Assembly: GCA_016287565.1 (NCBI GenBank)
Contig: JAEFAM010000018.1
Coordinates: 1-39,501, forward strand
Source: Clostridia bacterium
GTDB taxonomy: Bacteria > Bacillota > Clostridia > UBA1212 > UBA1255
Length of the DNA: 39,501 bases
Reading direction: 5' to 3'
Part shown: piece after piece, positions 1-39,501 of the stretch
How the letters are laid out: each line of letters starts with the position of its first letter
Position numbering within the stretch: the first letter of the stretch is position 1
Program-made: the position numbers and the translations under genes
Notes under the pieces: model-generated
Seen by the model: only the letters and a program-made list of their open reading frames with translations
What the model was told of the DNA's origin: nothing
Database searches by the model: none

Positions 1-599
1 GCTCTCGAAGGATGCAGCCCGTCCGGCATATATATCTCCTGTATCACCGGGATCTTAGGCTGCAGGCCCGAATCTTTCCACAGATCCAGCACCGGGATCG
101 AATAATACTCGCACACCTCGCGGATGATATCCACGTACAGCTTCAAAGGCGCGTTGGACCCAACGGGCTTGACGCCGTCGCCCCGCGGATCGTCCTCGTT
201 CAGGCGGTGAAGGGGAGTGATGAACACGATCTCGGCCCTGGGATACTTTTCTTTCAGGTCGATTATTGTCCTGTGCACGGCGCCGTAGAACGTGTCAACG
301 GTGCGGTCGGTCATCATTCCGATCTGGGCGTCTCCGTGGCCGAAATCGTTGGTGCCGCCGAACACTACGACAACGTCCGCGTCGGGATCCATATCGGGTA
401 TCCTGCTGGCGAAATACTTGTCGAACTCCGGATTCGCGGACACGTAGAAATTGTTCGCCAAACGGGTGCCTCCGATGCCGTAATTCCGGCAAATCGCCCC
501 GGTCTGCTCTGCGATCATTTCGTCGAACCTGTAGTCGGTGCCGCAGCCCTGAGTGATGCTGTCGCCCAGGAAATTGATTTTCTTGCCCTTTAATTCCAT
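1..599 (-). CDS. SGNH/GDSL-family hydrolase, 3' end outside window
   Basis: Reading from the ATG at 599 leftwards gives an open frame of 199 codons with no stop before the window edge. The N-terminus MELKGKKINFLGDSITQG carries SGNH block I (GDSIT), block III follows as FGGTNDFG, and DGLHPS near the window edge is block V with the catalytic Asp and His. All parts of the Ser/Asp/His triad and the Gly/Asn oxyanion positions are therefore present. Members of this family are lipases or esterases, often carbohydrate deacetylases. No signal peptide is visible, so a cytoplasmic esterase is most likely. A purine-rich GAAGGGG lies about 6 nt before the ATG. It sits 48 bp downstream of the ABC exporter gene on the same strand and is probably cotranscribed with it. 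The substrate cannot be read from sequence. Confidence 0.9.
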   Translation of the reverse strand, partial: MELKGKKINFLGDSITQGCGTDYRFDEMIAEQTGAICRNYGIGGTRLANNFYVSANPEFDKYFASRIPDMDPDADVVVVFGGTNDFGHGDAQIGMMTDRTVDTFYGAVHRTIIDLKEKYPRAEIVFITPLHRLNEDDPRGDGVKPVGSNAPLKLYVDIIREVCEYYSIPVLDLWKDSGLQPKIPVIQEIYMPDGLHPSR

Positions 600-647
600 A
601 AAAACCCCTTCTTTTTCGTATATTTATCCGATCATGCCCGTCGGCAT

Positions 648-2462
648 TTAAGTATCGATGGCAGCGAAACTGCCCCGGTCCGGAGCGAAGCCGTTGTCGA
701 CGCCGTCTTCCTCACGGAACTGGAGCGAGTATAACTGCCTGTATATGCCGTTGTCAATGGCCATCAGTTCCTCGTGGGTGCCCTGCTCCACCACCTTGCC
801 GCCGGAGATCAGCGCGATCTCGTCGGCGTTGCGGATCGTTGACAGGCGGTGCGCGACCACTATGGTGGTGCGGCCCTTGCACAGTTCGTCAAGAGACTCC
901 TGGATCAGTATCTCGGTGGTGTTGTCCAGCGCGGAAGTGGCCTCGTCAAGTATCAATATGGCGGGATCTTTAAGGAACACTCTCGCGATTGAAAGCCGCT
1001 GCTTCTGGCCGCCGGAGAGCTTCACGCCCCGTTCGCCTATCTCGCTGTCGTAGCCCTTCTCCAGTGTCATTACGTAGTTGTGTATATTGGCCCGTTTGGC
1101 GGCCTCGATCATCTCTTCCTCCGTGGCGTCCAGGCGGCCGTACATAATGTTGTCCCGGATGGTCCCGCCGAACAGGAACACGTCCTGCTGAACGATGCCT
1201 ATGTTTCTTCGGAGCGATTCCCGGGTGACGTCCCGGACGTCGATGCCGTCGATCCTGATGCTGCCTTCCGTCAACGGATAGAAGGCGGGGATAAGGTGGC
1301 AGAGCGTCGTCTTGCCGCCGCCGGAGGGACCCACGAGAGCCAGTTTTTTGCCCTTCTCCACGTGAAGCGAGATGCCGTCGATCACGTTGCCCGCGCCGTA
1401 GCTGAAGTGAATGTCGTCAATGTCGATGTCGCCCTCCACGCGGTCAAGGGATATTGCCCCGGGCGCGTCTTCTTCGGGCGGCTCGTCAATTATTTCCAGG
1501 AACCGCGCGAAGCCGGTGACGCCGTTCTGGTACTGCTCCATGAATCCGATCAGTGTGGTGATGGGGGAAATGAACAGGTTCACGGACACGATGAAAGTAG
1601 AATATTCTCCAAAATTGATGCGGCCCGCGTACAGATACAGGCCGCCGGCGATAAGTATCACCACGTTGAACGCGTCGGTAATGAAGGAGGTGGAAGAATG
1701 GAACCGGGCCATGGCTTTGTACGACTTGCGGCAGGCCTCCCTGAACAGCGAATTGCTCTTCTCGAACTCTTCCTGCTCCTTCTCCGAATTCGTGTATGCC
1801 TTGGTGACCCGTATGCCGGTGATGGAGCTCTCGATAGAAGCGTTGATCATTGCCGTGGTCTTCCGACGCTCCGTGAACGCCTCGCGCATCTTCTTGCGGC
1901 AGATCCCGGCCACCACCGCCAGCACGGGGGCGCAGACGAAAATGATCAGCGTAAGCTGCACGTTGATGGTGCTAAGGTATATAAAGGACCCCACGATCAT
2001 TATGCAGCTGATGAAAAGATTTTCCGGGCCGTGATGGGCAAGCTCGCTGACGTCGAAAAGGTCGCTGGTGATCCGGGTCAATATCTTGCCCGTTTCGTGG
2101 TCGTCAAAGAAGGAGAAAGGCAGTTTCTGCAGGTGCGCGAACAGGTCGGAACGCATCTGTTCCTGCATTCCCACGCCTATCATATGGCCCCAGTACTGGA
2201 CGAAATACCTCAGCAGCATGCGCACTATGTACAGTCCCAGTACGGCAGATCCGGCGGCAATAATGGCGCCGTACAGCTTGTTGGGTATGTAGTCGTTCAG
2301 CATCAGGTTGGTGATCACCGGATAGACCATTCCGATGAGCGAAATGAAAAGCGAAGCCAGCATATCGAGAGCAAACGCCTTTTTATGCGGCTGATAGTAT
2401 TGGACAAACCTTCTGAACAAATGAGGCGGCCTGGGGGGTTTAGATTCTCTGTTGTCGTCCAT
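648..2462 (-). CDS. ABC exporter half-transporter (MsbA/LmrA-type multidrug/lipid exporter family)
   Basis: The 604-residue protein has an N-terminal six-helix ABC transporter transmembrane domain (about residues 25-310) fused to a nucleotide-binding domain. The NBD shows Walker A GPSGGGKTT at about 377-385, signature LSGGQKQR at about 481-488, Walker B ILILDEATSALD at about 501-512 and the H-loop in VVAHRLSTI at about 533-541. The motifs are intact, so a homodimeric ATP-driven exporter in the cytoplasmic membrane is expected. Members of this family move lipids, drugs or peptides; the cargo is not evident here. The start ATG at 2462 follows a CGGAAG Shine-Dalgarno-like stretch. A consensus sigma-A promoter lies about 110 bp upstream, and the SGNH hydrolase gene follows 48 bp downstream. 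Confidence 0.95.
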   Translation of the reverse strand: MDDNRESKPPRPPHLFRRFVQYYQPHKKAFALDMLASLFISLIGMVYPVITNLMLNDYIPNKLYGAIIAAGSAVLGLYIVRMLLRYFVQYWGHMIGVGMQEQMRSDLFAHLQKLPFSFFDDHETGKILTRITSDLFDVSELAHHGPENLFISCIMIVGSFIYLSTINVQLTLIIFVCAPVLAVVAGICRKKMREAFTERRKTTAMINASIESSITGIRVTKAYTNSEKEQEEFEKSNSLFREACRKSYKAMARFHSSTSFITDAFNVVILIAGGLYLYAGRINFGEYSTFIVSVNLFISPITTLIGFMEQYQNGVTGFARFLEIIDEPPEEDAPGAISLDRVEGDIDIDDIHFSYGAGNVIDGISLHVEKGKKLALVGPSGGGKTTLCHLIPAFYPLTEGSIRIDGIDVRDVTRESLRRNIGIVQQDVFLFGGTIRDNIMYGRLDATEEEMIEAAKRANIHNYVMTLEKGYDSEIGERGVKLSGGQKQRLSIARVFLKDPAILILDEATSALDNTTEILIQESLDELCKGRTTIVVAHRLSTIRNADEIALISGGKVVEQGTHEELMAIDNGIYRQLYSLQFREEDGVDNGFAPDRGSFAAIDT

Positions 2463-2572
2463 GCTTCCGTGCTCCCGTTATGAGGGCCGCGTCGATCAAC
2501 GCGGCGCTGTTTTGCACGGCGCGTTTTCCGGCAAATCAACGTGCCGTATCCTGCCGAGCTTTTAACGCGTTA

Positions 2573-2601
2573 ATTATATGACGGAACAGCGTTTTAGTCA
2601 A
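2573..2601 (-). promoter_or_regulatory. sigma-A promoter of the ABC exporter gene
   Basis: On the minus strand, TTGACT (2596-2601) and a perfect TATAAT (2573-2578) are separated by exactly 17 bp. Transcription would start near 2566 and give a leader of about 100 nt. The leader contains a small perfect hairpin (2486-2505, 7-bp stem, arms GCCGCGT/ACGCGGC) shortly before the start codon. The -35 box overlaps the T-tract of the terminator of the gene upstream. Confidence 0.75.
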
Positions 2602-2638
2602 ATAAAAGCGGTCCGGCAGGTCAAGGCCGCCGGGCCGC
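2599..2638 (-). terminator. Rho-independent terminator after the 2680-4635 gene
   Basis: On the minus strand a GC-rich stem with 10-nt arms (2629-2638 and 2608-2617, GCGGCCCGGC against GCCGGACCGC, one mismatched pair) is followed directly by TTTTATTTG. It lies about 40 bp after the stop of the membrane-protein gene and would end the regulator/membrane-protein transcript. Confidence 0.75.
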
Positions 2639-2679
2639 GAAGGGGCAATATGAAGTCGTGCTTCTGCGTGTCTGCGCCG

Positions 2680-4635
2680 TCAGAGCGTCGACAGATCCAC
2701 CACCTGCACGCTTCCGAACAGGTGTGCATGTCCCCGACAGCCGTACTCGAACGACTCGGGGTCAACGGTATCGGATATCACTTCGGTATAGAGACAGAGC
2801 CACCCGTCTCTGACCTCCCAGTGGCAGTAGCTTTTGAAACTCTGCTCGAGATCGCCCGGTTCTTTCAGCTTTCCGGGCACGATCTGATCTCTTATCTGCT
2901 GAATGAGCGCGGCTTCATACCCTGCCATCTGCTCGGCAGAGATCTCGTAACGCATAAGCCCTTCCGGGTAGCAGCGCTCCGGATACATGTCAGGGAAGTC
3001 GGTGCCGTTGCGATATTTAGGCGTATACCTGCCGTTGTGATACTCATATTCGTAGTACCAGTTAAGGTTCTTGCCGCCCAGCGTTATAATGAACCGCACG
3101 TACCACCAGCTGTTGTCGTCATACATGCGGCTGACAGTGACGTTCAGGCGGTCGAAGGGCAATCCGGCGAACTCCGGATATTGCTCCGTCAAAGCCTGCC
3201 GCGACAGTGTGATCAATTCTTCGTCGCCGGCGGGGGAGGCGGGAGGATCGGTATGCGGAGGAGGATCGGTATGCGGGGGATCGGTGCGGGGCGGATCCGT
3301 CGGTACGGGCGTTTCGATGCAGATCGTTGGCGTGGACGTGAGCGGAGGCGTCTGGGGAACGGCCGTTGCCGTGGGCGTCGGTGTGGCGGGAGATTTAGCG
3401 GCACGGAACAGTCCGGCAGCGTCGAAATCGTCGTCAATATATCCGTCCACGCCGTACAGCACCGCCAGCATCATTATCCTTTTGTACATGCCCGGCGTCG
3501 TCTCGCTGTTAACGGTCGCGATCTGATCATTCTCAAAGGTCTCCATGCGTTTGCTTGCCAGGAGCAGCTGGACAAGGGGCAGCAGGGAGGGATTGTTATT
3601 GACGGAAATCAGCCTCTCCGCCCGTATCGAATTGTCGTCTGAAAAGTACAGATACGGTGACTCGAAGCAGCGGTATAGTTCGAATCCGAAATTGTCGGCA
3701 GCCAGCGTCAATATATACCCTGGACACTCAGAATCGTAGCTCGTACTCAGCACGAAGGCCAATGTGCCATCTTTGTGGTTCAGTGATACCGTCTCTATCG
3801 TTCTGTCCGCACCTTCTCCGGGGCGATAACCCGTTTCGGCACCCGGGATGCTGCATACTCCTTTAGCGGCGAAAAGCAGCGCGATAGACGCCTCCGGCAT
3901 GTTCTCATTCGCCAGTCCTGTCCAGCTCTCATAATAACTGAGCAGCAGGTTCCGTTCCTTGGGGTCGCCGGTCTCTTCATAGATTCCGGAAGAGATCATG
4001 ACGGAAAAATCGTTGTCTTTGGTGGCGAAAGAGACGCTGTCCGAAGGCAGCTCGCTGCCGTGGGCGTCGAAAGCCATGATCGAGGCGTCGTTTCCGATCA
4101 GTTCCGCCACGGTGCGCATAACGTTGGCCGATACGCGGGCTTCTCCGAGCTTCTCGCCCTTTGCCACAGTTTCGTAATTCGCCAGCCTGTTTTCGCCGCC
4201 GGCGTTTTCCAGCCGGTACTGTTCGGCGCGGCCGCTGCCGTCGCCGTTTTTAAAGAAAAGCATATAGTCAACGGTCCCGTTGCTCTTTCTGAATGCTACG
4301 AAATAGGACGCCGCCGCGTTGGGATCAACGGCCTGGTCCGGATCCGATGTATTGCCGTTCACCTCATCGGACGGGCCTTCCGTAGGCACGTTCACCAGCG
4401 GATCACGCTTGCTGCCGTTGTTCCGGTTCTTCATCACCGCCACCGTGATCACGGTCAACGTCGCTATCAGCGCCACCGCCACCAGTATGGGGGACAATAC
4501 GTTCCAGCCGCTCTTGCCGCTGCCTCTGCTGCGCTTCCGCGCCGTTCCGGCGAAAGACGCCCCCGTCTCCGAGCGTTCGACCAGTTTCTGGTCAACGTCG
4601 TTGAATGCGTTATATAGATCATTTCTGTTCATCAT
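2680..4635 (-). CDS. Single-pass membrane protein, putative regulator partner (anti-sigma-like), unknown extracellular domain
   Basis: The 651-residue protein starts with a short polar cytoplasmic segment (about 1-44, with NDLYNAFNDVDQKLVE), then one transmembrane helix (about 46-68) and a large predicted extracellular part. A Pro/Thr-rich linker (about 411-469, repeated TDPP units) separates two extracellular regions. I recognise no catalytic domain. The N-terminus overlaps the XRE/sigma-4 gene by ATGA, so the two are translationally coupled. The second ATG (4632) has better spacing to the GGAGG. The same architecture appears in 34217-36466, which is coupled to an ECF sigma factor. That parallel supports, but does not prove, a role as a membrane sensor that holds its regulator. 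A terminator follows. Confidence 0.75.
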   Translation of the reverse strand: MMNRNDLYNAFNDVDQKLVERSETGASFAGTARKRSRGSGKSGWNVLSPILVAVALIATLTVITVAVMKNRNNGSKRDPLVNVPTEGPSDEVNGNTSDPDQAVDPNAAASYFVAFRKSNGTVDYMLFFKNGDGSGRAEQYRLENAGGENRLANYETVAKGEKLGEARVSANVMRTVAELIGNDASIMAFDAHGSELPSDSVSFATKDNDFSVMISSGIYEETGDPKERNLLLSYYESWTGLANENMPEASIALLFAAKGVCSIPGAETGYRPGEGADRTIETVSLNHKDGTLAFVLSTSYDSECPGYILTLAADNFGFELYRCFESPYLYFSDDNSIRAERLISVNNNPSLLPLVQLLLASKRMETFENDQIATVNSETTPGMYKRIMMLAVLYGVDGYIDDDFDAAGLFRAAKSPATPTPTATAVPQTPPLTSTPTICIETPVPTDPPRTDPPHTDPPPHTDPPASPAGDEELITLSRQALTEQYPEFAGLPFDRLNVTVSRMYDDNSWWYVRFIITLGGKNLNWYYEYEYHNGRYTPKYRNGTDFPDMYPERCYPEGLMRYEISAEQMAGYEAALIQQIRDQIVPGKLKEPGDLEQSFKSYCHWEVRDGWLCLYTEVISDTVDPESFEYGCRGHAHLFGSVQVVDLSTL

Positions 4636-5084
4636 TGCACCTCCTTGAGATACTTCTTCAACTTCCTGCGGGTCCTGGCCAGCACGGAGCGGACGTAATT
4701 GTCCCCGACGCCGTACCTTTCACCGATCTCCGCCGGAGTCTCATGGAACCGGTAACGTCTGACGAAAACGTCGCAGGCCTTGTCCGGCAGCGTCTTCAGG
4801 AAGCGGTTCAGAATCGACGCCACCGCGGCCCCGTTGCCCGGCGCCCCCTCCGAAGGCAGGCATTCCGCCAGCTCCTCCAGTATGACGTCCTCCTCGCTGA
4901 CTATCCGCTCCGGGTCGACCCCCAGCGCCGCCGCGATCTGCTCAACGGTCCTGTAGTCCGGCTTCCTCTCGCCGGACTCCCACTTGCACACCAGCTCCCT
5001 GGACACGAACAGCTTCTCCGCCAGTTCCTGCTGGGTCAATCCCCGTTCTTTTCTTATTTCTGCGATCCGGCTCCCGGGTCCCAT
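4632..5084 (-). CDS. XRE-type HTH fused to a sigma-70 region-4-like domain, transcription regulator
   Basis: The 150-residue protein has two DNA-binding modules. Residues about 5-60 are a Cro/C1 helix-turn-helix (RKERGLTQQELAEKLFVS and a following WESGERKPDYRTVEQIA). Residues about 95-147 resemble sigma region 4 (LPDKACDVFVRRYRF, then PAEIGERYGVGDNYVRSVLARTRRKL). No sigma region 2 is present, so it is probably not a complete sigma factor. It may act as a DNA-binding regulator or in a split sigma arrangement. GGAGG lies 9 nt before the ATG. The gene overlaps the membrane-protein gene downstream by ATGA. A palindrome array upstream (5107-5258) is a strong candidate for its autoregulatory operator. 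The domain calls are secure; the function is inferred. Confidence 0.85.
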   Translation of the reverse strand: MGPGSRIAEIRKERGLTQQELAEKLFVSRELVCKWESGERKPDYRTVEQIAAALGVDPERIVSEEDVILEELAECLPSEGAPGNGAAVASILNRFLKTLPDKACDVFVRRYRFHETPAEIGERYGVGDNYVRSVLARTRRKLKKYLKEVQ

Positions 5085-5106
5085 GCGCCTTTGCCTCCGT
5101 CGATCG

Positions 5107-5258
5107 TCGACCGTCGATAGTTAACAGTTGGTCGTTAACAATTGATCGTAGATCGTCAACAGTTGATCGTTAACAGTTGATCGTTGATCGTCAACAGCTG
5201 ATCGTTGATCGTCAACAGCTGATCGTTGATCGTCAACAGCTGATCGTTGATCGTCAAC
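5107..5258 (-). promoter_or_regulatory. Tandem palindromic operator-like array upstream of the XRE/sigma-4 gene
   Basis: Four identical 13-bp palindromes GTTGATCGTCAAC start at 5183, 5204, 5225 and 5246, exactly 21 bp apart, which is two helical turns. Imperfect copies start at about 5127, 5148 and 5162, and a more degenerate one lies near 5107. Each is an inverted repeat GTTGA-N3-TCAAC. The array sits between the XRE/sigma-4 start codon and a weak promoter candidate, as expected for cooperative binding of a dimeric HTH regulator along one DNA face. Binding by the neighbouring regulator is inference. Confidence 0.65.
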
Positions 5259-5294
5259 CTTCTTTTGACTGTGCTCGAGCTTTCAGTCGCCTTG

Positions 5295-5323
5295 ATTATA
5301 TTTCAACAACGCAAAGGACGCAA
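5295..5323 (-). promoter_or_regulatory. Candidate promoter of the XRE/sigma-4 operon
   Basis: On the minus strand a perfect TATAAT (5295-5300) stands 17 bp from a poor -35 match, TTGCGT (5318-5323). It lies beyond the palindrome array, so the array would be in the transcribed leader. The weak -35 suggests activator dependence, or that the true promoter lies inside the array. Confidence 0.35.
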
Positions 5324-5347
5324 GGTACAAAACGCAACAAGAAGAGT

Positions 5348-5600
5348 TGAACCCTTTCCGGTTAAGTGAATGAGGCAGGGTTCAGCTAAATTCGCCCTGC
5401 GGGCGAGCTAAATTGCGCGTGAGGCGCAGCTAAATTCGGCTTCGCCGAGCTAAATTCGTGCTGACGCACGAGTGAGATTAATCCTTTGGATGAGTGATAT
5501 TGCGCTTCGCGCAGTGATATTCGGCTTCGCCGAGTGATAATCATCCTTCGGATGAGTGATGTTTGTGCTGACGCACGAGTAATATTGCGCACTGCGTGCT
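5348..5600 (+). repeat. Hairpin array, cluster 1, forward orientation (about 10 units)
   Basis: After a larger hairpin with arms TGAACCCT (5348-5355) and AGGGTTCA (5377-5384), about ten short units follow from 5385. Each unit is a near-constant 8-nt linker plus a different small hairpin. The first four linkers are GCTAAATT; the later ones are GTGATATT or close variants. Hairpins include CGCCCTGCGGGCG, CGGCTTCGCCG, CGTGCTGACGCACG, GCGCTTCGCGC and CATCCTTCGGATG. Stem sequences vary between units while the linker is kept. No coding gene is credible here. Confidence 0.85.
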
Positions 5601-5639
5601 GCGAAACACTTCCTTCGCCTGTGCCAAGGGCCTTGCGCT

Positions 5640-5972
5640 GTCTCGAAGTGAGAGATGAGTGCAAAACGCCCAGAATTTGCCTCTTAATCCGGATTTCTGG
5701 GCGTTTTCGTAAAGGCGGCGCTGCTTCAAAGCCAGAAACGAGCGCGAAACGCCCGGTTTTTGCCTCTTAACCCGGATTTCTGGGCGTTTTCATAAAGGTG
5801 GCGCTGTCTCAAAGACAGAAATGAGCGCAAAACGCCCAGAATTTACATCTTAACCCGGATTTCTGGGCGTTTTCATAAAGGTGGCGCTGTCTCAAAGCCA
5901 GAAATGAGCGAGAAACGCCCAGAATTTGCCTCTTAACCCGGATTTCTGGGCGTTTTCGTAAAAGTTGCGCTG
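5640..5972 (+). repeat. 83-bp tandem repeats, cluster 1 (four copies)
   Basis: Four copies recur with an exact 83-bp period; the ACGCC motif starts at 5666, 5749, 5832 and 5915. Each copy holds a stem of about 13 bp (AAAACGCCCAGAA against TTCTGGGCGTTTT) around an 18-nt loop with CCTCTTAA and CCGGA, then a spacer with GCGCTGTCTCAAAGCCAGAAATGAGCG. The stem followed by TTTT looks like an intrinsic terminator, repeated. The second copy carries a CCGGTT change in the left arm. The same unit occurs three times at 37580-37860. Confidence 0.9.
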
Positions 5973-6009
5973 CCTGATAGCTCAAAATGAGCTTGAGATC
6001 AAATCCGCC

Positions 6010-6180
6010 TTTGCTCGTCCGCAGGACGAATTAAGCTGAAAGCCAACGGCTTTCAATTTCGCTGCCGCAAAGCGGCAATTTCGCCGGACTCTGACACTCT
6101 TACCTGACCTGTCAGGGTTCGATTTAGCTGTGAGCGCAAGCGAACAATTTAGCTCGCGCGCAAGCGCGAATTTAGCTGAA
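6010..6180 (-). repeat. Hairpin array with AATTTAGC/AATTTCGC linkers, cluster 1
   Basis: Small hairpins are joined by AATTAAGC, AATTTCGC or AATTTAGC, the reverse complements of the GCTAAATT-type linkers seen at 5385-5460. Hairpins include CGTCCGCAGGACG, TGAAAGCCAACGGCTTTC and TGCCGCAAAGCGGC. A longer imperfect hairpin around CTGACAC...TGTCAGGGTTC lies at about 6090-6130. The array is in the opposite orientation to the first part of the cluster. No gene is visible. Confidence 0.75.
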
Positions 6181-6220
6181 CCCAGGTGCTTTCAGTTAAG
6201 GCGCCGGTGTTCGACCTCAC

Positions 6221-6452
6221 TCCGCGCAGCGGAATATCACTCATCCGAAGGATGAACATCACTCGGCCGTCAGGCTGAATATCACTGCGCCTCGCGCAAT
6301 ATCACTCGACGAAGTCGAATATCACTCATCCGAAGGATGAACATCACTCGGCCGTCAGGCCGAATATCACTGCGCCCCGCGCAATATCACTCGACGAAGT
6401 CGAATATCACTCATCCGAAGGATGAATATCACTCGCCGCAGTCGAATATCAC
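6221..6452 (-). repeat. Hairpin array, cluster 1, reverse orientation (11 units) with an 85-bp higher-order repeat
   Basis: Eleven short hairpins are separated by AATATCAC (or ACATCAC), the reverse complement of the GTGATATT linker. The unit order TCATCC.., TCGGCC.., TGCGCC.., TCGACG.. repeats as a block: the TCATCCGAAGGATG hairpin starts at 6241, 6326 and 6411, an exact 85-bp period. The array therefore grew in part by duplication of four-unit blocks. It ends 30 bp before the PBP promoter. Confidence 0.9.
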
Positions 6453-6481
6453 TCTCTAAAGGCAACAGCCGCTCCCCTCAG

Positions 6482-6510
6482 TAGACACCCGCCCGCTTCT
6501 GTGATATAAT
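6482..6510 (+). promoter_or_regulatory. sigma-A promoter of the class A PBP gene
   Basis: TAGACA (6482-6487) and TATAAT (6505-6510) are separated by 17 bp. The expected start near 6517 gives a leader of about 33 nt that contains the AGGAGG ribosome binding site (6535-6540). The repeat array upstream is outside this transcript. Confidence 0.85.
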
Positions 6511-6549
6511 AAACTGAACTCGTATGACTGCGGCAGGAGGTGAAGGTCG

Positions 6550-8937
6550 GTGAAGCGGAGCAGACAGAGGTTCAAGCGCAGCAACGTAGAAGAGGCGCAA
6601 TACGAATATAAGAACCCGGTTGTCATATTCCTCAAGGTGGTATGGCACATATTCAGCGTTGCCCTGAAGGTCGCGCTCATTGCCGTCCTCATCGCCATAT
6701 GCGTTGCCGGAGGAGCCGTGGTGGGGCTTGTTACCGCCTGCATCAGCACCACCGAGCCGGTCACGGACATACAGCTGGAGACCGCGTCGTTGACCTCGTT
6801 CATCTATTACCCGGACGGGAAGCCTGTGACGTACATAAACGACGAAGGGCTGGAAGAACCTATTGCCCTGAAAGGTACCGGCAACGTTAACCGCGTGCTG
6901 GTATCATTCGACGACGTGCCCAAATACTTGAGAGACGCATTCGTTGCCATCGAGGACGAGCGATTCTACAGCCATCCGGGCGTTGACGTGAAGCGTTCGC
7001 TTTCGGCTATCGTAGCGTATATGCTTCCCGGATTCGGCTCCTACGGCGGCAGCACCATCACGCAGCAGCTGATCAAGAACGCCACGGGCGACGACGAACA
7101 GAGCGTGCTCAGGAAGATCTCCGAGATGTGGCGCGCGTACCTGCTCGAGAAAGACTATTCCAAGGAAGAGATCCTTGAAAAATATATGAATATCATATAT
7201 ATGGGGCGCGACTGCTACGGCGTTCAGGCCGCAGCCAGGGCGTATTTCGGCAAAAACGTGGGAGAACTGTCCCTGGCCGAGTGCGCGTACCTTGCCGGGA
7301 TCACCAACAACCCGGGCAAATACGCTCCTCACACCACGCTGGGACGCCAGAACGGATACAAGCGCCAGATCATCATCCTGGACAAGATGCTGGAACTGGG
7401 CAACATAACGAAAGAGGAGTACATCGAGGCCATCCAGACCAAGCTGGAATTCAACGAAGAGTACGAGGCCGGGTCCTCCTACGCGCTGTACAGCTACTTT
7501 GTTGACGCGGTGATCACCGACGTGCGCGACGCTTTCATGGAGCGGGGCTACACCAAGAGCGAGGCCAACGGCATGATCTACGGCGGAGGCATCCGGATCT
7601 ACATCACCCAGGACAGAGATATGCAGGCGATCGTTGACCGGGAGTTCAACAACGACGACAATTTCCCCGTGAACTATCAGTATTCTGCGCTGACGGACAA
7701 GGCCCAGGCGGCCATCGTCATAATGGACCAGTACACGGGCCAGGTCAAGGCGATGTACGGCGGCTACGGGCCCAAGACCACGAACCTGGCGTACAACTAC
7801 GCTACCAACGCCCACAGGCAGCCCGGATCTTCCATCAAACCGATCCTGGTGTACGCGCCCCTCATCGACCAGCACATAATCACCACGGCCACAACTATAG
7901 TTGACGAGGAATCCTACCTCGATCCGGACAATCCCGAGCGGCCCTGGCCCAAGAACTCTTACAAGAAGTTCAGGGGGACCATATCGGTGCGCCAGGCCAT
8001 TGCCATCTCCTGCAACGTTGCCGCGGTGAAGCTGTACAAGGACAACATTCCTATGTGCCTCCAGTACCTGAAGCGCTCGGGCATCGACAGGACCGGCGAG
8101 ACTCAGATCTCGGTGGCGCTGGGCGGCCTTACCAACGGCGTGTGCGCCATGGAGATGTGCGCCGCGTACGTGCCTTTCTCCAACGGCACTGGCATCTATC
8201 ATGAGCCCATCACTTTCACCAAGGTGCTGGATTCCGACGGCAACGTGCTGATCGACAACATTTCCGAGTCTCACGTGGTATACGACGACGCCCAGACCGC
8301 CTCCATTATGACTTCGCTGCTGACTTCCGTTATGGACGACGATTACGGCGGCACCGCGCGCAAGGCCAAGATATATACCAGTGACGGCACGCTGATCCCC
8401 GCCGCCGGCAAGACCGGTACGACGTCTAACTCCTACGACTACTGGTTCGTAGGATATACCGGATATTACACCGCCGCCGTATGGTACGGCTATCCCTCGC
8501 AGAAGTCCATGCAGGCCGAAGAAAAGGGCGCCGCGTATTACATATGGCAGGCCGTCATGGGCCAGATCCACCAGGATCTGCCTATAAAAGAGCTGGCAAC
8601 GGGCACCGCCGGCAAGAGCGTCCAGATCTGCGCCGAATCCCGCGGACTGGCGACCGCCTACTGCGTCGAATGCGGCGTGGCAACCTACGAGATATTTGCC
8701 GACGGCACTCAGCCCACGTCCTACTGCTCGCACCACGTCAAGGTCAAAGTCTGCCTCGACGCCGGCAAGGACAAGAACGGCAAGTACATCCTCGCGGGAC
8801 CCAACTGCACCCATACCGAAGAAGTGGTCACAAGCAGGGACAATATCGCTTCCGGCTCCTGCACCGTCTGCAAGCCTGCGGCCCAGACTCCCGATCCCGC
8901 AGCCACTCCCGCACCCACTCAGGCAGTTCCAAACTGA
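6550..8937 (+). CDS. Class A penicillin-binding protein (GT51 glycosyltransferase plus transpeptidase)
   Basis: The 795-residue bifunctional peptidoglycan synthase has a cytoplasmic tail and one membrane helix (about 32-60). The GT51 domain carries EDERFYSHPG with the catalytic Glu near 135, and GGSTITQQL near 164-172. The transpeptidase domain has SSIK (nucleophile Ser427, Lys430), SCN at 487-489 and KTG at 621-623, so both activities look intact. The start is GTG at 6550, placed 9 nt after AGGAGG. The C-terminus adds a stretch with eight cysteines (including YCVEC and CTVC) and ends in a Pro/Ala/Thr tail. It polymerises and crosslinks glycan strands on the outer face of the membrane. It has its own promoter, and the tRNA unit follows. 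Confidence 0.96.
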   Translation: MKRSRQRFKRSNVEEAQYEYKNPVVIFLKVVWHIFSVALKVALIAVLIAICVAGGAVVGLVTACISTTEPVTDIQLETASLTSFIYYPDGKPVTYINDEGLEEPIALKGTGNVNRVLVSFDDVPKYLRDAFVAIEDERFYSHPGVDVKRSLSAIVAYMLPGFGSYGGSTITQQLIKNATGDDEQSVLRKISEMWRAYLLEKDYSKEEILEKYMNIIYMGRDCYGVQAAARAYFGKNVGELSLAECAYLAGITNNPGKYAPHTTLGRQNGYKRQIIILDKMLELGNITKEEYIEAIQTKLEFNEEYEAGSSYALYSYFVDAVITDVRDAFMERGYTKSEANGMIYGGGIRIYITQDRDMQAIVDREFNNDDNFPVNYQYSALTDKAQAAIVIMDQYTGQVKAMYGGYGPKTTNLAYNYATNAHRQPGSSIKPILVYAPLIDQHIITTATTIVDEESYLDPDNPERPWPKNSYKKFRGTISVRQAIAISCNVAAVKLYKDNIPMCLQYLKRSGIDRTGETQISVALGGLTNGVCAMEMCAAYVPFSNGTGIYHEPITFTKVLDSDGNVLIDNISESHVVYDDAQTASIMTSLLTSVMDDDYGGTARKAKIYTSDGTLIPAAGKTGTTSNSYDYWFVGYTGYYTAAVWYGYPSQKSMQAEEKGAAYYIWQAVMGQIHQDLPIKELATGTAGKSVQICAESRGLATAYCVECGVATYEIFADGTQPTSYCSHHVKVKVCLDAGKDKNGKYILAGPNCTHTEEVVTSRDNIASGSCTVCKPAAQTPDPAATPAPTQAVPN

Positions 8938-8970
8938 CGCAGATCGTAAAAATCTTTCGAAAAAAAGTGC

Positions 8971-8999
8971 TTGATTTCCCCGGGCCGATAGTGTAGAAT
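8971..8999 (+). promoter_or_regulatory. sigma-A promoter of the tRNA unit
   Basis: TTGATT (8971-8976) and TAGAAT (8994-8999) are 17 bp apart, about 40 bp before the 5' end of tRNA-Leu. The 8938-9038 gap holds nothing else I can support; no clear terminator is visible after the PBP gene. Confidence 0.75.
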
Positions 9000-9038
9000 A
9001 CGCTACGCCGCTTGTGAACGGAGCTTTACGGCGGCCCG

Positions 9039-9120
9039 GCGGATATGGTGGAATTGGCAGACACGCCGGATTTAGGTTCCGGTGCCGCAAGGCATACAGG
9101 TTCAAGTCCTGCTATCCGCA
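9039..9120 (+). tRNA. tRNA-Leu (anticodon UAG)
   Basis: The 7-bp acceptor stem GCGGATA/TATCCGC (9039-9045, 9113-9119) with discriminator A9120 is perfect. The anticodon arm CCGGA-TTTAGGT-TCCGG places the anticodon TAG at 9073-9075, reading CUA and other CUN codons. The T-arm contains GGTTCAAGTCC. A short variable arm follows the anticodon stem (TGCCGCAAGGCA), as expected for a class II tRNA. CCA is not encoded. Confidence 0.95.
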
Positions 9121-9194
9121 TTGACTTGGTCCAAACTCCAAAGGCCGGACTTCATATATATAACGTCGTACCGGGTGACACCGGGCACGATCCC

Positions 9195-9267
9195 GGGGCA
9201 TTAGCGCAGTTGGGAGCGCACAACACTGGCAGTGTTGGGGTCAGGGGTTCGAATCCCCTATGCTCCA
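9195..9267 (+). tRNA. tRNA-Ala (anticodon GGC)
   Basis: The acceptor stem GGGGCAT/ATGCTCC (9195-9201, 9260-9266, one G-T pair) has discriminator A9267. The anticodon arm CAACA-CTGGCAG-TGTTG places GGC at 9228-9230. The T-arm is GGGGTTCGAATCCCC. CCA is not encoded. The last seven bases of this tRNA are also the first bases of a 24-bp perfect inverted repeat (9261-9312), which is unusual. It is probably cotranscribed with tRNA-Leu; no separate promoter was found in the 74-bp spacer. Confidence 0.95.
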
Positions 9268-9312
9268 TACGGAAAAGGGACATCGCAAGATGTCCCTTTT
9301 CCGTATGGAGCA
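9261..9312 (+). terminator. Perfect 24-bp hairpin with GCAA loop that includes the tRNA-Ala 3' end
   Basis: The arms 9261-9284 and 9289-9312 are exact reverse complements around a GCAA tetraloop. The left arm begins inside tRNA-Ala (TGCTCCA) and the right arm ends with TGGAGCA. The following bases are A-rich (TAAATAAA), not a T-tract, so it is not a classical terminator. It may be a 3'-processing or stability structure, or a trace of an inverted duplication of the tRNA end. It must compete with the acceptor stem for TGCTCC. Confidence 0.7.
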
Positions 9313-9490
9313 TAAATAAAGGCTTGAGGGGGATTCGAACCGAGCGTAGCCCCAATAAAGAACTCAAAGACATAAGTAAAAAGGGCGTAGAAACAAGCCG
9401 GTGGCTTGTTTTAGCGAGGAGGGGTCCCTTTAAGCAAAACGAGCCAGAGAAGGGGAGAGGCGCTGTTTTGCGGGGGCGAATCCCCTGTAT
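9313..9490 (+). ncRNA. Putative structured RNA element derived from or mimicking a tRNA T-arm
   Basis: A 9-bp closing stem GGGGATTCG (9329-9337) / CGAATCCCC (9477-9485) encloses about 140 nt. Inside are a perfect hairpin AAACAAGCC-GGT-GGCTTGTTT (9391-9411) and a second stem GCAAAAC (9434-9440) / GTTTTGC (9465-9471). Both closing arms match the tRNA-Ala T-arm: the left in inverted sense (13 nt, GGGGATTCGAACC), the right in direct sense (CGAATCCCCT). GCGTAG occurs twice (GAGCGTAG, GGGCGTAG) and the related AGCGAG once. The element lies between the tRNA and a proper terminator, so it is probably part of the tRNA transcript. Calling it an ncRNA is inference; I can assign it to no family. Confidence 0.5.
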
Positions 9491-9499
9491 TTAAATATT

Positions 9500-9526
9500 A
9501 AAAAGCAGCCGAGAGGCTGCTTTTTG
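9500..9526 (+). terminator. Rho-independent terminator of the tRNA transcript
   Basis: The stem AAAAAGCAGCC (9500-9510), loop GAGA and arm GGCTGCTTTTT (9515-9525) form a perfect hairpin ending in a T-tract. It closes the tRNA-Leu/tRNA-Ala/structured-element unit. Confidence 0.9.
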
Positions 9527-9541
9527 CCACATGCAAAGTTA

Positions 9542-9697
9542 TTGACCCACGCCCGCTTATCAGGTCATAATTGATCCGGCAAAACCAAACACCGGAGGAC
9601 GGCAATGTGAATGAATTTTCACGTTATGCCAGGGCGGCATTTTTATGCTTTTCCGCCCCTGATTTCCTTGCCTCACGAGGTTCATTTGTGCTATAAT
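9542..9697 (+). promoter_or_regulatory. Promoter region of the 9735-13824 operon (two candidates)
   Basis: The nearer candidate is TTGCCT (9668-9673) with an 18-bp spacer and a perfect TATAAT (9692-9697), 38 bp before the first ATG. A farther one is TTGACC (9542-9547), 18-bp spacer, CATAAT (9566-9571). Between them lies a GGAGG followed by an ATG-TGA start-stop, and a two-tier hairpin (GGGCG...CGCCC around GCAT/ATGC, 9632-9658). Nothing else is seen in the 9527-9734 gap. Confidence 0.6.
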
Positions 9698-9734
9698 TCC
9701 ACGGTACAGAACAAATCCTTCCCGGGAGAAAAAA

Positions 9735-11183
9735 ATGGTCAGAAGGCTGATTCAGTTTATCATAATATACGCAGTCATTGCCATCGCCGCAGCGGCGGTA
9801 TTTATCGGCGTGCAGAACGTTATGTCCGCCACGTATTCTCCCGACAGATCCGACTCCTTCAAGGACGGAGAAGAACCCCTCAGCATAGTCTCCCTGGCAG
9901 GAGAGCAGGCAGCCATAATAGGCCGCTACACCACCGGCGCCAACGCCGGAATGCTGTTCTGCAAGCTGTACGACCGGGACGGCAGGAACGCTTCCCGGCA
10001 GGACTTCTACCTTTCAGACACACAGATAGAGATATGCGACCTGATAGTCGTGGGCAGGCAGCTCAAGATCGTTTGCCTGTGCACTCCCTGGAACGCGGGC
10101 GCGGACAAATACGGCGCCGTGTTCACCGTAGATCCCGACGATCCCGCAGGAGAAACGGTATTTTTCCGCGGCGATGCATACGGATCCACCGGCGTGAGTT
10201 TCGACGATTTCGTTGCCGCGGACAACGACGGCTCCTATTTCGCAGGCATTGCCGGCAGGACCGTGGTGCTGTTCAACAGCGGCGGAGGGCAGCTCGCCAG
10301 GGTGATGACCGACACGTTCTCCGTTGTCACGGACGTGGCCTCCGATGGCAGCCAGATCCTCCTGGCAGGCACCGACGCTGAGAGCAGCCTGGGCAACAGC
10401 TTCAGGTACGGCCTCTGCGCGCTTTACGATATTGTCGGAAGCGACGCTACGCTGCGCTGGCAGAAGACAGTAATGGACGAAGAAAACACCTGCTCCGCCG
10501 TATTGAACGCCAAGATCGCGGAAGACGGATTTATATTGACCGGACGCACGCTGGCGGTGGAAGGCAGCGCCTGGCAGAGCGTCAACAGGATCGAAAGCTT
10601 TAAGAAGGACGACGATCCCCGACGTTTCCACATAGGCCGCGACGCCGACAAGGCCAATCCCACGTCTCTGTTCCTTTTAAAGATCGAACGGGACGGGTCC
10701 ATACCCCACAGTGCCATCTATCAGGCGGACACCAACGAATACGTGCCCGGCATATTAAGATACGATCCCCAGAGCGTCAACAGCATCGTGCTCTCCGTGT
10801 ACAGCGCCGAGGCCGAATACAGCAAAGAATACCTGGTAACGCTCATGCGCATGACCAAAACGCTCCAGTTCACCGACGCGGATTCGTTCCCGGTGAGCGG
10901 CGACACGGGCCTCTTATGCACCAGAGATTACGCCGGCGCGGGACTGTATATGTGCGTCATAGCCCCCGGAGGAGAGACCTACAGGATACTGTACTTCACG
11001 TCAATGGACGACGCAGTCAACCACATGGAGACGCTTAAGAAGCTGAGGCCTGTGAGAGACTTCTATTTCACCTTAAGACAAAAGACCCCCGTGCTGATCG
11101 TCCTGGGATTCGCGCTGATGCTCAGCGTTTCGGGAGCGGCAAGGGCCAGGAACAGGAAGAAGAAAAGCAAGAACAAGACATGA
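9735..11183 (+). CDS. Membrane-anchored protein of unknown function, possibly beta-propeller-like
   Basis: The 482-residue protein has an N-terminal signal-anchor helix (about 5-30), a long predicted extracellular beta-rich region, and a second hydrophobic helix near the C-terminus (about 447-466) followed by a very basic tail (RNRKKKSKNK). Repeating short hydrophobic strands separated by Gly/Asp turns (IIGRYTTGANAG, ILLAGTDAESS, ILTGRTLAVEG) suggest a beta-propeller, but no repeat is regular enough to be sure. The ATG follows GGGAGA. It overlaps the next gene by ATGA. Its neighbours point to the cell envelope, but I do not recognise a function. Confidence 0.75.
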   Translation: MVRRLIQFIIIYAVIAIAAAAVFIGVQNVMSATYSPDRSDSFKDGEEPLSIVSLAGEQAAIIGRYTTGANAGMLFCKLYDRDGRNASRQDFYLSDTQIEICDLIVVGRQLKIVCLCTPWNAGADKYGAVFTVDPDDPAGETVFFRGDAYGSTGVSFDDFVAADNDGSYFAGIAGRTVVLFNSGGGQLARVMTDTFSVVTDVASDGSQILLAGTDAESSLGNSFRYGLCALYDIVGSDATLRWQKTVMDEENTCSAVLNAKIAEDGFILTGRTLAVEGSAWQSVNRIESFKKDDDPRRFHIGRDADKANPTSLFLLKIERDGSIPHSAIYQADTNEYVPGILRYDPQSVNSIVLSVYSAEAEYSKEYLVTLMRMTKTLQFTDADSFPVSGDTGLLCTRDYAGAGLYMCVIAPGGETYRILYFTSMDDAVNHMETLKKLRPVRDFYFTLRQKTPVLIVLGFALMLSVSGAARARNRKKKSKNKT

Positions 11184-12814
11184 AAAAGGCTTTCAGGATC
11201 ATAAGGACAATAATCATCGTCGTTCTGGTGTTCGTTGTCGTGGCGCTGCTGCTGAAATGGAGACCGCTGGACAATTTTTTGACCTCGAAATTCGGCGAGG
11301 CCCTGGTCTCGGAAGAAAAGCCTCACACGCTTATTAAGATCGGCGGGTACCACCGGTTGCTGGATCCTTCCGAAAAGCCCTACGTTTACAGCGAGTCGGG
11401 GCGACTTTATACGTACTACGGAGGCCGTTCGGTAGATATCACGCCTCCCGGCGTTTCCACCGTTTTCTTCGGGGAGCAGAGCGGCATCCGGGAAAAACTC
11501 AGATACAGAGATCACGCCTGTTTAGACAAAGAAAGCGCTTCGCTGCTGTTCGTGGTTGACGTGCAGGACGTGCCCGTGCTGTTCCTGGCGGATCTGGCCG
11601 CAGGCGGCTGCGTGAAGATAGCGGAAAACGTTGACAGCTTTACGTTCATAGGCGGCAGGCCCGTGTACGCCCAGGGGTATTCGAAATACAATCAGCTCAT
11701 GGTCTACGACGGAGGCGAGAGCCGTACGGTGGCCGAAAACGTTACCTGCGTGCCAGTATATGAAAGGGACGCGGTGCTGCTGAACGACGTGGATGGCGGC
11801 CTGAAATATTATTCCGTCGCCGAGGACAAACTTCTGGCCGTGTCGGACGGTTCCGATGAGATCACCGGGTACAGCGCTTTTGCGGACAATTATATGCTGA
11901 TCTATTGCAAGTCCGGCGGCAACTACCAGTCGGTGCTCTTCGACTCCCTGAGCGGAAAAGCTTCCAGAAACATAATCGACTCAGCGCCTGACCGATGCTA
12001 TTCCGGCGGAGACAGCGCGTTCATTTTCGACGTGTCGGAAGGCGCCGTAAGCGCCGTCGACACGCAGGGCGAGAGCAGGCAGGTCTTTGCGGACGCCGGG
12101 CACGTATACAAGGTGTTCTCAGGCTCCTGCAGCGGTGAAAACGGCGGAACGTTCAAGGCGGTATTTGCCACGAAGAAAGGCATCTTTTCCGGGACTCTCG
12201 ACGCCTCGGGAGAGACAGTGACGCAGCTTTGCGCCTTTAAAGGAGCCCTCAAGCAGTACGCTTCACATCCCTGGCTGATAACTTATCATATGGAAGCCGA
12301 AGCCGCAGGAGAAGGGGATTTCGAGAAAGGATTCTACCTCTCCGCGCTTTCCGGGCAGAGCAATATCGTCAACAAGTCCAATCCCAAAAGCTGGCTCAAC
12401 AAGCTGAGCAGCTACGTTTACCGGCTGTTTTACGTGTCGGAAGGAAAGGCCGCGGAATGCGACGTGCCTCCCAGCCGCGCAGTTGCGCTGCCGGAGACGC
12501 TTTCCGGAGAGACGGTAACGTACACGGCTTATTACGCCGGAGGAACGGTGAAATCCATATCGGCGCTGAGCGGGGCGGAAGTGTTGTCCCGGGACGTGCT
12601 GAAGAGCGCGGGACTGGCTAAGGGCAGCTCCGAGATCAGGGCGGAACGGGCAGGCGGAGATCTGTATATCACGGTCCGCAACAATCCGGGCGCTTCCGAC
12701 GAGTACCTTTTCTGCTGCGTGCTGCGGTCCGACGGCAGGACGCTGTCCAACGCTTCGGAAGAGCCGGTGGTCTCTTTCGGGGAATATTATGAACAATTAG
12801 AGATCGACGGGTGA
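11180..12814 (+). CDS. Membrane-anchored protein of unknown function, beta-rich ectodomain
   Basis: The 544-residue protein has one N-terminal transmembrane helix (about 8-27) and a long extracellular part with propeller-like short strands (LLFVVDVQDVPVLFLADLAAGG, FIGGRPVYAQGYSKY, VLLNDVDGGLKYYS). No catalytic motif is visible. It overlaps both neighbours by 4 bp (ATGA at 11180, GTGA at 12811) and so belongs to a coupled three-gene operon with 9735-11183 and the L,D-transpeptidase. It may be a surface sensor or an assembly partner of the transpeptidase; this is inference from position only. Confidence 0.75.
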   Translation: MKKAFRIIRTIIIVVLVFVVVALLLKWRPLDNFLTSKFGEALVSEEKPHTLIKIGGYHRLLDPSEKPYVYSESGRLYTYYGGRSVDITPPGVSTVFFGEQSGIREKLRYRDHACLDKESASLLFVVDVQDVPVLFLADLAAGGCVKIAENVDSFTFIGGRPVYAQGYSKYNQLMVYDGGESRTVAENVTCVPVYERDAVLLNDVDGGLKYYSVAEDKLLAVSDGSDEITGYSAFADNYMLIYCKSGGNYQSVLFDSLSGKASRNIIDSAPDRCYSGGDSAFIFDVSEGAVSAVDTQGESRQVFADAGHVYKVFSGSCSGENGGTFKAVFATKKGIFSGTLDASGETVTQLCAFKGALKQYASHPWLITYHMEAEAAGEGDFEKGFYLSALSGQSNIVNKSNPKSWLNKLSSYVYRLFYVSEGKAAECDVPPSRAVALPETLSGETVTYTAYYAGGTVKSISALSGAEVLSRDVLKSAGLAKGSSEIRAERAGGDLYITVRNNPGASDEYLFCCVLRSDGRTLSNASEEPVVSFGEYYEQLEIDG

Positions 12815-13824
12815 TCCATATGAAATATCTGAAGGCAGTACTGATCGTCATTTCCGCCGCGCTGCTGGTCGCGGGGCTGTTCGGCTGTTTGTCCGGAAAC
12901 GGCGACGGAGAGGGGATCGAGACAAGGGAGCCGCTGATGATCATAACGCCGGCGGGAAGCGTTGACCCTACCGTGTACGTTCCCAAGACTGCCACCGTGA
13001 TCACCTGGCCTCCCACGGAGACCGCCACTCCCGAACCTACTCCGGACCCGGAGGAGACCGAGGAGCCCACTTCCGAAAAGACCCAGAAGCCTACCGAAAA
13101 ATCTACCCCCACGCAGAAGCCTACCGAAAAACCCACCGAAAAACCTACCGACACTCCCAGGCCTACGGAAGAACCCACCAGGGAGCCTACCGCGGAGCCC
13201 ACTGCCGATTCCGGCGAATGGGATCCTTCGGTCTACTATCAGGAAGAAGACGATCTGCCCTACGCGCGCTACTACATTGAGGTTTCCCTGAAAGCGCAGC
13301 TGGTATATATCTATTCCACCGACAGCGACGGCAACAAAGACCGCCTGGTCAAGACCATGATCTGACCGCCACCATGGTACGGAACGACCTCCGACAGCTA
13401 CTGGATCCCACTGGACAAAGCCACCCAGGACAACGAGACCACGGCCACCGGCTTCGATTCCCGTTACGATTTCGAATGGGTCAAAGGCTGCGCCGTCCAG
13501 TACATCACCCGCATGTGGAAAGCAGAATGGGACGATAACGGCAAACTGAAAGTATCCACTTCTTCCTATCTATTCCATTCCACGCCCTTCGACGCCAAGG
13601 ACAAGAACACTCTCCGGGCCGCCGACTGGAACAAGCTGGGCACCGCCGTGTCCGACGGCTGCATCCGGCTCTGCGTGAGAGACGCCCACTGGATCTACTC
13701 CAAAGTTGCTTCCTACTCCATCGTCCACACTTTCGAGGGCGAGGAAGACCCGGAGACCTGGCGGGCGCTGAAGCTTCCGGACATACCGGAGTACGTCACG
13801 AAAGATCCCACGGACGTTTACTGA
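12811..13824 (+). pseudogene. L,D-transpeptidase (YkuD domain) lipoprotein interrupted by an in-frame TGA
   Basis: The first segment (12811-13365) has an N-terminal signal with lipobox-like LFGC, a long Pro/Thr/Glu linker (repeats of KPTE) and the beginning of a YkuD domain (YYIEVSLKAQLVYIYSTDSDGNKDRLVKTMI). A TGA at 13363-13365 then interrupts it. The same frame continues without further stops to 13824 and contains the rest of the domain: LFHSTPFDA, then GTAVSDGCIRLCVRDAHWIY with the catalytic Cys. The usual SHGC His is Asp here. The region just after the stop lacks the expected CSTG-PTG stretch, so a small in-frame deletion that created the TGA is likely. The GTG at 12811 overlaps the upstream stop; ATG 12820 is an alternative start. 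Sequencing error or readthrough remain possible. Confidence 0.75.
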
Positions 13825-13905
13825 TATTGACGGAGCGGAAACGTACAGGACCGTAACGACGCCATAATAAATTTAATAAAATATTCAGAAGAGCGGAGGC
13901 AGACC

Positions 13906-15648
13906 ATGGACAACACAGACATCAGACTTCAGTTGACCGATCCCGGCTGCGCCACGGCCACCGACGGCCTGGGACGCGTGCTCCCTACCGGAGCGGAAAC
14001 AGGGGAAAGACGCCCCGGCCGCTGCGTGGGGCTGTTCTATTTCCTGTGGAACGGAGAACATCTCCACATGGATAAAAGGCCCCTGGACATCACCAGGCTG
14101 CTCCGGGCGGATCCCAAGGCAGGCTACAGGCCCGACGATCCCGAATGGGGCAAATATTCAGTGATGCATCACTGGGGAGAACCTCTGTTCGGATATTATT
14201 ACTCCAAAGACGAGTGGGTCATGCGCCGCCACGTGGAGATGCTCACCTACGCCGATATAGATTTCCTGGTATTCGACACCACCAACGCCGTGATATACGA
14301 AGAAGCGGCCAAGATGATGCTCAGGCTGCTTTCGGAATACCGGGCAATGGGCTTCAACACTCCCAGGGCAATGTTCTACACCAACACCGAATCCGGCAGG
14401 ACTGCCCAGATGCTCTACGACCGCATCTACAGCGTGGGTTACATGCCCGACTCCTGGTTCACCGTTGACGGAAAGCCCCTGATCATCGCTAGAGAAGAAG
14501 AGTGCTCCCCCGAAGTCAGGGAGTTTTTCACCATAAAAATGTCCCAGTGGCCCAACGAACCCACCAAGCAGGGCGGCTGGCCCTGGATGGATTTCGAGAG
14601 GCCCCAGAGAGTCTTCGATAACCTCAAAGGCGAAGCAGAGATCATCAACGTTTCGGTTGCCCAGCATCCCCAGATCCACTTCGGCGACTCCGCGATGTAC
14701 GGCGAGACCGCCAACCGCGGCAGGTCTTTCCACAACGGCGCCGAGGACCGGTCGGAAGGAGCCTGGAAGTTCGGGTACAATTTCCAGGAGCAGTGGGACA
14801 GGGCGCTGGAGACGCTGCCCCCTTACGTGTTCGTGACCGGCTGGAACGAGTGGATCGCCGGGCGCTGGGGAGGCACTCCTGATAGACCCATGTCATTCGT
14901 TGACTGCGCAGATCTGGAATATTCCAGAGACGCGGAGCCTATGCGGGGCGGATATTTCGACAACTATTACATGCAATTGATCGCCAACGTGCGGAAGTAC
15001 AAAGGAGCTCCGGCGCTGGAGGTCACGCCGGAGATGCCGGGGAGCGTTGACGGCAGCGTCGATGCGGGAACGGTGGAGCGGTTCGGCCGCACTTACCTGA
15101 ACTTCCCCAAGGGTCAATACCGCCGTGATCATGACGGTTACAACACCCACTACACTGACGATTCGGGCCGCAACGCCATCGTTTGCGTAAGCGTTGCCCA
15201 CGACGTGGACAATTTGTATTTCTCTGCCGAAACCCTGGCGCCTCTGGAGAAGTACGATTACCATTCCGCCTGGATGCAGCTGTTCCTCGGCGTTAAAAAC
15301 CTCACCGACGGGTATCAGGCTCCCGGGAAGCGCTGGCATGGTTACGGCTACATGGCCGGAGGATACCAGTTTACGGACAGCCGCGCGACGCTGGAAAAGT
15401 GCGTTGAGGAGACGGGTTCGCTGGAGGCGGATACCTTCAGGCCCTGCGCCGTCATAGAGTATTCTTTCGACGAGCATCACGTGGTATACAAGGTGCCCAA
15501 GGCGGCGGTAGGCATAGGCCCCGGGGACAGGTTCGAGATAGGTTTCAAGTGGATGGACAGCCGGGAGCGGGTGAGAGGCCTCGACGACTTCTACACTTCG
15601 GGAGACGCGGCGCCCATCGGCAGATTGAATTATACATTCAAGGGATAA
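13906..15648 (+). CDS. GH99/GH71-like glycoside hydrolase-type protein, cytoplasmic form, with C-terminal CBM-like domain
   Basis: The 580-residue protein lacks a signal peptide. The N-terminal part (about 40-360) is a predicted TIM barrel of the GH99/71-like superfamily: VGLFYFLWNG, FGYYYSKDEWVMRRHVEMLTYADIDFLVFDTTN and the signature FVTGWNEWIAGRW with Glu at about 315. The C-terminal part (about 390-575) is a beta-sandwich resembling CBM9/DOMON-like modules. It is paralogous to the secreted protein at 20597-22666 over its whole length. GGAGG lies 6 nt before the ATG. No convincing promoter is seen in the 81-bp gap upstream. It is the first gene of a long same-strand run. The substrate is not determinable; mannose- or rhamnose-containing glycans are plausible from context. 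Confidence 0.8.
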   Translation: MDNTDIRLQLTDPGCATATDGLGRVLPTGAETGERRPGRCVGLFYFLWNGEHLHMDKRPLDITRLLRADPKAGYRPDDPEWGKYSVMHHWGEPLFGYYYSKDEWVMRRHVEMLTYADIDFLVFDTTNAVIYEEAAKMMLRLLSEYRAMGFNTPRAMFYTNTESGRTAQMLYDRIYSVGYMPDSWFTVDGKPLIIAREEECSPEVREFFTIKMSQWPNEPTKQGGWPWMDFERPQRVFDNLKGEAEIINVSVAQHPQIHFGDSAMYGETANRGRSFHNGAEDRSEGAWKFGYNFQEQWDRALETLPPYVFVTGWNEWIAGRWGGTPDRPMSFVDCADLEYSRDAEPMRGGYFDNYYMQLIANVRKYKGAPALEVTPEMPGSVDGSVDAGTVERFGRTYLNFPKGQYRRDHDGYNTHYTDDSGRNAIVCVSVAHDVDNLYFSAETLAPLEKYDYHSAWMQLFLGVKNLTDGYQAPGKRWHGYGYMAGGYQFTDSRATLEKCVEETGSLEADTFRPCAVIEYSFDEHHVVYKVPKAAVGIGPGDRFEIGFKWMDSRERVRGLDDFYTSGDAAPIGRLNYTFKG

Positions 15649-15720
15649 TATAAAGCGCGGAACGGTCGCGGGATCGCGGCGGGCACGGGCCGTTGACGGC
15701 GGCAGACGGGAGAGATCGGG

Positions 15721-18700
15721 ATGGAAAAAAGGACGGGCAAGATAATATCTGTGATCACGGCGGTCGTATTGACCCTGCTTCTGTTCGCCTCGTGCAGGTC
15801 CGGGAACGGGGGCAATCCCGTCATAGATCCCGAGCGTCCTGACTCCGGCACCGGCGGTTTTAAGAGCCTCAGTTACTATATGACTCCCAAGACGGACTGG
15901 CGCGCAGACTGGATCTGGGACGGTTCCGATGCTGCGAAGGAAAACGCCTGGCTCATATTCCGGCGCGACTTTCAGCTGGAGACCGTGCCTGAGACTATGG
16001 AGGCGCACATAAGCGCCGATTCCAGGTACTGGCTCTACGTGAACGGTAAAAACGTGGTGTACGAAGGCGGCCTTAAGAGGGGAATGGACTCCGAAAGCGG
16101 CTACTACGACACTGTGGACATTGCCCGCTTCCTTAAAGAGGGCAGCAACACCCTGGCGATCCAGGTCTGGTACTGGGGCAAGGACGGCAGCTTCTCATAT
16201 GTCGACAGCGGCAGCGGCGGATTCCTCTTCGAAGCTGCGGGGCTTGACGGCGACGGCAACGAGACCGCGCTGGTCCTGAGCGACGCCGGGTGGAAAGTAT
16301 GCGCCGATCCCGCGTATCTGGACGACAAGGGCGACAAGCAGCCCAACTACAGGATCGCGGAGTTCAACGTAAAATACGACGCGAGAAAGTCGCTCGGCTC
16401 CTGGGAGAAGGAAGATTTCGACGATTCCGCCTGGGAAAACGCCACCGTCATATGCCGCGGCGGGGAAGGCTGCTGGGGCAAACTTTATCCGAGGCAGATC
16501 CCATTCTTAAAAGTCGGATCCCTCGAAGATTACGAAAACAGCTCCGAATTCGCCGGTACGACCACTAAAAATCTGACTTATGCCACCCTCGACCTGCCAT
16601 ACAACGCCCAGTGCGTGCCCTACCTCCGGGTGGAGGCGGAAGCGGGCAAGGAGATAGAGATCACCACCGAGAACACTGCCCTGGGTTCCGTGATCACCCG
16701 CTATGTCACCTGCGGCGGCGAACAGGAATTCGAGTCAAGAGGCTGGTTCAACGGAGAGCATATCACTTACAAGATTCCCGCGGGCGTCAAGATAATCGCC
16801 CTGAAATACAGGGAGAGCGGCTACAACACCGAATTCTACGGCAGCTTCCGCTCCGACGACGAATTCTTCGATACGCTGTGGCAGAAATCCCTGAGAACGC
16901 TGTACGTGACCATGCGCGACAATTTCATGGACTGCCCCGACAGGGAGCGCGCCCAGTGGTGGGGCGACGTCACCAACGAGATGGCGATGACGATGTATTC
17001 CATGGACCCGTCCTCTTATCTGCTGTACAGAAAAGGCGTGCTGAACATGTTGTCCGACTCGGAGGGAGGCGTGCTTAAGACCGTTGTCCCTGCGGGAGAG
17101 GGAGCGTATTTCGAGCTTCCCATGCAGCAGCTGGCAGGCATCTGCGGGTTCAGGACCTACTATATGTACACGGGGGACAGAGAGTTCGTCGACGTGGTAT
17201 ACGACGCGGCGCGGGCGTATCTGGACCTTTGGACGCTGGGCACCGACGGCCTGGTGAATCACCGGGGCGGTTCCTGGGACTGGATGGACTGGGGAGACAG
17301 AGCCGACGTTGTGGGTATCGAGAACGCCTGGTATTTTATGGCCCTGGATACGGTCAGATATTTCGCGTCTATAAAGGGCGACACGGCGGCGGAGCAGGAA
17401 CTTTCGGAGCGGATGGACCGGATATACGGCGCGTATCAGCTGCTGTTTACGGAGAAGGGATTCATGGGCTCCGTGAAACGGGCGGACGACCGGGCCAACG
17501 CGCTGGCGGTGCTCTCGGGACTGGCAGATCTGAACGATCCGGATCAGTTCAACGCCTTGAAAAAAGTGTTGACCACCGTATACAATTCCAGCCCCTATAT
17601 GGAGCGGTACGTGCTTGACGCGCTGTGCGAGATGGGCCTGATGGAAGAAGCCCAGGCGCGTGTCAAGAAGAGATACAAGGGCATGGTGGAAGAAGATTAT
17701 TCCACGCTCTGGGAGTACTGGGACAAAGGCGCAGGCACCATGAACCACGCCTGGAGCGGCGGCCCGCTGCTCACTATGAGCCAGTATATGGCAGGCGTCT
17801 CTCCGGTGGAGCCCGGGTACGCGGTCTATTCCGTCAAACCCTCGCCCGGTTCGTTAAAGTCGAGCGAATGCACCGTTCCGTCCATAAAAGGCCCCGTCAA
17901 CGTGACTGTCAGAAACGAAGAAGTTTTCAGGCTTGATATCGATTCTCCTGCCGGCACCGCCGTCATCGCCGGCATCCCCAGGACCGGCTCCCAGACCGCC
18001 GTATATTACGACGGCACGCTGATCTTCTCAGGGGGAGAGGCCGCGGCGTCCCTTCCTTCAGGCGTAGAATTTTACGGCTTCGAATGCGACAGGATCTGTT
18101 TCAAGATCGAAACGGGCGAGTACCGCAGGACGCTTGTATTCGAGGCGAAAGAAGAACCTTCCCAGGCCGAGTCCGGCAAGGTCAGGATAAACGTCATTCC
18201 TTCCGCCAACGGCTCCGTGAAGGTCAACGGCGAGATCCCGGGCTCCGGCTCCGGCAGCGGCGTTGTCACGGTCAATAAAGGCGATGTGGTGAAACTGGAA
18301 GCCGTTCCCGCCTCCGGGTACGAATTCGCATTCTTCACGGGCAGCGCGGGAGGCAGAGAGCGCGAGCTCGAATTGACCGCCGAGGGAGATATGGCCGTGG
18401 GCGCCGAATTCACGAAAAACAGAACGGATTACAGCGTATTGTCCCTGTACGTGCCCGACGGGTCCGATGTGGAACTCACCGCAGATGGAAAGAACTGTGT
18501 GTTCAAAAACGGACAGGCAGGAGTCATCGTACCCACCGGATCGAAAGTGACCGTGATTGCGGCAGACGGTATACTCGAGACGTTCCTGAACTACAGCGGC
18601 GACTATTCCGGCACCGACCGGACCGCCGAGATCACCGTCGACCGCAATATATCCGTCATGGTCAACACCAGCCTTTTGTACGGCAAAAACGTTGCCCAGG

Positions 18701-19170
18701 GCGCCAGGGCCACCTGTTCCCGCTCTATGGAGTCCGGCTCCACCTGGAGCGTTTCCAACCTCACCGACGGCAATACCTCTACCGGTTTTACTACCGAAGT
18801 GCTCAAGTCCGACGGCGGAGTGCTGTCTAAATCTGTGGTCATCAATCTCGATCTGGGCTCCGTCAAGGAATTTTCCGTCATCACGCTCTATCCCCGCACC
18901 GACACCGCCAGCATCAGCGGCGGCAATCCATGCTTCCCCGAGGAGTTTACGCTGAAGGTCAGCAGAGGCGGTTCGGACTATACTGACGTGGGTACTTTCA
19001 CCTTCGAGGGCGATCCCGCCGGCAGGCCCAGGTCCTTCGCTTTCGAGACGGTGAAGGCCAGGTACGTGCGGCTCGAGATCACGCGCACCGGCGATTACGC
19101 CGCGGACGAAGCTGTGGCGGATCCTTACAGAGTTCAGATCATGGAGATCATGCTGAGGGACAAAAAATGA
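15721..19170 (+). CDS. GH78 alpha-L-rhamnosidase-family lipoprotein with repeat and F5/8 C (discoidin) domains
   Basis: The 1149-residue protein begins with a lipoprotein signal (LFASC, Cys25). An N-terminal beta-sandwich (RADWIWDGSD, FRRDFQLE, ADSRYWLYVNGKNV) precedes the GH78 (alpha/alpha)6 barrel with DCPDRERAQWWGD at about 404-416 and TLWEYW...NHAWS, which hold the expected catalytic acids. After this come an InlB-type repeat (about 815-900, ending VGAEF) and a C-terminal F5/8 type C domain (about 980-1148: NLTDGNTSTGF, VINLDLGSVKEFSVITLYPR). It is expected to release L-rhamnose from glycans at the cell surface. Its end overlaps the next gene by ATGA. Confidence 0.9.
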   Translation: MEKRTGKIISVITAVVLTLLLFASCRSGNGGNPVIDPERPDSGTGGFKSLSYYMTPKTDWRADWIWDGSDAAKENAWLIFRRDFQLETVPETMEAHISADSRYWLYVNGKNVVYEGGLKRGMDSESGYYDTVDIARFLKEGSNTLAIQVWYWGKDGSFSYVDSGSGGFLFEAAGLDGDGNETALVLSDAGWKVCADPAYLDDKGDKQPNYRIAEFNVKYDARKSLGSWEKEDFDDSAWENATVICRGGEGCWGKLYPRQIPFLKVGSLEDYENSSEFAGTTTKNLTYATLDLPYNAQCVPYLRVEAEAGKEIEITTENTALGSVITRYVTCGGEQEFESRGWFNGEHITYKIPAGVKIIALKYRESGYNTEFYGSFRSDDEFFDTLWQKSLRTLYVTMRDNFMDCPDRERAQWWGDVTNEMAMTMYSMDPSSYLLYRKGVLNMLSDSEGGVLKTVVPAGEGAYFELPMQQLAGICGFRTYYMYTGDREFVDVVYDAARAYLDLWTLGTDGLVNHRGGSWDWMDWGDRADVVGIENAWYFMALDTVRYFASIKGDTAAEQELSERMDRIYGAYQLLFTEKGFMGSVKRADDRANALAVLSGLADLNDPDQFNALKKVLTTVYNSSPYMERYVLDALCEMGLMEEAQARVKKRYKGMVEEDYSTLWEYWDKGAGTMNHAWSGGPLLTMSQYMAGVSPVEPGYAVYSVKPSPGSLKSSECTVPSIKGPVNVTVRNEEVFRLDIDSPAGTAVIAGIPRTGSQTAVYYDGTLIFSGGEAAASLPSGVEFYGFECDRICFKIETGEYRRTLVFEAKEEPSQAESGKVRINVIPSANGSVKVNGEIPGSGSGSGVVTVNKGDVVKLEAVPASGYEFAFFTGSAGGRERELELTAEGDMAVGAEFTKNRTDYSVLSLYVPDGSDVELTADGKNCVFKNGQAGVIVPTGSKVTVIAADGILETFLNYSGDYSGTDRTAEITVDRNISVMVNTSLLYGKNVAQGARATCSRSMESGSTWSVSNLTDGNTSTGFTTEVLKSDGGVLSKSVVINLDLGSVKEFSVITLYPRTDTASISGGNPCFPEEFTLKVSRGGSDYTDVGTFTFEGDPAGRPRSFAFETVKARYVRLEITRTGDYAADEAVADPYRVQIMEIMLRDKK

Positions 19171-20600
19171 ACTTTTTAAACAGTATCAAACGCCGGGGAG
19201 AGCGGGCGGTCCTGCTGCTTTTAGCGGCGGCGCTGGCTGCGTTGACGGCCTTCGGAGGCTGTTCGAGGGCAGGGGACAACGGCGGCGTGACAGACGAAAA
19301 GCTCGTGGTGCCTTCGGATACAGTTGTCCTGGCAGTTAAGGAGGACCGCACTTCGAGAGAAGCCCAGAAGCGGCTGGAACAGTGCGTTGACCGGTATATA
19401 GAAGCGTTTCGCGAAGTCCATCCGGAGACAGGCGTGAAAGCGGTATATTATCCGGAGCTTCCGAAGAAATTGACGGGCATCGACTGCCTGCTGCTGGGAG
19501 CGGACGATATGCTGCTGTACGCGGCGGGAGGATTGACGGACGCGGAACCCTATTTAGGGGAGTACGGCTTCTCGGCGTCGGACCTGGTGGGAGGCGCCGA
19601 GAACGTTGCCCGCATAGATCCGGGAGAGCCTCTGCTTATGATCCCTTTCAATTACGACCATACGGTGGTGCTGGGGGACAGGCAGCTGTTCGAGGAAGCA
19701 GGCGTGGCGGTGCCGGGCGCGGACTGGACGATCGACGGCCTGGAAGAGACCGCCGAAGCGCTTACAGGCAGGCAAGGCTCAATAACTTATTCCGGGATAT
19801 ATATGCCCCATTATATGAATTACACCTGGCAATACTTCTGCAACCTTCTGGCCGGGACCTACCTCACTGACGGGCGCTTCGATTTTGGCAGCGAAGGTCC
19901 GGTCAATACCGCCGTGAAGCGTTTTTATGCTTTCTATGCCCACAACGCCGCGTACACTCCCGGCCTTTCCTCGGGCAACCGCACCTGCGTCATGAGCCTG
20001 ACTTTCGCCTCCATGCCGGGCCGCGACAATCTTTCTTTCCAGACTGAAAAAGACGCCGCCCGGAACCCAGGAAAACGTGTGGACGAGCTGCTGGCCTCGG
20101 GGAACCTGGTGCTGCTGCCCCTTCCTTCCGCCTCCGACGGCACCCGTACCGGAATGGCAAACACGGATTTTATAAAGGGGTTCGCCGTGAATTCCGGGTC
20201 GAAAAAGCAGGACATGGCCGGAAAGCTGGCTGCCTTTTGCCTCACGGAAACGGCCCAGCAGATACTTAACGGCTGCTTCGGAGGCATCCCCTCCAGCAGG
20301 GCAATGCTTCAGTCGGATTTCTGGCGAAAAGGCGTGTTCGAGGGAGCGAACGGGGACAATGCTCTTATTGGTATCGAAGAGGGCAGGCGGGACGATTTCA
20401 CCGCCGCGCTCAAGGGCGACCCGGATATCTACAACAAAAACGTGCGTATGCGCTCAGTGTTTTCCGCCGTTATGGTGAGGGAACTGAAGAGCAACAAGTC
20501 GCAGGACAAGTTCATCAAGAATCTGGGCATTTTCGCGGAGGACGCCAATAAAGTGATCGACGGGAAGATCGCGGTATATTCCAGAGAGGGGGTGGCGTGA
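19167..20600 (+). CDS. ABC-type extracellular solute-binding lipoprotein (family 1-like), orphan
   Basis: The 477-residue protein has a lipoprotein signal (FGGC, Cys32) and the general pattern of sugar-binding proteins: a KEDRTSREAQKRLEQCVDRYIEAFREVHPE helix, a PFNYDHTVVLGDRQLFEEAGVAVPG segment and a TDFIKGFAVNSGSKKQDMAGKLAAF segment in which the last helix precedes a Gly-rich FGGIPSSR loop. No permease or ATPase gene is adjacent. It may feed a distant permease or act as a surface glycan sensor or capture protein. It is translationally coupled to the GH78 gene upstream by ATGA and to the GH99-like gene downstream. Confidence 0.75.
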   Translation: MNFLNSIKRRGERAVLLLLAAALAALTAFGGCSRAGDNGGVTDEKLVVPSDTVVLAVKEDRTSREAQKRLEQCVDRYIEAFREVHPETGVKAVYYPELPKKLTGIDCLLLGADDMLLYAAGGLTDAEPYLGEYGFSASDLVGGAENVARIDPGEPLLMIPFNYDHTVVLGDRQLFEEAGVAVPGADWTIDGLEETAEALTGRQGSITYSGIYMPHYMNYTWQYFCNLLAGTYLTDGRFDFGSEGPVNTAVKRFYAFYAHNAAYTPGLSSGNRTCVMSLTFASMPGRDNLSFQTEKDAARNPGKRVDELLASGNLVLLPLPSASDGTRTGMANTDFIKGFAVNSGSKKQDMAGKLAAFCLTETAQQILNGCFGGIPSSRAMLQSDFWRKGVFEGANGDNALIGIEEGRRDDFTAALKGDPDIYNKNVRMRSVFSAVMVRELKSNKSQDKFIKNLGIFAEDANKVIDGKIAVYSREGVA

Positions 20601-22666
20601 TGGGAGCGAAGCACGCGTCGAAACACGCGGCTGACGGCGCGGTCAGGACCGCGCTGTGCCTGGCGATCGCATTGATGCTGGCCCTCTCGTTATTGACCCC
20701 CGCCTTTGCAGACGGAGACGGAAGCGGCGGAAAAACCGATACAGGTGCGACGGATATATTGTCCGACACCTGGGTGGGTTCCGACGGAATTGGCAGATCT
20801 TTCCCCACGCAGGCGGAGACCGGCGCCCCGAGGGCCGGCAAATACGTGGGCATCTTCTACTTCCTTTTTTTGTCTTCCGAGAGCACGACCATCTGGGACA
20901 CTACGCAGGTTTACCTGGACGGCGGCGTGGAGGCGGTCTGGGAGATGGAGCCCCTGGACGGATTCCACTGCTGGGCCAGGCCTTATTTCGGATATTACCG
21001 TACCGACCTGGACGAATGGATATACAGGAAGCACGCCCAGCTGCTCACGGACGCCGGGATCGACTTCGTGTTCCTTGACACCACCAACCACGGAGGCCTT
21101 TTCGAGAAATGCTGGACGCTGCTTTTGAAGACCTGGAGAAAGGTCCGGGACGAAGGGGGCAATACTCCCCAGGTGGTATTCCACAACGGGGACAGCGCCG
21201 ATACCATGGCGGAACACGTGGCAATACAGTATAAAAAAGCATATTCGAACCCGGATTACGCAGATCTGTGGTTCTACTGGGAGGGAAAACCGCTCATCCT
21301 GGGCAACCCCGGGAAGCTCGGCAGCGAGTACGTAGACTATTTCACCATCAGAAGGTCCTGGGCGTTCAACGACTTCACCGGCGACGGCATACTGCGCTGG
21401 CCCTGGATCGCGGAATATCCACAGGCGCCCGGCAGGAACGCCGAGGGAGAGGTGGAGCAGATCGTTGTCAGCGCCGGATTCCACTCCAATTCGTCCAGAG
21501 GGCGCAGCTATCACGACGGTCAGCAACCCTCCAGGGGCGTGGGAGATTTCGGATACGGCCTTTCCACCAGCGGCGACGGACTGGCGTTCCAGGAGCAGTG
21601 GAGCAGGGTCTTCGAGATCGATCCTCCGCTGGTCATGATCACAGGCTGGAACGAGTTCACGTTCGGCCGCTGGACCGACGCGGGACCGGGGCAGATCATC
21701 TCCGACAGCTACCAGATAATCACAGGAGACTGGCAGTTCAACAGCAACTACGTTGACGCGTTCAGCGCTGAATTCAGCAGGGACGTGGAGCCCATTTCGC
21801 AGCTGTTCCGGGACAATTACTATTACCAGATGGTGGACAATATCCGCCGCTTCAAGGGCGTCAGGAGCGTTGACAGGGGCACGGGCAGCGTGGATATCGA
21901 TATGGACGGAGACTTCTCCGAGTTCGACGGCATCGGGCCGGAGTACCTGGACACTGTGGGCGACACGGCCTGGCGGTCCGGCAGGCTGATCAGCGGCGAA
22001 AAGGTCAAAAACGAGAGCGGCCGCAACGACATCGTCCGGGTGAAAGTATCGAAGACCGGCGAATATACATATTTCCTGGCGGAATGTGCGTCGCCCGTGG
22101 TCACGGCGGAAGGCACCGGAAACTGGATGAATCTGTATATCGACAGCGACCGGTATTATTACACCGGCTGGGAGGGTTACGACTTCGTCATTGGAAGGGC
22201 CCTGGAAAACGGCAGGCTGTCGGTGGAAGAATTTGCGAATAACGAATGGATGGGGTATAATAAAGGTTGGGCCGATTTTGCCCTCCGCGGCAACAAGCTG
22301 GTCATCCGGGTGGAGAATTCCCTGATAGGCATCGACGCCCGGGACAATTTCGATTTTAAATGGGCCGATAATTCCACCGTCTCCGGCGAGGTGATGGAAT
22401 TTATGGACCTGGGCGACGCGGCTCCCAACTCCCGGTTCAATTACCGGTATGAAAAAGAAGGCGGCGTGATCTCCTCAGAGATCAGGCCCGGCGCTTCCGT
22501 AAAGCCGGAAGGACAGCCCGGAGGCCAAAAGAAGAGTGGCGCGAAAACGGCTGCGGTCATTGCCGTTTTGCTGACGACCGTACTGCTGGCGGCAGCGGCG
22601 GTGTTCGTTGTGGCCGCTAAGAAGAAAAACAAAAACGAAAGGGATGAAGGGAATGAAAAAAAGTAA
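20597..22666 (+). CDS. Secreted, membrane-anchored GH99/GH71-like protein with C-terminal CBM-like domain
   Basis: This is the extracellular paralogue of the 13906-15648 product. Of 689 residues, about 1-38 form a signal peptide (ending TPAFADG). The catalytic-type barrel shows YVGIFYFLF, FGYYRTDLDEWIYRKHAQLL, IDFVFLDTTN and MITGWNEFTFGRW. The C-terminal beta-sandwich ends with LGDAAPNSRFNYRYE, matching the paralogue's GDAAPIGRLNYTF. A transmembrane helix (about 655-675) and a Lys-rich tail anchor it at the C-terminus. The GTG at 20597 or the ATG at 20600 may start it; both overlap the stop of the solute-binding protein gene. Its 3' end overlaps the next gene's start. Confidence 0.85.
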   Translation: MMGAKHASKHAADGAVRTALCLAIALMLALSLLTPAFADGDGSGGKTDTGATDILSDTWVGSDGIGRSFPTQAETGAPRAGKYVGIFYFLFLSSESTTIWDTTQVYLDGGVEAVWEMEPLDGFHCWARPYFGYYRTDLDEWIYRKHAQLLTDAGIDFVFLDTTNHGGLFEKCWTLLLKTWRKVRDEGGNTPQVVFHNGDSADTMAEHVAIQYKKAYSNPDYADLWFYWEGKPLILGNPGKLGSEYVDYFTIRRSWAFNDFTGDGILRWPWIAEYPQAPGRNAEGEVEQIVVSAGFHSNSSRGRSYHDGQQPSRGVGDFGYGLSTSGDGLAFQEQWSRVFEIDPPLVMITGWNEFTFGRWTDAGPGQIISDSYQIITGDWQFNSNYVDAFSAEFSRDVEPISQLFRDNYYYQMVDNIRRFKGVRSVDRGTGSVDIDMDGDFSEFDGIGPEYLDTVGDTAWRSGRLISGEKVKNESGRNDIVRVKVSKTGEYTYFLAECASPVVTAEGTGNWMNLYIDSDRYYYTGWEGYDFVIGRALENGRLSVEEFANNEWMGYNKGWADFALRGNKLVIRVENSLIGIDARDNFDFKWADNSTVSGEVMEFMDLGDAAPNSRFNYRYEKEGGVISSEIRPGASVKPEGQPGGQKKSGAKTAAVIAVLLTTVLLAAAAVFVVAAKKKNKNERDEGNEKK

Positions 22667-23852
22667 CAGGAAAGCGCTTGCAGCGGTAGTTGCCCTTATA
22701 TTGGCGCTGTCGATGCTGCCTGCGTTCTCTTTCGCCGAAGCGGCGGAGGACGAATACGTCGAGAGGACAGAAACATATTCCTTTAACGGAGAAGAAGGCT
22801 CGAACCTGGAGGACACCGAGTTTGCGGACTTTTTCGTTATGCAGATCGTCCGGGGCGCCGGCGGAGAAGGCACGGTAACGGAAGACGGATCCGTTGAACT
22901 GCAGAAGTACGCAGGCTTCTATTCCGATATCGATTACGCCTACGATTACCTGGGCGGAGCGTACACCTTCGAGCTGGATTACGCTTTCGAAGGCACCAAT
23001 CCCGTTATGGGAGGCATTTTCATCAGGATGATCGATCCCAAGGCGTACGCCATCACCAACCCCAAAAACGCGGGCACCCAGCAGACTTTCGACACCTTCG
23101 AATGGGACTGGTATAAAGAGAACGACGGAAAGGAAGACGGCATCTCCAGCATAGGCGGTTCCGGCATAAAAGTCAGCGTGGACAACCCCAATTCTTCCAT
23201 CAGCATTTCGATAAAGACCCGCGTGGAAGACGGACTTTACGTCCATTCCCAGGGCGTGTCGATAGCGTTCCCCGAAGGGTTCCAGAAAGACGGATTAAAC
23301 AAATACCGCTTCGTTGACGACGGCAAGTCCAAAGTCGAGATATTCGTGAACGACGTGCTTCTGGCCACCGTGGAGTACGGCGGCGAGCGCGGAACGTATC
23401 CCGACGGAGACGATGGAGATTCCGACGTTACTTACTACAAGCACGCTGTGATCAAAGACGCGTCCGGCAACGAGCTGCTCACTCTGGAAAACGCCCGCAT
23501 CAGCGCCGAATACGGCGGCATCGGCGTGGGCAACAGAGGCGACGTCATCACCCGCTTCAACAACGTGGTGGTCAAGTATATGGCGAAGAAAAAGGCCAAT
23601 CCCACCGCGGCGCCTGCCACGCCCACTACCGCTCCTACAGAGAAAACGGAACCCACCTCCAACGCCACGGAGAACTCCTCCGGAGCCACCGCCGCCCCCG
23701 CTACCGGGTCCGGTGCAAAGGCCACCGAGAAGCCTGCTGACAAAGAAGAAGGCGGAAACTACACCTGGCTGTTCATCGTGTGCGGAGTCGTTGCCGCGGC
23801 TGCCGTTGCGGTGATACTGATCTCCGTGCTTAAGGGAAAAAAGAAGAAATAA
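22653..23852 (+). CDS. Secreted beta-sandwich (LamG/concanavalin-like) protein with C-terminal membrane anchor
   Basis: I place the start at ATG 22653 (MKKSNRKALAAVV), preceded by GAAGG. The frame is open from 22608, but that start would add a poor prefix inside the upstream gene. The 399-residue product has a signal peptide (cleavage near FSFAEA), a domain of about 200 residues with beta-sandwich character (YTFELDYAFEGTNPVMGGIFIRM, YRFVDDGKSKVEIFVNDVLLATV) typical of carbohydrate-binding or LamG-like folds, a Pro/Thr/Ala linker, and a C-terminal helix (WLFIVCGVVAAAAVAVILISVL) with a KGKKKK tail. It is likely a surface glycan-binding protein. Its start overlaps the GH99-like gene's end by 14 nt, so it is coupled to it. 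Confidence 0.75.
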   Translation: MKKSNRKALAAVVALILALSMLPAFSFAEAAEDEYVERTETYSFNGEEGSNLEDTEFADFFVMQIVRGAGGEGTVTEDGSVELQKYAGFYSDIDYAYDYLGGAYTFELDYAFEGTNPVMGGIFIRMIDPKAYAITNPKNAGTQQTFDTFEWDWYKENDGKEDGISSIGGSGIKVSVDNPNSSISISIKTRVEDGLYVHSQGVSIAFPEGFQKDGLNKYRFVDDGKSKVEIFVNDVLLATVEYGGERGTYPDGDDGDSDVTYYKHAVIKDASGNELLTLENARISAEYGGIGVGNRGDVITRFNNVVVKYMAKKKANPTAAPATPTTAPTEKTEPTSNATENSSGATAAPATGSGAKATEKPADKEEGGNYTWLFIVCGVVAAAAVAVILISVLKGKKKK

Positions 23853-23859
23853 TTTGACG

Positions 23860-23913
23860 GAAGGCCGCGACGCCGGACGGAGGAGAGGCCGCAGGAGCGG
23901 CCGCCGGGCCTTC
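23860..23913 (+). other. Intergenic two-tier hairpin before the racemase gene
   Basis: An outer 7-bp stem GAAGGCC (23860-23866) / GGCCTTC (23907-23913) encloses a perfect inner hairpin GGCCGC-AGGA-GCGGCC (23887-23902). No T-tract follows, so it is not an ordinary terminator. It may mark an mRNA processing or stability site inside the long operon. Confidence 0.4.
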
Positions 23914-23934
23914 GACCGGAAGCGGATGAATTGA

Positions 23935-24690
23935 ATGAAACAGAACGCGGATTACAAAACAATAGGGATCATCGGGGGCATGGGGCCTCTGGCTACCTGT
24001 GACTTTTTTGAAAAGATCATACGTATGACGGAAGCCTCCACCGACCGGGAGCACATACCGATCCTGATCGACTGCAACCCCCGGATCCCGGACCGCGTCA
24101 AGGCGATACTCTACGGAGGGGACGATCCCGTTCCGGAGATACTGAAGAGCGGCAGGAGGCTTATCGACGCGGGAGCGGAGATATTGCTGATGGGCTGCAA
24201 CACGGCATATTACTTCTACGAGAGGGTGGCAGGGGAATTGACCGCGCCCCTCATCAATATGCCTTACGAGACTGCAATGGGAGCCAGGCGGGCAGGCCTT
24301 AAGAAGGTGGGACTCCTGGCAACAGACGGCACCGTGTTGTCCGGCGTTTACGCGAAAGAACTGGAAAAAGCCGGAGTGGAGCAGGTGCTGCCCGACGAAG
24401 CGGGTCAACGGTCCGTGATGGATATGATTTATAACGGCATCAAAGCCGGGAATTCGGATATCGACCCCTCCGGATTCATCGAAACTGTGAATAAAATGAT
24501 GGCAAGCGGGGCGGAAGCGGTCATTCTTGGCTGCACCGAACTGCCCATCGCGTTCCATCTTTATAAAATAAACGCGCCCTTCCTGGATCCCGCGGTATTC
24601 GCCGCGGAAGCCGCCGTCACCATGGCGGGGGGCAAGGTTCGAAAACTGAACGAAAGCAGTTATGAGAGCCACGTCGGAGGAATAAGATAA
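23935..24690 (+). CDS. Asp/Glu racemase-family amino-acid racemase
   Basis: The 251-residue protein has the family's IGIIGGMGPLATCDFF N-terminus and both catalytic cysteines, in GCNTAYYF (about residue 88) and GCTELPIAF (about residue 199). The usual CNTAH His is Tyr here. These enzymes interconvert L- and D-amino acids without PLP; some family members are broad-specificity. It is cytoplasmic. It sits upstream of an adenylation/carrier/MBOAT cassette, so it could supply a D-amino acid for surface transfer; that link is inference. It is not a typical murI locus. Confidence 0.88.
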   Translation: MKQNADYKTIGIIGGMGPLATCDFFEKIIRMTEASTDREHIPILIDCNPRIPDRVKAILYGGDDPVPEILKSGRRLIDAGAEILLMGCNTAYYFYERVAGELTAPLINMPYETAMGARRAGLKKVGLLATDGTVLSGVYAKELEKAGVEQVLPDEAGQRSVMDMIYNGIKAGNSDIDPSGFIETVNKMMASGAEAVILGCTELPIAFHLYKINAPFLDPAVFAAEAAVTMAGGKVRKLNESSYESHVGGIR

Positions 24691-24692
24691 AA

Positions 24693-26192
24693 ATGAGTAG
24701 TTACGGAAGCCAGCCGGATTTCACAAAACGCAGTTCCGCAAAAAAAGGCGGCAGCGGCGTGTCCGGCGGGACGAAACTTATGATGGTATTGCTTTTGCTG
24801 GTGATAATAGCCTTGATCATCGGCATAATTGTCGTGAGTTCTAAAAACAGAAACAAAGAGCCGGGGCCCGGAGAAGTGGCCGTCGTCACGGCTCCCACGG
24901 ACAACGGCGTCACCGCCCCGCCCGCTACGGAAGTTCCCACCAACGTGCCGGAAGCTCCGGTAATCGACGCGGTGACTTTAGAGGCGGGGGAGACGATCCC
25001 GTCCGCGCAGGTGTTCCTTAAGGAAGGCCGGGAGGAAGCGGCAATATATTATCTGTCCAGCACCGCGGACGTTGACACGTCTGTGTGCGGCATATATCCG
25101 CTGGAGCTCCAGTGCGGCGAACACACCTACGCAGTGGAGATCGTTGTCCGCGATACCGTTCCCCCGGCCGCGGAGACTAAAAACGTTACCGTTCCCAGAG
25201 GGACGGAGGTCAGGCCGGAAGACTTCATCGCTTCCATAGACGACAAGACCGCCGTTGACGTTTCGTTCACGGCGCCCGTTGACACCTCCGAAGGCGGCAG
25301 GAAAGAAGTAGGCATACTGCTGCGGGACGGCGGCGGCAACGAGACCACCGTAACGGCGGTGCTGATCGTTGACGTGGACGAAGTGCCTCCGGTGATCGAA
25401 GCCATCGCCTACAGAGAGATATTTGCCGGAGAAACCATCTCCTACAGAGAGGGGCTCAGCGTAAGCGACGACCGGGGCGGAGAGGTGAAAGTCACCATCG
25501 ACTCCAGCGGCGTGAATCTTAAGGTCCCCGGAACGTACCAGGTGATATACACGGCCACCGACGAATCAGGCAACGTTGCCACCTTTACGGCCACGGTGCT
25601 GGTGCGAGATCCCGAAGAACTGAACACTCCCGACGGCAAATATTCCGAAGCCGCCATGCATAAAAAGTTCCGCGAACTGCTTCCGAATGTCATCGACAGC
25701 AGCATGAACGATATCGAAAAGCTTTACGCCATCTGGACCTACGTGTCGGAGCACATCTCCTACGTCAGCCATTCGGACAAGGACAGCTACGTAAGAGAGG
25801 CCATCCGCGGCCTTGACGAAGGCACCGGCGACTGCTTCACCTACTATGCCGCCATGAAAGCGTTTATGGAGGAGGCCGGTTTCGAGACAGTCGGCGTACA
25901 GCGCGAAGGCGGAAAAACGCAGCACTTCTGGAGCCTCGTAAAAGTCAACGGCGAATGGTACCACATCGACGCCTGCCCCAGATCCGAGTCGCGCCTGAGA
26001 TACTGGTACTGCTTCTTAAGGACCGACGAAGAACTGCTGGGCTTCGGCTCCTGGGAAGACGAAGAGACTTACCAGAAGGTCAATTATTACTACCACTTCG
26101 ACGCGTCGCTCTATCCCGCAAGCGCCACCAAGAACATAGCGGAAGCCCACGTCAACTGGGACACCGGCGAGATCGAACTTCAGATCTTCTGA
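24693..26192 (+). CDS. Membrane-anchored protein with Ig-like domains and transglutaminase-like (cysteine protease fold) domain
   Basis: The 499-residue protein has a short cytoplasmic tail, a transmembrane helix (about 28-50), Pro/Thr linker, two Ig-like beta-sandwich domains (about 150-310; DTVPPAAETKNVTVPRG, EVPPVIEAIAYREIFAGET) and a transglutaminase-like domain (about 330-460). The catalytic triad is visible as Cys381 in TGDCFTYY, His411 in QHFWSLVKV and Asp426 in YHIDACP. Such domains act as extracellular transpeptidases, proteases or isopeptide-forming enzymes. It begins 2 nt after the racemase stop and so is cotranscribed. Its position next to the amino-acyl relay suggests a role in processing or attaching surface amino-acyl or peptide groups. 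Confidence 0.85.
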   Translation: MSSYGSQPDFTKRSSAKKGGSGVSGGTKLMMVLLLLVIIALIIGIIVVSSKNRNKEPGPGEVAVVTAPTDNGVTAPPATEVPTNVPEAPVIDAVTLEAGETIPSAQVFLKEGREEAAIYYLSSTADVDTSVCGIYPLELQCGEHTYAVEIVVRDTVPPAAETKNVTVPRGTEVRPEDFIASIDDKTAVDVSFTAPVDTSEGGRKEVGILLRDGGGNETTVTAVLIVDVDEVPPVIEAIAYREIFAGETISYREGLSVSDDRGGEVKVTIDSSGVNLKVPGTYQVIYTATDESGNVATFTATVLVRDPEELNTPDGKYSEAAMHKKFRELLPNVIDSSMNDIEKLYAIWTYVSEHISYVSHSDKDSYVREAIRGLDEGTGDCFTYYAAMKAFMEEAGFETVGVQREGGKTQHFWSLVKVNGEWYHIDACPRSESRLRYWYCFLRTDEELLGFGSWEDEETYQKVNYYYHFDASLYPASATKNIAEAHVNWDTGEIELQIF

Positions 26193-26253
26193 GATCCCGG
26201 GATCGAACGAAAGAATAAACAGAGTACAAAAGAAAAAGACAGGAGAGTAAAAC

Positions 26254-27771
26254 ATGAACAACGTTCTCGAATATATGGAATCCACGGCGCCGCGCCTCCC
26301 GGATAAGGTAGCTTTCGCGGACGACGACTGCAGGCTGACTTTCGGACAGGTATACCGCAGGGCAAGAGGCACGGGCACCGCGCTCTCGGCAAAGGGCTAC
26401 TACCGCGAACCCGTGGTGGTGTACATGCACAAAAGCCCGGACATGGTCAACGCGTTTTTCGGCGTCGTGTACGCGGGCTGCTTTTACGTGCCCATCGACG
26501 AAGAGATGCCTGCCCACAGGATCGGGCTCATTTTCAACACCTTAAAGCCGAGAGCCGTCATCTGCGACGCAAAGACGGTGGACGCGGCGAAAGCCCTGGG
26601 CCAGGGCGAAGTGATGCTGTTCACCGACATCTGCGACACCCCGGAAGACACGGAAGCGCTGGCGACTATCAGAAAGCACGCGCTGGACGTTGACCCCATA
26701 TATATCGTGTTCACGTCCGGTTCCACAGGGGTGCCCAAAGGCGTGGTAGCGTGCCACCGCTCCGTCATAGACTATATAGAGACGTTGTCCGAAGCGCTGG
26801 GATTTAACGAGGATACCGTGTTCGGAAACCAGACGCCCCTCTATTTCGACGCCTGCCTCAAAGAGCTTTATCCCACGCTGAAGTTCGGCGCCACCACGTA
26901 CCTGGTCCCCAAAAAACTGTTCATGTTCCCGGTAAAGCTGGTGGAATATCTCAACGAAAAACGGATCAATACCGTATGCTGGGTGGTATCGGCATTGACG
27001 ATGATCTCCGCCTTCGGCACATTCGACACGGTGAAGCCGGAATACCTGCGCACCGTGGCGTTCGGCAGCGAAGTGTTCCCGATAAAGCAGTTCAATATGT
27101 GGCGGCAGGCATTGCCCGAAGCGTCCTTCACCAACCTCTACGGACCCACGGAAGCCACCGGAATGTGCTGCTACTACCACGTTGACCGGGAATTCGGCCC
27201 CGGAGACGTGATCCCCATCGGAGGGCCCTTCAGGAACACCGAGATACTGCTGCTGAAAGAGGACAACACTCTTGCCGCCGACGGAGAGACCGGCGAGATC
27301 TGCGTCCGGGGCACCTCGGTCACGCTGGGATACTACAACAACCCGGAGAAGACCTCCGAGGCATTCGTCCAGAACCCCCTCAACACCGCATACCCCGAGA
27401 TCATATACCGCACCGGAGACCTGGCGCGCCGCAACGCTTTCGGAGAGCTGGAATTCATTTCCCGCAAAGACTACCAGATCAAGCATATGGGCCACCGGAT
27501 CGAGCTGGGGGAGATCGAAGCCGTGGTGAATCTGGAAGAGGGAATAAAGTCCGCGTGCTGTATTTTTGATGACGCGGCAAAGAAAATTGTGCTATACTAT
27601 GTAGGCGATACGGACAACGTATCTCTCGGTAAGGTTTTGAGAGGGAAGCTGCCCCGGTATATGCTCCCTCACGCAGTGATCAGGCTGGATTCCATGCCAT
27701 TCACGCCCAACGGAAAGATCGACCGGAAACTGCTTAAAGAAAGGTGGATTTCAAATGGAGGAACTCCTTAA
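26254..27771 (+). CDS. Amino-acid adenylation enzyme (DltA-like, AMP-forming)
   Basis: The 505-residue ANL-superfamily enzyme has core motifs TSGSTGVPKG (about 154-163), NLYGPTEATG, YRTGDLARR and the C-terminal NGKIDRK with Lys488. It activates a carboxylic acid as an adenylate and loads it on the carrier protein encoded next. The FDACLKE motif keeps the Asp that in amino-acid-activating enzymes contacts the alpha-amino group, but differs from the FDLSVMD-type motif I associate with D-alanine ligases. An amino acid other than D-Ala is thus plausible. AGGAGA precedes the ATG. The gene overlaps the carrier gene by 17 bp. I avoid the symbol dltA because the substrate is uncertain. Confidence 0.88.
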   Translation: MNNVLEYMESTAPRLPDKVAFADDDCRLTFGQVYRRARGTGTALSAKGYYREPVVVYMHKSPDMVNAFFGVVYAGCFYVPIDEEMPAHRIGLIFNTLKPRAVICDAKTVDAAKALGQGEVMLFTDICDTPEDTEALATIRKHALDVDPIYIVFTSGSTGVPKGVVACHRSVIDYIETLSEALGFNEDTVFGNQTPLYFDACLKELYPTLKFGATTYLVPKKLFMFPVKLVEYLNEKRINTVCWVVSALTMISAFGTFDTVKPEYLRTVAFGSEVFPIKQFNMWRQALPEASFTNLYGPTEATGMCCYYHVDREFGPGDVIPIGGPFRNTEILLLKEDNTLAADGETGEICVRGTSVTLGYYNNPEKTSEAFVQNPLNTAYPEIIYRTGDLARRNAFGELEFISRKDYQIKHMGHRIELGEIEAVVNLEEGIKSACCIFDDAAKKIVLYYVGDTDNVSLGKVLRGKLPRYMLPHAVIRLDSMPFTPNGKIDRKLLKERWISNGGTP

Positions 27772-27982
27772 TATTTTAAAAGACATACACGCGGACGTGG
27801 ATTACGACACCTGCACCACGCTTATAGACGACGGCATACTGGACTCCTTCGACATCATCTCCATCATCACGGAGGTCAGTTCCGAATTCGACGTCCAGAT
27901 ACCGGCCAACGAGATCGTGCCGGAGAATTTCAACTCCGCTGCGGCTCTGTGGAAACTCATCGAAAAACTTCTTGACGAATAA
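27755..27982 (+). CDS. Acyl carrier protein (DltC-like)
   Basis: This is a 75-residue acidic four-helix carrier protein. The phosphopantetheine attachment site is Ser31 in DDGILDSFDIISI; the family more often has DSL or DSF at this point. It would carry the aminoacyl group as a thioester from the adenylation enzyme to the membrane acyltransferase. The gene overlaps the adenylation gene and precedes the MBOAT gene by 44 bp. Confidence 0.9.
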   Translation: MEELLNILKDIHADVDYDTCTTLIDDGILDSFDIISIITEVSSEFDVQIPANEIVPENFNSAAALWKLIEKLLDE

Positions 27983-28026
27983 CCGCGGCGGGAGCGGCGC
28001 TCCGTTCCCTCCGGACGATCATTGAC

Positions 28027-29604
28027 ATGCCCTTCGTATCATTCGGCTTTATTGCCTTCTTGGCGGCGCTGATGCTGCTTTATTATCTGGTGCCGAAACG
28101 CTTTCAGTGGATGATGCTGCTGGCGTTCAGCATCTTTTTCTATTGCTTTGCCGGCTGGACCTCCCTGATATTCATGGCCGTGACGATCCTGACCACCTAT
28201 TTCGCAGGCGCGGTGATAGGCAGGATGGCGGAAGCCCGGGACTCGTACATAAAAGAGCAGGGCGCGGCAATGGACCGGGATGCCAAAAAGGCATACAAGG
28301 CCAAGGTCAAAAAGCGCACCTACCTCATCCTCAGTCTCTGCCTGATCGTCAATCTGGGCATGCTGGCGGTGATCAAATATACGGATTTCGGCATCTCCAT
28401 CGTCAACGGCATTTTCAGGACCAACATAGGATATCTGAGATTCATATTGCCCCTGGGCATCTCGTTCTATATATTCCAGAGTATGGGATATATCATCGAC
28501 GTGTACCGCGGCAAATACGCTCCCGAGAAGAACTTTGCCAGATTCGCACTGTTCGTCTCGTTCTTCCCCCAGCTCCTGCAGGGACCCATCAGCCGCTTCG
28601 ACGAGCTGTCCCAGACGCTGTACGGACCTCACGATTTCGATTATCAGAATTTCGCGAAGGGCGCATGGCGCGTGGTCTGGGGCTTCTTCAAGAAAGTTGT
28701 CATAGCGGACAGGCTCGTGACCGCGGTCATCACGCTCTCGGGAGAACCCGATGTTTATAAAGGCGTGTACGTAGTTGCCCTGGTGCTGTTCTACGCCATA
28801 CAGCTGTACGCAGACTTCACCGGCGGCATCGATATCACCATCGGCGTTGCCCAGATGCTGGGAATAAAGGTGGCGGAGAACTTCGACCGGCCCTTCTTCT
28901 CGCTGAACGTCACCGAATACTGGCGCAGGTGGCACATCACCATGGGGACCTGGTTCAAGGACTATATCTTTTATCCCTTGTCCGTCAGCCCGAAAATGCT
29001 GAAGATCTCCAAGTGGTCCCGGGAGAAGCTGGGGCAGGCCATCGGCAAGCGGGTGCCCGTGTACCTCTCGACCATAATCGTCTGGTTCGCCACCGGCCTG
29101 TGGCACGGCGCCGCCTGGAATTTCATCGTATGGGGCCTGCTGAACTGCCTCGTCATCATAGTGTCCCAGGAACTTTCGCCGCTCTACCAGCGGTTCCACA
29201 AGAAGTTCCGGTTCAGCAATACCAAAGGATACAACGTGTTCCAGATGTTCCGTACCTTCTGGCTGATGGGATTCATAAGAGTGCTCGACGTGTACAGGGA
29301 CGTTCCCGGCACGTTCCGGCAGGTGGGGACAATATTTACCACGGCCAACTGGGGCGACCTGTTCAACGGCAGTTTCCTGGAGCTGGGGCTGGGCTGGCAG
29401 GATTTCGCGGTGGTGCTGGCAGGCTGCGCGGCAATGCTTACCGTAAGCATCCTCCAGAACAAGGGCCAGGTGCGCGACAGGCTGATGGCTCGGCCTCCCG
29501 TGGTGAGATACGCTTTGCTGATCGCGGCGGTCTGCCTGATAATGGTGTTCGGAGCCTACGGCATCGGATACGATTCCGGCGCGTTCATATACACGCGGTT
29601 CTGA
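28027..29604 (+). CDS. MBOAT-family membrane acyltransferase (DltB/AlgI-like)
   Basis: The 525-residue polytopic membrane protein starts with MPFVSFGFIAFLAALMLLYYLVP, has the family block LPLGISFYIFQSMGYIIDVYRG, and the catalytic His360 in GLWHGAAWNFIVWG. Such proteins move an acyl group across or at the membrane from a cytoplasmic carrier or CoA donor to an outer acceptor. In this operon the donor is probably the carrier protein encoded just upstream. The SGNH-fold protein encoded next, 15 bp downstream, is the expected extracellular partner. Confidence 0.93.
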   Translation: MPFVSFGFIAFLAALMLLYYLVPKRFQWMMLLAFSIFFYCFAGWTSLIFMAVTILTTYFAGAVIGRMAEARDSYIKEQGAAMDRDAKKAYKAKVKKRTYLILSLCLIVNLGMLAVIKYTDFGISIVNGIFRTNIGYLRFILPLGISFYIFQSMGYIIDVYRGKYAPEKNFARFALFVSFFPQLLQGPISRFDELSQTLYGPHDFDYQNFAKGAWRVVWGFFKKVVIADRLVTAVITLSGEPDVYKGVYVVALVLFYAIQLYADFTGGIDITIGVAQMLGIKVAENFDRPFFSLNVTEYWRRWHITMGTWFKDYIFYPLSVSPKMLKISKWSREKLGQAIGKRVPVYLSTIIVWFATGLWHGAAWNFIVWGLLNCLVIIVSQELSPLYQRFHKKFRFSNTKGYNVFQMFRTFWLMGFIRVLDVYRDVPGTFRQVGTIFTTANWGDLFNGSFLELGLGWQDFAVVLAGCAAMLTVSILQNKGQVRDRLMARPPVVRYALLIAAVCLIMVFGAYGIGYDSGAFIYTRF

Positions 29605-29619
29605 GAGGAGGTTGACGGT

Positions 29620-30699
29620 ATGAACAAGAAAAAAGTCGTTAAAATAATTGCCGCCGCCCTCTGCGCAGTGCTGGTGCTGGTACTGGCCCTCTGGTTTTTG
29701 CAGCGGCTGTTGACCCCGAAATATATCGATAAAAACGAAGAGGGGCTGCTGGTCAAAGAATATTACGACTACGCCGGGGGCAACGACGTGCTCTTCATAG
29801 GCGACTGCGAAGTCTATTCCAACTTCTCTCCCGTGCGCCTTTGGCAGGAATACGGCATCACCTCCGCCATCCGCGGGAGCCCTCAGCAGCTGATCTGGCA
29901 CTCATACTATATGCTGGAAGACACGCTCAGGTACGAGACTCCGAAAGTAGTGGTGTTCAACGTGCTGTCGATGAAGTACGGGGAGCCCCAGAGCGAGGCC
30001 TACAACCGGCTGGCGCTGGACGGCATGAAATGGTCTTCCGTGAAGCTCCGGGCCGTGAAGGCGTCGATGACGGAAGAGGAATCTCTGCTGAGCTACGTTT
30101 TCCCGCTGCTGCGCTTCCACTCCCGCTGGAGCGACCTGAGGTCCGAAGATCTGAAATACTTCTTCAACACCAGGCAGCTCTCCCACAACGGCTACGTTAT
30201 GCGCATTGACGTACAGCCGGTGGACTACATACCCAGGGCGGAACCCCTTGCCGACTATTCTTTTGCGGATACCTGCTGGGAATATCTTGACAAAATGAAA
30301 GATCTGTGCGAAAAGAACGGTATACAGCTGGTGCTGATAAAGGCGCCTACGCTGATGCCCCACTGGTACGACGAATGGGACGAGCAGATCGTCAAATACG
30401 CTTCGGACAACGGCCTGTGCTACGTCAATACGCTGCCCATCGCTGAGAGCGAGATCGGCATCGACTACACCGCCGACACGTTCGATGCCGGACAACACCT
30501 GAACCTTTCGGGAGCCGAGAAGCTTTCGTCCTGGTTCGGCGCCTACCTCAAGGCCAACACGGCGCTGCCCAATCACAGGGGAGAGGCGGACCTAGAACTT
30601 AAGTGGAGCGAGAAGATAGACCGTTATTACGAAATGGCCGACGCCCAGGCCGCTCAACTTGAAAGAGACGGAAAACTCAGCGGATACTGGGGAGACTGA
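29620..30699 (+). CDS. SGNH-fold extracellular protein (DltD/AlgX-like role) with Cys in the nucleophile position
   Basis: The 359-residue protein has an N-terminal signal-anchor helix (about 7-28) and an SGNH-like ectodomain. Block I reads VLFIGDCEVYSNFSP, with Cys63 where Ser is usual, and block V reads FDAGQHLNLSG with Asp289 and His293. The Asp and His are kept while the nucleophile is changed, so a thioester chemistry or a non-catalytic role should be considered. AGGAGG precedes the ATG. Its place immediately after the MBOAT gene parallels dltB-dltD and alginate-type MBOAT/SGNH pairs, which transfer the acyl group to an extracellular polymer. Confidence 0.85.
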   Translation: MNKKKVVKIIAAALCAVLVLVLALWFLQRLLTPKYIDKNEEGLLVKEYYDYAGGNDVLFIGDCEVYSNFSPVRLWQEYGITSAIRGSPQQLIWHSYYMLEDTLRYETPKVVVFNVLSMKYGEPQSEAYNRLALDGMKWSSVKLRAVKASMTEEESLLSYVFPLLRFHSRWSDLRSEDLKYFFNTRQLSHNGYVMRIDVQPVDYIPRAEPLADYSFADTCWEYLDKMKDLCEKNGIQLVLIKAPTLMPHWYDEWDEQIVKYASDNGLCYVNTLPIAESEIGIDYTADTFDAGQHLNLSGAEKLSSWFGAYLKANTALPNHRGEADLELKWSEKIDRYYEMADAQAAQLERDGKLSGYWGD

Positions 30700-30713
30700 A
30701 GGAGGAAATACAA

Positions 30714-31262
30714 ATGAAAAAAAGCAAAAAGATCCTGATCGCGTTACTGCTTGCCGCACTGATGACGGTGATAGCGCTGACAGCCGGCTGCGGCGGAAAC
30801 GACGATCCCGGAACCGATACCGGCAAGACCGCCGCCCCTGCGGACAAGACAGCCGCGCCTGAGGAAAAGGACGCGTACGTGTTTAAGAAAGGCGACGTCA
30901 CTATAAAGATGAACGCTCCGGCAGAGCCCATCATTTCCGCCCTGGGAGAGCCGGACCATTACTACGAAGAAGCCAGCTGCGCTTTCGAGGGAATGGACAA
31001 GACCTATACCTACGGCAGTATCGACGTGACCACCTACACGCTGAACGGCGCGGACTACATCGCCGGAGTGGTGCTGTGGGACGACAGCGTGGAGACGCCC
31101 GAGGGGCTGTACATCGGCGCCAGGGCCGAGGACGTTGCCAGGATATACGGCGAGGACGCCACGGGCAAGACCAGCGTTTCCCTTAAGAAGGGCGACGCGA
31201 ACCTGCTGATCCTGCTGAAGGACGGAGTGGTTACGTCTATACAGTATCTGGCGATCAACTGA
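30714..31262 (+). CDS. Small lipoprotein of unknown function
   Basis: The 182-residue protein has a clear lipoprotein signal (LTAGC, Cys26), a short Thr/Ala/Pro spacer and a domain of about 130 residues (SALGEPDHYYEEASCAFEGMDKTYTYG, TPEGLYIGARAEDVARIYGEDA). Motifs of the form LG-P-YxE and GLYIG-VxxxYG are reminiscent of BLIP/SmpA-like small beta-folds, but I cannot place it in a family firmly. GGAGG lies 8 nt before the ATG. It is within the acylation cassette (15 bp after the SGNH gene), so it may assist the surface-transfer complex. Confidence 0.8.
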   Translation: MKKSKKILIALLLAALMTVIALTAGCGGNDDPGTDTGKTAAPADKTAAPEEKDAYVFKKGDVTIKMNAPAEPIISALGEPDHYYEEASCAFEGMDKTYTYGSIDVTTYTLNGADYIAGVVLWDDSVETPEGLYIGARAEDVARIYGEDATGKTSVSLKKGDANLLILLKDGVVTSIQYLAIN

Positions 31263-31272
31263 TCCGGAGATC

Positions 31273-33564
31273 ATGGCAGAGGAAACCGTACAGAGTTTGA
31301 ACAGACTTGAAACGCCCGCCGGGCCCGCAGGAATCTGGGCGCCCGGCGAGCCTTATTTTGCCCTTTTCAGGCGGAGATTCGTGGCGGGGAGAGGCGTTTC
31401 GCGGGCGGTCGCCGAGATCACGGCATTGTCCCCGGAACCGGGCCGCCAGTTCGTTTTCGACCTTTTCGTGAACGGCGCGGAGCTGGGCGTGGGACCCTCC
31501 AGGATCGGGAAACTGCCTCCTTCGGAAGGGGAGACGGACGATCGCTCCGAGTTGTCCGTGCTTTATTACAACGTCTATGACTTCACGGCCTCGCTGAAAC
31601 GGGGCGGCGAGACGGAAGAGATACTCGTATTGTGCCAGGCGGAAGAGGGCAAGGCGCTGTGGATGCGCGCTGCCTTTTATGACGATTCCGGCAATCAAGT
31701 TGACGGTTTCGACACTTCCGGCGAGGGCTGGGAGGCGCTGAACGCGGACCCGGTGTTCAGGCCTGACAATTCCATCGGCACCCATTATTACAAAGCGTGC
31801 GCCGCGAATATTGACGCGGTAAAATGGCGCGAACTCTGCGGCTGCGGGCCGGAAGATCCGGGTACTGCGGAAGGCGGGTTTGCAAGACCAGTAGTGAAGC
31901 CCGGCGCTTTCGACGGATACGTTTTTGCCCGGTGGCAGACCGGCCCCGTGAAGCATTTCGAAGAGATCGTCCCGGAGCAGAACGTACGCAAGACCGGCGG
32001 CGGATATTTCATCGACCTGGGCCGCGAGATAGTGGGAGGCATCGGCCTCCTGATCGAGGCGGAGGCGCAGACAGAGCTGGAACTCAGATTCGGAGAAGAA
32101 CTGAATTCCGACGGCAGCGTGCGGTACCATATGCGCACCGGCAACACTTACCTGGCTCACTGGCGCGTTGCCCCCGGCCGTCAATATATTGCCGCGCCCG
32201 ATATGATGACCTTCCGCTACGCCGAGATCCTCTCCGACCGTCCCTTCCGCCCTGAACAGGTGAAAGCGTTGCCCCTGCGCGCCGATCTCGACGACGGGGA
32301 ATCCTCCTTCTCCTCCGATTCGGAGCTGCTTCAGGAACTTTACGAATTCACCAAATATACCATAAAAGCCACCACGCAGGACCTGTACGTAGATTCACAG
32401 TCCCGGGAGCGCGGCGCCTATGAAGGGGATATGCTGATCAATATGCTGGCCTCTTATACGTTCTACGGCGACACCTCCGCGGCAAGGGCCACTTTGGAAT
32501 ATCTGTACACCCACCGCACCTGGCCCGCGGAATACATCCTGCTCATGCCCGAAGCGGCCCTGGCCGACGCGCTCCAGACCGGAAACCTCGGCTCCCTTCA
32601 CCGGTATTATCCGGTGTTGAGGGACAACAATTTCCTGGCTTTCGCCGGGACTCACGGCCTGGTCCACAGCGGCAACCGGGCCGGTCAGGGCGTCAACGCC
32701 GTGCTCTACGACTGGCCGCCTTCCGAGCGTGACGGATACGACGTTGATACCGCGTATCCCACGGTGCTGAACGCATTGCAGGCCAGGAGTTTTCTCGACA
32801 TGGCGGAGATCGCGCGGCTCCTGGGAAGACCGGAGGATGCGGCAGTTTTTGAAGAGAACGCGAAGCGGATCGCGAAGGCGTTGTCCGAACTGCTTTTCGA
32901 CGCTGAACAGGGCGCTTTCTGCGACGGGCTGTACGAAAACGGCACCCGGTCAACGCATTGTTCGCAGCACGCTTCGGCTTACGTTTTGTATTGCCTGGGC
33001 GAAAAAAAGCGCCGCCTGATCCCCGATCGGCAGGCCGAGGCGGCATGCACATTCCTGAATGCCCAAAAACGCCTCAAAACGAGCGTTTACGGCGCTTATT
33101 TCGTTCTTGAGGGTCTCTACCACTCCGGAGTGAAAGGCGCCTCAGAAACGGCCACAGCGCTGCTCCTGAACGAGGACCCGGAGGACAGGCGCACCTGGGC
33201 GTATATGCTGCGCCGGCTGGGGGCAACAATTACCACCGAGGCCTGGTGTCCCGAGCACAAGCCCAATATGACTTTTTCGCACCCCTGGGGCGCCGCGCCC
33301 GCCGCGCTCATCTCCCGCGGCATATTCGGCATCGAGCCCCTGGAGCCCGGCTGGAAGCGGTTCCGGGTGGATTTCCGGCGCGCAGGCCTTGACCGCGCCT
33401 CCATTACAGTTCCCTGCCTCCGGGGAAGCGTCAAGGCGTCTTTCGACGGAGACCGGTACGAAGTTACAGTGCCCCCTGACAGCCGGGCGGAGATATTCGT
33501 TGACGGTGAGCCGGTACCGGGCGGTCAGGACCTGGGTCCCGGGGAATACGGTTTCGATTTTTAA
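31273..33564 (+). CDS. GH78 alpha-L-rhamnosidase-family protein, cytoplasmic
   Basis: The 763-residue protein has no signal peptide. Beta-sandwich modules (FALFRRRFVAG, FVFDLFVNGAELGVGPSR) precede the GH78 barrel. The conserved acid segment is YVDSQSRERGAYEGDMLINML (the DCPxRER-type motif with Ser for Cys-Pro), and the later TTEAWCPEH...FSHPWGAAPA holds the second catalytic Glu region. A final beta-sandwich follows (about 680-763). It probably acts on short rhamnosides after uptake, complementing the lipoprotein GH78 at 15721-19170, and closes the 13-gene run. It starts 10 bp after the lipoprotein stop. Confidence 0.85.
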   Translation: MAEETVQSLNRLETPAGPAGIWAPGEPYFALFRRRFVAGRGVSRAVAEITALSPEPGRQFVFDLFVNGAELGVGPSRIGKLPPSEGETDDRSELSVLYYNVYDFTASLKRGGETEEILVLCQAEEGKALWMRAAFYDDSGNQVDGFDTSGEGWEALNADPVFRPDNSIGTHYYKACAANIDAVKWRELCGCGPEDPGTAEGGFARPVVKPGAFDGYVFARWQTGPVKHFEEIVPEQNVRKTGGGYFIDLGREIVGGIGLLIEAEAQTELELRFGEELNSDGSVRYHMRTGNTYLAHWRVAPGRQYIAAPDMMTFRYAEILSDRPFRPEQVKALPLRADLDDGESSFSSDSELLQELYEFTKYTIKATTQDLYVDSQSRERGAYEGDMLINMLASYTFYGDTSAARATLEYLYTHRTWPAEYILLMPEAALADALQTGNLGSLHRYYPVLRDNNFLAFAGTHGLVHSGNRAGQGVNAVLYDWPPSERDGYDVDTAYPTVLNALQARSFLDMAEIARLLGRPEDAAVFEENAKRIAKALSELLFDAEQGAFCDGLYENGTRSTHCSQHASAYVLYCLGEKKRRLIPDRQAEAACTFLNAQKRLKTSVYGAYFVLEGLYHSGVKGASETATALLLNEDPEDRRTWAYMLRRLGATITTEAWCPEHKPNMTFSHPWGAAPAALISRGIFGIEPLEPGWKRFRVDFRRAGLDRASITVPCLRGSVKASFDGDRYEVTVPPDSRAEIFVDGEPVPGGQDLGPGEYGFDF

Positions 33565-33571
33565 AAGTCCC

Positions 33572-33603
33572 GGAAGTTTTTGATACAAAAAGTTGTCTAT
33601 ATA
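33572..33603 (+). promoter_or_regulatory. Candidate autoregulated ECF-sigma promoter
   Basis: GGAAGTTTTT (33572-33581) and GTCTATATA (33595-33603) resemble the -35 GAAC/T-rich and -10 CGTC-type elements of ECF promoters, with about 16 bp between them. A good sigma-A promoter was not found in the 104-bp gap. The next gene is an ECF sigma factor, so autoregulation is plausible. Confidence 0.4.
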
Positions 33604-33668
33604 TGTGAAGGGCGTTGTCCGGGCCGGTCCGGCGGCGCCTTACAGCCTGATCTACGGAGGTGCGGATA

Positions 33669-34220
33669 TTGAGCGACAAAGATATTTTGAAGCTGTTTTC
33701 CGAACGTGACGCCGGCGCCGTTTCGGAGCTTCAGAAAAAGTACGGCAATTACTGCCGCACCGTTGCTTTCAATATTCTCGGAAGCGCCGAGGACGCGGAG
33801 GAATGCGTCAACGACGCCTATCTCAAAGTTTGGAATTCCAGCTCGCCGGACAACGTCTCCGACCTGAAAAAATACGTTGCCGCGGTGGTGCGAAACATTG
33901 CCATCAACCGTTTCAAGGAACAGCGCCGGATGAAGCGATGCCCGGGCGGCGAGGCGGAGAGCGCGACGGACGCGGAAAACGTTGCCGCCCCGGAGCCGGA
34001 CGTCATTGACCGCCTAACCGTCAGCGCACTGATCAGCGAATATCTTCACAGTCTTCCGAAAGAGAAGCGGCAGATCTTCGTGGCCCGCTATTATTACGAC
34101 GCCTCGATACAGGAGATCGCCGGCAAGCTGGGCATCCCTGAAGGGACGGTAAACTCGTCTCTCGGGCGCATCCGCAAAGGCCTTCGGGAATTCCTCGCAA
34201 AGGAGGGAATAGACGTATGA
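33669..34220 (+). CDS. ECF-type RNA polymerase sigma factor
   Basis: The start is TTG at 33669, 8 nt after GGAGG; the GTG at 33660 overlaps that ribosome binding site and is unlikely. The 183-residue product has sigma region 2 (AEECVNDAYLKVWNS, VAAVVRNIAINRFKEQRR) and region 4 (LPKEKRQIFVARYYYDASIQEIAGKLGIPEGTVNSSLGRIRKGL), joined by a short linker. It is expected to direct RNA polymerase to a small regulon under control of the coupled membrane protein encoded by the next gene (ATGA overlap). A GGAAGTT...GTCTAT motif upstream may be its own target. Confidence 0.93.
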   Translation: MSDKDILKLFSERDAGAVSELQKKYGNYCRTVAFNILGSAEDAEECVNDAYLKVWNSSSPDNVSDLKKYVAAVVRNIAINRFKEQRRMKRCPGGEAESATDAENVAAPEPDVIDRLTVSALISEYLHSLPKEKRQIFVARYYYDASIQEIAGKLGIPEGTVNSSLGRIRKGLREFLAKEGIDV

Positions 34221-36466
34221 ACGACGAAAAACTGATACGCGAATGCGTGAAAGATATAAGCGGAGATCTGATAGAAGAAGCGTCGGTGTTTGCTCACGGC
34301 GCCGCAGAAACTCCCGCGCCTGCCGTGGGCGCTTCGAACGCCGCTCCGGCAGCAGGGAAGCGCGCGGGCCGCTCCGGAAAGAAAAATTTCCCGGCAGGCC
34401 TTGCCGTTGCCGCGTCGATCGCCGTACTGTTCCTGGTGGCAGGCATTGCCGCATTTTCCGCCTACCGGAACCGCAGAGAACGGGAGAAGCTCAGAAGCAC
34501 CGATCCCGTGTCGATATTGACGCCCGACGTACCTTTCGAAACCGAAACGCCCGCGCCTCCTACGTACGTTCCGACCGCCGCGCCTTCTAAGAATCCTTCT
34601 CCGGAATTGACGGAAGCTCCGACCCCGGCGCCTGCGACGGTCCCGACGCAGATACCGACGGAAACGCCTGAGCCTGCAAACACTCCGGAACCCACGGCCA
34701 CTCCTGAACCTACGCCGGAGATACCGGATTATTACATATCGTATTCCGCCTGGCTGAAATGGCGCGAAGATAATCCCGAAGAATACGCTTTATGGAAGAA
34801 TACCGATTTTCCGGAAAAAGACCACGTCGGCAAGGGGATCATCGACGAGCAGTGGTTTTACACATCATCTTTCGGAAATCGCTTCACAGAGCGAGTCTGT
34901 AACCTTCCGCGAGAATTCGCGGAGGCAATGGGTTATTATGACCCGTCGGTTCATTTTTCGCTAAGCGATCCCGACTATAAGGAAATTAGGAAAAAGACCG
35001 CGTACACAGACTCCTGGCCGGGGATCGTATACGAGATCGAAAAATACGGAGTGCCGAAAGAGGAACTGCTGGAGTTTGCAAAATGGCAGACCGCCAGCCC
35101 GTATTACAACCGTGTAGAGTTGACCCGGGACGACGTCGAACTGATATATTCAGAAGATATCGACCGGATGAGGCAGGAATACATCGCGTATTTAAATGAT
35201 ACGAACGCCGCCGAGATCTACACATACTACGAGTTCGAATATTTTATTGACACGTACGATCTGGGCAGGATATTCACGACCGAGAGTCTGACGGAATATC
35301 TGGAAAAAGAAGGTCGCGGGGCCTTAAGCCCGGCCGGGTTTCAAAGAGCGCGCGAGGAATATGAACGCATATTCGAGCGCGACAAAGGAGAGTTAAAAGT
35401 CGACACCGCTGCGGAACTGCTGGCCGTGATCTTCGACCTTTACGACGGGCTGAGATTCGACCCGGACAAATGGGCTCTCGAGGGCGTCAAGCCGGTGTTC
35501 GATTACAGGCCTTCGGTCAAATTATTCTGGAAAGCGACGGATCTGTATCCCCCCACTGCGCAGCGTCAACTCTACACCGTAATGGAGCCGGGCCTTGCGT
35601 TTGGCGTAGACGTCGACGGAAACATCACGAACCGGTTCAGGATAACGGCTGATATGGGAGGCGATCCCGGCGGAGAAGTGTACAACGCCGATCCGGCTTT
35701 CTATGACGGGCCTGTGATACCGTTCGGAGATAATTATAAACTGATCGACCACGTCAAGATCGTTGACAATTCCGACAGCCGTGCGAAGGTCAATATCCGC
35801 TGCCTCTGCCGCGACGGCGTGACTGAAAAAACGTACACTGCAGAATTCACGAAGGACTGCGGCAAATGGCGCATTTCCGGCGGTACGGTGCTCGAACTGC
35901 TTACGGACACCGCGGCGCCGACGATAACTATAGACGAAGCCAAAGAGGCGCTTGACCGGCGCGACAAACTGGCCTATCTCGAAAATTACGGCCTCTACAA
36001 GCCCCTGAAAGCCGAGGACGACTTCGTCACCGTGCCTGCAGGAGTGATCGCTCCCGATGCGGAGACCGCCGCATACGCGTACACCAAAGAAGAATGGAAT
36101 CAGATAAGAGACCGGTTCTACGCCGCCTATTCGGCAGAAACGGCTGCCGCGGCTTTCGGCGATCTGGACGCCCGTGCTGTAAGGTACGACGGAATGATAT
36201 TGCTGGAGAAAAAACAGCCTGCTGTAAAAGACATAGTCTTAGAACCCGCCATGAGATATCATCCATGGAGCACGAACCCGTACGCGTTTAACAATTTATC
36301 TATAAATTCTTACGAGGACGGCAAGATCGGTGCGAAGGCAGGATATGAACTGTACGGCGTGGAGTACACGTATCACTACAGCCCTTACTACATAGTGGAA
36401 CTGGTACTGGTCAAAGAAGAAGGCATCTGGAAAGTTGACAGTTTCGAAGGCACACTGCAGGAATAA
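34217..36466 (+). CDS. Single-pass membrane protein, putative anti-sigma partner of the ECF sigma factor
   Basis: The 749-residue protein has a short N-terminal cytoplasmic region (MNDEKLIRECVKDISGDLIEE, about 1-57), one transmembrane helix (about 58-81), a Pro/Thr/Glu linker (about 109-169, TPEPT-type repeats) and a large ectodomain of unknown fold. In that ectodomain, IPDYYISYSAWLKWREDNPEEYALWKN opens the folded part, and a repeated YGxPKEELLEFAKWQ / EYxxYLNDT helical region follows. The layout matches the 2680-4635 product. The ATGA overlap with the sigma gene suggests an anti-sigma factor, though no zinc-binding HxxxCxxC motif is visible in the N-terminus. A strong terminator follows its stop. 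Confidence 0.8.
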   Translation: MNDEKLIRECVKDISGDLIEEASVFAHGAAETPAPAVGASNAAPAAGKRAGRSGKKNFPAGLAVAASIAVLFLVAGIAAFSAYRNRREREKLRSTDPVSILTPDVPFETETPAPPTYVPTAAPSKNPSPELTEAPTPAPATVPTQIPTETPEPANTPEPTATPEPTPEIPDYYISYSAWLKWREDNPEEYALWKNTDFPEKDHVGKGIIDEQWFYTSSFGNRFTERVCNLPREFAEAMGYYDPSVHFSLSDPDYKEIRKKTAYTDSWPGIVYEIEKYGVPKEELLEFAKWQTASPYYNRVELTRDDVELIYSEDIDRMRQEYIAYLNDTNAAEIYTYYEFEYFIDTYDLGRIFTTESLTEYLEKEGRGALSPAGFQRAREEYERIFERDKGELKVDTAAELLAVIFDLYDGLRFDPDKWALEGVKPVFDYRPSVKLFWKATDLYPPTAQRQLYTVMEPGLAFGVDVDGNITNRFRITADMGGDPGGEVYNADPAFYDGPVIPFGDNYKLIDHVKIVDNSDSRAKVNIRCLCRDGVTEKTYTAEFTKDCGKWRISGGTVLELLTDTAAPTITIDEAKEALDRRDKLAYLENYGLYKPLKAEDDFVTVPAGVIAPDAETAAYAYTKEEWNQIRDRFYAAYSAETAAAAFGDLDARAVRYDGMILLEKKQPAVKDIVLEPAMRYHPWSTNPYAFNNLSINSYEDGKIGAKAGYELYGVEYTYHYSPYYIVELVLVKEEGIWKVDSFEGTLQE

Positions 36467-36474
36467 TATTAAAG

Positions 36475-36514
36475 AACGGCGCGAACCTGTCGCAACAGGA
36501 TCGCGCCGTTTTTT
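36475..36514 (+). terminator. Rho-independent terminator, sigma/anti-sigma operon
   Basis: The stem AACGGCGCGA / TCGCGCCGTT (36475-36484 and 36501-36510) with inner CCTGT-CGCA-ACAGG is followed by TTTTTT. It lies between convergent genes and could also serve the minus-strand hsp20 gene, though that side has a weaker T-tract. Confidence 0.9.
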
Positions 36515-36558
36515 AATTATTGACCGTCATGCCCGGGGGCAATCTGACCTGCTTCGTT

Positions 36559-36984
36559 TCAGTCTTCGATGGCAATGACTTTCTTGGTCTCGACCTTGGG
36601 CTGCTTCTCCTTGTCGGGGACGTAGAGCTTCAGGGTGCCGTTGCCGAACTTGGCCTTGATATCCTCTTCGTTGACGTCTTCGCCTACGTAGAAGCTCCTG
36701 CTGTAGGTGCCGGAGAAACGCTCCCTGCGGATGTAGTGGCCGTTTTCCTTGCCCTCTTCATTCTTGCGCTCGGTCTTCGCGGTCACGGTAACGTAACCGT
36801 TCTCCAGCTGTACCGTGATGTTTTCTTTATCGATTCCCGGTACGTCAATTTCAAGTTCGTACCCGGTGTCAGTGGCTTTCACGTCTGTCTTCATCAGACC
36901 GGTATTCGCGCCGGCAAACGGAGCGTCAAAGAAATCATCAAACAGGCTCTTTCTGTACATTCTCGGTATAAGCATATTCATCAT
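36559..36984 (-). CDS. Small heat-shock protein Hsp20 (alpha-crystallin domain)
   Basis: The 141-residue protein begins MMNMLIPRMYRKSLFDDFFD, has the alpha-crystallin domain (about 35-135: GYELEIDVPGIDKENITVQLENGYVTVTA, then FSGTYSRSFYVGEDV) and the conserved FGNGTLKLYVPDK segment. It is an ATP-independent holdase that binds unfolding proteins in the cytoplasm. AAAGGAGTGA lies 6 nt before the ATG. The promoter region has a consensus sigma-A promoter overlapped by a CIRCE operator, so HrcA-controlled heat induction is expected. Confidence 0.95.
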   Translation of the reverse strand: MMNMLIPRMYRKSLFDDFFDAPFAGANTGLMKTDVKATDTGYELEIDVPGIDKENITVQLENGYVTVTAKTERKNEEGKENGHYIRRERFSGTYSRSFYVGEDVNEEDIKAKFGNGTLKLYVPDKEKQPKVETKKVIAIED

Positions 36985-37045
36985 TTTGATTCACTCCTTT
37001 AAATTTATTATGTTTCCGAACCCTCATCTCTCAGGTTCTGGCCGT

Positions 37046-37074
37046 ATTATATCACCGATTGTTAGCACTGTCAA
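37046..37074 (-). promoter_or_regulatory. sigma-A promoter of the hsp20 gene
   Basis: On the minus strand, TTGACA (37069-37074) and TATAAT (37046-37051) are separated by exactly 17 bp; both hexamers match consensus perfectly. The CIRCE operator covers the -35 box. Confidence 0.9.
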
Positions 37075-37088
37075 TAGGTGAGTGCTAA
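37062..37088 (-). promoter_or_regulatory. CIRCE operator (HrcA binding site)
   Basis: TTAGCACTG-N9-GAGTGCTAA matches the CIRCE consensus TTAGCACTC-N9-GAGTGCTAA in 17 of 18 arm positions (37062-37070, 37080-37088). HrcA bound here would block the overlapping hsp20 promoter. Confidence 0.92.
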
Positions 37089-37179
37089 AAATTTTAAAAA
37101 ATTTATATAAAATTTTCTTCCGCTTATGCGTCAACGCGGTCGGAAGGTGATGTGCGGGGCAATCGTTGTGGTCCGCACG

Positions 37180-37542
37180 GTGATATTCGCACTGATGTGC
37201 GAGTGATATTCGTGCTGCGCGCAGTGATATTTGCCCTGTGGGCAAGTGATATTCACCCTTTGGGTGAGTGATATTCCGCTTCGCGCAGTGATGTTCGCCT
37301 GGCGGCGAGTGATATTGCGCTTCGCGCAGTGATATTCGTGCTGACGCACGAGTGATATTTGCCCTGCGGGCAAGTGATATTCACCCTTTGGGTGAGTGAT
37401 GTTCCGCTGCGCGGAGTGATGTTCGCCTGGCGGCGAGTGATATTGCGCTTCGCGCAGTGATGTTCGCCTGGCGGCGAGTGATATTGCGCTGCGCGCAGTG
37501 ATATTCGTGCTGACGCACGAGTGATATTGTGCGCGATGCGGC
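37180..37542 (+). repeat. Hairpin array, cluster 2, forward orientation (17 units)
   Basis: About 17 units consist of the linker GTGATATT or GTGATGTT plus a variable hairpin of 11-15 nt, e.g. CGCACTGATGTGCG, TGCCCTGTGGGCA, CACCCTTTGGGTG, CGCCTGGCGGCG, GCGCTTCGCGC, CGTGCTGACGCACG. The order CGTGC, TGCCC, CACCC, CCGC, CGCC, GCGC occurs twice, about 126 bp apart (from 37203 and 37329), so blocks of six units were duplicated. Stems tend to stay paired although their sequences differ, e.g. CCGCTGCGCGG beside CCGCTTCGCGC. No credible gene lies here. Confidence 0.9.
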
Positions 37543-37579
37543 AACTAAACGCTTTCTTCGCTTGTACCGGGGACCTTGC

Positions 37580-37860
37580 GCTGTCTCGAAGGCAGAAAGG
37601 AGTGCAAAACGCCCAGATTTTACCTCTTACCCCGGATTTCTGGGCGTTTTCGTAAAGGTTGCGCTGTCTCGAAGGCAAAAAAGAACGAGAAACGCCCTGA
37701 TTTTACCTCTTGCCCTGGATTTCTGGGCGTTTTCGTGAAGGTAGCGCTGTCTCAAAGCCAAAAATGAGCGCGAAACGCCCTGATTTTACCTCTTGGCCTG
37801 GATTTCTGGGCGTTTTCATAAAGGTTGCGCTTTCTGGAAGGTAAAAATGAGTGCGAAACG
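37580..37860 (+). repeat. 83-bp tandem repeats, cluster 2 (three copies plus a partial)
   Basis: Copies start (ACGCC motif) at 37609, 37692 and 37775, an exact 83-bp period, in the same orientation as at 5640-5972. The stem and loop are shared, with drift in the left arm (AAACGCCCTGA in copies two and three). The connector before them (CCTTGCGCTGTCTCGAAGG) also matches the one at about 5630-5650. A truncated unit follows to about 37860. Confidence 0.88.
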
Positions 37861-37877
37861 AAAATGATCCACCTTCA

Positions 37878-38158
37878 CTCGGCACCGCCGAATATCACTG
37901 AACCCTGACACTGTCGCTATAATGTCAGGGTTCAATATCATTCGCCGCCAGGCGACCATCTCTCGCACGTCAGTGCGAATATCACTGCGCGTCCCGCGCA
38001 ATATCACTCGTGCGTCAGCACGAATATCACTGTGCACAGCACAATATCACTTGCGCGCCAGCGCAAATTTAGCTGCGCGCCCCGCGCACAATTTCGCTCG
38101 TCCGCCGGGACGAATTTAGCCGAAACCTGACGCTCTCGTCTGATCTGTCAGGTTTCGA
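37878..38158 (-). repeat. Hairpin array, cluster 2, reverse orientation, ending in the stop of the GT8/PlsC gene
   Basis: About ten hairpins are joined by AATATCAC and, towards the end, by AATTTAGC and AATTTCGC. One member is a larger perfect hairpin with 12-nt arms TGAACCCTGACA (37899-37910) / TGTCAGGGTTCA (37923-37934). The array ends with CGAAACCTGAC...GTCAGGTTTCG (about 38120-38158); the minus-strand stop codon of the acyltransferase gene lies inside that stem. Confidence 0.85.
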
Positions 38159-39501
38159 TCGCCTTCACCCCGTCATACTCCACCTTGCCGGTCTCGGTGA
38201 TGTACTCCAGGGGCAGCCCGTATTCGCGCTCGTAGATCTCCTTCCAGATCTCGTAGTTCGTTGACATCAGGCGGCGCACGTTCTCCTTTTCGGACAATGC
38301 CGGGTCGGGAAGGATGGGCTCGGAGACGATCACCGTGTACTCCTGCACCGCGAAGCCGTCGTCGTCAAGGTACCCTGAATCCCGCATCACTATAAAGCAG
38401 GGGAGCACGGGGACGTTGTTGCGGGCCGCGAACGTGAACGCGCCTCTCTTGAACGGCCTGGGCTTTCTGTAATTCCACCACATTGCCTGCTCGGGGTAGA
38501 TCAGGACAAAATGACCGTCCTGCAGTATCTGGTCCGTGGATTTTATAAACTTCTTCAGCGTGTCCTTGTTCGACGACAGGGGCAGCGTGTGGCAATGCCG
38601 CATCAGGAAGCCGTAGAAGCCGGGGAAGGAAGTGTAGTTGCCCTCGCGGATGACGCGGTAGAAAGTGCGCTTGGGCTGTTCAGCCGCCTCGTATACCATC
38701 TGGATCGCGAAGCTGTCCAGGGCGTTGAAGTGGTTGCAGGTGATGATCGCGCCGGAGGAGAGGTTCTGGAAATTCTCTATGCCGCGGATCTCCTTCAGTA
38801 TGAACTTGTTCTCCTTCGTGAGCCGGTTGATGAACCGCCGGGCAAACATGAACGCCGCCTTGGTCTGCATCTTCTGGATGATGTTGCTGCGGTAATATTC
38901 GATCTCGTCGGGCATAAGGACTCTTGACGGAGGATCCGACTCCACGTCCTCGAAGAAATTGCCGCGGCGCTCGAAATCTTCTATCTTCTGAACGATCTCC
39001 ACCCGGTCAAGCGACCTGGACTGGTTGACTACTTCTATAAAATTGTTCTCTTTTTCCGTCTCGATACGCGCCGTTTCCAAAAGTTTTTCGCCTCCTGCCT
39101 TGTCCCTCTCCCGCTGCTCGTCGGTATATGCCGCCTGGTTCGCCCTGAGTTCATCGTACACTTCCGTCCAGGCAGCGTATTTCCAGAATATGTCTCCGTG
39201 CTTGCAGTCCGGGTAGTTCCAGGGCTTACTGAACAGGCAGTAGTGGATTATCTTGGCCTCTTCGATAGGGAAGGGAATGTTGTCCAGCACTTCCGTGTTC
39301 CAGCGCTGGTTCAGCCAGTAGACGTGGTCCTTGCAGATGACGTTCAGGTAGTCCTCGTCCTGGGTCACCACGAAATTGTACAGCTGCAGATAGTGTATGA
39401 ACTTGTCCAGGATGAACCGCATCCTGAATTCTTCACGATTGATCAGCACTATGCCTGCGTTGAAGAAATTGTACCGGGAGATGCCGAGCGCTTTCTCCAC
39501 G
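38148..39501 (-). CDS. Fusion of GT8-family glycosyltransferase (C-terminal part) and PlsC-type acyltransferase; 5' end outside window
   Basis: The open frame runs to the right window edge; the first GTG at 39500 is probably internal. The N-terminal 120 visible residues match the C-terminal half of GT8 enzymes: NFFNAGIVLINREEFR, TQDEDYLNVIC and KIIHYCLFSKPWNY. A charged linker (about 125-200) leads to a PlsC/LPLAT domain with CNHFNALDSFA (the NHX4D motif, about 254-264), and YPEQAMWW (about 333-340) for the later block. It would combine sugar transfer with acylation of a glycerophosphate- or glycolipid-type acceptor at the inner membrane face. The stop codon lies within a hairpin of the adjoining repeat array. 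Confidence 0.88.
   Translation of the reverse strand, partial: VEKALGISRYNFFNAGIVLINREEFRMRFILDKFIHYLQLYNFVVTQDEDYLNVICKDHVYWLNQRWNTEVLDNIPFPIEEAKIIHYCLFSKPWNYPDCKHGDIFWKYAAWTEVYDELRANQAAYTDEQRERDKAGGEKLLETARIETEKENNFIEVVNQSRSLDRVEIVQKIEDFERRGNFFEDVESDPPSRVLMPDEIEYYRSNIIQKMQTKAAFMFARRFINRLTKENKFILKEIRGIENFQNLSSGAIITCNHFNALDSFAIQMVYEAAEQPKRTFYRVIREGNYTSFPGFYGFLMRHCHTLPLSSNKDTLKKFIKSTDQILQDGHFVLIYPEQAMWWNYRKPRPFKRGAFTFAARNNVPVLPCFIVMRDSGYLDDDGFAVQEYTVIVSEPILPDPALSEKENVRRLMSTNYEIWKEIYEREYGLPLEYITETGKVEYDGVKAIET

Follow-up and report, generated by a model that had tools for sequence, protein, structure and literature searches.

REP sequences consist of a palindrome plus a tetranucleotide tag, and REPs and BIMEs are dispersed, intergenic and clustered in inverse orientation. 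The intervening sequences (IVSs) of 23S rRNA are selfish inserts, the complementary ends of which form a long stem, with the ORF of the intervening sequence protein (IVP) in the loop (PMC4990558). In the Coxiella burnetii 23S rRNA IVS, which is subject to excision by RNase III, heptameric repeats are reported to lie upstream of the S23p ORF, and the function of IVP is stated to be unknown (PMC4990558). Heptanucleotide repeats of the TAACTGA type form dispersed intergenic arrays in Beggiatoaceae and other bacteria, for which a mobile repeat-binding protein has been suggested (PMC4679880). The published account of Gut-1 lists it among candidate non-coding RNAs and gives the human gut as its only source (PMC2864571).

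The locus considered here lies in a window of 39,501 nt (the whole stretch of DNA analysed; contig JAEFAM010000018.1 of assembly GCA_016287565.1) from a gut-type Clostridia bacterium with a 2.65 Mb draft genome, labelled G000 below. It is a composite cassette, in which two arrays of short hairpins face each other across a central module. Its layout, its insertion and its connection with IVP are new within the literature searched; the family to which its units belong has a name but no explanation. The best reading of Gut-1 RNA is that it is part of an inserted repeat element; that the cassette represents one of many inserted copies of an IVS-like selfish repeat element, the arms of which form one giant hairpin, is an account to which we give an even chance of being right.

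Anatomy of the cassettes

The preliminary description had placed the feature at 5348-6452 and had counted more than twenty linker-palindrome units. The feature itself stands, but comparison with an empty site moves its ends to 5340 and 6461 (Table 1), and it contains 27 units (10 forward, 5385-5586; 6 and 11 reverse, 6029-6176 and 6233-6452) with near-constant 8-nt linkers, GTGATATT or GCTAAATT. In the forward array four GCTAAATT units are followed by six with GTGATATT or one-base variants. The four 83-bp repeats followed by the same design in reverse complement were likewise correctly recognised, with 4.3 copies of the repeat by TRF and 17 reverse units. The description of the cluster as roughly palindromic at the 1-kb scale holds for the facing orientation, but not for the arms as mirror images, since the order of hairpin types differs between them; each arm has both linker types. 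Higher-order tandem periods of 85 and 128 bp occur within arrays, the 11-unit reverse array having the 85-bp period.

Table 1. Features of the two cassettes and their surroundings (window coordinates)
Feature	Position	Strand	Remarks
Sigma-r4/HTH gene	4632-5084	-	left neighbour of first cassette
7-nt array (GATCGTT, GATCGTC, AACAGTT, AACAGCT)	5112..5258	+	outside the cassette, same intergenic region
Left GCAACA	5334..5339	.	candidate 6-bp target-site duplication; single copy in G006 empty site
First cassette, whole composite	5340..6461	.	ends set against empty site in congener G006
Long terminal hairpin GAACCCT...AGGGTTC	5349..5383	+	unit type also in other cassettes
Forward hairpin array, 10 units	5385..5603	+	Gut-1 match 5470-5545
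Central module, 83-bp repeat, 4.3 copies (TRF)	5635..5992	+	each with palindrome AAACGCCC...GGGCGTTT
Central palindrome cores	5664-5706, 5747-5789, 5830-5872, 5913-5955		
Reverse hairpin array, 6 AATTTAGC-type units	6029..6176	-	
Reverse hairpin array, 11 AATATCAC-type units	6233..6454	-	Gut-1 matches 6209-6287, 6294-6372, 6379-6454
Right GCAACA	6462..6467	.	candidate target-site duplication
PBP1-like gene	6550-8937	+	right neighbour of first cassette
Second cassette, forward array, 17 units	37180..37528	+	three + strand Gut-1 matches within 37244-37532
Second cassette, 83-bp central repeats, 3.4 copies	37576..37860	+	
Second cassette, reverse array, 9 units	37891..38120	-	Gut-1 match 37996-38075
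Second cassette, terminal long hairpin GAAACCTGAC...GTCAGGTTTC	38122..38156	-	
Glycosyl/acyltransferase gene	38148-39500	-	stop codon supplied by second-cassette terminal hairpin

A second cassette of like layout lies at 37180-38156, and the feature first noted is thus one of a pair within the window alone. A CIRCE-like HrcA operator, TTAGCACTG-N9-GAGTGCTAA, is present at 37062-37088, before the Hsp20 gene, the second cassette being some 90 bp away. The 7-nt array beside the first cassette has no evident facing partner nearby.

Variable stems and retained pairing

Parsing of the array-bearing stretches of G000, this window included, gave 376 units; among the linkers of the genome, GTGATATT occurs 149 times, GCTAAATT 110, GCGAAATT 31 and GTGATGTT 24. 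There are 207 distinct spacers and 49 different 5' arms, and a few hairpin loops (TTC, TGC, TGGC, TGAC) are favoured. A CRISPR array was rejected, as the preliminary description had already argued in calling the design the opposite of one: the palindrome varies, the linker is constant, and spacers recur. Construction of the unit from three heptamers was also rejected, unit lengths peaking at 20, 22 and 23 with no peak at 21.

It had been noted that stems change sequence while remaining paired, and the pairing of stems is indeed kept far above chance. When 3' halves were exchanged among units of equal length, a mean of 40 spacers (maximum 53 in 200 trials) had a stem of at least 4 bp, compared with 135 of the 207 observed; the mean paired fraction is 0.854, against 0.610 in swapped spacers, and about one-third of the distinct spacers are partly decayed. 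A test for compensatory changes had been proposed. Where two units have exactly two stem differences, these are at partner positions in 378 of 476 pairs, with both base pairs intact in 342, against 46 expected. The retained pairing extends, as a second order, to the 83-bp centre, and is also seen in a congener. A simple minisatellite, including the decayed copies of one considered in the preliminary description, was rejected, the arms differing with pairing kept and the arrays being opposed.

Kept pairing alone separates neither selection from copying nor common descent from separate origins of the stems. In one account there is no mobility at all, the arrays having grown locally by slippage with stems kept paired by mutational template switching in hairpins; template switching copies one arm onto the other, and covariation therefore needs no function. 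Both the higher-order tandem repeats and the excess of intact double differences agree with this account, and a template-switch or slippage process may be active inside the arrays. As a full explanation it is nevertheless unlikely, and comes second among the alternatives considered here, in that it leaves unaccounted for the approximately 30 copies scattered over the genome with shared linkers, the strictly facing order of arrays, the en bloc insertion at 5340-6461 and the link to IVP.

Facing arrays and predicted folding

Neighbouring arrays of opposite sense in G000 are facing in 14 cases and divergent in none. As RNA, the two arms of the first cassette fold together, when facing, at -339.6 kcal/mol compared with -260.4 kcal/mol apart, a gain of approximately 79 kcal/mol; with one arm turned, the gain from joint folding is only 14 kcal/mol. 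The predicted fold of the whole first cassette (-520 kcal/mol) is well below that of dinucleotide shuffles (-366 kcal/mol, sd 9), and its minimum free energy structure joins both arms, as with the long stem of 23S rRNA IVSs. Facing arrays can thus pair with each other, so that a single strand of the element would be expected to fold into one giant hairpin.

En bloc insertion, and comparison of orthologous sites

In the congener G006 the sigma-r4/HTH and PBP gene pair is separated by a short intergenic region without an array. When joined at one GCAACA, the window flanks align to this empty site, a join that was read directly and checked, the global alignment with the empty site having scattered blocks through the cassette. 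Given that G006 lacks the cassette, and that GCAACA stands on both sides of it in the window and once in G006, it follows that the cassette was inserted en bloc. The layout at this locus fits such an insertion with a putative 6-bp target duplication, a single case that is not proof of duplication. Target duplications and empty sites would mark a MITE or other transposed element; here a cleanly resolved empty site, with a candidate duplication, is available for this one cassette only, and agreement over 6 bp can be fortuitous. The insertion is intergenic and not in an rRNA helix, the setting of 23S rRNA IVSs.

At the second locus, G006, G003 and G004 have no such cassette between the Hsp20 gene and the orthologous gene, in a comparison that is not base-resolved. 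In G001 an array is present there, with the linker GTGAGATT and with other, ACATACC-type, stems in the centre, which retains part of the constant sequence, CTCCGGCCTGAAA.TGAGCGAG. Within G000 the centres of cassettes also vary and can be 83-bp CGCCC/GGGCG repeats, similar repeats with TCGAGGGA stems, a short spacer or a gene. The centre is thus partly constant with other stems, i.e. the combination of a constant linker and a changeable stem recurs at two scales.

In the promoter region of the PBP gene, array types differ among G000, G001, G002 and G004 (L037, L039, L045, L047), with hairpin units, AAGTGGC heptamers (G001, G004) and CACTTAA-type heptamers upstream of the gene.

Identity with Gut-1 and distribution

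The preliminary description knew no named family for the units; this does not hold, as they are Gut-1 RNA of Rfam (RF01706), with eight matches in the window at 55.9-70.1 bits (cmscan; gathering score 50 bits). There are 95 matches at approximately 30 places in G000 (E<=0.001). The proposed search of related genomes for arrays, made with the Gut-1 model, gave matches in 15 of 58 genomes (G000 and relatives), with 0 to 3 in congeners, the orthologous proteins of which are 74-88% identical. In the class, 30 of 148 genomes have matches, with copy numbers from 0 to at least 29 and large numbers in several unrelated families. The plasmids and phages searched had no DNA resembling the cassette. Such a distribution is typical of a sequence that is gained by spreading and then lost, and not of a conserved housekeeping RNA.

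It might be that Gut-1 is a functional non-coding RNA, as classed in Rfam, with the arrays transcribed and the string of hairpins acting as an RNA or as a 3'-end/termination element. The Rfam match and the strong RNA folding agree with this, as do the 7 terminator-like sites of the region, where 2.1 would be expected, and, in other genomes, the frequent location of arrays after a terminator-like hairpin and downstream of tRNA genes (within 300 bp at 9 of 22 loci). By contrast, the G000 copies lie amid convergent, tandem and divergent genes (7, 16 and 8, by a rough ORF count) with no common neighbour, most relatives are without any match, and orthologous sites without the cassette exist. A functional RNA is for us the foremost of the alternatives, though an unlikely one. 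A further alternative, that the host keeps the facing arrays as nucleoid-type or protein-binding sites, for instance for a dispersed DNA-binding protein, would accord with the many intergenic copies and the constant AT-rich linker, but is very improbable: few or no matches in these congeners are unlikely for a site essential to the host, and copy numbers vary within the class. As against the roles in RNA decay, in nucleoid binding or as an endonuclease target on which the preliminary description had speculated, the approximately 30 copies, the empty site in a congener, the patchy distribution and the IVP link together point to a spreading, inserted element.

IVP genes at Gut-1 arrays

In one G000 cassette (L067, contig C140) an intact 120-aa IVP ORF (PF05635, TIGR02436) replaces the 83-bp repeats. 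It is the only one of the approximately 30 G000 cassettes with an IVP gene in the loop; both window cassettes have 83-bp repeats and no IVP/S23p ORF there, and most Gut-1 arrays are without an IVP gene. G000 has just one further IVP gene, across which two heptamer arrays face each other (left AAATGGC, right GCCATTT). In other families an IVP gene is located beside a hairpin array at four Gut-1 loci (L276, L280, L022 and L285), the first three in the order tRNA, terminator-like hairpin, facing array, IVP. Chance would give approximately 0.03 such adjacencies, by our own estimate from the density of IVP genes (16 PF05635 matches in 31 genomes of the order).

Eight of the ten Gut-1-bearing genomes of the order, all of them drafts, have no PF05635 match, and the arrays thus need no IVP gene in the same (draft) genome; congeners have IVP genes and few or no Gut-1 matches. 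IVP is a four-helix bundle, the structures of relatives (2rld, 2gsc) having been solved with five chains, and no cleavage or strand-transfer enzyme for the cassette was identified in this analysis.

Two other enzymes were considered. G000 has a lone reverse transcriptase (PADLOC RT_UG26; L136, 1426-2712, contig C72), for which no link to the arrays was found. Some reverse transcriptase is present in 7 of 9 IVP-bearing versus 5 of 22 IVP-less genomes of the order, a statistic that ignores relatedness; as a partner the reverse transcriptase was dropped, with UG26 in 2 of 199 Bacillota genomes versus IVP in 35. A transposase enters if the units are BIME/REP-like palindromes spread by a Y1 (RAYT-type) enzyme that recognises a hairpin plus a short constant tag. 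Hairpin and constant linker can be likened to a REP and its tetranucleotide, and G000 has three Y1_Tnp genes with open frames of 264-443 aa. None of the three, however, is among Gut-1 arrays, their surroundings holding other repeats, and a Y1/RAYT transposase was rejected as the mover on that ground; moreover, the flanks of Y1 genes have no facing 7-nt arrays in 27 control loci. Spread of this kind is improbable, and ranks after local growth by slippage.

IVP genes between facing arrays across phyla

A set of 80 IVP loci from named genomes, spanning Clostridia, Bacteroidota, Ignavibacteria, Cyanobacteria, Campylobacterota and others, was assembled, of which 78 were scored for periodicity of the flanks. 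Both flanks are 7-periodic at 54 of the 78, compared with none of 56 pairs of windows displaced by about 1.5 kb, and at least one flank is at 73, compared with 3 of the displaced controls; these controls are largely coding, such that intergenic-matched ones would be preferable, and transposase loci, where both flanks are 7-periodic at 0 of 27, answer this in part. The heptamer sequence varies among loci. Within a locus, the left and right heptamers are reverse complements of each other in 49 of these 54 cases (at least 6/7 positions, any rotation), versus 13.5% of cross-locus pairs. Among 22 independent Bacillota IVP loci outside 23S rRNA, 11 have both flanks periodic, 9 of them facing. No description of facing arrays around IVP genes was found in a literature search that covered few subscription journals and no preprints.

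IVP elements also interrupt 23S rRNA genes, and one is beside tmRNA; two genomes have such an element within the RNase P RNA gene (775 nt compared with the 367-nt model). In L125 and L127 (1229-2003) about 400 nt in the RNase P RNA gene hold IVP between the facing heptamers TTGGAAG and CTTCCAA. At the clostridial loci L187, L192, L194, L208, L233 and L236, a tRNA gene is followed within about 200 bp by facing arrays of the 7-nt type and then by IVP on the same strand. In L022, L097, L102 and L194, IVP is closely followed by a different gene in a cargo-like arrangement, these genes appearing from sequence to be nucleotidyltransferase-like, TIGR04076-like or phosphoesterase-like.

It may tentatively be proposed, at a little less than an even chance, that IVP genes throughout bacteria mark a single class of selfish element that has gone unrecognised. 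Facing arrays of 7-nt or hairpin units would define this class, and its members would be attached either to structured RNA genes, in loops of 23S rRNA and RNase P RNA or next to tRNA genes, or to intergenic sites; Gut-1 RNA would be the array part of the hairpin-unit branch.

A model, and comparison with known systems

If the cassette is a copy of an inserted selfish element, its facing hairpin arrays would pair with each other, a single strand folding as a giant hairpin, in the loop of which would be either larger hairpins (the 83-bp repeats) or the IVP gene. Tandem duplication would multiply the units, the stems of which would drift but remain paired, whether through selection for the fold, template switching in hairpins or both. 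On this account IVP would bind the arrays in their folded form and contribute to, or drive, the spread of the cassette. Copies without IVP, including the first cassette, would then be non-autonomous and spread in trans. By analogy with 23S rRNA IVSs, where RNase III excision has this effect, the giant hairpin may make the insert tolerable.

With these findings Gut-1, an orphan Rfam family, can be assigned to a host group and given a genomic anatomy and a proposed mode of spread, and becomes tied to a little-understood selfish gene family, that of the 23S rRNA intervening sequence protein. The pattern of IVP with facing arrays makes the function of IVP directly testable, as binding of arrays in RNA or DNA form, and suggests where many of the heptanucleotide arrays of bacterial genomes, so far unexplained, come from.

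The array units of the window score above the gathering cut-off of the Gut-1 covariance model; the 77-nt model, however, spans only some four units of a cassette that is longer, has facing arrays and occurs in many inserted copies in bacterial genomes. With REPs and BIMEs the cassettes share dispersed intergenic palindromes next to a constant tag, and clusters of inverse orientation. They differ in that the stems vary, with 49 distinct 5' arms, while the linker is fixed, and in that no RAYT gene adjoins. The heptanucleotide repeat sets (PMC4679880) likewise consist of short units in arrays dispersed through intergenic DNA; neither facing pairs nor a link to IVP has been described for them, and the window units are mostly 20-25-nt hairpins. 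As in the 23S rRNA IVSs, complementary ends form a predicted stem around a loop, which in L067 holds an IVP ORF; by contrast with those IVSs, the cassettes are intergenic, their arms are hairpin arrays rather than a single stem, and most copies are without an ORF.

Follow-up and report, generated by a model that had tools for sequence, protein, structure and literature searches.

The two hairpin-rich clusters of the window (the whole stretch of 39,501 nucleotides that was analysed) are best explained, with moderate confidence, as enlarged copies of a dispersed, non-autonomous palindromic DNA repeat that resembles REPINs, folds as single-stranded DNA, grows in tandem and is copied in trans. The basic form of the repeat would have two arms of three to four mini-hairpins, separated by 9-bp linkers and inverted around a short centre. 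When the DNA is single-stranded, the strand reading AATATCACT outward would fold the units into very stable mini-hairpins, each with a closing C-G pair and a GNA or GNNA loop. A trans-acting enzyme would recognise the linker and the hairpin and copy the element to other intergenic places, similar to the presumed action of TnpA-REP on REPINs. The arms in this lineage would then have been lengthened by local tandem duplication, and the 83-bp repeat, which has a similar design (a conserved part and a hairpin), would occupy the centre of many copies. The architecture, the copy number, the variable but paired stems, the polarity of loops and mismatches, the covariation, the dispersal in a relative and the variation between sites are direct observations. 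We infer that there is an intermediate of single-stranded DNA and an enzyme that acts in trans.

Layout of the clusters and their distribution in the source genome

Positions 37179-38158 make up cluster 2, in which a forward array, a connector, an 83-bp tandem repeat and a reverse array follow one another. The parts of cluster 1 (5348-6453) have the same order and orientation, and the coordinates of the arrays, tandem repeats and linkers bear out the shared three-part layout described in the earlier note. The forward arm of cluster 2 (37179-37541, plus strand) contains 17 linkers (AGTGATATT, AGTGATGTT) with mini-hairpins between them and three matches to the Rfam family Gut-1. A connector sequence (37542-37575, no strand assigned) leads from this arm to the 83-bp tandem repeat (37576-37860, plus strand; 3.4 copies with 87% matches), each unit of which consists of a conserved part of ~30 bp and a hairpin (AAACGCCC..GGGCGTTT). 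The reverse arm (37891-38121, minus strand; one Gut-1 match) has the linker AATATCACT, then AATTTAGCT/AATTTCGCT, again with mini-hairpins, and includes a longer hairpin at 37900-37933 (GAACCCTGACA..TGTCAGGGTTC, inverted repeat I18). The array is closed by a longer terminal hairpin (38121-38157, CGAAACCTGAC..GTCAGGTTTCG), which reaches into the last codons, at the 3' end, of the neighbouring ORF (38148-39500); the homology to congeners starts by this hairpin, at ~38160. In cluster 1, the forward arm of linkers and hairpins (5384-5586, plus strand) is followed by 4.3 copies of the 83-bp repeat (5635-5992, plus strand) and by a reverse arm (6055-6453, minus strand), in which an 85-bp block of four hairpins is repeated 2.6 times with 94% matches. 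Near-identical tandem blocks of this kind occur in the arrays, another example being 128 bp repeated 2.4 times (90%).

In the repeated unit, a 9-bp linker (AGTGATATT, AGCTAAATT or close variants) is followed by a short hairpin, 11-14 nt long and in most cases perfect, and the two linker types are used at different places in the clusters. ATATCACT occurs 30 times in the window versus 0.54 times expected from dinucleotide shuffles. The hairpin sequences of the two clusters, previously described as different, are only partly so, since both contain stems such as CGTGC-TGAC-GCACG and GCGC-TTC-GCGC. Another tandem array, with units of ~7 bp and 21 bp (GTTGATCGTCAACAGCTGATC), lies separately at 5112-5258, between an HTH gene and cluster 1. 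At 37046-37090, upstream of a small heat-shock gene, a CIRCE-like operator (TTAGCACTG..GAGTGCTAA) accompanies a sigma-70-type promoter with perfect boxes (TTGACA and TATAAT, 17 nt apart); both are largely conserved in congeners. Elsewhere in the window, the ORFs 13906-15648 and 20597-22666 look alike by eye and share, for example, FGYYxxDxxEWxxRxHxxxLTxAxIDFxFxDTTN.

The genome-wide count proposed in the earlier note was carried out on the source genome (a 2.65 Mb draft of 143 contigs, 96% complete), from which 40 regions were fetched for cluster analysis. Gut-1 matches number 95 there. For the 83-bp unit, BLAST found 42 matches, and an iterated profile, run over the fetched loci, found 71 copies. 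The linker recurs at ~40 places. Seventeen clusters have two arms, the forward one coming first in every case, and nine clusters have the full three-part layout. Around the 83-bp arrays, the left linkers are forward in 102 cases versus 0 and the right linkers are reverse in 121 versus 0. Thus, the architecture is real and directional. The 83-bp arrays themselves have either orientation and sit only on the inner side of the arms. Gut-1 arms lie within 700 bp of 13 of the 19 83-bp arrays, with both arms present at nine; the other six stand apart from Gut-1 arms, and the 83-bp repeat is absent from many Gut-1 clusters. The element is modular, which refines the earlier reading of one compound element. 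The two clusters of the window are not one duplication, because there are nine full clusters with linkers running all one way and different flanking genes. These results support the proposal of a defined genomic element and dispose of the alternative, named with it, of a single recent segmental duplication found nowhere else.

The arrays occupy intergenic space and often start within ~25 bp past a stop codon. The flanking genes, whose orientation was estimated by a simple codon score, occur in all orientations, divergent pairs included, which rules out a 3'-UTR or 5'-UTR element. No near-identical dispersed copies were seen in the source genome. A 2.2-kb gap on contig 96 was considered as an autonomous copy, in which the arms would enclose a gene, but the gene there is an ordinary serpin-like one and the idea was rejected. 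Some Gut-1 clusters (L080, L087, L091 and L229) have REP-like palindromes with GGGGGACAGGT / ACCTGTCCCC in their vicinity, and the congener G006 has a similar GGGGGACAGACCCC; the three Y1_Tnp genes of the source genome may belong to these palindromes.

Gut-1 assignment and the folding strand of the hairpin units

The hairpin units are already catalogued in Rfam as Gut-1 (RF01706): eight segments of the window, four per cluster, score 55.9-70.1 bits, and the family has a gathering score of 50 bits. The original description of Gut-1, in 2010, presented a likely non-coding RNA that occurred in human-gut DNA only, and it gave no genomic context (PMC2864571). No other paper in the literature search names the accession RF01706.

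The arms are perfect in 265 of the 350 units of the source genome and comprise 37 different sequences; a C-G pair closes the hairpin in 257 units. The loops on the strand opposite to the Rfam model are mainly GAA, GCA, GCCA and GTCA. GNNA loops behave like GNA loops in DNA. Counted over distinct units of the source genome, GNA or GNNA loops are found on the AATATCACT strand in 60 of 105 versus 3 on the other strand; among the matches listed from other Clostridia, the numbers are 115 of 214 versus 0. Hairpins outside the arrays at the same loci have such loops in 2 of 23 cases in the source genome and in 24 of 227 among the matches listed from other Clostridia. GNA triloops give extraordinarily stable DNA minihairpins, according to Yoshizawa 1997 as cited in PMC6479982. 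Inspection of the strand modelled by Rfam for an RNA-like signature, that is, G.U tolerance and RNA-stable loops, showed neither, the loops there being TNC/TNNC. UNCG tetraloops, considered as a sign of RNA, were likewise rejected on counting.

A transition in a stem leaves either G.T or A.C, and an RNA made from the Rfam strand should tolerate G.T. Single stem mismatches on that strand comprise 13 G.T and 19 A.C in the units of the source genome, and 12 G.T and 33 A.C among the matches listed from other Clostridia (p 0.002, a value that overstates independence, as the units are related by descent). Neither set shows an enrichment of G.T on the Rfam strand. The loop and the mismatch tests both indicate that the strand which folds is the one reading AATATCACT away from the centre. 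However, they do not fully separate DNA from RNA of this strand: the excess of G.T on the AATATCACT strand and the many GNRA loops elsewhere (27 GNYA versus 37 GNRA among the matches listed from other Clostridia) also fit an RNA. In the source genome, GNYA loops outnumber GNRA loops (19 versus 8), a poor fit to RNA. The DNA reading is preferred because of these GNYA loops and because of the symmetry of the arms, each of which favours its outward strand. ViennaRNA places the favoured strand ahead by only ~0.1 kcal/mol, a small difference because its parameters hold little loop bonus.

Compact elements in other Clostridia and variation at orthologous sites

A pattern scan of reference genomes found at least 110 loci, and the listed ones belong to uncultured Clostridia, mostly from ruminant hindgut. 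The element there has a compact form of ~150-200 bp in many copies, with about four linkers, a centre of 36 nt and again about four linkers, and its hairpins have characteristic arms in a fixed order. Among the matches listed, the order is plus then minus at 79 compact loci and minus then plus at one. A base of the outer linker covaries with one in the centre (A-T 23, C-G 13 and T-A 10 of 48). The compact element often adjoins a terminator hairpin. At one locus (L292, genome G011), it is seemingly inserted between the halves of a terminator-like palindrome (AAAAACAGGGACGGGC..GCCCGTCCCTGTTTTT). A tRNA-linked insertion was rejected, as only some compact elements adjoin tRNA genes. A phage or plasmid origin was also rejected, with five pattern matches in 2.9 million viral contigs and no plasmid match of the 83-bp region; five contigs of the viral collection (L308-L312) carry a Gut-1-type array and may be prophage borders.

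The numbers of Gut-1 matches in eight carrier genomes range from 2 to 43. One of these relatives, G014, has 15 copies of a 113-bp core that differ by 1.1 mismatches on average and lie in unrelated flanks. Thus, the sequence disperses. Many of these copies are located at contig ends, as expected of recent repeats; they lie inside larger mosaic repeats and have possible short terminal repeats with inconsistent ends. G011 also holds several near-identical copies, the one at L292 among them. In the order to which the source genome belongs, 5 of 31 genomes are above the strict threshold, and the distribution is therefore patchy.

In six congeners, no Gut-1 or 83-bp matches were obtained at the thresholds used. 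The neighbouring proteins, where found, are 74-88% identical in the congeners, and the gaps between them were compared at two sites in these congeneric species. The gap at site 1 is 149 bp in G002 versus 1,415 bp in the source genome, and the gap at site 2 is 122 bp in G002, 124 bp in G005 and 248 bp in G001 versus ~1,050 bp. Site 2 of G003 (L233:1100-2960) has other DNA, a 1.8-kb gap in which a long open gene replaces the cluster. Site 2 of G004 holds an array of related stems with AGTGAGATT as linker; beside it lies an 84-bp tandem repeat, which has ~30 bp in common with the 83-bp unit and a different hairpin. The G004 array is therefore a diverged relative whose linker and hairpin drifted as sets, so that part of the variation between sites reflects old divergence or loss rather than fresh insertion. 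At site 1 of G001 (L228:2700-3210), arrays of the heptamer AAGTGGC on the left and of its reverse complement on the right surround hairpin repeats of the GGCCGTA type, giving the layout of the clusters without sequence identity. A hairpin-chain search for new arrays in ~490 kb of four congeners gave two convincing cases, both in G004. At the two orthologous sites, the element is thus missing in some congeners, and diverged or analogous arrays are present in others.

Alternative explanations and relation to known systems

One alternative is that the clusters are intergenic insulators, in which transcript hairpins or cruciforms, together with terminator-like central repeats, end transcription from two sides or absorb supercoiling. 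This is rather unlikely as the main explanation. The filling of intergenic space close to stop codons and the terminator hairpins beside the compact elements are consistent with it, as is the hairpin of the 83-bp unit, which is kept in 63 to 71 of the 71 units per pair with compensatory changes. The tandem repeat region also holds five of the six terminator-like matches where 2.4 are expected, but these are weak consensus hits. Divergent genes deliver no incoming transcript, yet the arrays lie between genes of all orientations; moreover, the 83-bp repeats and the arms occur separately, and some congeners lack a cluster at the orthologous sites. As arrays fill gene gaps in all orientations, an insulating effect is possible. 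The tandem blocks of 90-94% identity, the inverted heptamer arrays of unrelated sequence in G001 and the set-wise drift of the linker in G004 could alternatively mean that the clusters are a by-product of replication, with slippage copying the units and template switching repairing imperfect palindromes, and with neither mobility nor function. This is unlikely, since it leaves unexplained how one linker comes to lie at ~40 places of one genome, why a compact layout is fixed across many Clostridia and how near-identical copies arise in unrelated flanks.

That Gut-1 is a small structured non-coding RNA, made from the strand of the AGTGATATT linker and encoded by many gene copies, would agree with the curated score exceeded by eight window segments, with the grouping of Gut-1 among likely non-coding RNAs by the 2010 authors (PMC2864571) and with stems that vary while pairing is kept. 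However, the loops and mismatches favour the opposite strand, and 95 matches in the source genome, up to 17 consecutive linkers and always inverted arms speak against such a gene. Predicted sigma-70-type promoters near cluster 2 are also close to chance, with 2 found versus 1.4 in shuffled sequence; the arrays contain neither of them, as the two are located in the hsp20 promoter region. This reading is very unlikely. Still less probable is that a RAYT (Y1) transposase mobilises the arrays as a true REPIN/BIME family, although inverted palindromic extragenic pairs and tandem clusters are as described for these families (PMC3116915; PMC8266576), with 17 of 17 pairs inverted in the source genome and 79 versus 1 among the matches listed, and although the source genome has three Y1_Tnp genes. 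REPs are defined by a conserved tag, GTAG or CGTC, at the foot of their palindrome (PMC3733652, PMC8266576), whereas the units carry neither, the conserved linker being AGTGATATT or AGCTAAATT. No Y1_Tnp gene in the fetched loci is flanked by an array. Four genomes with 14-43 Gut-1 matches (G009, G011, G013 and G014) have zero Y1_Tnp matches, and Y1_Tnp genes are present in congeners without canonical Gut-1. Near-identical dispersed copies, a further mark of REPINs, occur in the relative G014 and were not seen in the source genome. A RAYT is thus unlikely as the copying enzyme; the search for this enzyme gave no candidate, the Y1 transposases being without linkage to the arrays.

The preferred reading, a dispersed repeat that folds as single-stranded DNA, could be extended to a new class of mobile DNA. 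Such a class would consist of inverted arrays of variable mini-hairpins with a conserved linker between them, recognised as single-stranded DNA by structure and linker instead of by stem sequence and copied by a non-RAYT enzyme, with the linker drifting as part of a set between species and Gut-1 as a misread fragment. We regard this extension as tentative and on the whole doubtful. A structure kept while its sequence drifts, with loops of the DNA type, would mean that single-stranded DNA is what selection or copying acts on. The bacteria concerned form a common group in the gut, and one has to ask which enzyme handles the structure.

Compared with known systems, the arrays share with REPINs and BIMEs (PMC3116915, PMC8266576) an extragenic, palindromic and dispersed nature, inverted pairs, tandem clusters and, probably, action as single-stranded DNA. 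They differ in having several mini-hairpins per arm, a conserved linker with variable stems instead of the conserved REP stem, and no linked RAYT. MITEs and foldback elements are likewise short, non-coding and multi-copy with an inverted layout; in contrast, the arms here are hairpin arrays, with no terminal inverted repeats with a target-site duplication shown and no parent transposon identified. A CRISPR array is ruled out, as the sequences between the linkers are palindromes that recur between loci rather than unique non-palindromic spacers. Cyanobacteria have short tandemly repeated heptamers in intergenic tandem arrays. The present arrays are similar in being tandem and intergenic, with a heptamer version at the orthologous site in G001, but their units are hairpins of 20-23 bp. 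The closest catalogued relative is Gut-1 itself (RF01706, PMC2864571), which has linkers and hairpins as in the window arrays. The Rfam model, however, covers a single strand over 77 nt and describes an RNA of the human gut, whereas the units here belong to dispersed inverted arrays, found in Clostridia of the ruminant gut and in others, and the signals of folding lie on the strand opposite. The Gut-1 family thereby gains a genomic context, and the evidence suggests that it represents a dispersed repeat of DNA, folding on the strand that Rfam does not model.
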